A stretch of DNA of 60,164 nt from Caldisericales bacterium (GTDB lineage Bacteria > Caldisericota > Caldisericia > JAAYUI01), in NCBI GenBank assembly GCA_022707885.1, contig JAKIZT010000011.1, positions 3,127 to 63,290 of the forward strand. Reading direction: 5' to 3'. The first letter of the stretch is position 1. Each line of letters opens with the position of its first letter. The notes beneath the pieces were generated by a model. That model saw only the letters and a program-made list of their open reading frames with translations, ran no database searches and was not told the origin of the DNA. The translations under genes were made by a program, and so were the position numbers. Below, one piece after another: positions 1 to 60,164 of this stretch.

Positions 1-90
1 TATCAGTACCTCCTCTTCATGTTCTCTGTTATGATTTTATACCACTGTCAAGGTATTGGTTTTTTGTAGTTTTTGCCAACTTTGCCTTTT
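1..90. repeat. Direct repeat, left copy (Rhs 3' end plus spacer)
   Basis: Bases 1-90 match 1463-1552 with a single mismatch (t at 82 against c). The repeat covers the spacer that separates the Rhs gene from its downstream gene and the last codons of Rhs. Similarity continues at a lower level to about base 215. Because the right copy's spacer leads straight into the start codon of the 411-residue gene, the left copy probably leads into a related gene starting just outside the window. Confidence 0.9.
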
Positions 91-224
91 GGAGAGACAG
101 CACCTTTGAGGGAGCCGATAGTATATCTGCTCGGTTTTCCTTTTTCTTTTTTTGGGATTATCAGATCATCCTTTCCCAATCTTGCAAAGGCACTCCCAGA
201 AATAGTCTTAGAGAATTTATAATA
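48..224 (-). pseudogene. Orphan Rhs C-terminal tail fragment
   Basis: Translating the minus strand from 224 to the stop at 48-50 gives about 58 residues ending in GKVGKNYKKPIP, the same ending as the full Rhs protein. Upstream matches include GSAFARLGK against GSAFVNLGK and RYTIGSLKGAV against RYTVGSLRGAV. It has no start codon of its own. It follows directly and in the same frame after the stop codon of the 411-residue gene. I read it as a displaced, truncated toxin module of the kind seen downstream of Rhs and CdiA loci. It could also be the scar of a tandem duplication. It is unlikely to be expressed alone, but it can serve as homology for cassette swapping. Confidence 0.75.
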
Positions 225-1460
225 TCATTTAAATACAATTTTGAATGGACGTTTGATGCCATACTGGTAAACACGATTGTTGGTGAGGAAAACAAAGTTA
301 AATACGCTTTTCTCTAAACTAATCCTTGCATCCTGGAGGAAAAAGTATCCTTTGTATTCACCCTCAAAAGGTTCGCAGGTGACAACCTTGGCCTTGCCTT
401 CTGTGGCAAGGATAAGGACTGGTTCATATTTGTTGTTGCCGAATTGTCTAAGAAAAGCAAAAACATCACCAGAAGCATCTGTGTTGCGCTCATTATCATT
501 AACACTGTCTACCAGCTTCCACCCATCACCATCAACAATTAGCTTTGTTTCTCCGGTACTGGAGGATATGGCCATTATGCCTTGCTTTGTTGGGACAAAA
601 TAGCATCCTAATCTGTCTACTCCATTGCCAATAATATCAATCTGTTTCTTCCATAGCGCCTTCTTCTCTTTGAATGATACATTCCAGGCATTGAAACCAT
701 CATAGAAGAGGACTTCGTTGTTGTCCCTTACATTAAAGTAGCCTATAAGTATCATCCTGTCATTGATTGGAACGTCATCCAGTTTGACTGTTCCATCAAC
801 AGAGCCATCATCGTTGTAGTGGGTGAGGAACTGGCCATCAAAAATGTATAATGACCCTCTGAAACTATCTCTCTCCGGACCTGAAATAAATGAAGGTTTG
901 TTAAGTTTCAATATCTCTGAAGCGTCTTTTAAATCAAATGCAGGATATTTATAAATCACATCATTGCTAGATGTTGTACAGCACAAATAATCCTGAATAT
1001 AGCATACTATGCGATTGCAGGGTGTTTTTATATATCCTGATATAGTGAATTTGTTATCCTGCTCGTTTATTTTGTATAAGTAATTGCCATTACTACGTTC
1101 AATCAAAAAATCATCCCACATTCGTGATATCATCTTCCCTGGAAATCCGATATAATTATCTTTGTTTATGATCGTATTCAATAGATCATCAGTTATATAG
1201 TCGCCTCTTATTTTGGATTTCGATATGCTATTAGCATAAGAATAGTATCCAGGATATCCCCATTCATATACTTCTTTAATTTCTTTTTCTATACTGGTGC
1301 TATCAAGGTGGCTGGTTCGATTGATGATGAAAGTCATGTCAGATTTCTCTCCAAAGGTATTAATGGTACCCACCTCCCTTTGACACAATACACAGGCTAT
1401 GAAGAGGAGGACCAGTACAGCAACCACCACCGTTATAACAACCCATATTTTTTTATTCAT
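225..1460 (-). CDS. Membrane-anchored protein, candidate Rhs immunity protein
   Basis: A 411-residue protein with one N-terminal hydrophobic segment (about residues 5-26) and then a long extracytoplasmic domain. The segment could be a signal anchor; the Cys residues in it do not form a convincing lipobox. The C-terminal half has repeated short strands with turns such as DGDGWKLV and YDGFNAWNVS, which suggests a beta-propeller, but I recognise no family. It starts 49 bases after the Rhs stop with a strong ribosome binding site (gaggaggt, 9 nt before ATG). The position right after an Rhs toxin tip, and the membrane-anchored topology, make an immunity role plausible. That is inference from context; a secreted accessory protein is the alternative. 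Confidence 0.6.
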   Translation of the reverse strand: MNKKIWVVITVVVAVLVLLFIACVLCQREVGTINTFGEKSDMTFIINRTSHLDSTSIEKEIKEVYEWGYPGYYSYANSISKSKIRGDYITDDLLNTIINKDNYIGFPGKMISRMWDDFLIERSNGNYLYKINEQDNKFTISGYIKTPCNRIVCYIQDYLCCTTSSNDVIYKYPAFDLKDASEILKLNKPSFISGPERDSFRGSLYIFDGQFLTHYNDDGSVDGTVKLDDVPINDRMILIGYFNVRDNNEVLFYDGFNAWNVSFKEKKALWKKQIDIIGNGVDRLGCYFVPTKQGIMAISSSTGETKLIVDGDGWKLVDSVNDNERNTDASGDVFAFLRQFGNNKYEPVLILATEGKAKVVTCEPFEGEYKGYFFLQDARISLEKSVFNFVFLTNNRVYQYGIKRPFKIVFK

Positions 1461-1462
1461 TT

Positions 1463-1552
1463 TATCAGTACCTCCTCTTCATGTTCTCTGTTATGATTTT
1501 ATACCACTGTCAAGGTATTGGTTTTTTGTAGTTTTTGCCAACCTTGCCTTTT
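1463..1552. repeat. Direct repeat, right copy (Rhs 3' end plus spacer)
   Basis: This is the second copy of the repeat at 1-90. It spans the intergenic spacer between the full Rhs gene and the 411-residue gene (including that gene's ribosome binding site, gaggaggt on the minus strand) and the final codons of Rhs. Near-identity at this boundary is what exchange or displacement of toxin cassettes by homologous recombination would leave. Confidence 0.9.
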
Positions 1553-4500
1553 GCAGAAACGGCACCTCTAAGGGAACCAACAGTGTATCTGCCATCATTA
1601 CCCTTATCCGTGATTATAGGTTCTTCTTTTTTCCCAAGATTTACAAAAGCACTCCCAAAGGCACTTTGGAAAATTTCATTCGCATACAGACCATTTGGAA
1701 CGCTTGTTCCTCCATTGTAAACCGCCGCGGCGGCGGCCAGATCATTAAGATTGAATGAAGTTCCCGGGTTTTTAAAAGTTTGGGATACACCATTCAAAAG
1801 CATGCCCATGAACATTGCGCCCATCCCCATCGCCTCAAATATAGAAACCGGCCAAAAACCAGTGCTGAAATTGAGACCATATGTGCTATTGATTAATTTT
1901 ACATTGTATCTTTTTACACCCATGTAATTGTTTTGATATTCATCGCCTATATCAAATATACTACCAAATCCTAAGGGTTTTTGACCTGCTTCATAGGCAA
2001 ATTGGAAAAACAAAAATCTGCTCAAATTGCAAATTGTCAACTCGGCATTTCTATCCAGAGTTTGACCATTGATATTGAATTTTAGTCCCCAATGATTCAC
2101 CTCATTTGCATAGCTTGCCCAAAAACCAGAGCTAATCGCAGTATCAAGTAGATATCCAGCATTAATCCTCTTTTTTATCGCGGGTGGCCATAAGTGTGAT
2201 GTCAGACTTGGATCAGTTGCTATTTCATACAATATCATCAATTTCTCATGCTGAAAATTTACATTTGCAGCAGCCACACCAGTGAACGAATGCCTAAAGA
2301 AACTGCATGTCAGCTCAACTGGGCTCATTGACGGATTTGCTTTTTGATAAGTTGCAAAATTCTTATCTATGGACCACTGCATAAGTTTAAGGTTTTCGCC
2401 AAGCCTCTTTGCCATGCCATCAAGATCTTTTATGCCATCCGCCCTGCCAGTCATTTTATCGACAATATCTTTATTGTTGGGGTCAGAAAGCCACCCATTA
2501 ATGCTATCTTCTACCGCTTTGGCATTTGGATCCGATGATGAATTCTTGATTCTTACTTTAACTTTCCCATCTATGGTCACAATAACTTCAGCTTCATACC
2601 CATTAATTATTACAGTGCCTGTAACCTTCTCATATGCAAGTATTTCCATTCTTGAAAGTATTGAATTATCAACAGATTTCTCTGTCTTCTCAACTACCCC
2701 GTCATTTTGGCCGGCACTAATGCCTCCGGTTTCACCAATGCCAGGATTTGCCGCTGGAGGTGTTGATACCCCCTTCGTTTTTTGTTCTGGCGGATCAAGG
2801 CTCTCTTTGCTCGAAGCCGGCAAGTCTGTGGCAGTTGAAATTTTGGGGTTTGGAACAGGCGCAAACCCCGACGGGTCTCCAAACGAAACTGGATTTTGAT
2901 GGCAATAAATATATCTGTTCTGGGAGATGGTTGATGTGGCATCACCCCTGTAGCTGTCCTTCGTGGTAAAGCGCGAGATGGTGGGATCAAAATATCTAGC
3001 CTGGGCAAAAAGCAGGCCGGTATCTTGCTCATAGTATGTGCCAGCAAAACCTACCGGGTTGTATATGGTGGGTGCTGAGTTGGTCAGGATATTGCCAAAT
3101 GGGTCATAGGTATATTCTGCAACTGTGCTGCCCTGATAATCAAGGAGCTTGTAGATGGTCCCCTGTGTGTCTGCAACGGTGTAGTACTTTATTTCGTCCC
3201 CTCCCCCAGGTGCGAGGGGGTCATATATCATTCTTGAGGGCTGGAAGTGCAGGGTGAAATAAACCTGGCTGTGGTTGGAGGGGTTCATGTGCACTTCTTT
3301 TATGAGCGATCCTGCATAATGGTATTCAATATACTCTGTTGGAGTAGTTTTTGTGGCCCTCGTGCCATCAGCGTGGTATGTGTAGGTTATTACGTCATTA
3401 TTTGGCAGGGTGGCGGTATGGATGCGGTTGTCGTCATAGTAAGTATATGAGGTGGTATATGTATTGCCACCCTCTGTGATCTGCTTCTGGGTTGTGTTTC
3501 CAGCGTTGTCATATGTGTAAGAGGCTGTGCGAATGATTTGCTGGTTGAGATTGTTTAATACAGAATACGATGTCAGCCTGTCATCGATGGAATATGTGTA
3601 TGAGGTCGTCTGGTCAACTGTCTGCGCTGTGTTCACAAATCTTTGTGTTGTTCTGTTGCTCCTGGAATCATAAGTATAGGTGTATGTTCCATCCGGCATG
3701 ACAGCCTGCGTGAGTCTGTCATAGTTGTCATAAGTGAATGATTGCGTTCCCCCAGGGTAAGTCCTCTGGGTAATGTTCTGGTTGCTATCGTATGTGTAGG
3801 AGAAGGAAGCAATTGTCGGGAACGTGCGTGTGGGAGAATATGGAGAGGATTTGGGCATTTTGATGAGGTTTAGTTTCATCAAATCGGCGTATGTCGGATT
3901 TTTTGGTAACTGACCCGCCATCCACGAAGCCATTTTACCAGTTTGAATAAACAACGTGTCTGGATCATTTTCATTCCTGTTGTTGGTTAATGGATCTGGT
4001 GTTGAGTACGTTTTTTGCGTGACCCAGCTTGCATCATTGTATGAGAAATCAACATCAACACCATTTGGGATGTCGGAATGTGTGAGCCTGTTGATATTGT
4101 CAAAAGTGTTGCCTATCTGACCGCCAGTTGCCAATGTGATCTGGGTTGGCCTGCTGTCATTGTCATATGTTGTGCTTGTTGCTCCAAGTGGTGTAGTTAC
4201 TGACGTGACACGATCATCATCATCATAAGAGATTGTGGTCTGATCACCGAACGGGTCTGTGACCGATGTAACACGGGACGCGGCATCATAGGAGATGGAT
4301 TTCGTGCCATGCTGGTCTGTTGCAGAAGTAGTCCTGCTCAACTGGTCATACGCAAAACTGAAGCTTTGACCACCGCCAAAATTTACACCGGTGATTCTTG
4401 AGAGGTTGTCAAATGTTGAAGTAATGTATTTCCCATTGGGATGATCAATACGAGTCACCTGATTCACATCATTGTATGTGCATGTTGTTGTTTGGCTGGC

Positions 4501-7500
4501 TTCATCAGTAAATCCAGTCCTTCTGCCCAGGCTGTCGTATGTATATGTGAAACTGGTCGTTCCACCGGAAGGATTTGGAAGTTTTCTTTCAGTTAGCTCT
4601 CCACCGAGATTGTACACATACTGGGCAATATTGCCGAGGGGATCAGTTACGGTTTTAAGCTGGTTATCTTTGTCATACGTATATTGCTGATATGTGCCTT
4701 TCGGTGCAGTCACTTTTGAAAGTAAATTTATATCATTATAATCAAAAGCAGTCTCATTGTTGATCTGGTCGATATATTTCTTTACATTGTATGTGCTAGT
4801 ATATTCATATTTTTCCAGTTTTTGCAGCGGATCTTGGACTTGAACCAAATTTCCAACATCATCATATGTTTTTACATACTCGAATCCAAGCGGTGATATT
4901 GTCTTTTTGACCCTGTCCAGTTCGTCATATGTCCATTGATATATTTTGCCCAATGGTGTAGTCATTTTCGTGCAATTGCCATTGGCATCATATTCATAGG
5001 TTGTGTACTTACCAAGCTCATTGTATGATTTTGTCACGTTTCCATACATGTCATATTCAAAATCAACATGTTGATTCAACGGATTTGTTACTTTCGTGCA
5101 TCTACCAAGGTCGTCATACAATGTTGTTGTTTCATTGCCAGCATTGTCTTTTACAGATGTTGGAAACCCAAGTTTGTTGTAATCGTATTCAGCAATGTGG
5201 CCGAGGGGATCTGTGGTCTTTTTGACCTGTCCAGATGGCCAATACTCGATGGTCGAGTATTTACCGGCATTATTTGTTACTTTTGTGACTTGATAGCAAT
5301 TATCATAATCGTAAGTGATTTGTCTATTTAATGGATCAAATACTTTCTTTATATTGCCTTCTTTATCGTATTCGTATTTCTTCGTAGCATCTTCGGGAGA
5401 TTTTACTTCTATTGGCCTGCATAGTTTGTCATATTTAATTTCTGTCTCATTATTTAAATTATCAAGGTATCCGGATATTTGCCCAAGAATATTATACAAT
5501 GTTTGAGTAAATTTATTCTCCTGATCGGTCATTCTAAGCAGCCTACCGCAATTATCATATGTTAAGGTGGTTTGATTATTTTTGTGATCTTTGACTTTGG
5601 TCAATTTTCCAGCGTCATCATATTCATAATAAGTATTTTGATTTAGGGCATTTGTAGTTTTACTTTTTAGGTTTTTAGAATTGTATTCAAATATAGTTTC
5701 ATAATTCCTGGAATTTTTAATCTTTGTCACATTACCATTGGCATCATAGGTATAATTAACTTCATAATTATCTGGGGAGGGGGCCTTTAATTTCAAGATG
5801 TTACCCATTTTATTATAAGTCAATTCCGATGTTTTATTTAACGCATTGGTGGCAGAAGTCATTTCCCCATAATGATTATAAACCATCGTAGTTGTCTTGC
5901 CTAAAGGATTAATTATCTCGTTTACGTAACCTTTTGAATCATATTCAAATTGTGTTTCTGCATTGTCTCCACTTTTGTATGGTGAAATTATCTTTATTAA
6001 ATTCTTGTTTGTATCATATTGATAGGTAATAACTCTTTGAAGTGGATCCTCTATGGTTAGTGGTAACGAACCATCCTCATTCCAAGTGTAAGTAGTTATA
6101 TGACCTTCCTTGTCTTTGAAAGTATGAATTTTCCCATTAGGCCAATAAGTATATTCGTCCTTATTGCTATACGCATCATAGGATTCGATAATATTTCTAT
6201 TACTATCGTACTTTACACCCGAAGCCAAATCTCCTATCTGATTAAATATCCTTGTGATATCTGTTGGATAATCAAGGTTGTAATCAAATTTTACTGAAGC
6301 ATCATTATCATCCTTAATTTCTTCTTTTATTCCTAAAATATTGTATGTAATTTCAGTTTCTTCACCAGTTGGTTCGGTGATGGTTGATACTCTTGTTGTT
6401 GAATTTCTTGTTATCGTCTCAGGAGAGAGTGAATCAGAAGATTTTATTTGCTCCATGCATTGAGGAGCCTTAGGCAATACTGATGATGTATTCTGATAAA
6501 CCACCTCAGCTAAATTGTTTCTTGGGTCATATATCTTATCAATGTTATGTTTATCATTGTACTCATATCTCCAGGTTCCACTCTCTGGGTCTGTTGCTTT
6601 AACCATGTTACCTTGAGTATCATACTCATAAGTCCAGTTCCTATTGCTATCCGGACCGACAACACTTACTAAACGATTCGAGACATCATAAGTAAATGTT
6701 AACTTTCTCCCAGAATATGCGTCCTCAATATACTCGACTTTCCCCTGGTTCCATGAGAAATGAATAGCTCCCCCTTGCTTTGTAATAATATCAGATATGG
6801 TGCCATTTGTGTTGAAAATAAGTCTCTTGTCTCCGAGCTTATCAGTGATTTCAACATGCATATTATCGCCACTGCCAAAAATTTCCACTTTCCAGTCCAG
6901 CATTGGTGGAGGATCATAGCTGATAATATTGCCAGCTGAATCTTTCCTTGGTGTGAATACATACTCTTCACCTGATGCGCAAAGGTAATGCAAATAGCCC
7001 TCGCTGAAATATTGTACTCTTTGTTCTATGTTTGTATGCCAACCAGGTCCCAGAATTCCATTGGCAGATTGTGATGCTGAAGAAAAAGTTCTTCCGAATG
7101 CCAGACTTAACCCACCATGACATGGTATTGAAAAATCATTGTTGTCGAGTTCGAAGGCTGCATTCAATGGATTGATATCATAAGATTGAGTTCCCCAATT
7201 GGCTTGTGATCCCGAAAAATATTGCTCCATTTTGTCTTCTCTTGGCCCAGTTGCACCAATATCGATTGATTGCTCAAATTCAGGCTGTGGCAAAGAAGTA
7301 TCATAAGAACCATCTTGAGGTACATTTGTTTGTGGTACTAATTCAACTATTGTTGGATCATTAATGATATACATTTCTGGTTTTGCAAAAGGTTTATATA
7401 CCGTAGATTTCAAATTACCGTGGGGGCCTGTTCTTATCCTTCGTCCTTTCTTGATCCATATTTGTCCCCATCCAGTGTTAACTGGGATATCTACATAAGA

Positions 7501-8748
7501 TATGCTTGAGGAATAGTCAACAATTTGGTTACTGATCTCACCATAGGGGTATGATGTCCCATCACTATCAATTTCTTCTTCACACTGTGGGAGTGTCATA
7601 GGGGTAGGGGGAGGTCCCACAACTTGGGGAGGTGAAGTAATTGGTATATCATGAAATGGAAAACCTAACGTATTAAAAGACACTTTCGACCACGTTCTAA
7701 CACCCAATTCCATTGTCTTGTTGGAATTGTTGTTGTTATAAAGATTTCCTCCAACAACATATCTGAAAGACTGATTGTCAAATCCAAACGGAGGTAATTT
7801 TGATGATGTATCAAAAAATATCCTTGTTTTAACATTGTTTTGAAGAACACCTAGTTTATTGAAGTATGTTGCCCTCTTGGGGAGCCACAAACCTGGACAC
7901 ACTGCATCAGAATACCATGTTCCCCCGTCAATATCCCCAATATATGAATTTGGTGGCAGATCATAATCAATATATATTCTTGGACACGGGCTTAGACTAA
8001 AATCTAGCTCTACCCCTTCTGTTATTGGCGTAGAAATCGCAATACCCCATTGATTTGTTCCAGAAAACCATGCTCCAACAAGAGTTGTAATGTCAAGTGT
8101 TCTATAGGCAAGATTTGTTGATGTTAAATCCCACACCCCAGATGCCGCCGTAATAGGTGAAATAGATGGCATGTTATTAATCTGAAAATTTCTTGGGTCC
8201 CATGTTGAAGTTATTTCATTCACGTTGACTTGCACTGACGATGGAAGATTTGGATCAATAATATCTGTTACCAATGTTGCAGAATTAATTATGGCATTCG
8301 GAGGTATTATGTCTCTTATTTGTGGGTACATCACTAGAGAGTATTTACTGCTTGAGTTCTGCCAAGATGATGCCAATATAAATGTGTTATCAATGAATGT
8401 TGTTACACCATTATCCACATTTAAACTAACACAGCTGCCAAATGCATTAAGTCTAGAATTAATATTTGTTGTTGCCATTTTTTTTGAAAATGGTTTTGCC
8501 AATTGGGTGTTTCCATTTACATTAATTAGAAAGTCATCTTTTTTTATCTGGTAGTTTGAAATTTTAGGAATATCCGGTTTTTTAGGAGAATATGGTATTG
8601 GATTTAAGCCATTATCAAAGAGCTTTGGAAAAGCAAATACCATTTGAGTAATTCCTGCTGAACTCAGTATCATGATTAAGCATAACAACAATACAAATCT
8701 TGCACGTGCGATGCTTGAAATCCTGTTAAACCCGAAATATTTTCCCAT
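1510..8748 (-). CDS. Secreted Rhs/YD-repeat polymorphic toxin, 2412 residues
   Basis: The N-terminus has a basic stretch and a hydrophobic signal or anchor segment (about residues 16-40). Residues about 110-250 look like a DNRLRE domain (DNTFILASSW, LTSTNLAYRTLDIT). A DUF6531-type cap starts near 545 (FSIPCHGGLSLAFGRTF). Several dozen YD repeats of the G-x-x-x-x-x-x-YD type fill roughly 640-1900. The Rhs-associated core (YDPFGN, AGTYYEQDTGLLFAQARYFD) ends at NPVSFGDPSG near residue 1960. The last ~450 residues are the variable tip; I do not recognise its family. By homology the YD repeats form a shell that holds the tip, which is released and delivered to competitor cells. The start is supported by a gggggt ribosome binding site before ATG. 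Confidence 0.9.
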   Translation of the reverse strand: MGKYFGFNRISSIARARFVLLLCLIMILSSAGITQMVFAFPKLFDNGLNPIPYSPKKPDIPKISNYQIKKDDFLINVNGNTQLAKPFSKKMATTNINSRLNAFGSCVSLNVDNGVTTFIDNTFILASSWQNSSSKYSLVMYPQIRDIIPPNAIINSATLVTDIIDPNLPSSVQVNVNEITSTWDPRNFQINNMPSISPITAASGVWDLTSTNLAYRTLDITTLVGAWFSGTNQWGIAISTPITEGVELDFSLSPCPRIYIDYDLPPNSYIGDIDGGTWYSDAVCPGLWLPKRATYFNKLGVLQNNVKTRIFFDTSSKLPPFGFDNQSFRYVVGGNLYNNNNSNKTMELGVRTWSKVSFNTLGFPFHDIPITSPPQVVGPPPTPMTLPQCEEEIDSDGTSYPYGEISNQIVDYSSSISYVDIPVNTGWGQIWIKKGRRIRTGPHGNLKSTVYKPFAKPEMYIINDPTIVELVPQTNVPQDGSYDTSLPQPEFEQSIDIGATGPREDKMEQYFSGSQANWGTQSYDINPLNAAFELDNNDFSIPCHGGLSLAFGRTFSSASQSANGILGPGWHTNIEQRVQYFSEGYLHYLCASGEEYVFTPRKDSAGNIISYDPPPMLDWKVEIFGSGDNMHVEITDKLGDKRLIFNTNGTISDIITKQGGAIHFSWNQGKVEYIEDAYSGRKLTFTYDVSNRLVSVVGPDSNRNWTYEYDTQGNMVKATDPESGTWRYEYNDKHNIDKIYDPRNNLAEVVYQNTSSVLPKAPQCMEQIKSSDSLSPETITRNSTTRVSTITEPTGEETEITYNILGIKEEIKDDNDASVKFDYNLDYPTDITRIFNQIGDLASGVKYDSNRNIIESYDAYSNKDEYTYWPNGKIHTFKDKEGHITTYTWNEDGSLPLTIEDPLQRVITYQYDTNKNLIKIISPYKSGDNAETQFEYDSKGYVNEIINPLGKTTTMVYNHYGEMTSATNALNKTSELTYNKMGNILKLKAPSPDNYEVNYTYDANGNVTKIKNSRNYETIFEYNSKNLKSKTTNALNQNTYYEYDDAGKLTKVKDHKNNQTTLTYDNCGRLLRMTDQENKFTQTLYNILGQISGYLDNLNNETEIKYDKLCRPIEVKSPEDATKKYEYDKEGNIKKVFDPLNRQITYDYDNCYQVTKVTNNAGKYSTIEYWPSGQVKKTTDPLGHIAEYDYNKLGFPTSVKDNAGNETTTLYDDLGRCTKVTNPLNQHVDFEYDMYGNVTKSYNELGKYTTYEYDANGNCTKMTTPLGKIYQWTYDELDRVKKTISPLGFEYVKTYDDVGNLVQVQDPLQKLEKYEYTSTYNVKKYIDQINNETAFDYNDINLLSKVTAPKGTYQQYTYDKDNQLKTVTDPLGNIAQYVYNLGGELTERKLPNPSGGTTSFTYTYDSLGRRTGFTDEASQTTTCTYNDVNQVTRIDHPNGKYITSTFDNLSRITGVNFGGGQSFSFAYDQLSRTTSATDQHGTKSISYDAASRVTSVTDPFGDQTTISYDDDDRVTSVTTPLGATSTTYDNDSRPTQITLATGGQIGNTFDNINRLTHSDIPNGVDVDFSYNDASWVTQKTYSTPDPLTNNRNENDPDTLFIQTGKMASWMAGQLPKNPTYADLMKLNLIKMPKSSPYSPTRTFPTIASFSYTYDSNQNITQRTYPGGTQSFTYDNYDRLTQAVMPDGTYTYTYDSRSNRTTQRFVNTAQTVDQTTSYTYSIDDRLTSYSVLNNLNQQIIRTASYTYDNAGNTTQKQITEGGNTYTTSYTYYDDNRIHTATLPNNDVITYTYHADGTRATKTTPTEYIEYHYAGSLIKEVHMNPSNHSQVYFTLHFQPSRMIYDPLAPGGGDEIKYYTVADTQGTIYKLLDYQGSTVAEYTYDPFGNILTNSAPTIYNPVGFAGTYYEQDTGLLFAQARYFDPTISRFTTKDSYRGDATSTISQNRYIYCHQNPVSFGDPSGFAPVPNPKISTATDLPASSKESLDPPEQKTKGVSTPPAANPGIGETGGISAGQNDGVVEKTEKSVDNSILSRMEILAYEKVTGTVIINGYEAEVIVTIDGKVKVRIKNSSSDPNAKAVEDSINGWLSDPNNKDIVDKMTGRADGIKDLDGMAKRLGENLKLMQWSIDKNFATYQKANPSMSPVELTCSFFRHSFTGVAAANVNFQHEKLMILYEIATDPSLTSHLWPPAIKKRINAGYLLDTAISSGFWASYANEVNHWGLKFNINGQTLDRNAELTICNLSRFLFFQFAYEAGQKPLGFGSIFDIGDEYQNNYMGVKRYNVKLINSTYGLNFSTGFWPVSIFEAMGMGAMFMGMLLNGVSQTFKNPGTSFNLNDLAAAAAVYNGGTSVPNGLYANEIFQSAFGSAFVNLGKKEEPIITDKGNDGRYTVGSLRGAVSAKGKVGKNYKKPIP

Positions 8749-9023
8749 TTTTACCCCCTGTTTGTACTAATGAATATATAAATATCTGTTAATTTATTAA
8801 ATATCAATTAAATAAATATAACATATAATAATATTAATTATTAATTTATGTTGAAAGGTAGGAATATACTTAACCACACGGCAATTAATTACAATAATTC
8901 AAAACTTAAAACTAATGATACAAAAAATTATTAAAAAGATCTTATTTCCAGAAATTAGAGAGATTTAACTTATAAGATAATTTAAGAAGATGGATGATGT
9001 TTATTTTTTATTAAGTAGTTTTC

Positions 9024-9101
9024 TGGGGTGGATGAGGGGATTTGAACCCCCGGCCTCCAGTTCCACAGACTGGCGCTCTAACCAACTGAGCTACATCCAC
9101 C
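9024..9101 (-). tRNA. tRNA-His (anticodon GTG), CCA encoded
   Basis: On the minus strand the acceptor arms GTGGATG (9094-9100) and CATCCAC (9028-9034) pair. The anticodon stem CCAGT/ACTGG encloses the loop CTGTGGA with anticodon GTG. The T arm reads GGGGGTTCAAATCCCCT. The extra 5' base G-1 (position 9101) faces C73 (9027), the identity element of tRNA-His. CCA is encoded at 9024-9026. The gene is transcribed away from grpE. Confidence 0.95.
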
Positions 9102-9158
9102 ACGCGGCAGAAATAATATATGTTGTTTGAGAGCCTGTCAAGGCTAAACTTGGAGGGC

Positions 9159-9186
9159 TTGACAAAAATATTTGGGGGTTTAGAAT
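9159..9186 (+). promoter_or_regulatory. Sigma70-type promoter of grpE-dnaK
   Basis: A consensus -35 TTGACA (9159-9164) and a -10 TAGAAT (9181-9186) are separated by 16 bp. The predicted transcription start, near 9193, falls inside the CIRCE element, so a bound repressor would block initiation. Confidence 0.75.
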
Positions 9187-9190
9187 CATT

Positions 9191-9217
9191 TTGGCAGTTG
9201 AAACCAAAGAGTGCTAA
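9191..9217 (+). promoter_or_regulatory. CIRCE operator (HrcA binding site), one degenerate arm
   Basis: The CIRCE consensus is TTAGCACTC-N9-GAGTGCTAA. Here the right arm GAGTGCTAA (9209-9217) is perfect and the left arm TTGGCAGTT (9191-9199) matches at 6 of 9 positions, with exactly 9 nt between. It overlaps the predicted start site and lies 10 nt before the grpE start. HrcA control of the operon is therefore likely, although no hrcA gene is in the window. Confidence 0.75.
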
Positions 9218-9227
9218 AGGCGGAAAA

Positions 9228-9788
9228 ATGCAGGAAAAACCAGAACACAAAAACAATGCACCGGACCAAGAGAACGGCGCACCAGAACAGGTGGTCAAAC
9301 TTCAAGAGACTTTGGAAAAGGTAAAATCGCTTGAAGAAGAGATTGATAAACTCAAGTCTTCCCTCTCTGCCCAGCTGATGGACAACGCCCGCATCATCCA
9401 GATTGCCAACAGGGAAAAAGAAAACATGGCCCAAAAAACTCGCAAAGAGGTGGCCAATTTGCTAATTCCCGTGGCAGATGATCTGGAAAGGGCAATGTCC
9501 ATGCTCGGAGAAACAGGGCAAGATGCAAACTGCAGGGGCCCTGTGGAATTTATCCTGAAGAGCCTGTCGAATGCACTCTCTCAAATGGGGTTAAAAGTTG
9601 TTGATCCCATTGGAGAGAAATTTGATCCACACAAGTTTGAGCTTGGTGGGCAAGAGGAAGGCAAAGGGGAAGAAGACACGGTTTGCCGGGTGCTTCGAAA
9701 GGGCTACAGCATTGGAGAAGAAATTATCAGGCCAGCATTGGTCGTCTGCATCACCAAAAGCAATCATCAAAAGGAGGAAAATCAATGA
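9228..9788 (+). CDS. grpE: GrpE nucleotide exchange factor
   Basis: A 186-residue GrpE, the factor that releases ADP from DnaK. It has the usual charged N-terminal region, a long coiled coil ([16 protein letters not shown]), the [16 protein letters not shown] segment and the beta-rich head ([28 protein letters not shown]). I chose the ATG at 9228, preceded by aaggcgg; the reading frame extends 36 codons further upstream but that stretch overlaps the promoter and the CIRCE element. Its TGA overlaps the dnaK ATG, so the two are translationally coupled. Confidence 0.95.
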
Positions 9789-11650
9789 GCAAAATAATAG
9801 GAATTGACCTTGGAACTTCAAACAGCGCTTCCGCTGTGGTAATTGGAGGAAAACCGACAATCATACCAGCAGCGGAAGGAGTTTCTGTTGGAGGAAAGAC
9901 CGTCCCGTCGTACGTGGCTTTCACAAAAGATGGGCAGATGCTGGTTGGAGAGCCAGCCAGAAGGCAGGCCGCACTCAACCCGGAAAACACGATCACAGCC
10001 ATCAAGAGGAAAATGGGCACCAACTACAAGGTCAATGTGTTTGGCAAGGAATACACGCCACAACAAATATCAGCATTCATTCTTCAGAAGATTAAGAGGG
10101 ACGCCGAGGCCTACCTTGGCGAACCGGTGAGTAAGGCCGTAATCACCGTCCCAGCTTATTTCAATGACGATCAAAGGCAGGCAACAAAAGATGCTGGAGC
10201 AATTGCTGGTCTTGAGGTCCTGAGGCTAATCAATGAGCCAACGGCCGCCGCATTCGCCTATGGCGTAGACAAGGGCGACAAAGAACAAAAGATCATGGTC
10301 TTTGACTTCGGTGGTGGAACACTTGATGTAACAATAATGGATTTCGGGCGTGGAGTGTTCGAGGTGAGGTCGACATCTGGCGACACACAGCTTGGTGGCA
10401 CCGACATGGACAACATTCTCATCAACTACATCATGGACGAGTTCAAGCACGACACAGGAATCGATCTCAGGGGCAACAAGGACGTGACTTACAGGCTTAA
10501 AGAGGCCGCAGAGAAAGCAAAGATCGAGCTTTCCACAACCCTTGAAACCCAAATTAACCTTCCATTCATAGCATCTGATGCCTCCGGCCCAAAACACCTC
10601 ATGCTTACAATCACCAGAACAAAGCTTGAACAGCTTGTAAGGCCAATCATCGAAAAATGCAGGGCACCAATGGAACAGGCCATCAGGGACGCAAACCTGA
10701 CACCAAACCAGATAGACAAGATCCTGCTCGTTGGTGGACCAACCAGAATGCCGATAACACAGAAATTTGTCGAAGACTTCATGGGTAAAGCGCCGGAACG
10801 CGGCATTGATCCAATGGAATGTGTTTCCCTTGGTGCAGCAATACAGGGTGCCGTCCTTGCCGGAGAGGTAAAAGATGTCATTCTTGTCGATGTCACACCG
10901 CTTACGCTTGGAATAGAAACACTTGGTGGCGTCCTCACAAAGATGATTGACAGAAATACACCTGTCCCCACCAAACAAACACAGGTTTTCTCAACGGCGG
11001 CCGACAATCAGACCCAGGTTGAAATCCATGTCCTTCAGGGCGAGAGGCCAATGGCAGGCGACAACCTTTCTCTCGGAAAATTCATCCTTGATGGCATTCC
11101 ACCGGCACCAAGAGGCATACCACAAATCGAAGTCACCTATGAGATAGACTCAAATGGAATAGTCAATGTCTCTGCCGTGGACAAGGCATCTGGCAAGAAG
11201 CAATCAATCCGCATAGAAAATGCCAACAAGCTCGACAAAAATGACATCGAGAAGATGAAGAAAGAAGCCGAGACCTACTCCGATGCTGATAAAACCAGAA
11301 GAGAAAAGGTCGAGCTCAAAAACAAAGCCGACACCCTCATATACACCGCCAGAAAATCGGCAAAAGATGCCGAGGGCAAGGTGGATGCAGAGAAAATCAA
11401 AAAAGTCAACGATCTTGCCGATGATGTTGAAAAAATGATCAAGGAGGACCAGACAGACAACCTGCAATCCAGAGTATCAGAGCTTGAATCCGCCCTCTCG
11501 GAGCTTGGCCAGCAAATGTATCAGCAAGCACAAGCACAGCAGGGCCAGCAAACTCAACAGGAGCAGCCAGGGCCTGGAACCCAGGACCAGGGCGGCAATG
11601 ATAATGGAGAAGGGCCGACCATAAATGGAGAGGGCAGGGTAAAGGAATAA
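9785..11650 (+). CDS. dnaK: Chaperone DnaK (Hsp70)
   Basis: A 621-residue Hsp70. The ATPase domain begins [15 protein letters not shown] and carries the phosphate loop [29 protein letters not shown] and [12 protein letters not shown]. The substrate domain begins [14 protein letters not shown]. The tail is Gln/Gly-rich and ends EGRVKE instead of the common EEVKD-like ending. The first loop reads TSNS where most DnaKs have TTNS. The start at 9785 has an aaaggagg ribosome binding site and overlaps grpE by 4 nt. It works with GrpE and DnaJ encoded on either side and should be heat-shock controlled through CIRCE. Confidence 0.97.
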
Positions 11651-11685
11651 TCAATCCCGCCTTTTTCATGTGAATCTGGAAGTTG

Positions 11686-11723
11686 CAAGGATGCAGTCTT
11701 CCCTGAGGGGGACTGCATCCTTG
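11686..11723 (+). other. Strong stem-loop between dnaK and dnaJ
   Basis: Arms 11686-11698 and 11711-11723 are perfectly complementary over 13 bp (CAAGGATGCAGTC and its complement) with a 12-nt loop. No T-run follows, so this is not a standard intrinsic terminator. It more likely marks an RNA processing or stability element that lowers dnaJ expression relative to dnaK. Confidence 0.6.
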
Positions 11724-11757
11724 ACATTATACAAGCACGAAGCAAACTAGGAAAATA

Positions 11758-12840
11758 ATGGCTGCCAAAGATTACTACGATGTTTTGGGTGTTGGAAGAA
11801 ACGCCACAGAAGACGAGATAAAAGACGCCTATCGAAAATTGGTCAGGCAGTACCACCCTGATACAAACAAGGACAATCCTGATGCCGAAAAAAAGATGGC
11901 AGAAATCAACGAGGCATACACGGTTCTGTCCAACAAAGAAAAAAGGGCAAAATATGACCAGTTTGGGCAAGTCCCGCCAGAAGGGGCAGGGTTCCCGGGT
12001 GGTGGATATGGCGTCAACTTTACCGATGATCTGGGGTCGTTTGCCGACATTTTTGACACCATGTTTGGTGGTGGTGGCAGGAGTCAGAGGCCAAGGGGCC
12101 AGGTTGTATACGAGGGTGCAGACATAAGGACCGATGTATCGATAACCCTCCAGGAGGCCTTTAGTGGCAAAACGATCCTCATTGACCTGCAAAGATTTGA
12201 CAAATGCCCCGAATGCGAGGGAACAGGTGCTGCCAAGGGCACAAAACCAGAAACATGCCCGGATTGCAAAGGCTCCGGCCAGGTCAAAAGGACCCAGCAG
12301 ACGTTCCTGGGTACGTTCCAGACAGTAGGCACATGCCCCAGATGTGGCGGCTCCGGAAAAGTAATCAGTTCCCCATGCCCAAAATGCAAAGGTGAGACGC
12401 TCGTCAAGGCAACCCACAAAATTGAAGTGAAAATCCCCGCAGGCGTAGAAGATGGAATGAGAGTCAGACTTGCAAGCCAGGGCGATTCTGGCAAAAACGG
12501 TGGCAGACCTGGCGATCTCTATGTAATGGTCCACGTCAAGACGGACAAGATATTCACAAGAGAAGGGGCAAACATTTATTCCCAGGTAACAATTTCCATG
12601 TACGAGGCGGCTCTTGGCGCCGAAATCACGATATACACCATTGATGGAAAAGAAAAAATAACCATCAAACCAGGTATTCAGCCTGGTGACACAATGACCC
12701 TGAGAGGCAAGGGAATGCCCTACCTCAACTCCAGCAGAAGGGGTGACCATATAATCAACTTCAAGGTGACAGTCCCCAAAAAACTTTCACAAAAAGAGAA
12801 GTCCCTGCTAAAGCAAATCATGGGAATAAAGGAAGAATAA
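11758..12840 (+). CDS. dnaJ: Chaperone DnaJ (Hsp40, type I)
   Basis: A 360-residue co-chaperone that stimulates DnaK ATPase. The J domain (about 5-70) has the HPD motif at 33-35. A Gly/Phe-rich segment follows, then a zinc-binding region with four CxxC modules: CPECEGTG, CPDCKGSG, CPRCGGSG and CPKCKGET; the last has lost its second glycine. The C-terminal substrate-binding domains are complete (KIEVKIPAGVEDGMRVRL). The ATG is preceded by tagga. It lies 107 nt after dnaK, separated by the stem-loop. Confidence 0.96.
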   Translation: MAAKDYYDVLGVGRNATEDEIKDAYRKLVRQYHPDTNKDNPDAEKKMAEINEAYTVLSNKEKRAKYDQFGQVPPEGAGFPGGGYGVNFTDDLGSFADIFDTMFGGGGRSQRPRGQVVYEGADIRTDVSITLQEAFSGKTILIDLQRFDKCPECEGTGAAKGTKPETCPDCKGSGQVKRTQQTFLGTFQTVGTCPRCGGSGKVISSPCPKCKGETLVKATHKIEVKIPAGVEDGMRVRLASQGDSGKNGGRPGDLYVMVHVKTDKIFTREGANIYSQVTISMYEAALGAEITIYTIDGKEKITIKPGIQPGDTMTLRGKGMPYLNSSRRGDHIINFKVTVPKKLSQKEKSLLKQIMGIKEE

Positions 12841-12841
12841 T

Positions 12842-13681
12842 TTGGAAAAACTGCTCTTTGGCACCGGAGGTGCCCCGCTCTCAACCACTGGTTCCGGCAG
12901 TGAAGCCGGAATAAAGAGGATCAGGGAGCTAGGGCTATCCTGCATGGAGATTGAATGGGTGCAGAGCAGTCCTTCTGCAAAAGAATCCAAAACACTTTCC
13001 GGAATCAGGGAAGAGGCAGAAAAAGAACCGAAAGTGATTCTTTCATGCCACGCATCATACTACATCAATCTGGCCGGAGAACCCGAAGTCATCGGTGCAT
13101 CAAGGGACAGGATCCAGCGATCGGCGAAAGCGCTTTCGATTGCAGGCGGAAGAAATGTGGTTTTTCACCCCGCTTTCTACAAGGGGATGACAAGCGAGCA
13201 AACGCTTGGAATTGTAGTTGGAAACCTCCTCAAGGTAATAAAGTGGTTTGAAGAAAACAATGTAAAAGGTGTTTGCCTGCGCCCGGAAACAACAGGGAAA
13301 CCAACACAATTCGGTTCCCTGGAGGAAATCATCAAAATTTGCCTCGAGGTTCCAAACACATTGCCCTGCGTGGATTTTGCCCATCTTCATGCAAGAGCAG
13401 GCGGCAAAAATAACTCCTACAAAGAATTTGCAGAGTCTCTTGAGATGATAGGAAAAAAACTCGGAGATGATGCCCTGAAGGACATTCATATTCACATGTC
13501 AGGAATTGAATATTCAGACAAAGGCGAAAGAAAACATCTTAAACTGGATGAATCTGACATGAATTACAAAGAGCTGATGAAGGCCCTCAAGGATTACAAT
13601 GTTGCAGGAACAATGATCTGCGAGAGCCCGGTGCTTGAAGAAGACGCACTAATAATGAAGGCCCACTACGAGTCCCTTTGA
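12842..13681 (+). CDS. Endonuclease IV-like TIM-barrel protein
   Basis: A 279-residue protein of the AP endonuclease 2/xylose isomerase-like TIM-barrel fold, closest in pattern to the short deoxyribonuclease IV group found in archaea and some bacteria. Visible metal-site motifs are HASYYINLAG, VFHPAFYKG, LRPETTGKPTQFGS, CVDFAHLHAR, DIHIHMSGIEYS and a final CESP. The expected role is cleavage at abasic DNA sites during base excision repair. The start is a TTG one base after the dnaJ stop, with aggaagaa upstream inside dnaJ, so it is the last gene of the chaperone operon. A sugar isomerase-like role cannot be excluded. Confidence 0.75.
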   Translation: MEKLLFGTGGAPLSTTGSGSEAGIKRIRELGLSCMEIEWVQSSPSAKESKTLSGIREEAEKEPKVILSCHASYYINLAGEPEVIGASRDRIQRSAKALSIAGGRNVVFHPAFYKGMTSEQTLGIVVGNLLKVIKWFEENNVKGVCLRPETTGKPTQFGSLEEIIKICLEVPNTLPCVDFAHLHARAGGKNNSYKEFAESLEMIGKKLGDDALKDIHIHMSGIEYSDKGERKHLKLDESDMNYKELMKALKDYNVAGTMICESPVLEEDALIMKAHYESL

Positions 13682-13729
13682 AAGGGACCCAAGCAGGCCT
13701 TCACATTTTGCTCTATCTAGTTGATATTT

Positions 13730-16489
13730 CTATTTCAAAAAGCTGAGAATAACACCCACAATCTTGCCAATAAAGCTATAGTAGGATGCTTTCGTCTTGA
13801 AGCTGTATGGCGAGGTCCAGTTGGATGAACCGGCAGCATTGACAGATCTTATTCTCCAGTAGTAAGTTGTTGATGGGTTAAGGGTCGGAGATACATACGA
13901 AGTTGTTGTTATACCGGTTACGTTGACTACAGTGCTTGAAAATGTCATCGAAGTGGAAACCTGTAGATCGTAGGATGTTGCTCTGTCGCCAGCGCTCCAT
14001 TGCAATGTTGGGGTGAGGCTTGAGGCCGTTGATCCATAGGTTGGAGAAGACGGGAATGGAAGTCCTGGAGGAAGCGGGAATGTTGTTGCGCTTGCTTCAG
14101 TACAATACTGAGAGGAGCCATTATCGTTGATCGCCTTGACCCTGTAAAAATACTCTGTATCCGCAGTCAAATTAGTGTTGCTATAGGAAGTAACATTCTC
14201 GCCAACGGAGGCGATTTTTGTGTAGCTCCCAAGACCATTTCTACGCTCAATCTCAAACCCTGTTTCGTTCGTAGCGTTATCTTTCCAGGTAAGGTTTATC
14301 TGTGAAGATGAGACAGCTGTTGCAACAAGATCTGACGGCGGGTTTGGAGTTGGGTCAGAGGTCTGGAAATCCCAAACAGTTGACCAGTTGGAACCAACAT
14401 CAACGCTGTTAAAAGCCATTACTCTCCAATAGTATTTCGTCTTCCAATTAAGAGTCCCGATGGCTATATCGTACTTTGTGGCAGTAAGATTGTTTTTGTC
14501 AATCACAGTTGTGCTGAAGTTGGACGCGGTTGAAACCTGCAGCCTGTAATAAGAAGCGTTGTTTGCAACGTTCCATTCAAGGCTCGGGTTTAAATACTGG
14601 AAAACTGTTCCTGTTGTTGGAGTTTTGAGTGTTGGTGTATCTGGTACCGGTGGATGTGTTTTTGCACTGGCAAGATTGCTGTAATCTGAATAGGAGTTAA
14701 CGTTTACAGATCTGACTCTGAAATAATAAAGCGTGGTATCTTTGAGACTTCTAACCGAGTACGAGACAACATCGGGCTGGAGATTGCTTACAAGCTCCCA
14801 TGCCCCAGATAGTCCTTCCCTCTTCTCGAGCGAGAACCCGGTTTCATTGTTCGAATTGTCAGTCCACGCTACATTGATTTGTGATGTAGATACTGCGGTT
14901 GCAGTAAGGTTGGATGGTGGATTTGGTGGCGGAGCTGATGCAGTCCTGAAATACCACACATCAGACCAGGAAGAAACCACATTCTGTGCGTTAACCGATG
15001 CTACACGCCAATAATAAAGACTGTTCCAGAAGAGCGTTGCATCATTCACCTCATAAGAAGCTGTCGAGATATTGCTTGCATCTACAATCTTTGTTGCAAA
15101 ATCAGAACCCTCTGAAACTTGTACTTTGTAGGTAACATCGCCAGCAACAGCATTCCATTCAAGTTTTGGGTGCTGGGATGATACCGTTGATTCATTTGCC
15201 GGTGATTTAAGATTTGGCGTGATTGGAGCGGTAGCATTTGTGGCAATGAAGGACATTTCGTCACCATAAGCACTTCCTGATCCACCAGTAGCTTTTGCTT
15301 TGTAATAATATTTTGTACCATTGCTAAGGCCACTGACCATTGCATAAAAGGTCCCGGTTGAAGTTTTTGTTTCGCCACTTGTTGACCAGTTGTATGGCCC
15401 ACCAGATTTTGTTCCATATTCGAACTTTACTGTTACAGAAGTTTCAGAACCCATATCTGTTAATTTGCCATTGAGCTGCGCACTGGACGGACCAATTCTT
15501 GATGCCTGGACTGTCTGGACAGTTGGTGGAGTTGCTGATTTAATCTTAAGGACGGTAACAGCATAATGCTGGAGACCCATTGAGCTGTAACTTCCACCCC
15601 AAGTCATTGTATGGGCTGCATAATCCCAGGTATCCCTGATATATATCTTGTTTGTGCCATCAGAAGTATCGTAACCATAACCAAGCATCGAATGGCTTGT
15701 GACCTGGATCATGACGGGTCTTCCTGCGTCAATCTCGGCCTTGAAATCGTCAAATGTAAAACCTTTGTTTGGATCAGTTCCTTTGCCTTTAATTCTTTGC
15801 GTGAAATTATCAAGCACAGTATAACCTCTGGACTGAACAAAAAGCTTCATTCCATGGCACCCGTCTCTATAGGTTGGCTCAGAGCCAGTATAGTCAGAGA
15901 GTTTATTCCCTACATCATCTTCCCAGAACATGGTCCCACCATCAATGTTTCCATACTTTGACTGGTTGGTTCCCATGTAGTCGCCAGTGCAATCACCAAG
16001 GGCATGCATGACCCATCCGTTTGTGATATATGGATCAGGCTCAGAACTGTAAGTATCTACCCAAAAATCATCAACATGGCCCCTGTTCTTTCTCTGATCA
16101 AGGTTCTGCATGGTTGCAGAAAGCGGGCATTTGCCATACCCCCAACTTTGGTTGTTCATTGGACACACACCATTATTGGTTGGGCCTTTATACATATCCG
16201 GAAAACCGTTGTTGTCGTAGTAACCCATCATCATTGCAGCACTTGTTGCAGAACACCCATAACACCAGTCAAAACCTGGCACTCCAGTGAGTGTTTTTGA
16301 TACTCCCTGGACCTGTGACATTGGCTCTCTGGCCGGTGGCTCAAGAACTGGTGGTGGTGTGCCATCAATGATTATTGCTCCAATATTTCCTTCAGTTTTG
16401 TACCCCAATGAGGTTCCAATACCATGGAACGACATACCCAGAATTGAAATGGCAAGAAGCAAGGTCAGTAGAAGTTTTTTTCCTTTCAT
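13730..16489 (-). CDS. Secreted C39-type cysteine peptidase with fibronectin III domains
   Basis: The protein has 919 residues from the ATG at 16489, which has ggaaaggaag 7-8 nt upstream; a TTG 7 codons earlier is less likely. A signal peptide (about 1-29) precedes a short pro-region with GAIIIDGTP at 37-45. The peptidase domain (about 60-330) has the Cys motif DWCYGCSATSAAMM (C79 the likely nucleophile) and the His motif VTSHSMLGYGYD, as in C39-like papain-fold peptidases. Fibronectin III domains alternate with a second beta-sandwich repeat of the type PxLxWN...YxxQVS...YYWRV. The last residues form a hydrophobic, lysine-tipped tail (SFIGKIVGVILSFLK). It is probably a cell-surface or exported protease or adhesin; the substrate is unknown. 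Confidence 0.8.
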   Translation of the reverse strand: MKGKKLLLTLLLAISILGMSFHGIGTSLGYKTEGNIGAIIIDGTPPPVLEPPAREPMSQVQGVSKTLTGVPGFDWCYGCSATSAAMMMGYYDNNGFPDMYKGPTNNGVCPMNNQSWGYGKCPLSATMQNLDQRKNRGHVDDFWVDTYSSEPDPYITNGWVMHALGDCTGDYMGTNQSKYGNIDGGTMFWEDDVGNKLSDYTGSEPTYRDGCHGMKLFVQSRGYTVLDNFTQRIKGKGTDPNKGFTFDDFKAEIDAGRPVMIQVTSHSMLGYGYDTSDGTNKIYIRDTWDYAAHTMTWGGSYSSMGLQHYAVTVLKIKSATPPTVQTVQASRIGPSSAQLNGKLTDMGSETSVTVKFEYGTKSGGPYNWSTSGETKTSTGTFYAMVSGLSNGTKYYYKAKATGGSGSAYGDEMSFIATNATAPITPNLKSPANESTVSSQHPKLEWNAVAGDVTYKVQVSEGSDFATKIVDASNISTASYEVNDATLFWNSLYYWRVASVNAQNVVSSWSDVWYFRTASAPPPNPPSNLTATAVSTSQINVAWTDNSNNETGFSLEKREGLSGAWELVSNLQPDVVSYSVRSLKDTTLYYFRVRSVNVNSYSDYSNLASAKTHPPVPDTPTLKTPTTGTVFQYLNPSLEWNVANNASYYRLQVSTASNFSTTVIDKNNLTATKYDIAIGTLNWKTKYYWRVMAFNSVDVGSNWSTVWDFQTSDPTPNPPSDLVATAVSSSQINLTWKDNATNETGFEIERRNGLGSYTKIASVGENVTSYSNTNLTADTEYFYRVKAINDNGSSQYCTEASATTFPLPPGLPFPSSPTYGSTASSLTPTLQWSAGDRATSYDLQVSTSMTFSSTVVNVTGITTTSYVSPTLNPSTTYYWRIRSVNAAGSSNWTSPYSFKTKASYYSFIGKIVGVILSFLK

Positions 16490-16807
16490 ATAAAACTTCC
16501 TTTCCGTCAACTGTATGGGATTGTTGACATTTGCTTTAAATATAGAAAATTTTAAATAAAAGTCAAATTAAATCGTTGCCAGAATGACGTTTATTTGAGA
16601 TTAGTTTTTAATCGTGATAAATAAATACAGATAAAGAATTATTTAATATAAACGCTGATGAATAATCTCAAGTTGAGAATAATTCTTGAGTATTTCAATA
16701 AATCATAAGTCTTAAAATATCAACAATCCATATAATAATATCGCATATCTTATTAGAACAAAAACCAAAAACTTGGCTATTTAATCGAACCGACATGGGC
16801 GCTCTTC
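16490..16807. other. AT-rich intergenic region
   Basis: This stretch lies between the divergent peptidase gene and the methyltransferase operon. I see no open frame with coding character and no tRNA-like fold. It should hold the promoter for the minus-strand peptidase gene, but I could not pick a convincing -35/-10 pair there. Confidence 0.5.
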
Positions 16808-16837
16808 TTGACTTTTTGATTTTTTTTCTGCTATTAT
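16808..16837 (+). promoter_or_regulatory. Promoter of the methyltransferase/dehydratase operon
   Basis: A -35 TTGACT (16808-16813) and -10 TATTAT (16832-16837) are 18 bp apart. The predicted start near 16844 gives a leader of about 180 nt before the TTG start codon, containing the folded region described next. Confidence 0.6.
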
Positions 16838-16860
16838 GCTGACAAATTCTAAAAGAAAGA

Positions 16861-17015
16861 GGCGGGAAATGTACTCAAGGAATATCAATCACAAAAGTCT
16901 TTGAGCCGGGCGCCAAACCGTCAGTCTGACGGTTCCGCATAATAAACCGGACGCGTCCCGCCAGCCAAAAATCTAGATCCTTTTTGTTTGGTGGCCGCGC
17001 CACACAAAAAGGAGG
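16861..17015 (+). promoter_or_regulatory. Structured riboswitch-like leader with SD-sequestering hairpin
   Basis: Complementary arms define a closed multi-branch fold: closing stem GGCGGGA (16861-16867) with TCCCGCC (16956-16962); arm CTCAAGG (16874-16880) with CTTTGAG (16899-16905, one G-U); CCGG (16906-16909) with CCGG (16947-16950); and inside it AACCGTCAG (16916-16924) with CTGACGGTT (16926-16934). A second hairpin, 16979-16987 with 17004-17012 (9 perfect pairs) and 16991-16995 with 16999-17003, takes up the first four bases of the ribosome binding site aaggagg (17009-17015). That is the layout of a translation-controlling riboswitch. GGGAA and CCCGCCA recall parts of the cobalamin riboswitch core, but the rest of that consensus is missing, so I assign no ligand. 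Confidence 0.6.
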
Positions 17016-17022
17016 AATTGTT

Positions 17023-17823
17023 TTGGAGCACAGCAAATTTACTTTAAAAGATGTTCAGGATGTTTACACAGGAGCCCACAAAGATCTCTGGGAACTCGTC
17101 ATGGGAGAGCAAATCCATATCGGTGGCTTCGCTTCATCGATGGAACTCGCACAGAGGGCTGGAATCAAAGAAGGTGCGAGAGGTGTTGATTTGTGTTGCT
17201 GTGTTGGCGCAGGCATGAGGTTTCTGGCAAAAAACTTCAAGGTCAGCATGGCAGGTGTCGATGCAACTGACAGGGTCCTTGGCGAGGCTGTGGAGCGGGC
17301 CAAAAAAGAGGGGCTGGGGGCAAAACTGGAATTCAAAAAAGGTGATGTAACAGCAGTCCCGTATCCAAACTCAACGTTTGATTTTGTGTGGGGCGAGGAT
17401 GCATGGTGCTATGTAGAAGACAAGGGGAAGCTCATCTCTGAAGCTGCAAGAATATTAAAACCTGGCGGGACAATTGCCTTCACCGACTGGATCGAGGGAC
17501 ATAACAAACTGACAAAGGAAGAAGCATCCAGAATTTTTGATTTCATGAAATTTCCATACATGGAAACCCTTGAAGGTTACAAAAACCTCCTTGAAAAAAA
17601 TGGCTTCGAGGTAATTGAAGCGGCCGATCAGAACCAGTATTTCGCAGATACAATTCAATTGTACATCGACATGCTCACAAAACAGTTCACCTATGATGCC
17701 CTGAAGATAATCGGGGACGATGCCAGCATGATGCAGGCCATGGGTGGCGAGATGGTGTTTATGAGAGACATGGCCCGCGCAGGTCGTTTCAGCAGGGGAC
17801 GATTTATAGGAAGAAAGAAGTAG
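17023..17823 (+). CDS. SAM-dependent methyltransferase
   Basis: A 266-residue class I methyltransferase. Motif I is VDLCCCVGAGMRFLA, unusual for three consecutive Cys where most relatives have acidic or Gly residues. The adenine-side motif is VAGVDATD-like (MAGVDATDRVL), and GDVTAVPYPNSTFDFVWGED and RILKPGGTIAFTDW follow. The pattern is nearest to glycine/sarcosine-type N-methyltransferases and related small-molecule enzymes, but the substrate is unknown. I start it at a TTG 7 nt after aaggagg; frame-open sequence upstream overlaps the leader hairpin. It is the first gene of the operon with the dehydratase-type proteins, ending 1 nt before the next ATG. Confidence 0.8.
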   Translation: MEHSKFTLKDVQDVYTGAHKDLWELVMGEQIHIGGFASSMELAQRAGIKEGARGVDLCCCVGAGMRFLAKNFKVSMAGVDATDRVLGEAVERAKKEGLGAKLEFKKGDVTAVPYPNSTFDFVWGEDAWCYVEDKGKLISEAARILKPGGTIAFTDWIEGHNKLTKEEASRIFDFMKFPYMETLEGYKNLLEKNGFEVIEAADQNQYFADTIQLYIDMLTKQFTYDALKIIGDDASMMQAMGGEMVFMRDMARAGRFSRGRFIGRKK

Positions 17824-17824
17824 A

Positions 17825-18883
17825 ATGAAAGAAGTTTTCCAGAATCCCATCTATATCGATGTATTCGAAGCAAGGCAAAATGCGGAAAATGCAATAAAAT
17901 ATGCCTGCTCATGGGTGCCAAGGGAGCTCCTGGAAAGCTTCGATCTTAAAACAGCAAGGCTGATGGGCTGCGGAACACCATCCCATGAGTCCGCCGGAGA
18001 AAGAAAATTAAGCGGAGAGGTATGTTCTTTCTGCAAAACCATAGCAGGTGCGCCTGGCAGTGGCGCACCTGTGATTGGCTGCACCTCATGCGACCAGATG
18101 AGAAGGTTGTCAGAGATCATTCTTTCAGAAAAAGATAAAACCGGATTTATGGTCAATGTTCCAAAAACTTGCACAGATAACTCGAAAGAGCTTTATCGCA
18201 GTGAAATAAATGCCCTTTGTTCACACCTCGAATCGTTGACTGGCAAGTCATTGACTGATGAGTCACTCAACATCGGCAAGTTAAAAAGTGTTTGTGACAA
18301 AAGAAATTTCATCAGATCAAAGTTGAGACTACTCAGAAAATCCTTAAGTGCTGTTGATTTTCACTGCCTTGTCCATCTGGAATCCCAGACCGGACCTGAT
18401 TTTATGATATCCTATCTTGAAAAACCTTTTAAAACAAAAATCAGCCCAAAGAAAAAAACCATGCTGGCAGGAAGTCCGTTGACACTTGAGGACGCAGCAT
18501 TTCTAAAATTGCTGGAGGATTCAGGTTTTGACATTGTTTTCAATGCCACATGCACTGGTGACAGGAGTATTGATTTTGATGTTTTAATAAAAGATGATCC
18601 GATTACTGACCTGGCCGATTCATATTTCAATCGTCCACCATGTATATGGAAAAGACCAAATGATTCTTTTTATTCCTATGTTTCTAAAAAACTCGGAGAA
18701 ACCGGTGCAACTTCAGTGATCTGGAGATCAGTGAGATATTGCGACCTGTGGAACATCGAGGCCCAGCGGGCAAAACAGATAATCAATCTGCCAATGCTTG
18801 TGCTTGACATGAATTACTCAGACACCTGCTCTCCAAGGACTGCAACAAGGGTAGAGGCGTTCAGGGAGAGTTTGCCACAATGA
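17825..18883 (+). CDS. 2-hydroxyacyl-CoA dehydratase-type protein, small subunit
   Basis: A 352-residue protein of the HgdB/BcrC/FldC superfamily of iron-sulfur dehydratases and reductases. Signs are the two Rossmann-like halves, the N-terminal segment SWVPRELLESFDL followed by MGCG, and Cys motifs CSFCKTIAG and GCTSCDQMRR where the family binds its [4Fe-4S] cluster. The C-terminal half has a further RYCDLWNIEAQRAKQ and ends with a family-typical arginine-rich segment, TATRVEAF. It overlaps the next gene by 4 nt (ATGA), which suggests the two form a heterodimer. The CoA-ester or other substrate cannot be told from sequence. Confidence 0.7.
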   Translation: MKEVFQNPIYIDVFEARQNAENAIKYACSWVPRELLESFDLKTARLMGCGTPSHESAGERKLSGEVCSFCKTIAGAPGSGAPVIGCTSCDQMRRLSEIILSEKDKTGFMVNVPKTCTDNSKELYRSEINALCSHLESLTGKSLTDESLNIGKLKSVCDKRNFIRSKLRLLRKSLSAVDFHCLVHLESQTGPDFMISYLEKPFKTKISPKKKTMLAGSPLTLEDAAFLKLLEDSGFDIVFNATCTGDRSIDFDVLIKDDPITDLADSYFNRPPCIWKRPNDSFYSYVSKKLGETGATSVIWRSVRYCDLWNIEAQRAKQIINLPMLVLDMNYSDTCSPRTATRVEAFRESLPQ

Positions 18884-20331
18884 AACAATACTGGCCAGAC
18901 CCAAAACCAGAGAGAATAACCTACGATCAATGGAATTCCCAGTTCAGGATGATGCCTGAAAGCCAAAAGAAGGCCTTTTGCTATCTGGAGGGAACCTCCA
19001 AAGAAACCCAGTATCTGGAAGAGCCAAGGTGCTTTGCCGAAGACCAGGGAGACCTGAGGCTAAAATCACTCAGGTATGACAATTCCCTCGCTTCAATAAG
19101 ACTATGGTCTTTCCTGCTTTCAGAGGAGGAGAGGCTCCACAAGGCAAGGCTTGCAGGAAAAAAGATAATCGGGACACTCAAAGATCTCGGTACAATGCCA
19201 GTTCTGACCTACTCATCACCAGACACTGTCGCTTTCTATCCTGACGGGGCATGGTGGATACCATGCATCATGGAGATGTCGGAAGGGCTGCTCAAAATGG
19301 CCGACTCGCTTGGCCTTGGCGAGGAAGTGTGCCCTTCAAGAGCTACCCTTTCCGCCTACATATCAAACAACCATTTTCCAAGACCGGACTACCTGATCGC
19401 CGCAGTCGGGTGCTGCTGTGACGATTTCTCGGCAATCATGCAGAGGCTTGCCGACACGGGAACAAAAACGAGCTGGTGGGAGCTCCCTTTCAGGGGCAGT
19501 CCGTCCGCCGGCGAGGAAGTTGAATTGCTCCCGACAGGATTTTATGCCCCAAAAAGAACGGCCGATTTTCTGGAAAGGGAGTTTGACAGAGTAAGAAACG
19601 AGCTTTCAGAGTTTCTCGGGCACCCTGTAACCGACGACATGGTTTCTGAGGGTATAGAGAAGACCAACAGATTCAGGCAGATAATTGGCGAGGTAAGGGA
19701 CCTTTGCTATGGCTCTTCGCCATGCCCCTTCCCAGCACTGGAAACCCAGATCTGCGAAATGGTAGCCATCCACTTCTGTTCGGACAGGGAGGAGGCAACA
19801 AATGTGCTTGCCCATGTCCTGGACACGGTCAGAAAAAGGGTGGAAAGTGGCACTGGTGTTCTCCCAAAAGAAAACTGCAGGGTGGTCTGGGTGAACCCGG
19901 TGGCAGACCTGAGGGTCATGAACCTCTTTGAAGACCTTGGCGGGGCAATCGCCGGAACAGAATATCTCTTCAGGCATGCACTCGTCCAGATTCCCACCAA
20001 TATCAGCCCGATGAGGGCCCTGGCACTGACAGCCCTTTCTGACCCCATGATAGGCCCGGCGTGGCAGAGGGCAAAGATTGTGGTTGACGAAGTAAAAAAA
20101 TACAACGCGGAAGGCATCGTTGTAAGCAACATTCCTGGCGCTTCCCACAGCGCAACCGAAGGAAACATCATCAGGGAACTGGCATCAAAAGAGGGGATTC
20201 CGGTGCTCCAGATATCGGTACCACCCCTCACGGACGCAACATCATCACAGCTGGGCACAAGATTTGAAGCCTTTTTCGAGCTGATAAGAAGCAGGAGGAA
20301 ACAAGAATGGCAACCTACACCCTTGGCATAG
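18880..20331 (+). CDS. 2-hydroxyacyl-CoA dehydratase-type protein, large subunit
   Basis: A 483-residue partner of the preceding gene, again of the HgdA/BcrB superfamily. Family features include CPSRATLSAYISNN, AAVGCCCDDFS, the helical segment EFLGHPVTDDMVSEGIEKTN, and a final Rossmann half (EGIVVSNIPGASHSATEGN, ISVPPLTDATSSQLGTRFEAF). Several Cys clusters could ligate an iron-sulfur cluster, but their spacing differs from the classical dehydratases. Its last 25 nt overlap the start of the activator fusion. Together with the preceding gene it probably makes the catalytic heterodimer that the downstream activator energises. Confidence 0.7.
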   Translation: MKQYWPDPKPERITYDQWNSQFRMMPESQKKAFCYLEGTSKETQYLEEPRCFAEDQGDLRLKSLRYDNSLASIRLWSFLLSEEERLHKARLAGKKIIGTLKDLGTMPVLTYSSPDTVAFYPDGAWWIPCIMEMSEGLLKMADSLGLGEEVCPSRATLSAYISNNHFPRPDYLIAAVGCCCDDFSAIMQRLADTGTKTSWWELPFRGSPSAGEEVELLPTGFYAPKRTADFLEREFDRVRNELSEFLGHPVTDDMVSEGIEKTNRFRQIIGEVRDLCYGSSPCPFPALETQICEMVAIHFCSDREEATNVLAHVLDTVRKRVESGTGVLPKENCRVVWVNPVADLRVMNLFEDLGGAIAGTEYLFRHALVQIPTNISPMRALALTALSDPMIGPAWQRAKIVVDEVKKYNAEGIVVSNIPGASHSATEGNIIRELASKEGIPVLQISVPPLTDATSSQLGTRFEAFFELIRSRRKQEWQPTPLA

Positions 20332-22649
20332 ACCTCGGCAGCAGGACCGCAAAAGCTGTTCTCTACAACATAGACGAAAAAAAGATAGTATCGGCAATAG
20401 TCACCGATACAACTGCCGATTCAAAAAGTGACGCAAAGAGGGTGCAGGAACTTGCTCTTGAGTATGCAGGCATTTCGGCTTGCGAGCTAAAAAGAACGAT
20501 TGCAACCGGTTACGGCAGGGGCCTCGTGGACTTTGCGTGCGACACTACAACAGAGATCACATGCCATGCAATTGGCGTCCATCTTCTCGTGCCACAGGCA
20601 AGAACAATCATCGACATTGGAGGACAGGACAGCAAATCTATCCATCTCAATGCCGACGGGACCATAAGGGACTTCTCCATGAACGACAGGTGCGCGGCGG
20701 GAACAGGGAGGTTTCTCGAGGTCGTTTCAAAGCTCCTCGGGACAGACCTCGATGGAATGGCAAAACTGGCCGGGATGGCAACAGATGTTCCAGAAATAAG
20801 CTCGATGTGCGTTGTCTTTGCAGAAAGCGAAGTGATAGGGATGCTCGCAAAGGGCATCAGAAGAGAGGAGCTTTCGGCAGGCATCCACAAATCAATCGCC
20901 AGAAGGGTTGCAGGGCTTGCAGAGAGAGGAAGGATTGAACCCCCGGTTGCTTTTACCGGTGGCGTCGCCAAAGACATTGCAATGATAAGGGCCCTGGGCG
21001 CAGAGCTCCACGAAAAACTACTCATTCCACCGGACCCAAGAATAACGGGCGCACTGGGCGCAGCAATCATAGCGACAAGGCAACTCGGCGAGAAAGGCTA
21101 CCTTGCCTGCACCGAATTCAAAACCATCAACCTCCAGCAATCATTTTCAGATGTGTCCCAAAAACGGGAAGAGCAGGACAAGCTCATCGTGGACAGCATA
21201 AAGGGCGATTGTTGCCCATGGCCACCGCCAGCCAGCAATTCATCAGAGTGTTGCCACCAAGAGGAACAGCGGGTTTGCTGCGGCTCTGGCACCCAAAAAC
21301 AAACGAATTGCAGCGAAAACGAAGGGGCATCGTGTTGCAGCACTACAAGCATGAATGAGTCAAAATCATCATGCTGCGGGGAAGAGAAACCAGCCCTATG
21401 TTGCGAAGAGAAAAAGTCTGAATCACATTGCTCATCTGAAAAAGAGAGCACATGTGAGGGCGGGCCAGTGAAAACACAGCAATGCAATTCGACAACACCG
21501 CAGGGTGGCATGCATTCCGTGCCGTCACTTTCACACTTCGACCGCATGATCTCAGATTGCATCGAACTTGCCAGGCAGGCAAAATCAAGCGGCAAAAAGG
21601 TGGTTTCAATTTTCTGCGAGTACACGCCAAGGGAACTGATACTTGCCGCAGGTGCAATCCCAGTCTGCGCATGCGGAGGCAACCATTCAATGGCCGTGGC
21701 ATCCGAAAAAGAGCTCCCGGCCAACCTTTGCCCGCTCATCAAATCGTCTTACGGCTATCATACCGAGAAGGCCAACCCGATATTCAATGAATCAGATTTG
21801 ATCGTGTGCGAAACAACCTGCGACGGCAAGAAGAAGATGTATGAACTGATGGCAAAAACAAAGCCCATGCACATCCTTGAGCTGACCCAGAAACCGGATG
21901 AAGAGGCAGCATTCGAACACTGGCTGCTGGAAGTAAAAGCGCTCAAGAAGAGGCTTGAAGAGCTGACTGGAAACGAAATCACCGAAGAGAGGCTGAAGGC
22001 AGCAATCAGGACAATGAACAGGGAGAGGGTCCTCAGATCAAGGATCGCAGATTTTGGCGGGAAATGCCTTACCGGAATGGAAGTGCTCCACGCCAAAAGC
22101 ATCATCTCCTGCCAGGAGAGCGACTTCAAGGCATACGAAAAAATCATATCGGAGGCCAAGAATTCCGGTGACAGGTATTCGCACAAGCCAAGGATACTAC
22201 TGACCGGTGTTCCATTGCCGCACCAGGCAGAAAAAGTCCTCAAACTGATTGAAGAAGCGGGGGCGGTTGTTGTGGCACAGGAAAACTGCACCGGGCTCAA
22301 GCCAATCGTCGACCCCATCAGTGAAGAGGGCGATCTTCTGGAAAATATTGCCAGAAAATACTTCAAACTGCCATGTTCGGTCATGATGCCAAACAAAGAC
22401 AGGTTTGGACTGCTTGATAACCTGATTGAAAAATTCAGGCCCCATGGTGTCATCGACCTGGTATGGCAAGCCTGCCACACATACAACATTGAATCAGTGC
22501 TGGTCAAAAAACATGTCCAGGAAAAGTGGAAACTCCCCTTCCTCAAGATCGAGACCGACTATTCGCCCTCGGACACAGAACAGCTAAGAGTCAGGATTGA
22601 GGCCTTTTTGTCGGTTGCATCGCAAAACAACCTGAAAAAATCATACTAA
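20307..22649 (+). CDS. Fused ATP-dependent activator and double-cubane-cluster reductase
   Basis: A 780-residue fusion. Residues 1-270 are a HgdC/YjiL-type activator of the ASKHA ATPase fold (LGIDLGSRTAKAVLY, IDIGGQDSK, FTGGVAKD) with the two Cys that hold the [4Fe-4S] cluster between monomers (NDRCAAGTG, C129; SMCVVFAESE, C168). Residues 301-393 are a low-complexity linker with 16 Cys including six CC pairs. Residues 405-780 resemble the double-cubane-cluster reductase family (YjiM-like): FCEYTPRELILAAGAIPVCA, CPLIKSSYGY, CETTCDGKKKMYE and LVWQACHTYNIES. Known relatives use ATP to drive low-potential electrons onto hard-to-reduce substrates. The ATG follows aggagg. Activator and reductase are usually separate genes. 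Confidence 0.85.
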   Translation: MATYTLGIDLGSRTAKAVLYNIDEKKIVSAIVTDTTADSKSDAKRVQELALEYAGISACELKRTIATGYGRGLVDFACDTTTEITCHAIGVHLLVPQARTIIDIGGQDSKSIHLNADGTIRDFSMNDRCAAGTGRFLEVVSKLLGTDLDGMAKLAGMATDVPEISSMCVVFAESEVIGMLAKGIRREELSAGIHKSIARRVAGLAERGRIEPPVAFTGGVAKDIAMIRALGAELHEKLLIPPDPRITGALGAAIIATRQLGEKGYLACTEFKTINLQQSFSDVSQKREEQDKLIVDSIKGDCCPWPPPASNSSECCHQEEQRVCCGSGTQKQTNCSENEGASCCSTTSMNESKSSCCGEEKPALCCEEKKSESHCSSEKESTCEGGPVKTQQCNSTTPQGGMHSVPSLSHFDRMISDCIELARQAKSSGKKVVSIFCEYTPRELILAAGAIPVCACGGNHSMAVASEKELPANLCPLIKSSYGYHTEKANPIFNESDLIVCETTCDGKKKMYELMAKTKPMHILELTQKPDEEAAFEHWLLEVKALKKRLEELTGNEITEERLKAAIRTMNRERVLRSRIADFGGKCLTGMEVLHAKSIISCQESDFKAYEKIISEAKNSGDRYSHKPRILLTGVPLPHQAEKVLKLIEEAGAVVVAQENCTGLKPIVDPISEEGDLLENIARKYFKLPCSVMMPNKDRFGLLDNLIEKFRPHGVIDLVWQACHTYNIESVLVKKHVQEKWKLPFLKIETDYSPSDTEQLRVRIEAFLSVASQNNLKKSY

Positions 22650-22710
22650 AAAGCAATATTCAAAATTTGAAGATTGTTTGAAAAAACTATGGGGATTATA
22701 GGCCTGAAGA

Positions 22711-23313
22711 TTATAGTGTCAGCGCAAGAAGGGGTATTTTTTCGTCCTCGTCCATGGTCTGCGCAAGGCCGACGGTTATACAGGTTTTCAGTTTGTTGTT
22801 TTTGAGGACCACCAGTTCATAGCCCTCCGGGAAATCCTTGAGGAAAGGCCCTGTTACGCCCTTGCAAAACTGTGGTGGTGGCTCCGAGCCAAGGCTCCAC
22901 TGATAAAGGGCCGTTGAAAGCTGTCTTTTATATTGGTCAAAAATGTATATGGTCCTCTCGCCAAAATCAGGCCAGGTTATGACCAGTATGACATTTCCAC
23001 AATGGCCAAATGCCCTTATCGATTCCTTTGGGTTGCCCTCTATCATCTCGGGATCGGCAGGAACACCACCTTTGTCAATCTGGATGGCCTTGCCAGTGAC
23101 CCATTTCCCATCAATAAATTCCCATGGCAAAAGGACAGTGCCTCCAGCATAAGAATAAAGCCTCGAAGGCATTTGGGGTTCTCCATCCTTCCTGCTGGTC
23201 CAGCCAGATTCGAAGCGATCATAAATGCCCCTTCCCGGCCAAACAAGTACATGCTTCTGGAGCTGGTTGCCTTCCCCGTCAAAAACAAAAGCAGTCTCCG
23301 TTCTTTTGTCCAT
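22711..23313 (-). CDS. Hypothetical protein, 200 residues
   Basis: I recognise no family. The protein has no signal peptide or membrane segment and is rich in Trp, Gly and short beta-strand patterns (TAFVFDGEGNQL, YIFDQYKRQL), suggesting a soluble beta-rich fold. There is no ribosome binding site, but a good -10 box ends 8 nt before the ATG, so it may be translated from a leaderless mRNA. It lies alone between the convergent dehydratase operon and the co-oriented lipoprotein gene. Confidence 0.65.
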   Translation of the reverse strand: MDKRTETAFVFDGEGNQLQKHVLVWPGRGIYDRFESGWTSRKDGEPQMPSRLYSYAGGTVLLPWEFIDGKWVTGKAIQIDKGGVPADPEMIEGNPKESIRAFGHCGNVILVITWPDFGERTIYIFDQYKRQLSTALYQWSLGSEPPPQFCKGVTGPFLKDFPEGYELVVLKNNKLKTCITVGLAQTMDEDEKIPLLALTL

Positions 23314-23321
23314 TTGAATAA

Positions 23322-23349
23322 ATTATAGCGCCTTGTGGGTTTTTGCCAA
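23322..23349 (-). promoter_or_regulatory. Promoter giving a likely leaderless mRNA
   Basis: On the minus strand, TTGGCA (23344-23349), a 16-bp spacer and TATAAT (23322-23327) are followed by 8 nt and then the ATG of the 200-residue gene at 23313. The expected start site is within about 3 nt of the start codon. Confidence 0.65.
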
Positions 23350-23352
23350 GAC

Positions 23353-24843
23353 CTATTTTCCCAGATACGCCTTTTTGGAGGAGAGAAGTTTTTCTATGGC
23401 CCAATTCTTCTGTCCAAAAACCTGCCAGAAAAGTCTTGATGTGTCCTGAAGATCATTGTATGTGAGATCGGTATAATCCTCACGGTCATATTTCTGCCAC
23501 GCCGGGAAATACCCATACCAGAGGTCACCATTATCCCTTATCCAGTTATCGCAGGTTTCCTCAAGGCCGGTTATCAGTTTCAGTGCAAGCTGCTTGACAG
23601 ACTCATCCTCATTCAGAAGATAAAGCTCCAGAAGATAATTGATTTCGCAGAGCGTATGATTTAGCGAAGCATGAACCTGGATTTTTGGTGTTCCCTCAAA
23701 CCAGATGTAATCTTCAAACAAAAAGCCATTTCCAAATTTTATTGTGTGCCCAGATGCAAGCCTCTCGTATGTCTTTGCCAGCATCGATGCTTTTTCAAAT
23801 GCACCCTTGCAGTCAAAGATCTGGGCACAATTTATCAAGAATCTGGAACAGTCAGTTGAAAACCTGGTATCCAGATAGTCTGGACCAAGCCCATACCATG
23901 ATTCAAAAAGCTCGGAAATCACAGGCATTTTTTTATAACCAACATCGGGCGTTGTTTCTACGGCAATTTTCATTGTTGTCAAAAGCATGTCTATCAGGAG
24001 GCGATTTTTCTGCTGGCAATACCATTTGAGTATGCTGTTCGAGGTGTAAAAACCGGGGTTGGGGTAAAAAGAATCTTCAACACAACCATCGTAATCGCCA
24101 ATCTGGGTTATGAACCAGAAACCATCCTGTCTCAGGATTTTTACTCTTCCAAGATCGCTGGCAAGCAAAGCTTCATTACTCCTCTGGTTCGTCATGTCGT
24201 GAAGGAGCTGCTTGGAAATAACAACAAAACCATCTTCCCATTCATCGCTGGTTTTGTCAAGATTTATTTCCAATTGCATTGAGTTCTCGTCAGATGAGAA
24301 GAATATGCCGCTTGGCGGGGCAACCCTCCTTATCATCCCAACATCCTGCTTCCTGTACCTGCCATTGGAGCAAATAAAGATTGATCTTTTGTCTTTGCCA
24401 TAATCAATGAGGCAAGGCCCCTCTGGGACCCTGATTGTTCCAGAGCTAAAGCTGGGCACATACTCGGACTTTATTGGGTCACCTGCATAATTTGAGCGGG
24501 ACTCATATGTGTGGGTCCAGTATATAAAACATTTTGGGCCCTCGATATTGGCACTGAGCAAAATCTTTGTTTTTGGGGAGTATTGCGGCTGGTAAAACCA
24601 GAAAACAACATCCCCGTTGAGGAGTGTCTGTACGGTGACCACCTTATTCAGGTCATCCAGTGTATATGAGTCTTCTTTTATGAAACGCTCAAAAGAGCCT
24701 GAGCTCATTATTTTTGGGTTGGTCTGAGTGCCGTCAACGCTGATTGAAAAACTGACCAGTGGTTCATCAACAATGCTTTCACCTTTGGCCAGGGTGCAAC
24801 CAGCCAACAAAACTGCGAGCAAAAAAATGGCCACTCTTTTCAC
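23353..24843 (-). CDS. Lipoprotein with putative helical-toroid domain
   Basis: A 496-residue protein with a lipoprotein signal (AIFLLAVLLAGC, Cys 16) and so probably anchored in the outer or inner membrane. The C-terminal half is helical with regularly spaced aromatic and acidic residues (HASLNHTLCEINYLLELYLL, RLFWQVFGQKNW) reminiscent of alpha/alpha-toroid carbohydrate-active proteins such as glucuronyl C5-epimerase-like domains. That likeness is weak. The start is GTG and overlaps the ccmF stop (GTGA), so it is translated with the ccm operon, but nothing in it suggests a cytochrome maturation role. Confidence 0.65.
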   Translation of the reverse strand: MKRVAIFLLAVLLAGCTLAKGESIVDEPLVSFSISVDGTQTNPKIMSSGSFERFIKEDSYTLDDLNKVVTVQTLLNGDVVFWFYQPQYSPKTKILLSANIEGPKCFIYWTHTYESRSNYAGDPIKSEYVPSFSSGTIRVPEGPCLIDYGKDKRSIFICSNGRYRKQDVGMIRRVAPPSGIFFSSDENSMQLEINLDKTSDEWEDGFVVISKQLLHDMTNQRSNEALLASDLGRVKILRQDGFWFITQIGDYDGCVEDSFYPNPGFYTSNSILKWYCQQKNRLLIDMLLTTMKIAVETTPDVGYKKMPVISELFESWYGLGPDYLDTRFSTDCSRFLINCAQIFDCKGAFEKASMLAKTYERLASGHTIKFGNGFLFEDYIWFEGTPKIQVHASLNHTLCEINYLLELYLLNEDESVKQLALKLITGLEETCDNWIRDNGDLWYGYFPAWQKYDREDYTDLTYNDLQDTSRLFWQVFGQKNWAIEKLLSSKKAYLGK

Positions 24844-26981
24844 GGCAGCGCGACACCAACCCCTTTGTCCTTTGCGAGGACAGATGACATTCTATTGCCT
24901 CTTGGGGAACGCAATCTTCCAAGAAACGCCCACAAGAGACCGAGCAGAGTGATTATCATTCCAAGCCATACAAACAGCATGCAGTATTTCACCATAACAG
25001 TCATCGTAAACCTTATTGTATTTCTATCAGAATTTCTCAGGTCAACGAGTTTGAATGTGATCGTATTGTTCCCCACCGAGTCAATCGACAGGAAATACGA
25101 TTTGCCATCAATTTCTGCAACAGACCCGGGAGTCATGTTGTCTTTATTAAATATAATCTCTTTTGACAAATCAGGACCATCTGAAACCAGGACCTTGATG
25201 ACATCCTCATTGTATTCCAGGAGCTTGATGGTGTATCCGCCCTGCAACACAGAACTTCCCTTTCCAATAATAAATTCCATGTCTTCCCTGATATTTGAGA
25301 CATAAACCATTACATCCCTCAAGAATGATCTGTGAATGAATGGTTTTGTAAAATAGGCCTGTGACCTTGTGTCCCACCTGGCACCGATTTTGCCTTTTAT
25401 TTCAGAGTCCTTGTGGGTGAGTGTATACATGGTCTCGAATGACTGGCCATCACTTTTCACATATTCAAGCCCGACGCCAAAATCAAGACATTCCTTGTTT
25501 TGTGACGACATTCCCAAAGAAACCGATTCCTGCCCAAAAAATATCGAGCTTCCCACCACACCCATCAACAGGAGGCAAACACCCATGTGCGAAATAAAAG
25601 CGCCCCACTTCTGGACCCTGTATTTCAACATTACCTGGAAGTTTGAAACCAGCATTATTGAAGCAAACGCACCGGTAATCATAAAAAGGGGATCGGCCAT
25701 TCCGGCCTCAACGGCCAGCACGACAAAAACAAGACCAAAAAACAGCGGAGCTATGAGTTGTCTTGCCAGATATTTTATGCTTGTCTTTCTCCACACCATC
25801 AAAGGAGTAATGGCACCACCAACACACATTACAATGGCTACGGGGATTGATATTGCCTGGTAGAACGACTGCGAAATGACCGCGGGTGAACCAAAAATCT
25901 GGGTGACAACCGGCAACAGGGTCGCGGCAAGTATGAACACGGCATAAACAGACAGGACTATGTTACCGATGCTCATCATGAAATATCTTGATGTATAGTG
26001 GCTCTCAAGACCATGAGGGACAAACTTCCACGAACGGACACACAAAAATACTGACAGCCCGACAGAGGCCAAAACCATGATCAGGTATGAAAAAAGCATC
26101 GATGAGCCAGCAAAAGAGTGAACGGACACATCTGAAAGCACGCCTGATCTGGTCAAAAAAACCGCCATTACAACGAGGCAGAAAGAGGAGAGCACGGCAA
26201 CAACAACCGATCTGGCGTTACCATTGCCATTCTCATCATTGAGCGCAGCATGAATCGCAACAGTCTGGATGAGCCATGGAACCAGCGAGGCATTTTCCAC
26301 AGGGTCCCAGCCCCAGTAACCACCCCAACCCAGCGTTTCATAGGCCCAGATGGAACCCATGGCAATGCCAAGACCAAGCAAGAACCATGATGCAATAAGC
26401 CAGGGTGTCATCCTTGAGAGCCAGATCTGGTGGTTCTGCTCGCATGGCCTGAAAAGATAGGCAATTGTCATTGCAAAAGGAACGGCCATCAACGCATAAG
26501 ACAAAAACACAACAGGGGGATGGAAGGCCATCCAAGGGCTCTTCAGGAGAACGTTTAGCCCAAGGCCATCAGATGCGGCCTGCGGAAGAACATCAAATGT
26601 TGACGAACCTATTACAAAGATCGCCAGAAAAGCCTGTATGGCAAAAAGGACCACAAGAAAGCTCTTCTGCGATTGTGGCTTGAAGGAGAGGATGGCAGCA
26701 ACAATCGAGATTGCAAGCAGCCAGAGGAGCATCGATCCACCCTTGTCGGCCCAAAAAACCGATATTTTATACCAGAATGAAAGTGAAACAGAGCTGTTGT
26801 GAAAAACATAGGAAAGTTGAAAATTGTTGTTGAGTATTGAAAGCATGAGATAGGATGACGCCAATACTGCCGACAGCATGGAAGAAACGGCAAACATCTT
26901 CTGGAACTTTGGTCTTGTGCAAAAAATTGCAGCAAGGACAGAAAAACCCAGACAAAGCCACATCAGCACATTACCGGCCAT
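24840..26981 (-). CDS. ccmF: Cytochrome c maturation protein CcmF (heme lyase)
   Basis: A polytopic membrane protein of 713 residues that attaches heme to apocytochrome c on the periplasmic side. The WWD heme-handling domain reads WGGYWGWDPVENASLVPW. Conserved His-bearing loops (SPWMAFHPPVVFLSYALM) and about 15 membrane segments fit CcmF/NrfE. The C-terminal periplasmic part (about 500-650) precedes a final membrane helix. I place the start at the ATG at 26981, which has aggag 5 nt upstream; a TTG 11 codons earlier is weaker. No CcmH or CcmG is encoded in the window. Confidence 0.93.
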   Translation of the reverse strand: MAGNVLMWLCLGFSVLAAIFCTRPKFQKMFAVSSMLSAVLASSYLMLSILNNNFQLSYVFHNSSVSLSFWYKISVFWADKGGSMLLWLLAISIVAAILSFKPQSQKSFLVVLFAIQAFLAIFVIGSSTFDVLPQAASDGLGLNVLLKSPWMAFHPPVVFLSYALMAVPFAMTIAYLFRPCEQNHQIWLSRMTPWLIASWFLLGLGIAMGSIWAYETLGWGGYWGWDPVENASLVPWLIQTVAIHAALNDENGNGNARSVVVAVLSSFCLVVMAVFLTRSGVLSDVSVHSFAGSSMLFSYLIMVLASVGLSVFLCVRSWKFVPHGLESHYTSRYFMMSIGNIVLSVYAVFILAATLLPVVTQIFGSPAVISQSFYQAISIPVAIVMCVGGAITPLMVWRKTSIKYLARQLIAPLFFGLVFVVLAVEAGMADPLFMITGAFASIMLVSNFQVMLKYRVQKWGAFISHMGVCLLLMGVVGSSIFFGQESVSLGMSSQNKECLDFGVGLEYVKSDGQSFETMYTLTHKDSEIKGKIGARWDTRSQAYFTKPFIHRSFLRDVMVYVSNIREDMEFIIGKGSSVLQGGYTIKLLEYNEDVIKVLVSDGPDLSKEIIFNKDNMTPGSVAEIDGKSYFLSIDSVGNNTITFKLVDLRNSDRNTIRFTMTVMVKYCMLFVWLGMIITLLGLLWAFLGRLRSPRGNRMSSVLAKDKGVGVALP

Positions 26982-27031
26982 TTTCACTCCTGCCATGTCT
27001 GGAGAAACTTTCAAAAACCATCATCTTCTCC

Positions 27032-27424
27032 CTATTTTCCACTGCCACCAGACTCTTTTCCATCTTTATTTTCATACTTGCTTGGACACTTGACCAGCAG
27101 CTGTTCTGCGTGAAAACTCCCATCTTTGAAAGACCCTATTGCAACCCCTTTTTGGGCTCCGGCAAAGTTTTGTGGCAGAACACCATCCAGAATAACCGGC
27201 AGGACCTCACCTTTTTCATCCACCATATTGAAATAATTGAGGTTGCCTTCCTGCTTGAGGCTCTTCTGGTCAAGCACTCCGTAAACCTGATATGCCTTGC
27301 CACTTTTTGCCTCGCTAAAATCAGAGGTGAAAGGCGTCATGGAAGACAGGAAGAACCATATAGATACCCCAGAAAGAACGGCAATTGCGATAATCCCGAT
27401 TAAAAGAGACACTTTCCTGTTCAT
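27032..27424 (-). CDS. ccmE: Heme chaperone CcmE, CxxxY type
   Basis: A 130-residue protein with one N-terminal membrane anchor (about 5-26) and a periplasmic OB-fold (YQVYGVLDQKSL, VLPVILDGVLPQNF). Classical CcmE binds heme covalently through His in an HxxxY motif. Here the motif is CPSKY with Cys at 113 and Tyr at 117, the variant described in archaea and some sulfate-reducing and Gram-positive bacteria. It takes heme from CcmC and passes it to CcmF. Its ATG overlaps the ccmD stop. Confidence 0.9.
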   Translation of the reverse strand: MNRKVSLLIGIIAIAVLSGVSIWFFLSSMTPFTSDFSEAKSGKAYQVYGVLDQKSLKQEGNLNYFNMVDEKGEVLPVILDGVLPQNFAGAQKGVAIGSFKDGSFHAEQLLVKCPSKYENKDGKESGGSGK

Positions 27425-27522
27425 TTTTTCTTCAATATCTTTCCAATTCTGACTTCAAGTGACACCAGATACGCAAAAATACCCAAAAAAACAACCAACG
27501 CCACAACAAGAACCGGTATCAT
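27421..27522 (-). CDS. ccmD: CcmD-like small membrane protein, 33 residues
   Basis: A short gene with a single membrane helix and a basic tail (MIPVLVVALVVFLGIF...IGKILKKK). It sits between ccmC and ccmE, the normal place for ccmD. A ggaggaaat ribosome binding site lies at the end of ccmC. The start overlaps the ccmC stop (ATGA) and its own TGA overlaps the ccmE start (ATGA on the other side). CcmD links CcmABC with CcmE and helps release heme-loaded CcmE. Confidence 0.85.
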   Translation of the reverse strand: MIPVLVVALVVFLGIFAYLVSLEVRIGKILKKK

Positions 27523-28151
27523 ATTTCCTCCATATCAAACCTTTGTGACAAAGACAGTATCCACAAATATAAGAATGTAAAACCAGCAAGCATGCCAAAC
27601 ACGCCGTAAAGCATCGGTCTTGTGAGGCCCAGGCCGCCAACCTGTTCGGGATGGAGCGAGCTGGTTATTCTCGGCATCACAAAAACAAGGAACGGTGTGG
27701 CAAGAAAGGCAATGATCGAGTATCCTGCAGAAATGGCAGCCTTTTTGTCCCTGTCCTCTATGAGCCACCTGAGAAGCAGATAGGCGATATATATCATCAG
27801 AAGAAAGACAATCGACGTCTCCCTTGGGTCCCAGTTCCACGGCGAACCCCAGGTGTAAGTGGCAAAAATGGAACCTGTAATGGTTGCCAGAACGCAGAAA
27901 ACGAGCCCTGCCTCAGAGCTTCTGTGGGCAATAGAATCGTATACGGGTTTTCTCTTCGCAAGATAAGCTATCGAAAAGACGAAGGAAATGAAAAATGCAA
28001 GCGTTGCAACCCAAGCGCAGGGGATATGGAAGTAAATTATTCTGTAAAGATCTCCCATCGTTGCTTCTTTTGGGGTAAACATGAGGCAGTAAACAATCGA
28101 GGGTATCATCGTAAGGGGTGTCAGTACCGATAAAATGCGGCCAAAAAGCAT
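27519..28151 (-). CDS. ccmC: Heme exporter/delivery protein CcmC
   Basis: A 210-residue membrane protein with about six helices and the WWD signature WGSPWNWDPRETS, flanked by conserved periplasmic His residues (YFHIPCAW; SLHPEQV). CcmC presents heme to CcmE together with CcmAB. It overlaps ccmD by 4 nt and lies 3 nt after ccmB. Confidence 0.94.
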   Translation of the reverse strand: MLFGRILSVLTPLTMIPSIVYCLMFTPKEATMGDLYRIIYFHIPCAWVATLAFFISFVFSIAYLAKRKPVYDSIAHRSSEAGLVFCVLATITGSIFATYTWGSPWNWDPRETSIVFLLMIYIAYLLLRWLIEDRDKKAAISAGYSIIAFLATPFLVFVMPRITSSLHPEQVGGLGLTRPMLYGVFGMLAGFTFLYLWILSLSQRFDMEEI

Positions 28152-28154
28152 TGT

Positions 28155-28808
28155 CTATTCCTCCTCAATATACGGCACCAAAACAAGCCCAGCCACCAGT
28201 GCCGCCAGAGATTCACTAATTATCACAACAACAAGATTAATCGAAAATGTGCCCTCTGCCAAGGCTTGGGAAGTAGCCAAAACAAGACAGACCAGCAAGG
28301 GAAGTATAACAGGCATGACAATCACCGGATAAGCGGCACTCAGTGCCCTTCCGCGCGACATGAGATAACCAACAAAACCCTGTGCAAAAGACAGGGCAGG
28401 ACACCCGATCAACACCAGAAGGCCAACAAGCGGCAAGGCTGAGAGCCTGACGCCAAGCCAGAAGCACAGAAGCGGAAAAACCACGCAGGCAATCAACAGA
28501 ACAAAAAACGCATTTGCAAGTGTTTTGGCAAGGAAAACCGAAGGCATGGGGACCCTGAGCCTCAGCTGGTCGGCCGTTCCCTCATCCTCCTCTTTTGCAA
28601 AAGACCTGGAGAGTGTGTCGGAAGAGGAAAACATTACAATAATCCAGAGGAGTGAGGCTATGACCCTTTCGCCCACTTTTGTCCCGGCAAGCGAAAATCC
28701 GAGTGTGGCCGAGAGGACGATCGCGAGTCCAAAACCAACCCCGACAAGATGCCTCCCCCTGAAAGCAACCCTTATCTCCTTTGCCAGAAGTGCCCTAAAA
28801 CTGCGCAA
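28155..28808 (-). CDS. ccmB: Heme ABC transporter permease CcmB
   Basis: About 217 residues with six membrane helices and the CcmB pattern near the N-terminus (LLAKEIRVAFRGRH, MFSSSDTLSRSFAKEEDEGT). It pairs with CcmA and drives release of heme-CcmE. I prefer a TTG start at 28808 with tggag 5 nt upstream, giving a 14-nt overlap with ccmA; a longer form would start at a TTG at 28844 and overlap by 50 nt. Confidence 0.9.
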   Translation of the reverse strand: MRSFRALLAKEIRVAFRGRHLVGVGFGLAIVLSATLGFSLAGTKVGERVIASLLWIIVMFSSSDTLSRSFAKEEDEGTADQLRLRVPMPSVFLAKTLANAFFVLLIACVVFPLLCFWLGVRLSALPLVGLLVLIGCPALSFAQGFVGYLMSRGRALSAAYPVIVMPVILPLLVCLVLATSQALAEGTFSINLVVVIISESLAALVAGLVLVPYIEEE

Positions 28809-29370
28809 TTTTTCTCCATTCTTTCCAGGGATTGTTTGTGGCAATCACAACAGGCCCGCCAAACGACGAGACCATATTGTCAAGAATTGCTTTACCCTCA
28901 GCATCCAGGTGTTGCTCCGGCTCATCAAGCAATATGACGTCCCGGGCCACTGCAAAAGCTGTCATTAGTTTGGCCCTCTGCTTGAGGCCTGCTGAAAGCT
29001 CGTGGTAACGTTTTCCAATGTGGCCGGACAAACCCCATGCCACAAAATCAGGCACAGGAACTCTCGCCAGATCTGCAAAAAATCTGGCATTTTCAAAAAC
29101 AGTCATCTCCTTGTAAAGACCAAGGTCAGGAGAGCACATGGCAATTCTGCCTGGCAACTGGAACCTCTCATGCTTCTTCTCTTTGTCAAACCACTCCATT
29201 GCTCCGGAAGAAGCCTTGAGAAGGCCCGCCATTATCCTCAACAGAGTCGTTTTCCCAGAGCCATTCGGCCCAATGATTGCCCACACACCATCCTCTATGT
29301 CAAAAGAAACGCCAGCAAAAATTGTTTTTGACCCGAAAGATTTTGACAGATTGCTGGCAACCATTCGCAT
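28795..29370 (-). CDS. ccmA: ABC ATPase CcmA
   Basis: A 191-residue ABC ATPase: Walker A GPNGSGKTT, signature ELSAGLKQR (a variant of LSGGQ with Ala-Gly), Walker B VILLDEPEQHLD. It powers CcmB/CcmC-dependent release of heme-bound CcmE. It is the first gene of the ccm operon. There is no ribosome binding site; a strong -10 box lies 8 nt before the ATG. Confidence 0.92.
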   Translation of the reverse strand: MRMVASNLSKSFGSKTIFAGVSFDIEDGVWAIIGPNGSGKTTLLRIMAGLLKASSGAMEWFDKEKKHERFQLPGRIAMCSPDLGLYKEMTVFENARFFADLARVPVPDFVAWGLSGHIGKRYHELSAGLKQRAKLMTAFAVARDVILLDEPEQHLDAEGKAILDNMVSSFGGPVVIATNNPWKEWRKIAQF

Positions 29371-29378
29371 AACAAAAG

Positions 29379-29406
29379 ATTATAGGAGTGTTGCAAAATG
29401 AATCAA
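29379..29406 (-). promoter_or_regulatory. Promoter of the ccm operon, likely leaderless
   Basis: On the minus strand TTGATT (29401-29406), 16 bp, and TATAAT (29379-29384) are followed by 8 nt and then the ccmA ATG (29370). Confidence 0.7.
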
Positions 29407-29461
29407 ACCAGACTAATCTTTTTCTGTTAAAGTTGTCAATTATTTCACAAAAGGAGGAGTC

Positions 29462-30637
29462 ATGTCAAAAGGCTATATCTTGAGTGCCGCAAGGACACCC
29501 ATTGGGAAATTTTTGGGTAGCCTTTCGCCGTTTTCCGCACCAAAACTTGGCGGTTTTGCCATCAAGGCGGCCGTTGAAAGGGCCGGCGTAGAAAAAGAGA
29601 GGATTGACGAGGTAATAATGGGCCAGGTGGTCCAGGCAGGCTGCGGCCAGAACCCGGCAAGGCAGGCACTTATCCATTCAGGTCTAAATCCGGAAACAAA
29701 CGCTCTCACAATCAACAAGGTGTGCGGATCGGGACTGAAAGCGATCATGCTTGCTTCGCAGTCCATCCAGCTTGGTGAAGCAGATATCGTAGTGGCAGGT
29801 GGAATGGAATCCATGACAAATGCGCCATATTACCTGGACAAAGCAAGGACTGAAGGTTACAGGTATGGTGATGGCATTCTTGTTGATGGAGTCATAAAAG
29901 ACGGCCTCTGGTGTGCATTCAATGGTTCCCACATGGGAAACCTTGCAGAATACACCGCAAAGAAGGGCAATGTGACCAGGGAAGAAGCTGACCTTTTTGC
30001 CTTCAATTCCCAGGACAGGGCAATCAAAGCCGTAGAAGCCGGGATTTTTGATGAAGAAGTAGTGCCAATTGCAATACCCCAGAGAAAAGGCGACCCGGTA
30101 ATGTTTTCCAGGGACGAGACCCCAAGACCGACAACAATGGACACCCTTCAAAAACTCAGGCCGGCTTTTGACAAGGAAGGGATCGTGACTGCAGGCAACG
30201 CCCCTGGCCTCTCTGATGGCGGCTCGGCAGTTGTTGTCGCATCCGAAAATGTAGCCAAAACCCACAAACCGCTTGCTTCAATAATTGATTACGCAACCGC
30301 ACACACAGAGCCAAAAGAACTTTTCTGGGCACCAGTCTTTGCCGTCAAAAAACTGATGGAAAAAACAGGCCTGAAAATCTCGGACTTTGATCTCATTGAA
30401 GCCAATGAAGCCTTTGCTGTCCAGTGCATAGTTGACGGCAGGGGGCTCGAATGGGACCCAAATACAGTCAATATCTCCGGTGGCGCCATAGCACTCGGGC
30501 ACCCGATAGGCTCCTCCGGTTCAAGGATTATTACAACACTGATCCACAACCTGAAGAGGAACGGCAAGAAGCGCGGACTTGCAACACTCTGCCTTGGAGG
30601 CGGAGGCGCCGTTGCAATGGCAATTGAACTGGTGTGA
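29462..30637 (+). CDS. Acetyl-CoA C-acetyltransferase (thiolase)
   Basis: A 391-residue thiolase with the acylated Cys in [11 protein letters not shown], the NEAFAVQ motif, [17 protein letters not shown] and the C-terminal catalytic Cys in [13 protein letters not shown]. It interconverts two acetyl-CoA with acetoacetyl-CoA. An aaaggaggag ribosome binding site precedes the ATG. The next gene encodes 3-hydroxyacyl-CoA dehydrogenase, so the pair runs between acetyl-CoA and 3-hydroxybutyryl-CoA, either toward butyrate-type products or in fatty-acid/crotonate breakdown. Confidence 0.95.
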
Positions 30638-30647
30638 GGAGGAAGCA

Positions 30648-31508
30648 ATGGAGATAAAAAAAGTTGGTGTCATAGGCGCAGGTGTAATGGGAAACGGGAT
30701 CGCCCATGTATTTGCACAGACCGGATATGAAGTCGTCCTTGCAGAAGCAAACATCCAGCTTGCTGAAAAAGGCAAGGCAACTATCCAGAAAAACCTCGGC
30801 AGGATGGTCCAGAAAGGCACGATCACACAGGAAATTGCCGATGCAACACTTGCGAGAATAAAAACAACCGAAAACCTTGGAGACCTCAAAGATTGCCAGA
30901 TCGTTGTCGAAGCGGTCACCGAAAACAGGCAGGTCAAAAACCAGATATACGACAAATTGAATGGTATCCTACAGGAAGATGCAATCCTGGCCTCAAACAC
31001 CTCCACAATTTCAATCACCGAGCTGGCCGCAAAATACAAAAACCCAGGAAGATTTATCGGCATGCACTTCATGAACCCAGTCCCTCTCATGAAACTTGTT
31101 GAAGTGATAAGGGGAATGCTCACGACTGATGAAACCTACAATATCGTGAACGATCTTTCAATCAAGCTGGGGAAGACACCGGCAGTTGCAAACGATTATC
31201 CAGGATTTGTCAGCAACAGGATACTGATGCCAATGATAAACGAGGCAGTCTATTGCCTTATGGAGGGCGTTGCCGACAAGGAATCAATAGATACTGTAAT
31301 GAAACTCGGCATGAACCATCCAATGGGCCCACTTGCACTTGCAGACCTTATCGGCCTTGATACCTGTCTGGCAATCATGGAAGTGCTCTACGAAGGACTG
31401 GGCGATTCAAAATACAGGCCGTGTCCACTGCTGAGAAAAATGGTTGCAGCAGGCCTTCTTGGAAGGAAATCAGGAAAAGGTTTCTACGATTACACCGAAC
31501 AGAAATAA
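30648..31508 (+). CDS. 3-hydroxybutyryl-CoA dehydrogenase
   Basis: A 286-residue enzyme with the N-terminal NAD(P) motif [17 protein letters not shown] and the family signature ([58 protein letters not shown]). It reduces acetoacetyl-CoA to 3-hydroxybutyryl-CoA or the reverse. I start it at the ATG with gaggagg upstream, 10 nt after the thiolase stop; open frame upstream overlaps the thiolase gene. A crotonase would be needed to continue the pathway and is not in the window. Confidence 0.94.
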
Positions 31509-31552
31509 CCATAAAATCTGACTCGTAGGTCAGATTTCAACAACCAACAACA

Positions 31553-31583
31553 AAAAAGCCCCGCCTGAAAGCGGGGCTTTTTT
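31553..31583. terminator. Bidirectional intrinsic terminator
   Basis: AAAAAAGCCCCGC (31553-31565) pairs with GCGGGGCTTTTTT (31571-31583) around a 5-nt loop, with T-runs on both strands. It serves the thiolase operon (plus) and the giant secreted protein gene (minus). A smaller hairpin, 31514-31522 with 31529-31537, lies just before it. Confidence 0.9.
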
Positions 31584-31612
31584 AATTCATCAGCGAAGAC
31601 AGGGATTGTTTG

Positions 31613-34600
31613 CTACTTTACCCTTATCTTTTTGGTATAAGTGCAGGAATTGGCATAACGGTCAGTGGTCCTGAGGGTTATGCTGTAGCTGCCCGAGGAA
31701 TAGGTGTAGCTGAATTCTTTTGTGGTGTCATTTTCAATGTTGAAGGTTTTGTCAATCTTTCCATCACCTTCGAAATCAAGATCAACAGTGTATGGTCCAC
31801 ATCCACCAAACGGGCTCACCTTGATGGTCATTGTGCCAGATGCAGGGATGACATAAATGTTGTCATTGTCCGGCTTTGCCTCTGGAATCAAGATCGAAAT
31901 GTCGGGGCACTCACAAACTACTGGCTCTTTTGCGCCAACTCTGAGTACTATGACCGCGGTATCCTGGTCCCTTAAACCCTCTGCGGAGGTGACAATAGCA
32001 GTATTTATGATATTGATGCCGGGGTTAAGGCTTATGTCTTTTCTGACTCTCAATGTCAGCTCAATAATTTTTACTTCTCCAGGATTCATGACTCCAAACG
32101 ACCAGACGATTTTTTGCATGCCGAGTGATCCTGAAGGAATCGAGGATACGTATTCAAGTTCTCTTGGCAGGATATCAACCACAACAACATTGGTTGCTTC
32201 TCTTGTACCAATATTTTTTACAATTATCGTGTAGCTAACTTTTTCACCCTGCTGGGCCATGAATTTCTTTGTTGTTTTCGTGAGTGTAATGAGTGGCTCG
32301 CCAAGAACATCGACAGTGCACTGTGCAAATTCCGGGTTTGGTGCAGTATCGGCATATGTCAGAACGTTGTTGGTGAGTTTGGTGCCTTTGGCCAAGTGGC
32401 CAACTCTTACCCTTACGACAAGAACGAATGTTTCGCGTGGTGCAAGGCTTCCATTTCCAGCCAAACCAACAGAAGTTGTCCATCTGTTGTTGTCAACATC
32501 TGGCGGCGGGTTGGCATCGTAGAAGGTCACTCCCTTTGGATAGTTCTCGACGATATTGACGTTTGTCTGTGTGTATGGGGTATCGTTTGTAACAGTTATT
32601 GTGTAAATCAGAAGGCTGTCTGGAAGCACAGGGTCTGGAACGCATTTTTTTGTTATCTGGAGCGATGGCACAACCGGAACCTGGAGAATGAAGCCATGCA
32701 TGTGGCCTCTTTCCTCAGAACGTGGGTAGTATGGGTTTGGCCATGGTCCGCCAGTTGGTGAACCAGCGCAGGTATAATAATTATTTTCTGTATTGGGATT
32801 GCAATCAATATCATCATTACCCCATTCAGTTGCCACACAGGGTCCCTGGCCATCATCCAGTGAGTTGGGATCAGAACCACCGGCGTTAGAACAAACCAGA
32901 TAAGGCCTGAGCAGGACCGATGAATCTTCACCAGCGAGATATGTTCTTGTCGGTCTGTGAAGTGCTTTTGTATCATAATCCTGGTTCACATAGTCCCACC
33001 ATTGGTCAGCTTTCCAGTGGATGGCTGTCTTTGCGGCAACGACCGTGAAATCACGGTGCCAGAACCATGAACAACTGTACTGTTTTGCATTAGAAGCATA
33101 TTTTGGATTCATTGCTTTAGGGCTCCACTGATAGCCGGCTGGGAAGCCCGGTGGCAACGTTGGGGCAGTTTCTGCTCCGCTATTTGCTCCCATCCATCCG
33201 TTTGCCCACCATGCACCACCCTGGCCTGCCATTGGGTCAGCTGGTTGTGGATTGAGCCAGAACTGGTCGGTTGGAACCCTGTTGGTGCCACATGCCCAAT
33301 AATCCCATTCTGTTCTGTACCATCCAAGTTGCCCTCCGCAGGTTCCATTATCAGCCGAGTTTCCAATTATTCCGACATAAGCTCCGGCATTTGCGCCATC
33401 AACAGGCCATGTTGAAGGATCCGGTGGGGTCCTGAAACCGGAGAACATGGTTTGCGAGTTTTGCCTGTCATTGTTGCAAAGTGTCAATGCACCATCCGCA
33501 ATCATTATTTGGGAGAGCGGGAGAGTGGAATTCTCAAAAATCATTACTATCTCAAATCCATAATACTGCGGGTTCCCAGGCTCAAAATCCTGATACACTC
33601 TGGACACTGTAATGAAATCGTATGGGTCAGTGATATATGGTGTAATATTGAAACGGAATGTTGATTGCATCTGGCCCCAGCCTCTGCAACCACAATTTGG
33701 CCTGTAACCGCTGTCGTTGTTTCTTCCAAGGAATGAGCCAGCGCAAAGAATTGATTGTGGATTTCCAGGCCTTCCAGAATTAACAAGGATCGGCTCGTGT
33801 TGATAGTTTCCTCCACCTATATTCCTTCCAACCGAGTTGGCATACAGGTAGCAGGCAACAAGTCTTGAATTGTCCGGTATGTAGTCCGGGCGATATTTCA
33901 GGCGTGTTATTCCAGTGGCTCCGGGGGACGAATCATGGACAAACTGGCAGAAATAAGTCCTGTTTGCCCCGCCACCACCAAAAGCGGTTGACTGGGCAAG
34001 CATTGCAAATCCATATTTTCCAATAAATGGCGGAATGTCCTGATTGAGTCTGTTGAACGATGTTGTGAACTGGTGAACGTAGTAGAACCTTCCAGTATTC
34101 ACATAATCATATTCCGGATACGGTGCACCATCACCAAAATATTGGTAGCCAAGAACCACACCATCAGTGAAAACGCCTTGTGTTGCTGTTGGCATGTTGT
34201 TAAATGACGCATCTCCACCAAAACCAGCAAGCCCGGTAAACGGGGAGTTGTCGTAAGAGAAGGCTATACTGTCTCCGCCGTTTGTTCCTCCACCAATCAT
34301 GACTCCGCTGTGGATAGTTGGACCAACCTGCTCGCGGCTTGCAAAATAAGCTGTGATATTTGCTGTTACAGGTGGGATATTGACAGAAGAGGCATCAAAG
34401 TTTATTTGATAACCACCCGTTGGGAGGGGCTGGATTGGACCCGCTCCATCAGGATCAAACCCGAAATAAAGGGCGGCTGGATATATCGCTCCGCTACTAA
34501 AAGCAGCAAGCCTTCCATCGGCACCAAATGCAAGTGTCGGGTTTGGTGCAGCATTGCAGGCTGTCCAGCCTGTTGGTGCACCACTGTAAGCATCATGGAA

Positions 34601-36187
34601 ACCAACCCTCGTTGTGATATCCTGACCAATTGTTACACCACCCTGGCCATGCATTGAAAATGCTGTTATAGTTGCTGTTCCAGCAAGTGGTGCTTCAAAA
34701 CCACCGGATAGTGTTTGATAGAAGACTGGGCCAAAATCAAGTCCAAAATTGAAGCTTGCTCCAGTATAATTAAAGAGGTGTGATCCGATATCACAAATCC
34801 CTGTTCTGTCGTCACCAGCCATGTAAGGAATCCCACCATCAGGCGTGACTGGACCATTTGGAACATACAGTTTGCCACCGGTTGAGGTGCCAATGCCCAA
34901 TATGTTCTGGGCACCATACCATGTTGTTATGTAGTCCTTATTTTCAACATTGCTATTGGCTTTGTCAGCGTAGAGAACATCCGAAATAATCTGGTTCAAT
35001 ACAGGAACTTCACCTCTGATTCCTGGGTATCCTGGCGGATATATAAGATAACGATCATAATATTCCGAGTTGAAATCTACAAAGAAGGTGCCAGAACCAT
35101 ATGTGGCCGTCTGGCCATCATTGATGATTCCAGGTGTTGTTTCTCTCCATATTTTATACCAGACTGAAGCAGCCATCTGGTACCTTGTTGGGGCAAGAAC
35201 CAGCATACGCTCGCCAGGAGTGCTTGTGTAGAAGAAGCCTCCGCCTGGTTGCAAAGCTGTCTGGTTGCAGTTTTCATAAAGAGGAAGCGTTATGGGTGTT
35301 CCCCAGCTGAGGTTTGGCCTGTTTGGAGGAGTGTATCCATTGCGCTGGCACCACAATCTTCTTGCAAGGATTGACTGCATCTCTGTCATTCCTTCAACCC
35401 ATGCGTGGAAATAAAGGTTGAGGTCATCATAATAGGCATGGACCATTTCATGTGCCAGTGCATCGAGTCTTGCTTCTTGTGCCGTCATGTTCCAGGCAGG
35501 CACGAAATAAGCCGCATCACGTGCCATGTCAGTTGGCATATCTATATAACCTATAGAGCCGACACCAGACTGTGTATACTGGGCAAAAGTGCCAGTTGGG
35601 AGGTTGTCATCTCTTCTAAAATAAACCTCAATAGAAAACATTGGGGCGCCAAAAACATCCTGGATGCAATTTTTCATTCCAATCGGGAAGCTCGGACCAC
35701 CTTCTACAAAGGTCTGGATATTTGGCATTTCAGTTGCGCAATTCCAGTATGAATCAGGAGGTGTAGCACCAGACTGGCATGAACCTGTAAATCTCCAATC
35801 TATAATGCCCGAAGGTGCTATTTTTTGGGTTGGCAGTATTGGATTGTCATTGCGATATGTGTTTTGTGGGAGAGGATTAGTCATTATCTTTCCGTTGTGT
35901 TTGTAGAGCACCAGTGGATCAAAGTTGAAACCAGCAGGAACTCCCTTTGCAATCTCTTTAAGAGCCCTGTCCGCAATATTCCTGATTTTCTTCTGGTTCT
36001 CCCTTGAATATATCTGGACAAACGGAGTTTTTTCTCCGATGATCGGGGTCACATCAACCACGATCGCTCCAGGATTCGACTCATTTACCTTGCCTTTAGC
36101 AGTAGTTCTTGTTTCGAAGGCAAATACAGAACCGAAACCAATCTGCACAATGAACAGCACAGCTAGCGCCAATGAAAGTTTTTTCAT
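31613..36187 (-). CDS. Giant secreted putative metallopeptidase with DUF11 domains
   Basis: The protein has 1524 residues from the ATG at 36187 (aggggag 5 nt upstream); 38 open codons before it look untranslated. A signal peptide (about 1-23) is followed by GAIVVDVTP at 40-48. A zinc-peptidase site is seen at H246-E247-M-V-H250, with E265 in HAWVEGMTE as likely third ligand, a gluzincin-like arrangement. A very long Gly/Asn/aromatic-rich beta region follows. Two DUF11-type domains (starting near 1180 with LQITKKCVPDP and near 1300 with LITLTKTTKK) and a PKD-like C-terminal domain (about 1425-1524) form a stalk. There is no C-terminal membrane anchor. It is probably an exported surface enzyme; the substrate is unknown. 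Confidence 0.8.
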   Translation of the reverse strand: MKKLSLALAVLFIVQIGFGSVFAFETRTTAKGKVNESNPGAIVVDVTPIIGEKTPFVQIYSRENQKKIRNIADRALKEIAKGVPAGFNFDPLVLYKHNGKIMTNPLPQNTYRNDNPILPTQKIAPSGIIDWRFTGSCQSGATPPDSYWNCATEMPNIQTFVEGGPSFPIGMKNCIQDVFGAPMFSIEVYFRRDDNLPTGTFAQYTQSGVGSIGYIDMPTDMARDAAYFVPAWNMTAQEARLDALAHEMVHAYYDDLNLYFHAWVEGMTEMQSILARRLWCQRNGYTPPNRPNLSWGTPITLPLYENCNQTALQPGGGFFYTSTPGERMLVLAPTRYQMAASVWYKIWRETTPGIINDGQTATYGSGTFFVDFNSEYYDRYLIYPPGYPGIRGEVPVLNQIISDVLYADKANSNVENKDYITTWYGAQNILGIGTSTGGKLYVPNGPVTPDGGIPYMAGDDRTGICDIGSHLFNYTGASFNFGLDFGPVFYQTLSGGFEAPLAGTATITAFSMHGQGGVTIGQDITTRVGFHDAYSGAPTGWTACNAAPNPTLAFGADGRLAAFSSGAIYPAALYFGFDPDGAGPIQPLPTGGYQINFDASSVNIPPVTANITAYFASREQVGPTIHSGVMIGGGTNGGDSIAFSYDNSPFTGLAGFGGDASFNNMPTATQGVFTDGVVLGYQYFGDGAPYPEYDYVNTGRFYYVHQFTTSFNRLNQDIPPFIGKYGFAMLAQSTAFGGGGANRTYFCQFVHDSSPGATGITRLKYRPDYIPDNSRLVACYLYANSVGRNIGGGNYQHEPILVNSGRPGNPQSILCAGSFLGRNNDSGYRPNCGCRGWGQMQSTFRFNITPYITDPYDFITVSRVYQDFEPGNPQYYGFEIVMIFENSTLPLSQIMIADGALTLCNNDRQNSQTMFSGFRTPPDPSTWPVDGANAGAYVGIIGNSADNGTCGGQLGWYRTEWDYWACGTNRVPTDQFWLNPQPADPMAGQGGAWWANGWMGANSGAETAPTLPPGFPAGYQWSPKAMNPKYASNAKQYSCSWFWHRDFTVVAAKTAIHWKADQWWDYVNQDYDTKALHRPTRTYLAGEDSSVLLRPYLVCSNAGGSDPNSLDDGQGPCVATEWGNDDIDCNPNTENNYYTCAGSPTGGPWPNPYYPRSEERGHMHGFILQVPVVPSLQITKKCVPDPVLPDSLLIYTITVTNDTPYTQTNVNIVENYPKGVTFYDANPPPDVDNNRWTTSVGLAGNGSLAPRETFVLVVRVRVGHLAKGTKLTNNVLTYADTAPNPEFAQCTVDVLGEPLITLTKTTKKFMAQQGEKVSYTIIVKNIGTREATNVVVVDILPRELEYVSSIPSGSLGMQKIVWSFGVMNPGEVKIIELTLRVRKDISLNPGINIINTAIVTSAEGLRDQDTAVIVLRVGAKEPVVCECPDISILIPEAKPDNDNIYVIPASGTMTIKVSPFGGCGPYTVDLDFEGDGKIDKTFNIENDTTKEFSYTYSSGSYSITLRTTDRYANSCTYTKKIRVK

Positions 36188-36793
36188 GCTAACTCCCCTT
36201 TTTTTACGAAAAACAACCGAATGGTCTAGAATAGAAACAGTCTGAAAACGACAAACACAAATGATACCTGTACAACACAACCTGGGATTCTTAACAAACA
36301 ATTACAATTTATTGATATTGAAACGAATTGTCAAGTGGCCCCTCTTGGGATAATTTCCAATGCAAATCTTTCTTTGGTCAAAATTTTCTAACAAATACAA
36401 AAACCATCACAAAATGGTCTATTTGAGATAAAATAGCGCACTTTTTTATATCAATGTTACATATATGTATATTATATGTATTAAGCTTGCGATATGCATA
36501 AAATTGGGCAAAGAATCATTATGAAAGCTTAGAAATTCTTGTTATTCAAATTCATACTTATCAATAATATTTAAACTTATGACTAAAATTAATAATTTAT
36601 ATATCAAAAAATAATTTAATACTTAATCGGTGAGCAATGCTCATATTTGATATTGATAATTTTTACTGAATTTAAAATAAATCGTTCAAACAGGTTTGGT
36701 ATAAACAAACCTATGGAAAAGAAAAAATGCCATAGGTTTGCCAAAAACACGTTTCTTTTAATTTTAAAAGCGGACAAAAACTTCAAAGATAAC
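36188..36793. other. AT-rich intergenic region with inverted repeats
   Basis: No coding frame here looks real. The clearest structure is a three-part repeat: AGGTTTG (36692-36698), CAAACCTATGG (36706-36716) and CCATAGGTTTG (36730-36740). The middle part can pair either with the left part (7 bp) or with the right part (11 bp, 13-nt loop). It lies about 55 bp upstream of the ferredoxin promoter, so it could be an operator, or the end of an unannotated small transcript. Confidence 0.5.
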
Positions 36794-36821
36794 TTGACAC
36801 GCAAACCCCCCAAAATATACT
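36794..36821 (+). promoter_or_regulatory. Promoter of the ferredoxin gene
   Basis: TTGACA (36794-36799), a 16-bp spacer and TATACT (36816-36821). The predicted start near 36828 leaves a short leader containing the ribosome binding site aaggagg before ATG 36851. Confidence 0.75.
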
Positions 36822-36850
36822 ACGCATGCATTACAAATTAAGGAGGAACC

Positions 36851-37033
36851 ATGAAACCAACAGTCGACAAAGAGACTTGCATCGGTTGCGGAGTTTGCGC
36901 CTCGGTTTGCCCGGACGTTTTCGAAATTGGAAGTGATGGCCTTGCAGGCGTTATTGGTGGCTCGGATTGTGGTGGTTGCGGTTGCTGTGAAGAAGCTTCC
37001 GAGAACTGCCCAGTTGGTGCCATTAAGCTCTGA
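36851..37033 (+). CDS. 4Fe-4S ferredoxin, 60 residues
   Basis: A small soluble electron carrier. The first Cys motif is CIGCGVCASVCP. The second half is CGGCGCCEEASENCPVGAI, with more Cys than a single-cluster ferredoxin needs, so one or two [4Fe-4S] clusters are possible. It has its own consensus promoter, an aaggagg ribosome binding site and a terminator, so it is a monocistronic and probably well expressed gene. Confidence 0.92.
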   Translation: MKPTVDKETCIGCGVCASVCPDVFEIGSDGLAGVIGGSDCGGCGCCEEASENCPVGAIKL

Positions 37034-37046
37034 GAAAAACAGAAAC

Positions 37047-37077
37047 AAAAAGCGGCCTCCTCAGGGGGCCGCTTTTT
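37047..37077. terminator. Bidirectional intrinsic terminator
   Basis: AAAAAGCGGCC (37047-37057) pairs with GGCCGCTTTTT (37067-37077), flanked by T-runs on both strands. It ends the ferredoxin transcript and the oppositely transcribed CYTH gene pair. Confidence 0.9.
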
Positions 37078-37100
37078 CATTTGTGATAAGAAGGTTTTCC

Positions 37101-37811
37101 TTAAAGAAGTTCTATTCCCCTGCTCATTTTTGAGACCGACGAGAAACACGAGTCTACACCTGTGATGTCTCGCACCCCAACATTTATCACTTCCATTATT
37201 TTTGTGGCCATGTCAAAAAGTTCATTTGAATAATAATCAATCTCCACCTGTGTAAAAACTTCATTAGGTCTTGCCTTGTATGTCACCCTGTCAATTTTTA
37301 TTTTGACCTGGTCAGTGGGCTGATCACTGTAAGAAATCGGGTATATGCACCTTTCGCACTTCAGTCTGATAATCTCTGAAAGCCCCATTGACTCAAGGTG
37401 TTCCACCACACCTATGGCTTCTGGACTCGGCGGACAAAGCTTTTCAGGGTGGTCTCTAAGGAGTTCGGCAATTATTTCGTTTGTTTTCAAAACCGATATT
37501 TCATTGTCGTATATCTCGGCCGGCTTTCCATAGCTTGCCTCATTGAGTTTCCTGTAGGCTATGAACTCTGCTTCCCTGGATTTTTGCGGCCACACTGATT
37601 TTCTAACTCTTATATATGCATCCTGGCCATGCAAGAGGAACAATCCTGAGGGCTGAAGCTGGTCAAAATACCTGTCATAATTGATCATATCAATTCTTGC
37701 CCTGACTGGCCATCTGTATTTTTCGATAAGTTCAGAGACAAGCGCAGAAATCTTCGGCGAGGCATCAGCATTAATATCAAGCTTAAGCTCTCTTTCATTG
37801 GTTGGATTCAT
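37101..37811 (-). CDS. CYTH-fold protein (second of a pair)
   Basis: A 236-residue protein with the CYTH/triphosphate-tunnel signature ExExK at its N-terminus (ERELKLDI), followed by basic strands (AYIRVRK, EAEFIAYRK), KIKIDRV and an acidic pair in TQVEIDYY. The family includes thiamine triphosphatases, tripolyphosphatases and class IV adenylate cyclases, so the substrate should be a triphosphorylated compound in the cytoplasm, but which one cannot be told. Its ATG overlaps the stop of the upstream CYTH gene (ATGA). Confidence 0.65.
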   Translation of the reverse strand: MNPTNERELKLDINADASPKISALVSELIEKYRWPVRARIDMINYDRYFDQLQPSGLFLLHGQDAYIRVRKSVWPQKSREAEFIAYRKLNEASYGKPAEIYDNEISVLKTNEIIAELLRDHPEKLCPPSPEAIGVVEHLESMGLSEIIRLKCERCIYPISYSDQPTDQVKIKIDRVTYKARPNEVFTQVEIDYYSNELFDMATKIMEVINVGVRDITGVDSCFSSVSKMSRGIELL

Positions 37812-38458
37812 TGTTCTCCTCCATTATTAAGGCCCAAAAGAAATTTACTTTTTTGCGATGGCCCCAGGGTTGGATTTTTGTTTTTCACAAACTTTTTCTC
37901 GATGGCCTGTCTAAGAGGATCAAGAAAAACCGGGCCTTCCACTTCTATTTCAGAAAATACATTGCTGGTTTTTGGAAAAACATAAGTATACGTATCAAAA
38001 GCTATCTGGCCACAGCCCTTGCTGCAACAGACTTCTCGGGTTTTCCTTCCTTTGGTCAGGACAACAACGGGCAAAAGTTTCTCTGGCTCGGAGAGCAATT
38101 TTAGCGTAGTCTCATCTGCTGGATCCTGAAAGATTGATTTTAGTTTCTTGGTCACTTTACCCATAAGGTCTTTGTAGGTGTTGGATTCCTCCTCAATCCT
38201 TATATGATTTTTTTCATCAAAAGTCTCAAGGGTTTTCAGAGTTATTTTCCTTAAAATACCGCCCTCATAGCGGTTTCTCAATGAATATCCAGAGTTCTTC
38301 AAAACAAAATTGCAGTCAAGGTAAACGTCAAGCTGATCAACAAGCCTGATGTCACCCAGGCCAAATCCAAGCTCAATGGAAATCTTTCCAATGGCCTCTT
38401 CGACGGCTTTTTTATTTTTTAAAACCATATACTTTGATTCGTTTTCGAATTGGACCAT
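37808..38458 (-). CDS. CYTH-fold protein (first of a pair)
   Basis: About 216 residues with a CYTH-like ExExK motif (FENESKYMV), basic strands SLRNRYEGGILRKITLK, and the acidic strand FSEIEVEG. The middle carries an odd Cys-rich segment (REVCCSKGCG). It is translationally coupled to a second, diverged CYTH gene. I start it at the ATG at 38458: there is no ribosome binding site but a promoter -10 box sits 10 nt upstream, so a leaderless start is likely. An alternative TTG at 38491 would lie inside that promoter. Confidence 0.65.
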   Translation of the reverse strand: MVQFENESKYMVLKNKKAVEEAIGKISIELGFGLGDIRLVDQLDVYLDCNFVLKNSGYSLRNRYEGGILRKITLKTLETFDEKNHIRIEEESNTYKDLMGKVTKKLKSIFQDPADETTLKLLSEPEKLLPVVVLTKGRKTREVCCSKGCGQIAFDTYTYVFPKTSNVFSEIEVEGPVFLDPLRQAIEKKFVKNKNPTLGPSQKSKFLLGLNNGGEQ

Positions 38459-38468
38459 TTTTAATGGT

Positions 38469-38496
38469 AATATAATGCCGCTTTCAGCCAAGTCAA
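38469..38496 (-). promoter_or_regulatory. Promoter of the CYTH pair, likely leaderless
   Basis: On the minus strand TTGACT (38491-38496), 16 bp, TATATT (38469-38474), then 10 nt to the ATG at 38458. Confidence 0.6.
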
Positions 38497-38507
38497 CGAC
38501 TGATGCC

Positions 38508-38535
38508 TTGATTTGACAGTGATCACAACTAAAAT
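38508..38535 (+). promoter_or_regulatory. Promoter of the polyprenyl synthase operon, likely leaderless
   Basis: TTGATT (38508-38513), 16 bp, TAAAAT (38530-38535), then 8 nt to the GTG start at 38544. It lies back to back with the promoter of the CYTH pair, 11 bp between the two -35 boxes. Confidence 0.55.
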
Positions 38536-38543
38536 GACCGTTT

Positions 38544-39560
38544 GTGAATCCAGATTTTGATTACATATCCAAGGGGCTGGTGGGCGTAGAAGAAAACCTG
38601 TCAAAGGCCGCTTTATATCCAATAGGGCAAGCATTAGAGCTTGCTATTTCTCTTATTCCACTGGGACTGCCATCAGATTCACGCTTCTGGCTTGAAAAGC
38701 TCGCCCAGATGTCAAGAAACAGCCAAAGCTCCGGCAAAAGGTTCAGAGCAAAACTGGCCCTTGCATCTTCTCAGGCCATAGGTCTTCCCATAGACATGGC
38801 AATCAACCTTGGCGCTTTCGTAGAAATGATACAGTCCGCAAGCCTTATACATGACGATGTTGTTGACGAGGCATCATTAAGAAGAAATGAGCCAACTGTA
38901 AACAGCCTCATGGGCAACCGTTTTGCGGTGCTTACCGGTGATTATGTTCTTTCTTTAGCTTTAACAAAATTGGGGGAACTAAAAAATCACAACCTGACAA
39001 TGCGCTTTTCCGAGGTCGTATCACAAATGACGTTCGGTGAGGCAATGGAAATAGAGATAACATTCAACCATGCAAGAACAATCGCACATTATCTCACCAC
39101 AATATCGCTCAAAACCGCTTCACTTCTGTCATTCTGCTGTCAAAGCGCCTGCCTGATTGCAAATGTTAACGAGAAAACAATAAATAGTCTTGCAGAATTT
39201 GGTGCAAATCTCGGAATGGCCTTTCAATTGATAGACGACACGCTTGATTTTATAGGCCCTGATGGAAAAGAAAAATGCCAGGATTTTAAAGAGGGCCTTT
39301 TAACCCTGCCCATTTTATTGTTGTGTATACAGGGAAACCCGTTTGATAAAAGCATTGATGAAATCCAGGTTCTGATAGCAGAGAAAAACACTCTTGCGCA
39401 AACAATTGACAAGGCCAGGGAATATTCTGTAAAAGCAATAGACTGTCTGGATGGAATAAAAAATCTGATCTCAGAGCGCTGCTTGCAAACATTTATTGAT
39501 ATAAATACAAGTATTTATGAAAGACTTCCCAATAATCTCAACCCATTTCCAAGGAGATAA
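38544..39560 (+). CDS. Polyprenyl diphosphate synthase
   Basis: A 338-residue trans-isoprenyl synthase. The first Asp-rich motif is DDVVDEASLRR (from D104) and the second is QLIDDTLDFIG; SGKRFRAKLAL is the allylic-substrate region. It elongates farnesyl or geranyl diphosphate, probably to a quinone or carrier side chain. Start is GTG at 38544 with no ribosome binding site but a -10 box 8 nt upstream. It is 2 nt from pduL, so it is the first gene of an operon whose other members have no obvious link to isoprenoids. Confidence 0.9.
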   Translation: MNPDFDYISKGLVGVEENLSKAALYPIGQALELAISLIPLGLPSDSRFWLEKLAQMSRNSQSSGKRFRAKLALASSQAIGLPIDMAINLGAFVEMIQSASLIHDDVVDEASLRRNEPTVNSLMGNRFAVLTGDYVLSLALTKLGELKNHNLTMRFSEVVSQMTFGEAMEIEITFNHARTIAHYLTTISLKTASLLSFCCQSACLIANVNEKTINSLAEFGANLGMAFQLIDDTLDFIGPDGKEKCQDFKEGLLTLPILLLCIQGNPFDKSIDEIQVLIAEKNTLAQTIDKAREYSVKAIDCLDGIKNLISERCLQTFIDINTSIYERLPNNLNPFPRR

Positions 39561-39562
39561 AT

Positions 39563-40171
39563 ATGAACGTAGACGAAATGATCCAGAAAACATGGAACGA
39601 TGGCAACGGGCTCGACATCAATGTTGGCGTAAGCTCAAGACATATTCATCTGCATGAGGACCATGTCAAAATACTCTTTGGTCATGATCTGACATGTTAC
39701 AAGGACCTGACCCAGCCAGGACAATACGCATGCAACGAAAAAGTTGACCTGGTTGGTCCCAAGGGAACCATCAAGGGAGTCAGGGTGTTGGGTCCGACTA
39801 GAAGGGCCACGCAGGTTGAGGTTTCAAAAACTGATTCTATAATACTTGGTCTGGATGTACCACTCAGAATGTCGGATGATATGGAAGGTACTCCCGGAAT
39901 AAAACTGGTCGGAGAAAAAGGTGAAATCGTCCTGGACAAAGGAGTCATTGTGGCAAAAAGACATATCCACATGTCACCCGAGGACGCTGAAAAAGCTGGC
40001 GTCACCAATGGTGAAATGGTCTGGGTTTCTGCCAATACACCAAGAAAACTGGTAATGGGCGACATTGTGATAAGGGTTTCAAAAACCTTTGCACTCGATT
40101 TCCATATTGACACAGATGAGGCAAATGCAGCCTGGCTCAAAAGTGGAGACAAAATCAGGATAGTGAGGTAA
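39563..40171 (+). CDS. pduL: PduL-type phosphate acyltransferase
   Basis: A 202-residue PduL, which converts acyl-CoA and phosphate to acyl phosphate and CoA. The two zinc-binding segments are VSSRHIHLHEDH and VAKRHIHMSPEDAE; other family motifs are PTRRATQVEVS and PLRMSDDMEGTPG. Residues 1-18 form a short extension with a possible helix; it is not a clear encapsulation peptide. PduL is the phosphotransacylase typical of bacterial microcompartments, although stand-alone forms exist. Here the BMC shell gene two positions downstream supports a microcompartment connection. Confidence 0.93.
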   Translation: MNVDEMIQKTWNDGNGLDINVGVSSRHIHLHEDHVKILFGHDLTCYKDLTQPGQYACNEKVDLVGPKGTIKGVRVLGPTRRATQVEVSKTDSIILGLDVPLRMSDDMEGTPGIKLVGEKGEIVLDKGVIVAKRHIHMSPEDAEKAGVTNGEMVWVSANTPRKLVMGDIVIRVSKTFALDFHIDTDEANAAWLKSGDKIRIVR

Positions 40172-40174
40172 CTC

Positions 40175-41377
40175 ATGACAAAAGAGAAAATAGAAAACAT
40201 ACAGCAAAACACCGACACATTTTCTATACAATATGAAAAGAACCAGATCGACAATAAGGGCGTACGCCTTTCAACGATGTTGCTTGCAGCAAGATACGTT
40301 GCCATGGGATTACTCATATTTTTGACCTATATCACAGGCTTCGCAAGATACATAGGCGACTGGGCAATTGCACTTGGCGGAAGTGCCGACAATTTCGTAA
40401 TATGGTTTGGCTTCGGTTTCGCTTACTCCATTTGCCTTTCGGTACTTGTTTTCCCAATCGACTGGTACAGGGAAGCAGTTATACAGGTAAAATCTGGCGT
40501 CCATGGAATGCCATGGGTAAACACCCTGGGAAGAATCCTCCGCAGAGATTTCTTCGATGCCCTGCTTTGGGGCGGATTGAATTACTACTTCCTCGTTATG
40601 TACTTCTCACTCTCCACAACCGGAAGACAGGGTCCTTTGGGTGGCAACACCCCACAATGGTGGATAATTTCAGCACTCTGGGGCATGCTTTTTGTTACAG
40701 CCTGGTTCATAATAATCAATCTTCTAAAGCTGATTACTGACAACTCAATAAAGCAGGTTCCAACAGGCCCCGATAGAAGGATAATAAAAGAGCTTGGAAG
40801 AAAATTTAGAGTGACTGTCCTTGATATTTTCTACTACAATCTCGGTGGCGATTTTAATGCTGAAACCAAGCTGGTCGGACTCTTTGGCGTATACTTCGTT
40901 TTCGTTCCGGCAAAGCTCAAGGGCAAAGATGTTATAATTGCGTCTGTTGCAAAAGCAATGGCAAGGGCAGACGTATTGAAAGGTACAGTCATCAACATCG
41001 TAAGATGGGTCTTCTTCATGGCTGGCTCTTATTTAATATATCTCGCTTTCAACTGGGTCTATGTAAATAACGTTTTCTCCTGGTTCTCCGAACAGGCAGG
41101 AACTGGCGATCCGGCAGTTGGAATCATAGTAATGTTTATTCTTGGTGTCCTTTATCTCATTGCCACTCCGCTCATCAATCTCATATCAAAACGTATGGAT
41201 ATCGGGGCCGACAAGCTCGCCTCAAGGGCGATTGGCAGACCAGAAGTTTACTCGAACTACCTCAAGATGGTGGACACTGGAAAAGCAATATCCAGTGAAA
41301 CAGACAACATGACAAAAATGTGTCTGATGGACACATACAATTCTGAAGAAATCGAGAGGCGCTTGGCCAATAAATGA
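40175..41377 (+). CDS. HtpX/M48-like membrane protein with degenerate active site
   Basis: A 400-residue membrane protein with about five hydrophobic segments. Its layout follows M48 (HtpX/Ste24) proteases: a loop DFNAETKLVGLF where relatives have NAFATG, then IIASVAKAMARADVL where HtpX has AxLAHELSHxxNRDVL, two membrane helices, and DIGADKLASRAIGRPE where HtpX has EYxADxxxAxxTGxP. The zinc motif HExxH is replaced by SVAKA (257-261), and the third-ligand Glu by Asp (342). So the fold is probably kept but catalysis lost. It is 3 nt after pduL and overlaps the BMC-T gene by 4 nt. The relation to M48 is my reading of the pattern, not a search result. Confidence 0.65.
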   Translation: MTKEKIENIQQNTDTFSIQYEKNQIDNKGVRLSTMLLAARYVAMGLLIFLTYITGFARYIGDWAIALGGSADNFVIWFGFGFAYSICLSVLVFPIDWYREAVIQVKSGVHGMPWVNTLGRILRRDFFDALLWGGLNYYFLVMYFSLSTTGRQGPLGGNTPQWWIISALWGMLFVTAWFIIINLLKLITDNSIKQVPTGPDRRIIKELGRKFRVTVLDIFYYNLGGDFNAETKLVGLFGVYFVFVPAKLKGKDVIIASVAKAMARADVLKGTVINIVRWVFFMAGSYLIYLAFNWVYVNNVFSWFSEQAGTGDPAVGIIVMFILGVLYLIATPLINLISKRMDIGADKLASRAIGRPEVYSNYLKMVDTGKAISSETDNMTKMCLMDTYNSEEIERRLANK

Positions 41378-41901
41378 ACATAGGCATCATAAGGATCTCA
41401 ACGAAGGCTGATAGATACCGCCTAAAACAGACAATTGAATCAACTGGTGTTCAGGTGGTACAGACAATTGATAGCGCAAGCATGCCCCCAACAATTGTTT
41501 TTGTTGGTACAGAGGACCAGATGCTCATGGCTTTCAAGCAAGCTGAAAGCCTCGGGGCCGAATATGCAAAAGTGTTGACACACATAAGGGAAGTGTCGCC
41601 CAAGTTGATAAAAGCCCTAAAAGAAGGCCCAAAATTCAAACCGGGGCAACCATTCGGAATCCTTGAAACTGCCGGTCCAGAAGCAATTCTGGCCTGTGCA
41701 AATCTCGCGGCAATGTTTGATGGTATCGAACTGGCAGAAATCCAGCTGGCAAGCATGCCAAACGAGAAGTCACTCGTGGTCATAACAGGTGACAAGAAAT
41801 TGATTGAAAGTGTTCTTGAAAGCGCAGAGATGATCTGCGAAAAAACACATTTTACAGTCCCAGGAAGCAAACCCGGGCAAAGCGACGGAAGGCAAAACTG
41901 A
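41374..41901 (+). CDS. Tandem-BMC-domain shell protein (BMC-T type)
   Basis: A 175-residue protein with two BMC-like halves. The second (about 93-160) is the clearer: FGILETAGPEAILACANLAA, a GIELAEIQLASM strand and LVVITGDKKLIESVLESA match the BMC signature GIxETxG...xxGDxxxVxxA. The first (about 1-80) follows the same plan (NIGIIRIS, TIVFVGTEDQMLMAFKQAE), and THIREVSPKLIKAL matches the linker of PduT-like proteins. BMC-T proteins form trimers with hexagonal outline in microcompartment shells. No BMC-H or pentamer gene is in the window. It overlaps the pseudo-protease gene by 4 nt. Confidence 0.75.
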   Translation: MNIGIIRISTKADRYRLKQTIESTGVQVVQTIDSASMPPTIVFVGTEDQMLMAFKQAESLGAEYAKVLTHIREVSPKLIKALKEGPKFKPGQPFGILETAGPEAILACANLAAMFDGIELAEIQLASMPNEKSLVVITGDKKLIESVLESAEMICEKTHFTVPGSKPGQSDGRQN

Positions 41902-41924
41902 AAAACATTTTTACTCCATGGAGA

Positions 41925-42386
41925 ATGGATTTCATCAAATCCAAGAAACCTGAGCACTGCGTTTTCTGCAAAGCAGGTGCAAACATAGGTGGTGAGGACA
42001 AAGATTTCATTGTCCATCGTGGAGAAAAATGTTTTGTAATACTCAACCGCTACCCCTACGCAACAGGGCACATCATGATCATCCCATATAAACATTGTCA
42101 AAAATTTGAAGACTTGGGTGATGAAGAGCTTTCAGAAATGATGATTTTGGCAAAAAAATTTGTTCCAGTTCTAAAGCTCGCATTCGCCCCTGACGGATTC
42201 AATATGGGAATGAATCTCGGTGCTGCCGCAGGTGCGGGTATCGCTGACCATATCCATTTACATATCGTGCCAAGGTGGATAGGGGACACAAATTTTATGC
42301 CCGTCCTTGCCGAAGTTAAGATCCATCCAACCGATTTGGAAGGTGTTTACAAAGCAATCTTGCAGGCCCTTAAAGCTACCGCCTAA
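41925..42386 (+). CDS. HIT-family nucleotide hydrolase/transferase
   Basis: A 153-residue protein with the histidine triad HIHLHIVPRW and the family's GHIMIIPYKH and NMGMNLGAAAGAGIADH segments, nearest to the Ap4A phosphorylase/Fhit-like branch. The N-terminus has CVFC and later VHRGEKCF, possibly a zinc site. It probably acts on dinucleoside polyphosphates or AMP conjugates. It is the last gene of the polyprenyl synthase-pduL-BMC operon, 23 nt after the shell gene, and its 3' end overlaps that of the convergent membrane protein gene by 11 nt. Confidence 0.9.
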   Translation: MDFIKSKKPEHCVFCKAGANIGGEDKDFIVHRGEKCFVILNRYPYATGHIMIIPYKHCQKFEDLGDEELSEMMILAKKFVPVLKLAFAPDGFNMGMNLGAAAGAGIADHIHLHIVPRWIGDTNFMPVLAEVKIHPTDLEGVYKAILQALKATA

Positions 42387-42651
42387 AGCTTATCGCAAGC
42401 CCGAATACAACCAGAGCGTAGCCAGTTATCCTCACAAGGACAAGCACAATACTCAAGATGCTGTTTTCAACTACCGGATATCCAAAAATATTCTCCCCGA
42501 ATCTCACGGCGTGAGACAGCGCAAAACACAAAAAAGCAATGCTTATAACAAGAAAAGCCCTTGCGCCATGTTTTTTGTATGCCACTATGCCAAGGGAAAC
42601 AATTGTGAGGCTAAATATGAGATTTACTAAGCTTTCAATCCATTGCGGCAT
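42376..42651 (-). CDS. Small membrane protein, 91 residues
   Basis: Three predicted membrane helices (about 7-25, 31-48 and 61-88) and no recognisable family. It lies 6 nt after the DUF4388 gene on the same strand, so it is probably cotranscribed. An aggag sequence 11 nt before the ATG is a weak ribosome binding site. Hydrophobic patterning on this strand is convincing; the overlapping plus-strand frames are not. Confidence 0.65.
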   Translation of the reverse strand: MPQWIESLVNLIFSLTIVSLGIVAYKKHGARAFLVISIAFLCFALSHAVRFGENIFGYPVVENSILSIVLVLVRITGYALVVFGLAISFRR

Positions 42652-42657
42652 GAATAT

Positions 42658-43698
42658 TCAATCTCCTTTCTGGCATGGAGCACACGAGACAATATCGCCA
42701 TCCTTGAGGCCAAGTTTCTTTGCATCTATCTGAGCAATTATGGCCCTTTCATCAAGGTTTCTCATCTTGGTGACGCTAAATACAGGCTTGTAATAAATAT
42801 TCCTGAATTCTACCGAGTCAATTTTTTGTCCCCTAAGTCTTGCAATCCACATATCATACAGATATTCATCAACAAAAACCTGACCATGCCTCGGATTGCC
42901 GATGCTTATAATCAACTCTTTTTGATGCGCAATTCTTTGAATGTCCAGGATGTCATACAACTTTGACATATCAACAGCTTTTGAGTATTCGTCAATGACT
43001 GAAATTGCATTTTTGAGACAAAGAACACACATCATATCAGCGAAATCGTCAATAGATAACGACATGGACTCAAAGAGATCGGCAAGCCTGGTGCCAATTG
43101 TTATTTTTGAAAATATTTCAGATTCATTGGCGTTAAGTTTTGTTTTGGTGATCTTGGGAATCAGGAAAATGTCCTTTTTGATTTCTGCTTTTTTAATGGC
43201 TATCATGCCTTCGTCGAGCATTTCATTTACGAGTTTTTTAGTTTCTTCCTCGGAAAATGAGAGCGACGAAACAAGGTTTGAATAAGTGATGCCACTTCCA
43301 ATAAATCCTGCAATCAGCCATTTATCGGGATCAATGGCTATCTGTCCACCTTCCTTGAGTGGATTTCTTACAAGCACTGTACTTTGACAAAGCCTGTTCT
43401 GAAGATCTATATAGACTGATGCGGCTTTCAAAAGGCTCTCGGTGAGAGTTTTTATATTGGTTTCAACAGCATAATCTTGCTCAAAAGTGAATTTAAGCGA
43501 ATTGAGCTTTATCATCTCATAGAATGCCTGTTCAGCTATTTTTTCCTGCCATTTTGCAAAAGTTATTTCCCCAGATCTGACCTGAACGGAGCCTGATCCG
43601 GAAGTATTTGACACTGTTATCGTTCCGGTCTGGTTTTGTGAGAGGAGAAATTTGAACAAATCCAGTAAACCAGTGCCATTTATTTCACCAGATAGCAT
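42658..43698 (-). CDS. DUF4388-domain protein (paralogue A)
   Basis: A 346-residue protein. Residues 1-100 are a DUF4388 (PatA-like N-terminal) domain: GEINGTGLLDLFKFLLSQNQTGTITV, VRSGEITFA, and F-rich strand LKFTFEQD. A helical middle is followed by a C-terminal domain (QVFVDEYLYDMWIARLRGQKIDSVEF) shared with the neighbouring paralogue. DUF4388 proteins usually act in regulatory or gliding-type signalling systems. The ATG has no ribosome binding site; a promoter ends 6 nt upstream. Confidence 0.8.
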   Translation of the reverse strand: MLSGEINGTGLLDLFKFLLSQNQTGTITVSNTSGSGSVQVRSGEITFAKWQEKIAEQAFYEMIKLNSLKFTFEQDYAVETNIKTLTESLLKAASVYIDLQNRLCQSTVLVRNPLKEGGQIAIDPDKWLIAGFIGSGITYSNLVSSLSFSEEETKKLVNEMLDEGMIAIKKAEIKKDIFLIPKITKTKLNANESEIFSKITIGTRLADLFESMSLSIDDFADMMCVLCLKNAISVIDEYSKAVDMSKLYDILDIQRIAHQKELIISIGNPRHGQVFVDEYLYDMWIARLRGQKIDSVEFRNIYYKPVFSVTKMRNLDERAIIAQIDAKKLGLKDGDIVSCAPCQKGD

Positions 43699-43704
43699 GC
43701 CAAT

Positions 43705-43732
43705 AAGGTATCATAATGGAAATTATTGTCAA
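43705..43732 (-). promoter_or_regulatory. Promoter of DUF4388 paralogue A, possibly leaderless
   Basis: TTGACA (43727-43732), 16 bp, and a weak -10 TACCTT (43705-43710) on the minus strand, 6 nt before the ATG at 43698. Confidence 0.45.
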
Positions 43733-43755
43733 TTTCTTAATATTTTTATAATTTT

Positions 43756-44787
43756 TTAATATTTTGGATAAATATCCACGAACGACCCTTCCTGGATACC
43801 GAGCAGTTTTTGATCGTTTGGTCTGATGAAAAAAGAATCCCTTGGCATTTTTCCTTTTTCCACAAGAAAACTGACTTTGCCATTTGGGCAAACTATTTCA
43901 ACAGAATCAATTTTTTTGCCAAAAAGCTGGCTTTCCCACATCCCAATTACAAACTCATCAATAGCCAGCGTGTTGGGTCTGACACAAAGTGAATTGTCTA
44001 TTCTAAGCTTTAGCGAAATTGGCCTGGCAACTTTCTCAAACCCGAGTGATTTATAAATATACCACGATGGCATTATCTTTCCGTTGTTATCAGACATGAC
44101 AACCATTTTTTTGAGAACAAGCGAAACAAGTATGTCTGCAATAGATACAGTCTGGTTTTCATATTGCACCAAAAATTCACCCAGTGGCATTCCATGTGTT
44201 ATTGAATTAAAAATCTGTCTTTCTCTCTCGGACAGATCTATCGGGCTCTCTTTCGGGAACAAAAAAAGAGTGTCCACCATAAATTTTGGCCTTATGAAGA
44301 TCAAACCCTCCTCAACCATTAAAGAAAGCGTTTCCTGAAGGCACGGTAAAGTGAGCTTCGTTGAAGCAGTCAACTGGGCAACACTAAGTGGGGTAAACAA
44401 AGAATTCAAAATGTTTTCTTTTTGAATAGACAATGGAACGTCTGGCAAAACTTTTTCAGTTTTTTGCACAATTGTTTTTGGAAGGAAACGCTCATCAGGT
44501 GGAAGTTTGTTTATTTTTGACAAATACTTGAATGGCAGGGGTTTTTCGCAGTGCTGTCTGTTTAGTCTGGTAAAGTTGAACCTCAGCGACCCAATTTTTG
44601 ATAACGCCATAATTGCATCTTTGCCAGTTAGATCGCCAAATTTAGCCATGGCAATAATGTTTCCATCCACAACAATATCACCATTGCCCGAATCTGTTTC
44701 AAAAATAATGGTCCCCGAATGGCCCTGGTTCAAAAAAAATGCAAGAAGATCATACAGTTCTCCTCCGACAATCTCGCCTGATTGCAT
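43756..44787 (-). CDS. DUF4388-domain protein (paralogue B)
   Basis: A 343-residue protein built like its downstream neighbour. The DUF4388 domain reads GEIVGGELYDLLAFFLNQGHSGTIIF and GNIIAMAKFGDLTGKDAIMAL. The middle could hold winged-helix-like segments (PLSVAQLTASTKLTLPCLQETLS). The C-terminal domain aligns with paralogue A (LAIDEFVIGMWESQLFGKKIDSVEI; LGIQEGSFVDIYP). The shared C-terminal domain, about 90 residues, is unknown to me. The ATG lacks a ribosome binding site and has a -10 box 6 nt upstream. Confidence 0.8.
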   Translation of the reverse strand: MQSGEIVGGELYDLLAFFLNQGHSGTIIFETDSGNGDIVVDGNIIAMAKFGDLTGKDAIMALSKIGSLRFNFTRLNRQHCEKPLPFKYLSKINKLPPDERFLPKTIVQKTEKVLPDVPLSIQKENILNSLFTPLSVAQLTASTKLTLPCLQETLSLMVEEGLIFIRPKFMVDTLFLFPKESPIDLSERERQIFNSITHGMPLGEFLVQYENQTVSIADILVSLVLKKMVVMSDNNGKIMPSWYIYKSLGFEKVARPISLKLRIDNSLCVRPNTLAIDEFVIGMWESQLFGKKIDSVEIVCPNGKVSFLVEKGKMPRDSFFIRPNDQKLLGIQEGSFVDIYPKY

Positions 44788-44793
44788 GGCAAA

Positions 44794-44822
44794 TTTATAT
44801 CGTGATTAGTCTTGTGTGTAAA
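44794..44822 (-). promoter_or_regulatory. Promoter of DUF4388 paralogue B, likely leaderless
   Basis: TTTACA (44817-44822), 17 bp, TATAAA (44794-44799) on the minus strand, 6 nt before the ATG at 44787. Confidence 0.6.
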
Positions 44823-44880
44823 TAGAACATCAAGGGCCCTGACTACTATTTTGTTGCTATCAAAATCTACCCAAGTTTGC

Positions 44881-44908
44881 TTGACTTGCGTACGTTCAAG
44901 CATAATTT
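44881..44908 (+). promoter_or_regulatory. Promoter of the tdh-kbl operon
   Basis: TTGACT (44881-44886), 16 bp, TAATTT (44903-44908). The transcript would have a leader of about 65 nt with a strong aaggagg ribosome binding site before the ATG at 44979. Confidence 0.6.
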
Positions 44909-44978
44909 ATTTGAGGAGTCGAAGGAGAATAAGATACCTCCCCCGGCAAAAGCTTAACGGACCCACAAGGAGGACTAG

Positions 44979-46082
44979 ATGAAAGCTGTTCAGAAAACTG
45001 AACCGAAAATAGGAGCTAAACTTGTTGAGGTGCCAACCCCAACCAATCTCAAACCAGGATGGACCCTCGTCAAAGTAAGGGCGACATCCATTTGTGGAAC
45101 AGATATCCATATCTGGAACTGGGACCAATGGTCACAGGGGAGGATGGGTGAGAAAGCATTGCCACAGATACTTGGCCATGAGTTCTGCGGAGAGGTGGTA
45201 GAGCTGGGGCCAAATTGCAACAGGATAAAAGTCGGCGATTACGTATCAGCAGAAACACACATTTATGATCCAGGAGACCTCACCTCAATGCTCGGGATTT
45301 TTCATGTTGGCAACAACATGAAGATTTTGGGTGTTGATACTGATGGTTGCTTTGCAGATTATGTTGCAATTCCAGAAATAGTTCTCTGGAAAAACGACAA
45401 AACCATGCCACCAGAGTACGCATCTATCCAAGAACCTCTTGGCAATGCCTGTTACGCTGTAATGGGCGAGGACAATGACGTTTACGGCAAAACAATGCTC
45501 ATAACCGGGGACGGCCCAATATCGCTATTTGCAATCGGCGTCGCAAAAGCCGCCGGCGCGTCAAAAATCATCCAGTTTGGGATGGCACAATACAGTATGG
45601 AAATTGGGCGCAAGATGGGTGTCGATATACAAATAGACGTCACAAAAACCACCCCGGACGAAAGATATAAAATGGTTATGGACAATACTGGAGGATGGGG
45701 ATGCGATATTGTTTGCGAGATGATAGGTGCCCAAAGCTCCCTTGATGACGCTTTCCGCTGCATCAGAAAAGGCGGAAGATTCTCGGCATTTGGCATACCT
45801 TCAAAATCGCCATCACAGATAGATTACACCGACCAGATCGTTTTCAAGGGCATCCAGATACATGGCATCTCCGGAAGAAAGATTTTTGATACCTGGTACC
45901 GCAATGGAAACATGCTGGCAAACCGCAAACTTGACCCAACGCCGGTAGTAACACACCTGATGGCCCTGGAAGACTACCAGAAAGCATTCGAAATGCTGAC
46001 AGCACCAACGAGACAGTGTGCAAAGATTGTCATGTTCCCCGACAAGCAGGAATTGAATGCGGCCATGGCCCGCAGAAAATAA
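44979..46082 (+). CDS. tdh: L-threonine 3-dehydrogenase
   Basis: A 367-residue medium-chain dehydrogenase that oxidises threonine to 2-amino-3-ketobutyrate with NAD. The catalytic zinc site has C39 ([14 protein letters not shown]) and H67-E68 (GHEFCGEV). The Tdh-typical [12 protein letters not shown] is near the C-terminus. The nucleotide loop reads [11 protein letters not shown]. The structural-zinc loop of ordinary Tdh, with four Cys, is missing: residues 95-115 read [21 protein letters not shown] with no Cys. The pairing with kbl 11 nt downstream confirms the pathway. Confidence 0.92.
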
Positions 46083-46093
46083 GGAGGAAACAA

Positions 46094-47344
46094 GTGGCAT
46101 ACGGAAAGATTAAAGATTTTTTGACAAACGAGCTCAAAGGGATAAGAGATGCCGGACTATACAAAGAAGAGCGCATCATAGTAACCCCCCAGGCCGCAGA
46201 CATCAAGGTCCAGTTTCCTGAAAACGCACCAGTCAAAGAAGCGCTCAATTTCTGCGCAAACAACTACCTCGGGCTTTCCTCGCATCCCGATGTCCTGAAA
46301 GCGGCAAAAGAAGGCCTCGAAATGAGGGGCTACGGCCTTTCATCCGTTCGCTTCATCTGCGGAACACAGGATATCCACAAGAAACTGGAGAGGAAACTTT
46401 CAGAATTCCTTGGGGTTGAAGATTCGATACTTTATTCATCATGTTTTGATGCAAATGGTGGCCTTTTTGAAGCCCTGATGAAAGAAGAGGACGCCATTAT
46501 TACAGAAGAACTCAACCATGCTTCAATAATTGATGGTGTCAGGCTCTCAAAGGCAAAAAGGTACGTCTTCAAACACTCCGACATGAATGACCTCGAGGCA
46601 AAATGCAAAGAGGCCAGGGGCGCTGGTGCAAGGCACATGATAATTGCCACAGACGGCGTTTTCTCCATGGATGGCGATATTGCCAACCTGAAGGGCATCT
46701 GCGATGTTGCAGATAAGTATGATTCTCTCGTCATGGTTGATGATTCACACGCAACGGGTTTCATTGGGAAAACTGGCAGGGGGACCCATGAACACAATGG
46801 TGTTATGGGGAGAATTGACGTAATAACAACCACGCTGGGTAAAGCCCTTGGCGGCGCATCTGGTGGAGCAACATGTGGAAGGAAAGAGATTATCGACATA
46901 CTTCGCCAGAGATCCAGGCCATATCTGTTCTCCAACACTATTCCACCAGTTGTTGCCAATGCGGCCCTCAGGGTCATGGACATACTCTCGTCGACAACCG
47001 AGCGCAGGGACAAACTCGAAAGAAATACCATGTATTTCAGGGAAAAAATGACATCTGCGGGATTTGACATAAAACCAGGCGTTCACCCAATCGTTCCGAT
47101 AATGCTCTACAACGCAAAGCTCAGCCAGGACATGGCAAAAGACCTCTACGAGAAGGGTATATATGTCATAGGGTTCTACTACCCCGTCGTGGCCAAGGGA
47201 CAGGCAAGAATAAGGGTCCAGATTTCAGCAGGACACGAAATGAAACATCTCGACAAGGCGATAAAAGCCTTCACCGAGGTTGGGGAAAAATATGGCATTC
47301 TTCACAAAAACAAAGACCAGATAATCGAAAAATACGGATTGTAA
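46094..47344 (+). CDS. kbl: Glycine C-acetyltransferase (2-amino-3-ketobutyrate CoA ligase)
   Basis: A 416-residue PLP enzyme of the alpha-oxoamine synthase family that splits 2-amino-3-ketobutyrate with CoA into glycine and acetyl-CoA. Motifs are [30 protein letters not shown] and the PLP lysine in [14 protein letters not shown] start it at a GTG with aaggagg 7 nt upstream, immediately after the tdh stop; the open frame further upstream overlaps tdh. With tdh it forms the threonine-to-glycine route and feeds acetyl-CoA. Confidence 0.96.
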
Positions 47345-47368
47345 TCAACCACAATCCTCGCAGGAATT

Positions 47369-47397
47369 AAAAAGGCCACCTTTGAGGTGGCCTTTTT
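47369..47397. terminator. Bidirectional intrinsic terminator
   Basis: AAAAAGGCCACCT (47369-47381) pairs with AGGTGGCCTTTTT (47385-47397) around a 3-nt loop. It ends tdh-kbl and the convergent minus-strand gene. Confidence 0.9.
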
Positions 47398-47456
47398 AAT
47401 TTCAATCGTATGTCTCTCCTCTGTTATTTTAGCGCAATCTTTTTTTGTAATTCTTT

Positions 47457-48269
47457 CTATGGTTTTTGTTGCTTGCTTGTTTTATTGTCCCATTCCATGT
47501 GGATTTTTCTGGATAATTCATCTGGGGGAAATTTGCCATCAGACAAACTGGAAATATTTTTAAAATCTGTTTTTATAAAAAACTTTCTTGCTCCATCATC
47601 AACATTTGCCTCAATGCCAGACAAAAAACATTTTGTACTTTTCGAGGCGGCCAGAAGCATACAACAACATTTGGAAAATTGCTTTTGCCAGTCCTGGCCC
47701 TTTATACAAAATTTAGCATTGTTGTTCTCGTCAATTGTCAATCCTGAAAACCCCAGTGCCACGCAAAAAGCAATCATGTCCTGTTTTTTACTGGATATTC
47801 CAGCCACATTCGAAGGGTTTGGAGACAGGTTGTATGTTTTGTTCCAGAAAGACCTGGGACTGATTGTCCCTGAAAAAACCCCTTCCACAAGCTCTTTTGA
47901 AAAAATTTTCACTTCGTTATAATCACCCGATTCCAAGATAAATCTGACACTGGAGTAATTAAAACCAGCTTTTGGAATGCACTGAAAAATGTCCCTGGCC
48001 TTTGACAAGCAAAGAAGTGCTGATTCTTCCTCTGTCGCAGGATTGCACTTGAGATATACATCAATGATGTCCTCATCAGATTTATTTTGAACTATCCTGC
48101 AATCTGGAAACATTTTGGCAAGTCCTGACAAATCAACTGTTTTGGTGCCAAGATACGGTGGTGATTTCCCCAATATTATCCCAATCGTGAAAAAAACTGC
48201 TACCCCAAGAAAAACCGATAAAAAGGCCAAAATGTTTTTTTTGATCACCGCTCCCATCTCCACCTGCAC
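47457..48269 (-). CDS. Membrane-anchored hypothetical protein, 270 residues
   Basis: One N-terminal membrane helix (about 13-34), then an exported domain with scattered Cys residues (CFLSGIEAN, CKCCCML-like cluster FSKCCCMLLAAS). I recognise no family. The start is uncertain: GTG at 48269, GTG two codons later and ATG four codons later all lie close to ggagggagg. It is transcribed divergently from the secreted stalk-domain protein gene. Confidence 0.6.
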   Translation of the reverse strand: MQVEMGAVIKKNILAFLSVFLGVAVFFTIGIILGKSPPYLGTKTVDLSGLAKMFPDCRIVQNKSDEDIIDVYLKCNPATEEESALLCLSKARDIFQCIPKAGFNYSSVRFILESGDYNEVKIFSKELVEGVFSGTISPRSFWNKTYNLSPNPSNVAGISSKKQDMIAFCVALGFSGLTIDENNNAKFCIKGQDWQKQFSKCCCMLLAASKSTKCFLSGIEANVDDGARKFFIKTDFKNISSLSDGKFPPDELSRKIHMEWDNKTSKQQKP

Positions 48270-48379
48270 CTCCCTCCAAAACCTATGGCTCTTTTTTGCC
48301 TTGTCTTTGTTTTAGCTTTATTGTGGATTTCACAATTGGTTATAGTATAGGTTATACAAAATTTCTAGGAGGTAGAAAA

Positions 48380-49363
48380 ATGAAGAGATTTGCAGGAATT
48401 CTCGCGATCGTTCTTCTTGCAGGGACATTGCTCTCAGCAATACCGACTTCCGCCGCCCCGTCACTGTACGGAGACCTCGGCAGGACATTCTTTTTTAAGC
48501 CAACAGCAAAATTTAAACCAAGCAACGATGTCAAAGCTGACAACCACGTCTGGTTCCATTTCACAAACACCGACACCAGGGACCACAAGTTTATTGGTGT
48601 CATAACCAATCTTGGGCCATCAGATGATACTAGTGATTGGGAAATAGTCCAGTACTGTTTCTCCGATGCTTGCTATCCACCATTGGTCGAGGGCAGGACA
48701 AACAGGGAACTCAAACCAGGTGAAAAAGAGGACATGTCAGCACAGTTTGCTCCACACGACAAAAAATCCAGAGGCAAGTTCGGAATGTTGGGAACTGCAA
48801 GGGTTGATGTCTGGGCAACAGACAACAAAGATCTTCGCGACAAAATGTACATCGGCGAAGTCTTTATCCCGTTTACAAGAGCCTCGATGATCATCAACAA
48901 CAAGACCATGAAGCTTGAGAAATGCCTTGACTGGGACCCGGCCAACAAAGACAGGACCAAAAGATATCCGCTCACAGTGACCGATGAAACACTGACCGTT
49001 CCGCCAGTTCTTCTTGGCGGTTCAACATTCCTCCCGTTCCGCTCCATGGGTGAAAAGCTCCTTGGTGCAAAGGTCGACTGGGACGCAAAGAACAAGGTTG
49101 CAATGTACACCATCGGCGATGACAAGGCATACTTCAAGATGATGCTTCCGATCAACAAGAAAGAAGCCACCCTCATCCTCAAGTGCGGCGATGGCACCAC
49201 CCTCACCGACAAGGTCGCTCTCAAGGTCGCCCCGACAATCTATCAGGGCAGCACCGTTGTCCCGCTCAGGGGCGTAGTCGAGCTCTTTGGTGGATACGTC
49301 GATTGGACCCAGGCCGAAAAGAAAGCCACAATCATCCTCCCGCCACCAGAAAAAGAAGAATAA
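48380..49363 (+). CDS. Secreted protein with copper amine oxidase N-terminal-like domain
   Basis: A 327-residue protein from the ATG at 48380 (taggaggt upstream). Signal peptide about 1-23 (ILAIVLLAGTLLSA). The middle is a beta-rich domain that I do not recognise. Residues about 225-320 are two copies of the copper amine oxidase N-terminal-like (stalk) motif: GGSTFLPFRSMGEKLLGAKVDWD and GSTVVPLRGVVELFGGYVDW, each followed by KKATI-like strands. Such domains are common on exported cell-wall or surface proteins and do not imply amine oxidase activity. It is followed by a strong terminator. Confidence 0.85.
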   Translation: MKRFAGILAIVLLAGTLLSAIPTSAAPSLYGDLGRTFFFKPTAKFKPSNDVKADNHVWFHFTNTDTRDHKFIGVITNLGPSDDTSDWEIVQYCFSDACYPPLVEGRTNRELKPGEKEDMSAQFAPHDKKSRGKFGMLGTARVDVWATDNKDLRDKMYIGEVFIPFTRASMIINNKTMKLEKCLDWDPANKDRTKRYPLTVTDETLTVPPVLLGGSTFLPFRSMGEKLLGAKVDWDAKNKVAMYTIGDDKAYFKMMLPINKKEATLILKCGDGTTLTDKVALKVAPTIYQGSTVVPLRGVVELFGGYVDWTQAEKKATIILPPPEKEE

Positions 49364-49397
49364 TCCAGCTCTTCAAGAAACTACCATCATCGTATAT

Positions 49398-49428
49398 AAA
49401 AAGCCGGCCCCAAAGGGCCGGCTTTTTT
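49398..49428. terminator. Bidirectional intrinsic terminator
   Basis: AAAAAGCCGGCCC (49398-49410) pairs with GGGCCGGCTTTTTT (49415-49428) around a 4-nt loop; T-runs on both strands. Confidence 0.92.
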
Positions 49429-49449
49429 GTTGTATGAAAACTCTTTTGG

Positions 49450-50085
49450 CTACTTTCTGAAAGGGAAAACGGGGCACCCCTCACACAATGGTTTTGTCCT
49501 GCAATGCTCTTTCCCGAGTCTTACGATTAAAGCGTGATATTCATTGAAAAGCTGCGGGTTTCTTTCAAGCCCTGATTCAAAAACAGCTCTCAAATCGTCA
49601 TAGTCCTGTTCAGGATCAATGCCAATGCAACCTGCAAACCTTCTCGTATAGGCATCGATGACAAAAATGGGGTGCCGGCCAGCATAAAGGAGAATCGAAT
49701 CTGCGGTCTCCCTTCCTATGCCCTTGAGTGACAGCAATTCACCCCTAACCTTGAGCGTCTCGCCATCCAGCATCTTTTCTATGTTTCCATAATGGTTTTT
49801 TACATAAAGCGCAAAATCAAGCAATCTGGCAGTTTTCTGGTTATAAAACCCGACCGGTCTGATAAGCTCTTTTATGGTCCCGGCATCGGCACCAATCATC
49901 TCGTCAATACCAAGAAGGCGCTTTTCTTTCAGGGCACCAATTGCTTTTTCTACATTCTTCCAAGCCACCTGTTGCGTGAGTATTGCACCAACGGCAATCT
50001 CCCACGGTGAGTCCCCCGGCCACCAGTGTTGCGGGCCAAACCTGTCAAAAAGGGCCTGATAAACAGGCCCTAGCTTTTTACTCAT
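49450..50085 (-). CDS. Endonuclease III-like DNA glycosylase (HhH-GPD)
   Basis: About 211 residues from the ATG at 50085. The helix-hairpin-helix with catalytic Lys is LLSLKGIGRETADSILLYA and the catalytic Asp is in FVIDAYTRRF; AVGAILTQQVAWKNVEKAI is the first conserved helix. The C-terminal iron-sulfur loop has only three Cys in HCRTKPLCEGCPVFPFRK and then the protein ends, so the usual fourth ligand is absent or supplied by another residue. It should remove damaged or mismatched bases. It sits 16 nt after the VOC gene on the same strand. Confidence 0.88.
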   Translation of the reverse strand: MSKKLGPVYQALFDRFGPQHWWPGDSPWEIAVGAILTQQVAWKNVEKAIGALKEKRLLGIDEMIGADAGTIKELIRPVGFYNQKTARLLDFALYVKNHYGNIEKMLDGETLKVRGELLSLKGIGRETADSILLYAGRHPIFVIDAYTRRFAGCIGIDPEQDYDDLRAVFESGLERNPQLFNEYHALIVRLGKEHCRTKPLCEGCPVFPFRK

Positions 50086-50101
50086 GATATTTGGCTTCTT
50101 G

Positions 50102-50464
50102 CTAAGATTGTGGCAAACTCTCAAAAAGATTGATGGTGTTGCCGTCAAAATCTTTCAGGACAGCAAAAAATCCCACGCCAGTGATTGGCATCTTGCCTTC
50201 CACAATTTCCCAGCCAACCTCTTTCATCTTTGGCAGCTCCGCGTTGATGTCACCAACAAGGATGTAAATGAACATGTTCTGGTTTGGCATTGGTTTTTGC
50301 GATTTCATGATTCCACCGCCAACACCCTGCTCGTTTGGTGGCATGAAAAGCATGTAGTCTCCGCCCCACTCGGTAAACTTCCAGTTGAATGGTGTATAGA
50401 ATTTCTTGAATTTTTCAAAATCGGTCGTGTAAAACTCCAGATGAACTATATCTCCGGCCGGCAT
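50102..50464 (-). CDS. Glyoxalase/VOC-superfamily protein
   Basis: A 120-residue vicinal-oxygen-chelate protein: DIVHLEFYTTDFEKFKKFY, FNWKFTEWGGDYMLFMPP, a middle strand MFIYILVGDINAELPKMKEVG and FFAVLKDFDGNTINLFES. These give the paired beta-alpha-beta modules, with His and Glu at the usual metal positions. The substrate is unknown. A ggaggt ribosome binding site precedes the ATG. It is probably cotranscribed with the downstream DNA glycosylase. Confidence 0.88.
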   Translation of the reverse strand: MPAGDIVHLEFYTTDFEKFKKFYTPFNWKFTEWGGDYMLFMPPNEQGVGGGIMKSQKPMPNQNMFIYILVGDINAELPKMKEVGWEIVEGKMPITGVGFFAVLKDFDGNTINLFESLPQS

Positions 50465-50745
50465 TAGACACCTCCTATTATTGTTTTATATTCAGCTTAG
50501 ACACTCAAATATATAATTCTTTTTTAACAATAAATCTGAGCGATTTGCAACCAGAGGTGCAACTAGTTATTTTTTTCTCTTAATTCATTGTATATTTGAA
50601 ATGATTTCAAATATATCATTATCCCAAAATTCCCGACAAACTCCCAAGCATTAATCAAAAACTCCACTAATACTACACCTTTCCCTTTTCAATTTTTCAA
50701 GGGAGGAAGTTGGAATTCTCATTCCCCCCTTGAAATTAGTCACAA

Positions 50746-52224
50746 TTACTTGTTATCTATCTGTGCCTTCTGGACATGTCCGGAGAAATCAAAAGTAACC
50801 GTTTTCCACTCGGAGAAGGCATCCAGCACCTGCACGCCACCCTCGCGATGGCCGTTGCCTGTTCCCCTCGTTCCGCCAAATGGTGTCGAGACTTCCGCGC
50901 CGATTGTTCCGGCGTTTATATAAACAAGGCCTGTAGTGATGTCCCTCGCGGCAACCATAGCATCGTTCACGTTATTGGTGATTATCGCCGAGGAAAGGCC
51001 AAAAGCTGTGTTATTGTTGATCTGGATCGCCTCTTCAAGTGTGTCGAACGGGATTATTGTGGCAACCGGACCAAAAATCTCTTCCTGGCAGATCCTCATG
51101 TTTGGAGTGCAATCAGTGAAGAGGGTCGGTTTATAGAAGGAACCTTTTGCAAGCTCGCCCTCTGTGGCATTTTCTCCACCAACAAGGAGCTTTGCGCCTT
51201 CGTTTTTGCCAATCTGGACGTACTCGTCGATCTTGCGCCTTGCACCCATATTGATGACTGGACCTACATCCGATTTGAGCCCGTGACCCAGTTTCAGCTT
51301 CGAGATGGCCTCAATCATCAATTTCTCAAATTCTGCCTTCACCTTCCTGTGAACAATGAGCCTCGAGCAGGCAGTGCAACGCTGGCCGGTGGTCCCGTAT
51401 GCGGACCAGATCACCGAATCAACCGCAAGGTGCAGGTCGGCATCATCCATCACGATAATGGCGTTCTTTCCGCCCATCTCAAGCGAGCTCCTCTTCAGGG
51501 TCTCGCCACAGACAGTGGCGATCCTGCGACCAACATCGGTCGAGCCGGTGAAGCTTATCATGGAGATGTCCTTGCTGGCAAGGATTGCCTCTCCAACCTC
51601 GCCGCCGCCGCCAAGAACAAGGTTTATGACACCGGGATAATCCTTCAGGCCAGCATCAATAAGGGCCTCAAAGATCCTCACCATACACCTTGGTGTTTCA
51701 GTTGCCGGTTTTACGACAACTGTATTTCCGCAGACGAGTGCTGGTGCGATCTTCCATGTCGGAATGGCCGTCGGGAAATTCCAGGGTGTGATAAGACCAC
51801 AAACACCGATGGGATCCCTCACCACATAGATGGTCTTGTTTGGCATTTCAGACGGAACAGTCTCACCCCTGAGTCTTCTGCCTTCACCACCTATGAGGTT
51901 GAACATGTCTATTGCTTCCTGAACATCACCCCTTGCCTCGGCTATGACCTTGCCCATTTCGCAGGTCAACTCCCTGGCGATGTCTTCCTTGCGCTCTTCA
52001 AGTATCCTCGATGCCTTCATCAAAATGTCGCCCTTCACGGGGGCTGGAACGAGTCTCCATTGCTGTTGGGCTTTTTTGGCCGCAGAAACGGCTTCATTGA
52101 CATCTGCGGCACTCGAAAGCGTTACAGTCGCAAGAAGGTCGCCATTTGCAGGATCATGGTCCTCAAAGGTCCTTCCGGTAACAGAATCTTTCCACACTCC
52201 GTTGATGTAATTTTTTAAATGCAT
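50746..52224 (-). CDS. NAD(P)-dependent aldehyde dehydrogenase
   Basis: A 492-residue ALDH. Catalytic Cys in [16 protein letters not shown], catalytic Glu in LEMGGKNA, cofactor loops [22 protein letters not shown] and [13 protein letters not shown], and the C-terminal [17 protein letters not shown]. The pattern is near the alpha-aminoadipic semialdehyde/betaine-aldehyde-like group, but the substrate is not clear. Start ATG with aaggagg upstream. It lies 13 nt after the lipoprotein gene on the same strand. Confidence 0.92.
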
Positions 52225-52237
52225 CGCACCCTCCTTT

Positions 52238-52915
52238 TTAAAATTTCATTGTTGAGACAATATTCTCAAGCATTTCTCTGTCTGCATTGCCAATAGACCC
52301 TGACACAATCGATATTGAGTAGAATTGTGTAGCCACAGCATCTGTCAGGGGTCTCTGTTGCCCATATGCAACCCACATGATTGCTTCGCCCGAGAACTTC
52401 AATAATGGTGAACTGAGAGTGGCCTGGCAAGCTTCATATTTTTTGTCTCCAATTTTGTGGGTCATTTTTTGATAGTCGCTTACTTCGCCATCATAAAAAG
52501 TCATTCTTGCAAGATCAGTACCCTGGAGTCCATATCTCGTGGTTGAGCCCTTCATGAAAACAACAAGTGTTCTTCCACCGATATTCAAATCCTGATACCT
52601 ATAATCGCCAAGCTGGAGTGCCGGCAGCAGGTCATCCATCTTCTGGTCTTCTGGCCAAAAAACGACCTCTGTGTTGGCCTTTACGAGATCAAGTGAGCTG
52701 TCTCTGAACTTCAATACCTGGGATTTCCAGCCCTTTGGCACAAAGAAACCAACCTGGTCAATCTTGTATGCTTCCATCCCCGGGACACTCTCGGCACCAC
52801 CAGTAACAATTTCCGCATCCTTATCATTGCCATTGTCTTTTTGATCAGGGCTGGCATTGCCACCACACGATGTAAGCATCAAAACACAAAGAACTACAAG
52901 CAATATTTTCTTCAA
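52238..52915 (-). CDS. Lipoprotein of unknown function
   Basis: A 225-residue lipoprotein: signal KKILLVVLCVLMLTSC followed by a Gly/Asn/Asp-rich linker. The rest has no family I recognise; it looks like a single alpha/beta domain (YKIDQVGFFVPKGWKSQVL). Translation most likely begins at a TTG at 52915, with tggaggt upstream inside the end of the GlcF-like gene. The frame is open further upstream but that part overlaps the neighbour. It is 1 nt beyond the stop of that gene and probably in the same operon. Confidence 0.75.
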   Translation of the reverse strand: MKKILLVVLCVLMLTSCGGNASPDQKDNGNDKDAEIVTGGAESVPGMEAYKIDQVGFFVPKGWKSQVLKFRDSSLDLVKANTEVVFWPEDQKMDDLLPALQLGDYRYQDLNIGGRTLVVFMKGSTTRYGLQGTDLARMTFYDGEVSDYQKMTHKIGDKKYEACQATLSSPLLKFSGEAIMWVAYGQQRPLTDAVATQFYSISIVSGSIGNADREMLENIVSTMKF

Positions 52916-52916
52916 G

Positions 52917-54011
52917 CTATACCTCCAGAGCTTCTTCAAGCAGTTGCCAAATGTCCTTACTCTTGATCTTTCTTCCGGTTCCCTTTTCTTTCTCTTCCCT
53001 GGAACAGGCAAGGGCCGCCCTGAAGAGCGTGGACTCACAAGTCGGGCAAATGGTTGTTATGTAGTCGGCGCCAGTGTCCATGGCTTCTCTGATTCTTCTC
53101 TTCGCAGTCTCCTTGACTGTGTCAGTTGCTGTGGCCTGAAGGCCACCACCGCCTCCACAACACTGGGAAAACTCCCTGTTGAGCCTCATTTCGACAAGCT
53201 CATATCCAAGAGTTTTTATGATGTCCCTTGGCTGGTCAAACATTCTCTCACCCCTGCCAAGATGGCATGGGTCGTGGTAAGTAACCTTTGAATTGGCCTT
53301 CTTTATCTGGATATTTGGCAGGAGTTCCCTGATCAGCTCGGAGGCATGGACTACCTTGGGCAGTTTGTAGTATTCACGGAGCGTGAGCGTACATGATGGA
53401 CAAACGGTTATTATGGTATCATTGATGTAAGGGCCATAGACTTTCATAAAATTCTCTTTGGCCTTTTCAAATTCTTTTGCGTAGCCAGTATTGTAAAGGG
53501 CATTTGCACAGCAGGTTTCCTCGACTATCCTCGGCTTGATGCCAAGTTTCGTGAGGACTTTGACTATCCTCTCGGTGTCAGTCGGTCTGTCCCTGTATGA
53601 ACATCCGAGGTAAAGCGTTACCTCGCCCTCAAGTTTTGTCTGTCTTCCAGAACCAAGCGGATCACCCTTCTCCAGAATGTTCTTGGCAACAAGATCGTTG
53701 CCCGGCATTGTAAAACCCGCCTCCACAAGGGTTTCTCTCAGGGCCTTAAAGATATCGACATTGTGAAGAGCGCACTTCGCTTCACACCAGCCGCACATGG
53801 CACAGAAAAATACAGATTCTGCAAGCTCCTGGGAGAGTTTTATCTCGCCCTCGAGGAGTCCTTTTGCCTGCATCATTTTGCCTCTGGAGGCAAAGCTTTC
53901 GATGAGCCCGTCCCTGTATGTGGGGCACTCCTGGGTGCAGAAACCACATCTTGTCCTTACACAGGTGTATATGTCGTCTTTGAACTGTTCCAGTTTTTTC
54001 ATTTTATCCAC
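52917..54011 (-). CDS. GlcF/GlpC-like iron-sulfur oxidoreductase subunit
   Basis: A 364-residue protein with two ferredoxin-type motifs at the N-terminus (CGFCTQECPTYRDG, preceded by CVRTR; and CAMCGWCEAKCALHN) and two CCG domains (CCANALYNTGY near 165 and CCGGGGGLQAT near 280). This is the architecture of GlcF, GlpC and HdrD-like subunits that pass electrons from a flavoprotein dehydrogenase to quinone or another carrier. The overlap of 13 nt with the upstream FAD gene shows that they form one enzyme. Confidence 0.9.
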   Translation of the reverse strand: MDKMKKLEQFKDDIYTCVRTRCGFCTQECPTYRDGLIESFASRGKMMQAKGLLEGEIKLSQELAESVFFCAMCGWCEAKCALHNVDIFKALRETLVEAGFTMPGNDLVAKNILEKGDPLGSGRQTKLEGEVTLYLGCSYRDRPTDTERIVKVLTKLGIKPRIVEETCCANALYNTGYAKEFEKAKENFMKVYGPYINDTIITVCPSCTLTLREYYKLPKVVHASELIRELLPNIQIKKANSKVTYHDPCHLGRGERMFDQPRDIIKTLGYELVEMRLNREFSQCCGGGGGLQATATDTVKETAKRRIREAMDTGADYITTICPTCESTLFRAALACSREEKEKGTGRKIKSKDIWQLLEEALEV

Positions 54012-55450
54012 CTGCTCTCAAACTTCTTTCCAGGGTTCATGATGTTTTTTGGGTCAAACATGCTTTTGAGTTTTTTCATGTACTCAAACGATTCGCCGTG
54101 TTCAATCTGGTTGAAACCGCCAAGCCTGTCTCCATCACCAATATAGGTACTCATGGTTCCTTCCAGTTTTATGGCCTCTAGGGACATTTCTTTGACAAAC
54201 TTGTAAAAATTGTCCATGTTTGTCTGGTCATGGTCGTCAACAAAAATGGCAAAAGAAATGGAAGGGGAGATTTTCTGCGGGCACTCATTGTAAACGGTCA
54301 TCCCAAGTATCTTCTGGTTGTACTTTTCAGAGAGGTTTACAAAAGCATCGTGCATCTTTTCCAGATTTCCTATTGGAACACCAACATCTGCGGCGCCAAA
54401 CTTTCTTTCCCTCTGGGAATCGGGCCACTTCTGCTTGAATGGCTCAAACTGGAGTGTGTGTTTTGAGGCCCAGTAGCCAGTTACAATCTCCTGTTCCTTT
54501 ACCTCAGAGGCTATGTCCTTCACTTTGTCTCTTATCTTGGTACAGAAGAAATCAACAACATCCTGGTCACCTGCTACAGAAACAAACATGATCGCCTCTG
54601 CCCATTCCGGGACTTCAGGCTCTCTGTTGTATTTGACCCTGTAGGAGTGTGTGTAAAAATGAAGGCGCTGTTTGTCATTGACATGCAAAGATTCAAGCTG
54701 GATGCCTGATGTCATAAGCTGTTCACATGCAAAACAGGCATCCTCGATGGTGCGGACATAAAAACCCATTACAGTTCTTGTCTTTGGCAGATAGTTCACC
54801 CTGAGTTGTGCCTCAGTGACAATCCCAAGTGTAGATTCGGAGCCAACAAAAAGATGATGGAGTTTGTATCCAGTGGAAGTCATGCTAGCCTTGCGGTGGC
54901 CAAATTCTATTGCTTCACCGGTACCAATAACAACTTTGGCCGATGTCAGGCACTCAAGCATTTTTCCATACTTGATGCCGAATGTTGAATCGTTGTCACA
55001 GCCAATGGCCGCACCGACTGTTGAAGCCTGCTTGGACTCGGGCTGGTGGGGGAGCCACATGCCATGTTTTGCAAGGAATTCATTGAGGTGCCATATTGTA
55101 ATGCCGGCACCCACCCTTACAGACATGTTTTTTTCATCGAATTCGATGACCTGGTCCATGCCCTTGGTGTCGACCATAATTCCACCCTTCCAGGCCTGGA
55201 CACCACCGCCCATACCGGTCCCTCCGGCAAAGGCAATGACAGGAATGCCGAGTTCATAAGCAACTTTGACAATTTCCTGGCATTCTTCGGTGTTCCTCGG
55301 AACTGCAACCATCTCAGGAATGTTGTCATCACCATACATCCTTGGGCTCCAGTCCCTGCCATAACTCATTCTGTGGGCTTCAAATATGGAAACTCTTTTG
55401 CCCAGAATGGGTTTTAACCGCTTCTCAGCTTCCAAAATTTTGTCCTGCAT
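53999..55450 (-). CDS. GlcD-like FAD-linked 2-hydroxyacid dehydrogenase
   Basis: About 483 residues. The FAD-binding type 4 domain has VIAFAGGTGMGGGVQAWKGG, VRVGAGITIWHLNEFL, STVGAAIGCDNDSTFGIKYG and HHLFVGSESTLGIVTEAQL. The C-terminal domain ends FDPKNIMNPGKKF, as in D-lactate and glycolate dehydrogenases. The substrate is probably a 2-hydroxy acid. Its position directly after comB, whose product is sulfolactate, makes sulfolactate a candidate. The ATG at 55450 overlaps the comB stop (TGATG), with caggagg upstream. Confidence 0.88.
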   Translation of the reverse strand: MQDKILEAEKRLKPILGKRVSIFEAHRMSYGRDWSPRMYGDDNIPEMVAVPRNTEECQEIVKVAYELGIPVIAFAGGTGMGGGVQAWKGGIMVDTKGMDQVIEFDEKNMSVRVGAGITIWHLNEFLAKHGMWLPHQPESKQASTVGAAIGCDNDSTFGIKYGKMLECLTSAKVVIGTGEAIEFGHRKASMTSTGYKLHHLFVGSESTLGIVTEAQLRVNYLPKTRTVMGFYVRTIEDACFACEQLMTSGIQLESLHVNDKQRLHFYTHSYRVKYNREPEVPEWAEAIMFVSVAGDQDVVDFFCTKIRDKVKDIASEVKEQEIVTGYWASKHTLQFEPFKQKWPDSQRERKFGAADVGVPIGNLEKMHDAFVNLSEKYNQKILGMTVYNECPQKISPSISFAIFVDDHDQTNMDNFYKFVKEMSLEAIKLEGTMSTYIGDGDRLGGFNQIEHGESFEYMKKLKSMFDPKNIMNPGKKFESRWIK

Positions 55451-56199
55451 CAAGCCTCCTGTTTGTCATCGCAAACAACATAGTATGAATGATCATCTTT
55501 TTTTACCTTTGGAACAAAATTCATAAGGTCCTGCTTCGCACAGAGTGCAATATCAGAAGAGAAGCCAAGGGCAGTGAGGTTCCTGCCCGATTCAGAGGCA
55601 AGAAGGGCATCCAGCGGGCGTGAGAAGCCCCCGTGCACCATCTTTGCGACCCTCGAGGCATCATCAAGATCGAAACCTCTTATCTTTCCTGTCATTATCG
55701 ATTTATTGATTATGGCACCAGCAGCATAAAGATCATCGATCACAGGATTGCCATCAACACCAGAACAAAGCACGGTAATATCTTTTCCGGTTTGTCTGAC
55801 AAGTCGCGCAATCTCTTCGCAGACAGCTGTCATGTTTATTATCGAGCCTACAAGCACCATTTCGGATTCACAGGCCTGGATCATGGCCTTGGTGCCATTT
55901 GTTGTTGTGAGCGCCACTTCCCTGCCTTTTATTTTTGCGGAGAGTGTCTCAGAGGGTGAATTCCCCATTTCAAAACCCTTTATTTTCTCGCAGTTTCTTT
56001 CGCCGGCAATCGCCATGTTCGGGTAATAAAGCTTTTGTGATTTCGCTTCTTCTTCATCCTCAAAGAGGAATACCTTGGTGGCGCCTCTGTCAAACATCGT
56101 CACAACATTGCTCGTGGCCCTTAAAACATCAACCACAACAACAATATCGTTTTCTATCCCCTTTTGCGTGCCCTGGGCCAAAAAAGTTTTTATCTTCAC
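55450..56199 (-). CDS. comB: 2-phosphosulfolactate phosphatase ComB
   Basis: A 249-residue ComB: VVVVDVLRATSNVVTMF, AGERNCEKIKGFEMGNSPSE, REVALTTTNGTKAM, VLCSGVDGNPVIDDLYAAG. It removes phosphate from 2-phosphosulfolactate to give sulfolactate, known from coenzyme M biosynthesis in archaea and from bacterial sulfolactate formation. The Cys in AGERNC is unusual where relatives have Gly. Start is GTG with no ribosome binding site and a -10 box 8 nt upstream. ComA and sulfopyruvate decarboxylase are not in the window. Confidence 0.92.
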   Translation of the reverse strand: MKIKTFLAQGTQKGIENDIVVVVDVLRATSNVVTMFDRGATKVFLFEDEEEAKSQKLYYPNMAIAGERNCEKIKGFEMGNSPSETLSAKIKGREVALTTTNGTKAMIQACESEMVLVGSIINMTAVCEEIARLVRQTGKDITVLCSGVDGNPVIDDLYAAGAIINKSIMTGKIRGFDLDDASRVAKMVHGGFSRPLDALLASESGRNLTALGFSSDIALCAKQDLMNFVPKVKKDDHSYYVVCDDKQEA

Positions 56200-56207
56200 A
56201 AAAAACT

Positions 56208-56236
56208 AGTTTATTATTGTAAAAGTTTAAGTTCAA
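56208..56236 (-). promoter_or_regulatory. Promoter of the comB operon, likely leaderless
   Basis: TTGAAC (56231-56236), 17 bp, TAAACT (56208-56213) on the minus strand, 8 nt before the GTG at 56199. Confidence 0.55.
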
Positions 56237-56252
56237 CCACGAGCAGGGCCAG

Positions 56253-57491
56253 CTACTTGCCAACCATGAGCCTGACATGCGTCCAGTAAGACACAGGGCT
56301 CTTTTCTCCTGCTCCGGGGACACCAGTTATTTCGGGAGGAGTTCTCCATGTCCTTCCAAAATCTTCGGAAACAAAAAATCTGAAAGAAGACTCATAATTG
56401 TTTTCGTCAAAATAGGGCCTTATGTATCCAGAAAAGATTGGCGGGAGACCTTCAACAGGATCAATCAGCAGTTTTCCGTTCTCGGTATACGAAGGATTCT
56501 TGAGGTCTTCCTGGGTAGAATTGACAGGGCCAACTATCATCCAGGCGCCACCGCCGATAAACCAGTTTTGTCCAAGGTTGTAATGAAGGTATTTTGCATG
56601 GTTTGCCGGGATTATCTGGACACCACCCCTCAAATTCTCGTCATCAGTCTTGCCCCTCCACCTTGTGGTGGAAACTTCCAGTACACCCGGATGTGTAGCT
56701 CTCACCCTTCCAATATCGGCATACTCGGAGCCAATAAATCTTCCAGTCTGGGTTGCCCGCTGGAGGACTCTTCCAATCTGGTATCTTTTCTCGGTCTCAT
56801 CCATCACATAGACCCCACCATAGTCTTCCATCTGGACACCATTTACAACATCGCCCTTGGACCAGTTTTCGAATTCAATGTACCTGACATTGTCCCTTGG
56901 TCTCCTGACATCAATGAACAGGAATTGCGGTGGAATACGTGTTGGATCTGCGAAATATGAATCAAGTGACACCCAGGAACCCCTATCCAGAGCATAAACA
57001 GGGTTGCCAACATAGGGTGACCACTCATTGAAAATCCCGTATCCTCCAGGATTACTTATCACTATGTCGCCTGTTCCGCCCTCTTCGGTAAAAGGAATTA
57101 TCGAAAGCTCGGATGCGTTCCAGTTTGTCGGTTTTGCAGGATCATACTGTCTTTTTGGCCCACACCTTATATGGATTGCATTGACCGCAGACGCAACAAT
57201 TGTTCCTTTTGTGCCATTCTGCGCACAAACATAATGGGAAGCCCAGAAACCGTCCGAGGCCCTTGTGGCCTGGGTGGCAGGAGTAACAACTTCGCCTATC
57301 TCCCTGGAACCGCCATCTGTATAAACAATTATTTTCCCACCAGCACTGTTGTCGATGAGCACGGAAAAAAGCCTTATCGTAGAAACATCAAACCTTTTGG
57401 CCTCTGGCGGGACGTTAGCCTTAATGTCGAAAGCCTTCAGCGTTGTGGTCACAGACAAAAGCAGGGCCAGGAGAAGCGCCACTATGTGCAT
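56253..57491 (-). CDS. Secreted hypothetical protein, about 412 residues
   Basis: Signal peptide at the N-terminus (HIVALLLALLLSVTTTLKAFD), then a beta-rich exported protein with many Gly, Trp and Tyr residues. I recognise no family. EDFGRTWRTPPEI near the C-terminus resembles an Asp-box of sialidase or BNR propellers, but only one is visible. I place the start at the ATG at 57491. A promoter -10 box (57499-57504) overlaps the alternative ATG at 57503, so the shorter form is favoured. Confidence 0.65.
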   Translation of the reverse strand: MHIVALLLALLLSVTTTLKAFDIKANVPPEAKRFDVSTIRLFSVLIDNSAGGKIIVYTDGGSREIGEVVTPATQATRASDGFWASHYVCAQNGTKGTIVASAVNAIHIRCGPKRQYDPAKPTNWNASELSIIPFTEEGGTGDIVISNPGGYGIFNEWSPYVGNPVYALDRGSWVSLDSYFADPTRIPPQFLFIDVRRPRDNVRYIEFENWSKGDVVNGVQMEDYGGVYVMDETEKRYQIGRVLQRATQTGRFIGSEYADIGRVRATHPGVLEVSTTRWRGKTDDENLRGGVQIIPANHAKYLHYNLGQNWFIGGGAWMIVGPVNSTQEDLKNPSYTENGKLLIDPVEGLPPIFSGYIRPYFDENNYESSFRFFVSEDFGRTWRTPPEITGVPGAGEKSPVSYWTHVRLMVGK

Positions 57492-57498
57492 TGAGTAA

Positions 57499-57527
57499 AT
57501 CATAACAAGACTCTAGTAACACCTCAA
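57499..57527 (-). promoter_or_regulatory. Promoter of the secreted protein gene, likely leaderless
   Basis: TTGAGG (57522-57527), 17 bp, TATGAT (57499-57504) on the minus strand, 7 nt before the ATG at 57491. Confidence 0.55.
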
Positions 57528-57557
57528 GAAAACATTTAGCCACAATAAATGTTCAAC

Positions 57558-57586
57558 TTGACAACAAATCAATAGTAAATTAACTT
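57558..57586 (+). promoter_or_regulatory. Promoter of the DUF4388-cysS operon
   Basis: TTGACA (57558-57563), 17 bp, TAACTT (57581-57586). The predicted start near 57593 leaves a short leader with ggaggt before the ATG at 57608, so this transcript, unlike several neighbours, carries a ribosome binding site. Confidence 0.6.
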
Positions 57587-57607
57587 ATCTGTTTGCGGAG
57601 GTGCGCA

Positions 57608-58546
57608 ATGTATGCCATTACTGGAACTATAGAGAACCTTGATTTGGCAGTAATTCTGCAGACAATGAATATAAGCAAAAAAACTGGTTGTATGGAAGTG
57701 AAAACCGGTGAAGAAACCTCCCGCATTTTTTTTGAGCAGGGTGCGATAGTGCATGCGCTCACAAAAAACCTCGAGGGTGAAACAGCTTTTTATGACCTAT
57801 TGACGGTAGAACAAGGCACATGGGGTTTTATCCCCGACATGACTCCGCCAAAGAGGACCATAAGAAACAAGATTGAGGGCCTGCTTCTAAACTGGAGCAA
57901 CCTCATGGACGAGTGGAATTCAATCAAGGACAAACTCCCCCAGCAAGACGCCATCCTGAGGATGGTGGATGTTCCTGAGGATGAAAGGGAACACCTGGTC
58001 TTCAACATGGACGAGTGGGAAGTCCTCGAGCTGATAAAAAGATATGGCTTGACATCCAAAGTGTTTGAAGAAAGCAAGGTAGGAAGATTCAAAACGGGCA
58101 AGGCAATCCTGAAGTTTCTCTCAATAGATTTGATAAAAATTGAGAAACAGGACAAAGAGAACATTGAAAAAATCATGAACTTTCTCAATGATGTGGGAAG
58201 CGAGCTGGGTGAAAGAAACCTGGGCGCAAACCACTTCAGGCGCATAGTTGACAAGTTCACAGTGGAGACAGCAAAACGCTACAAGTTCATGAACGACCTG
58301 AGGCTTGACGAAAACCTCAAGTTTACGGGTCTCAAGACAAAAGGACTGCTCAACGAGAATGTTATCGAAGCACTGAAGGATCTGCTCTGGAACATAATTG
58401 ACTATGTCAACAGCCTGGTTGGGACACCGCTCGCATTTGACCAGATGTCGAAGGTCATAAGCAAGCATTTCAAGTCAGGGGATGAAATGATGAAGACCCT
58501 CAAACTCGATGAATACATTGCTTCGGAAGGAAGAATAAGAAGATGA
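57608..58546 (+). CDS. DUF4388-domain protein (paralogue C)
   Basis: A 312-residue protein with an N-terminal DUF4388 domain (ITGTIENLDLAVILQTMNISKKTGCM, FFEQGAIVHALTKNLEGETAFYDLL, GTWGFIPD). The rest is helical and different from the C-terminal domains of paralogues A and B. The ATG has ggaggt 5 nt upstream; a TTG five codons earlier overlaps that site. Its last 4 nt overlap the cysS start (ATGA), so a signalling-type protein is cotranscribed with a housekeeping gene. Confidence 0.82.
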   Translation: MYAITGTIENLDLAVILQTMNISKKTGCMEVKTGEETSRIFFEQGAIVHALTKNLEGETAFYDLLTVEQGTWGFIPDMTPPKRTIRNKIEGLLLNWSNLMDEWNSIKDKLPQQDAILRMVDVPEDEREHLVFNMDEWEVLELIKRYGLTSKVFEESKVGRFKTGKAILKFLSIDLIKIEKQDKENIEKIMNFLNDVGSELGERNLGANHFRRIVDKFTVETAKRYKFMNDLRLDENLKFTGLKTKGLLNENVIEALKDLLWNIIDYVNSLVGTPLAFDQMSKVISKHFKSGDEMMKTLKLDEYIASEGRIRR

Positions 58547-59940
58547 GGTTTTTTAACACAATGACCAGGGCAAAGGAAGAATTTACGCCAGTACATGACG
58601 GTGAGGTAAGACTTTATACTTGCGGGCCAACGGTTTATTCAAGAATACATATAGGCAACTTCAAAACATTTCTCTTTGAAGATATCCTGGTCAGGTATTT
58701 CATTTATAAGGGTTACAAAGTAAAACAGGTGATGAACATCACCGATATTGATGACAAGACCATAAGGACAAGCAGACAAAGGAATACTCCATTAAAAGAA
58801 GTCACTGATCCTTATATTGAATTGTTCCACAGGGACAGGAAAGCCCTCCATATAATTGATGCAACAAATTACCCAAGGGCGACAGAGCACGTCCCACAGA
58901 TGGTGGAAATTGTCCAGAAACTCATGGACAACGGCCACGCATACAGGGCTGCTGACAACTCGATCTACTATTCAATTTCATCCTTCAAAGATTACGGCAA
59001 ACTTGCCCATCTTGAAATAAACACCCTCCAGTCTGGGGCATCGGGAAGGGTGGCTTCTGACGAATACGAAAAAGATTCTATCTCCGACTTTGCTTTGTGG
59101 AAGGCCTGGGACGAAAACGACGGGGAAGTGTATTGGGAGACCCAGCTTGGGAAGGGACGCCCTGGCTGGCATATAGAGTGCTCTGCTATGTCGATGGAAT
59201 ACCTTGGTGAGACCCTCGACATCCACACGGGTGGCATTGACAACATCTTCCCCCACCACCAGAACGAGATTGCGCAGTCGGAAGGCTTCACCGGCAAGAC
59301 ATTCTCAAAATACTGGATGCACTCGTACCATCTCATGGTTGATGGCGCAAAAATGAGCAAATCACTGGGGAATTTCTACACGCTGGAGGACCTCGAAAAG
59401 AAGGGAATATCTCCGGAAACATTCCGCTTCTTCGTGGTAACAAACCACTACAGAACGAGTCTAAATTACACTGATGAGGCCGCAAGGGCCGCTGGAAAGG
59501 CGAGAGACAGCCTTATTGAATTTGTCGACAGGGTAAGAAACATACCCGATGGCCCCGATAAATTTGATGTTGGGCCAACAATTGAAGGGATGTTCAGGGA
59601 GTTTGAGGCCGGGATGGATGATGACCTGAACACACCGCAGGCAATTGCCGCGGTATTTGACATGACACGCCCCATAAACAGGGCAATAGATGAAGGCAAG
59701 ATCGGAACACTGGGAAGGGAAAACCTCTTAAAGGCCATCGAAAAGGTAAACACCGTCTTTGCATTTCTTGAAGGCTCGGAAACCACCATTCCGGAGGAAG
59801 TCACAGAGCTGATGAAACAAAGGGAGCAAGCGAGAAAAGAAAAAAATTGGGCCATGTCGGACCAGCTCAGGGACAAAATACTGGAGCTTGGTTTCATCGT
59901 AAAAGATACGCCCCAAGGCCAGCGCGTGACAAAAAAATAA
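58543..59940 (+). CDS. cysS: Cysteinyl-tRNA synthetase
   Basis: A 465-residue class I synthetase. The zinc-binding Cys is C27 in LYTCGPTVY, the HIGH motif is HIGN (36-39), GWHIECSAMSMEYLG and FPHHQNEIAQSEG give the other zinc ligands, and KMSKS is at 270-274. The C-terminal helical domain and anticodon-binding tail (MKQREQARKEKNWAMSDQLRD) are complete. It attaches cysteine to tRNA-Cys. Confidence 0.97.
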   Translation: MRFFNTMTRAKEEFTPVHDGEVRLYTCGPTVYSRIHIGNFKTFLFEDILVRYFIYKGYKVKQVMNITDIDDKTIRTSRQRNTPLKEVTDPYIELFHRDRKALHIIDATNYPRATEHVPQMVEIVQKLMDNGHAYRAADNSIYYSISSFKDYGKLAHLEINTLQSGASGRVASDEYEKDSISDFALWKAWDENDGEVYWETQLGKGRPGWHIECSAMSMEYLGETLDIHTGGIDNIFPHHQNEIAQSEGFTGKTFSKYWMHSYHLMVDGAKMSKSLGNFYTLEDLEKKGISPETFRFFVVTNHYRTSLNYTDEAARAAGKARDSLIEFVDRVRNIPDGPDKFDVGPTIEGMFREFEAGMDDDLNTPQAIAAVFDMTRPINRAIDEGKIGTLGRENLLKAIEKVNTVFAFLEGSETTIPEEVTELMKQREQARKEKNWAMSDQLRDKILELGFIVKDTPQGQRVTKK

Positions 59941-59982
59941 GGCCATACAAGAGCCCCAAAGAGGGCGGAAAGTGAATTTAAA

Positions 59983-60164
59983 GTGGAAAACGAAAGGAGC
60001 CGCGACAGAAAAGGCGGCTTTGGAAAAAGCAATTTCAGGGACAATGGTCCTTCAAGAAGATCTTTTGGAGACAGAAAACCCTTTGGTGAAAGAAAGTCTT
60101 TTGGAGACAGGAAGCCATATGGGGAAAGAAAACCGTATGGAGAAAACAAGCCTTTTGGTGAAAG
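59983..60164 (+). CDS. Start of a repeat-rich protein, probably RlmB-type rRNA methyltransferase (partial)
   Basis: The gene begins at a GTG at 59983 and runs out of the window after about 60 codons. The translation is a basic, low-complexity repeat with units such as RKPFGE, RKSFGD, RKPYGE and NKPFGE. Arg/Gly/Phe-rich N-terminal extensions like this are common on RlmB/TrmH-family 2'-O-methyltransferases, and cysS is often followed by rlmB. No SPOUT domain is visible yet, so the assignment rests on context. Other frames are also open here because of the repeat. A GTG at 59972 in another frame is an alternative but gives no recognisable product. Confidence 0.55.
   Translation, partial: MENERSRDRKGGFGKSNFRDNGPSRRSFGDRKPFGERKSFGDRKPYGERKPYGENKPFGE

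What the first reader, a model, noticed from the sequence alone, without database searches (positions are those of the whole stretch)
39563..41901. PduL, an inactivated HtpX-like membrane protein and a lone tandem-BMC protein in one operon
Seen: three genes overlapping or within 3 nt encode the microcompartment phosphotransacylase PduL, an M48/HtpX-like membrane protein, and a two-domain BMC shell protein. No other shell or signature enzyme genes are nearby. A shell protein coupled to a membrane protein suggests a membrane-associated or minimal BMC-like structure, or a reused BMC-T protein, rather than a normal microcompartment locus.
Basis: partly seen in the sequence, partly recalled or inferred. 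Interest (0 to 1): 0.72.

Follow-up and report, generated by a model that had tools for sequence, protein, structure and literature searches.

The report
Shell-less microcompartment protein with membrane pseudoprotease
A family of uncultured Caldisericia bacteria keeps, in one conserved gene cluster, the enzyme PduL, a membrane protein predicted to be shaped like a Ste24-type protease but lacking its cutting motif, and a relative of microcompartment shell proteins, although no other shell gene was detected in any of its five genomes, so the shell protein has likely been reused, perhaps to hold the enzyme at the membrane.

Summary
PduL, a 400-aa membrane protein and a 175-aa tandem BMC protein (39563-41901) are 3 nt apart and 4 nt overlapped. 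The order polyprenyl synthase, PduL, membrane protein, BMC protein, HIT is kept in 5 of 5 genomes of this Caldisericia family; dN/dS is 0.035-0.094. The window protein alone scores below Pfam's BMC cut-off, but 12 of 12 aligned homologs match BMC (best 7e-8) and their profile finds PduT structures. No other BMC or pentamer gene was detected in the five genomes, though strongly diverged ones could be missed; 6 of 15 genomes of another family have both. The membrane protein resembles Ste24/ZMPSTE24 by a low-confidence model and lacks HExxH in 8 of 8 rows. PduL here carries an amphipathic N-terminal extension like microcompartment targeting peptides; five aligned PduLs of two shell-free families lack it. 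Best reading: a shell-free scaffold, likely membrane-tethered, for PduL. Tethering, docking and pathway role are inferred. A new variant of a known protein kind, not a microcompartment.

The parts
38544..39560 (+). polyprenyl diphosphate synthase, first gene of the run; ends 2 nt before pduL
   Evidence: Pfam PF00348 194 bits; next to pduL in 5 of 5 family genomes
39563..40171 (+). PduL phosphotransacylase (PTAC)
   Evidence: PF06130 248 bits; NCBIfam PRK15070 257 bits over its cut-off 209; aligned to the solved PduL 5cuo, E 2.8e-49; metal ligands and Arg kept in 10 of 10
39563..39610 (+). codons for the first 16 residues of PduL: an amphipathic N-terminal extension, like an encapsulation peptide (role inferred)
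   Evidence: 21-22 residues before the conserved G-[VI]-S-x-R-H in 5 of 5 family genomes against 7-12 in 5 of 5 aligned PduLs of two other families; hydrophobic moment of a 12-residue core 0.49-0.55, reached by 1.3-4.5% of shuffles; alignment starts at positions 3-5 of the BMC-EutD model, in the others at 16-20
40175..41377 (+). 400-aa membrane protein, Ste24/HtpX (M48)-like, without HExxH; pseudoprotease by inference
41374..41901 (+). 175-aa tandem BMC-domain (BMC-T, PduT-like) protein
   Evidence: AF2 two beta-alpha-beta-beta-alpha-beta repeats, pLDDT 61.7; halves superpose on PduT and PduA
41925..42386 (+). HIT-family nucleotide hydrolase/transferase, last gene of the run
   Evidence: PF01230 67 bits; adjacent in 5 of 5 family genomes
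44979..46082 (+). threonine 3-dehydrogenase-like protein, syntenic neighbour
   Evidence: TIGR00692 356.6 bits, below its 458 cut-off; next gene after HIT in G004, same strand
46094..47344 (+). glycine C-acetyltransferase (2-amino-3-ketobutyrate CoA ligase, KBL), syntenic neighbour; start taken inside the ORF 46016-47344
   Evidence: TIGR01822 651 bits over its cut-off 493; syntenic in 5 of 5

Best explanation
A conserved gene run in one Caldisericia family encodes PduL, a membrane protein predicted to have the Ste24 protease fold but lacking the HExxH motif, and a tandem BMC-domain protein in genomes with no other detected shell gene, and this BMC protein likely works as a shell-free trimer that docks PduL beside that membrane protein. 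Shown: the gene order, the BMC-domain homology, the missing HExxH motif, the absence of other detected shell genes, the purifying selection and the PduL N-terminal extension. Inferred: the BMC protein forms a PduT-like trimer; it binds the PduL N-terminal helix, as shells bind encapsulation peptides; the pseudoprotease serves as the membrane anchor, with its substrate chamber kept for binding rather than cutting; the complex turns acetyl-CoA (plausibly from the neighbouring threonine-dehydrogenase/KBL pair) into acetyl phosphate for acetate kinase, recycling CoA locally.
For: Five-gene order kept in 5 of 5 family genomes of two genera although the BMC and membrane proteins have fallen to about 30% identity. 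dN/dS against three congeners: BMC gene 0.042-0.064, membrane-protein gene 0.048-0.088, PduL 0.035-0.061. BMC identity. No further BMC or BMC-P match in G000-G004; the controls in both searches rang. PduL extension: 21-22 residues before the first conserved motif in 5 of 5 of this family, 7-12 in 5 of 5 aligned PduLs of families f5/f6, in which no BMC gene was found; it lines up with the extensions of two BMC-locus PduLs, Kosakonia and Cetobacterium, and is missing in an Acetoanaerobium PduL. PMC4784909 (passages seen) reports such extensions only in BMC-associated PduLs. No Pta above 400 bits in this family (best 129.6), so PduL is the only strong phosphotransacetylase candidate, with an acetate kinase above 500 bits in 5 of 5. 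Ste24-like fold; the relative P0008 matches the Ste24 N-terminal Pfam weakly (E 0.011, below cut-off).
Against: No interaction, trimer or membrane localisation was tested. PMC11157265 (passages seen) reports that PduL's peptide binds tessellating PduA and not non-tessellating variants; a BMC protein whose tiling residues are partly lost should then bind it poorly. The edge position of domain 1 is still Lys or Arg in 7 of 12 homologs. PF00936 does not even detect the lone BMC protein in G000-G003, so equally diverged hexamer genes could be missed. Overall score to the BMC-EutD model is no higher in this family (227-235 bits) than in f5/f6 (223-237), all below its cut-off 315. Polyprenyl synthase and HIT share the run without an obvious link to PduL. 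In the window two opposite-strand genes separate HIT from the threonine-dehydrogenase/KBL pair. Both structure models are weak (pLDDT 61.7 and 48.7) and superpose poorly as wholes (TM 0.33-0.39 and 0.32-0.37, rmsd about 15 A). The helix statistic rests on 12 residues that I chose and one lineage.
Confidence: 0.4

Rival explanations
1. The BMC protein is a leftover or satellite of a microcompartment whose other shell genes were lost or are missing from the assemblies; it has little function of its own.
For: Another family of the same class has BMC-domain and pentamer genes in 6 of 15 genomes, with a PduT-like BMC-T in the four loci that I looked at; satellite and satellite-like loci are known (PMC8217296, PMC4207490, passages seen). 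The five assemblies are 69-95% complete, and PF00936 misses the diverged BMC protein itself in four of them.
Against: No other shell gene detected in 5 of 5 family genomes; dN/dS 0.042-0.064; same place in the same gene run in two genera; 28 invariant columns in 12 homologs. The other family carries Pta instead of PduL (PduL in 0 of 15), with a Pta gene about 5 kb from the BMC-T in G009, G034 and G038.
Confidence: 0.2
2. BMC protein and Ste24-like protein form a gated membrane portal: the BMC trimer caps the cytosolic mouth of the Ste24-like chamber and lets a small metabolite pass, and PduL works on what comes through.
For: Predicted Ste24-like fold, whose chamber is known from solved relatives (recalled); a conserved new pore loop, Pro-Pro in 12 of 12 where the PduT of family f2 has Cys-Pro-Gly-Lys; the two genes overlap by 4 nt in the window.
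Against: No channel family match in the Pfam and NCBIfam scans; Ste24 is not known to me as a transporter; in G004 this protein is 118 residues longer, mostly one insertion, which a precise portal might not tolerate.
Confidence: 0.15
3. PduL is simply the housekeeping phosphotransacetylase, and the pseudoprotease plus BMC protein form an unrelated membrane regulator or quality-control adaptor that happens to share the gene run.
For: PduL is the only strong Pta candidate here and also occurs without BMC genes in families f5 and f6; neighbours such as polyprenyl synthase and HIT look unrelated.
Against: Among the aligned Caldisericia PduLs the N-terminal extension appears only in the family that has the lone BMC protein, and PduL, membrane and BMC genes stay contiguous in 5 of 5 genomes.
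Confidence: 0.25

Closest known systems
PduT-type BMC-T shell proteins (TIGR02526; PDB 3pac, 3n79; PduT of Caldisericia family f2)
   Same: Two tandem, non-permuted BMC domains of about 175-185 aa; profile matches E 3e-7 (3pac) and 7.6e-7 (3n79); hhalign E 7e-7 to the f2 PduTs.
   Different: No BMC-H or BMC-P detected in the genome; pore Cys-Pro-Gly-Lys of domain 1 replaced by Pro-Pro; domain 2 edge Asp/Lys replaced by Asn and Met/Leu/Glu in 12 of 12.
Ste24/ZMPSTE24 (M48A) and HtpX membrane proteases
   Different: No HExxH; a single histidine in the window protein. PF01435 finds only a different gene in each of the 5 family genomes.
PduL of metabolosomes (PDB 5cuo)
   Same: Full PTAC domain, metal ligands, N-terminal amphipathic extension.
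   Different: Not in a BMC locus; neighbours are a membrane pseudoprotease and one BMC-T only.
[quoted passage not shown]
   Same: Shell gene with few or no other shell genes beside it; satellite-like loci are predicted there to be structurally incomplete BMC loci.
   Different: Satellite loci are defined there as distal from a main locus; no main locus was detected here. I did not check whether any listed satellite-like locus is a lone BMC-T.

Membership tests
BMC-domain protein (PF00936) | match over Pfam's curated cut-off by the window protein itself | tested here: not met
   13.8 bits against 24.5; PF00936 search of G000: 0 matches at E <= 0.001
BMC-domain protein (PF00936) | family-level homology to BMC proteins | tested here: met
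   12 of 12 homologs match at E <= 1, best 7e-8; G004 homolog 24.6 bits and 25.9 bits; profile vs PDB 2.8e-8
BMC-T (tandem, non-permuted) | two BMC folds in tandem in the order beta-alpha-beta-beta-alpha-beta | tested here: met
BMC-T | trimer formation | not testable with these tools
   single-chain prediction only
Tiling shell protein | edge lysine (PduA K26 position) | tested here: not met
   domain 2: Met, Leu or Glu in 12 of 12; domain 1: Lys 5, Arg 2, Ser/Met/Glu 5 of 12
PduT | pore cysteine for the 4Fe-4S cluster | tested here: not met
   f2 PduTs have CPGK; here PP in 12 of 12
Bacterial microcompartment locus | BMC-H and BMC-P genes in the genome | tested here: not met
   PF00936 finds only the lone BMC-T of G004, nothing in G000-G003; PF03319 0 of 5 family genomes; assemblies 69-95% complete and diverged genes can be missed
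PduL / PTAC | PF06130 over cut-off and metal-binding residues | tested here: met
   248 bits; H27, H29, R80, E86, H134, H136, H181 invariant in 10 of 10, corresponding to the ligands named in PMC4784909 (passages seen; correspondence by alignment and motif)
M48 peptidase | HExxH zinc motif | tested here: not met
   absent in 8 of 8 distinct rows; one His in the window protein
M48 peptidase | Ste24/HtpX-type fold | tested here: inconclusive
Encapsulation peptide | short amphipathic N-terminal helix on a BMC-associated enzyme | tested here: inconclusive
   moment, length and alignment fit; binding not tested

The most novel reading that the evidence does not exclude
The BMC fold, described as unique to microcompartments (PMC8217296, passage seen), has been freed from shells and rebuilt as a membrane docking plate: a PduT-derived trimer fixed to a dead Ste24 protease captures PduL by its targeting helix, giving a shell-less, membrane-bound CoA-recycling station.
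Probability: 0.3. Interest if true: 0.8.

Novelty: new variant of a known kind. Interest (0 to 1): 0.66.

Why it matters
BMC shell proteins are treated as markers of microcompartments. A conserved, selected BMC-T that lives without a shell would show that the fold can serve outside one, bears on how shells arise and decay, and offers a natural minimal pair (PduL helix plus one trimer) for testing how cargo binds shell proteins. It also gives a candidate membrane pseudoprotease with a metabolic partner. Searches of the held papers for microcompartment with Caldiseric- (3 papers), microcompartment with HtpX (1 paper), BMC-domain/PduL/BMC-T terms (4 papers) and orphan/solitary/single BMC phrases (3 papers) listed no title or abstract that describes such a system; subscription papers are mostly not held.

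Tried and rejected
BMC identity from the single window sequence: Pfam 13.8 bits and a BRCT_2 match of equal weight would not have been enough; homolog profiles were needed. The first protein search with the single sequence found 5 proteins, the alignment search 12.

Membrane protein as a DctQ transporter part: Pfam E 0.044, below cut-off; not supported by the fold search.

Idea that PduL came from the ethanolamine BMC of family f2: not supported; PF06130 found in 0 of 15 f2 genomes, 14 of 15 of which carry a Pta above 400 bits.

Idea that PduL in families f5/f6 sits behind a homolog of the M48-like protein: rejected; in the three loci scanned the upstream proteins are permease-like at best (one MOT1 match E 0.0014, two without any match) and the M48-like alignment finds nothing outside this family among 49 class genomes.

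PduL tree with 13 sequences: unresolved between BMC-type and shell-free relatives (support 0.46-0.51; the split from f5/f6 0.89). Not used.

Claim that the edge lysine is lost in both domains: withdrawn after counting; domain 1 keeps Lys or Arg in 7 of 12.

A1 profile against PDB sequences: nothing at E <= 10. Plasmid search with the BMC protein: no match. Promoter/terminator scan: 18 against 14.3 and 8 against 6.3 expected, uninformative. Positions printed for P0006-P0008 come from gapped rows and are not used; HExxH was recounted on ungapped rows. A count in my notebook (7 of 20 f2 genomes with BMC) is wrong; one search gives 6 of 15.

Rows dropped: A4 leaves out G001 (near-identical to G003), P0001 (99% to window) and P0003-P0005 (fragments or frame-broken); G003's BMC protein was read to its own stop (173 aa). 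A1 keeps near-identical rows, so 8 of 8 is not 8 independent cases.
Full report
WHAT IS THERE. A polyprenyl diphosphate synthase ends 2 nt before pduL and a HIT gene starts 23 nt after the BMC gene, all in one direction. That these form one operon is inferred from spacing and order. The genome is an assembly of 1.94 Mb in 88 contigs, 90% complete; the four named relatives that carry the BMC gene are labelled Caldisericia (3) or Caldisericales (1).

CONSERVATION. The BMC gene was found in 5 of 5 genomes of the family (handles G000-G004, two genera). The order polyprenyl synthase, PduL, membrane protein, BMC protein, HIT is the same in all five. Between the two genera the BMC and membrane proteins are about 30% identical and PduL 66%. 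dN/dS of the window genes against three congeners (two for HIT) is 0.042-0.064 (BMC), 0.048-0.088 (membrane), 0.035-0.061 (PduL; 0.090 against G004, where dS is saturated), 0.079-0.094 (polyprenyl synthase), 0.044-0.081 (HIT); these look like working genes, not decaying ones. Threonine-dehydrogenase-like and KBL genes follow in 5 of 5; in G004 next after HIT (136 nt) on the same strand, in the other four behind two inserted opposite-strand genes.

THE 175-AA PROTEIN. Alone it is a poor match to BMC (13.8 bits, cut-off 24.5) and a weak one to PduT (E 5.8e-4). With 12 homologs (A4) the case is firm: 12 of 12 match PF00936 at E <= 1 with a best of 7e-8, the G004 homolog is over the cut-off (24.6 bits, 25.9), the profile finds a Desulfitobacterium BMC-T at 2.8e-8 and PduT at 3e-7, and hhalign matches the PduTs of Caldisericia family f2 at 7e-7. 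The AlphaFold2 model (pLDDT 61.7) has two beta-alpha-beta-beta-alpha-beta units. Foldseek's best 26 matches are tandem BMC proteins or cages designed from them (E 3e-8 to 2e-5), but whole-chain superposition is poor (TM 0.33-0.39, rmsd about 15 A), presumably because the two halves are not placed well against each other. Taken apart, residues 1-71 fit PduT at 1.8 A and residues 91-165 fit PduA at 2.2 A. Designed ferredoxin folds score nearly as high, so the sequence evidence carries the claim.

WHAT IT LOST. Compared with four f2 PduTs, the pore loop of domain 1 changes from Cys-Pro-Gly-Lys to Pro-Pro in 12 of 12, which removes the cysteine that holds the cluster in PduT (recalled). In domain 2 the edge motif Asp-x-x-x-Lys becomes Asn-x-x-x-Met/Leu/Glu in 12 of 12. 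In domain 1 the same position is Lys in 5, Arg in 2 and another residue in 5 of 12. PMC4139245 (passages seen) calls this lysine conserved in all shell proteins and reports that changing it to Asp leaves no higher-order structures in cells. So tiling is probably weakened; it is not proven absent.

NO SHELL DETECTED. PF00936 searched in 49 genomes of the class: beyond the lone BMC-T of G004, hits only in 6 of 15 genomes of family f2. PF03319 pentamers: the same 6 genomes, 0 of 5 in this family. Escherichia coli and Synechococcus rang among the controls. A limit: PF00936 does not find the lone BMC protein itself in G000-G003, so other shell genes that far diverged would be missed; searches with the family's own profile gave one place per family genome. 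Four f2 loci were looked at; they hold EutB/EutC-like, PduT, RnfC-like and other metabolosome genes (names by recall from the sequences).

PDUL. The enzyme looks active: residues that correspond to the zinc ligands and the phosphate arginine named in PMC4784909 are invariant in 10 of 10 aligned Caldisericia PduLs. PduL occurs in 10 of 49 class genomes: this family 5 of 5, f5 4 of 5, f6 1 of 1, f2 0 of 15, f3 0 of 5, f4 0 of 18. Pta hits above 400 bits occur in 14 of 15 f2 genomes only; the best in this family is 129.6 bits. An acetate kinase above 500 bits is in 5 of 5 family genomes. So PduL is the likely phosphotransacetylase of this family, and PduL as such needs no shell. Yet here it has 21-22 residues before the first conserved motif, against 7-12 in the five aligned f5/f6 PduLs. 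The extension is amphipathic (moment 0.49-0.55; 1.3-4.5% of shuffles reach it) and lines up with the extensions of BMC-locus PduLs from Kosakonia and Cetobacterium. PMC4784909 (passages seen) reports such extensions only in BMC-associated PduLs. Against this, the whole protein is no closer to the BMC-EutD model than f5/f6 PduLs are. The extension ties PduL to the BMC protein more than gene order does, though it is one lineage and a short stretch.

HOW IT MAY WORK. My best reading is a shell-free scaffold: a BMC trimer, held at the membrane by the dead Ste24-like protein, captures PduL by its N-terminal helix, so that acetyl-CoA, plausibly from the threonine-dehydrogenase/KBL pair, is turned into acetyl phosphate and CoA is recycled. 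Only the parts are shown; trimer, docking, anchoring and substrate are inferred. The main difficulty is PMC11157265 (passages seen): PduL binds tiled PduA hexamers and not non-tiling variants. If that holds here, docking must use another surface, or the complex must form short edge contacts through domain 1.

NOVELTY. Satellite and satellite-like shell loci are known (PMC4207490, PMC8217296, passages seen); satellite loci are defined beside a main locus, which was not detected here. PMC8217296 states that the two shell folds are unique to BMCs. Searches of the held papers listed no shell-free BMC-T with a membrane pseudoprotease in titles or abstracts; subscription papers are mostly not covered.

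Noticed in passing
window 37101-38491 (-): Two adjacent uncharacterised proteins divergent from the operon, no Pfam or NCBIfam family match, syntenic in 5 of 5 family genomes, not detectably related to each other; the first begins with an ERELKL stretch, CYTH-like by recall.
   Followed up: partly
window 42658-44787 (-): Two tandem opposite-strand genes (42658-43698 matches DUF4388) lie between HIT and the threonine-dehydrogenase gene in the four genomes of the window's genus but not in G004.
   Followed up: no
L072, L073, L074, L011 (genomes G009, G005, G034, G028): 6 of 15 genomes of Caldisericia family f2 carry BMC-domain and pentamer shell genes; the four loci looked at are ethanolamine-type by recall. 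The 2021 BMC catalogue's main text does not hold the word Caldiseric-.
   Followed up: partly
L069:6334-8405, L067:5525-7721, L071:389-2470: In three f5/f6 loci PduL lies directly behind a divergent multi-membrane-segment protein, permease-like at best; in L069 the PduL start overlaps the end of that ORF.
   Followed up: no
window 31613-36301 (-): 1562-aa protein with DUF11-type repeats near its C-terminus, likely a surface protein.
   Followed up: no
class Caldisericia, 49 genomes: Phosphotransacetylase type splits by family: Pta above 400 bits in f2 (14 of 15), PduL in f1/f5/f6 (10 of 11), neither strong type in f3/f4 (0 of 23).
   Followed up: partly
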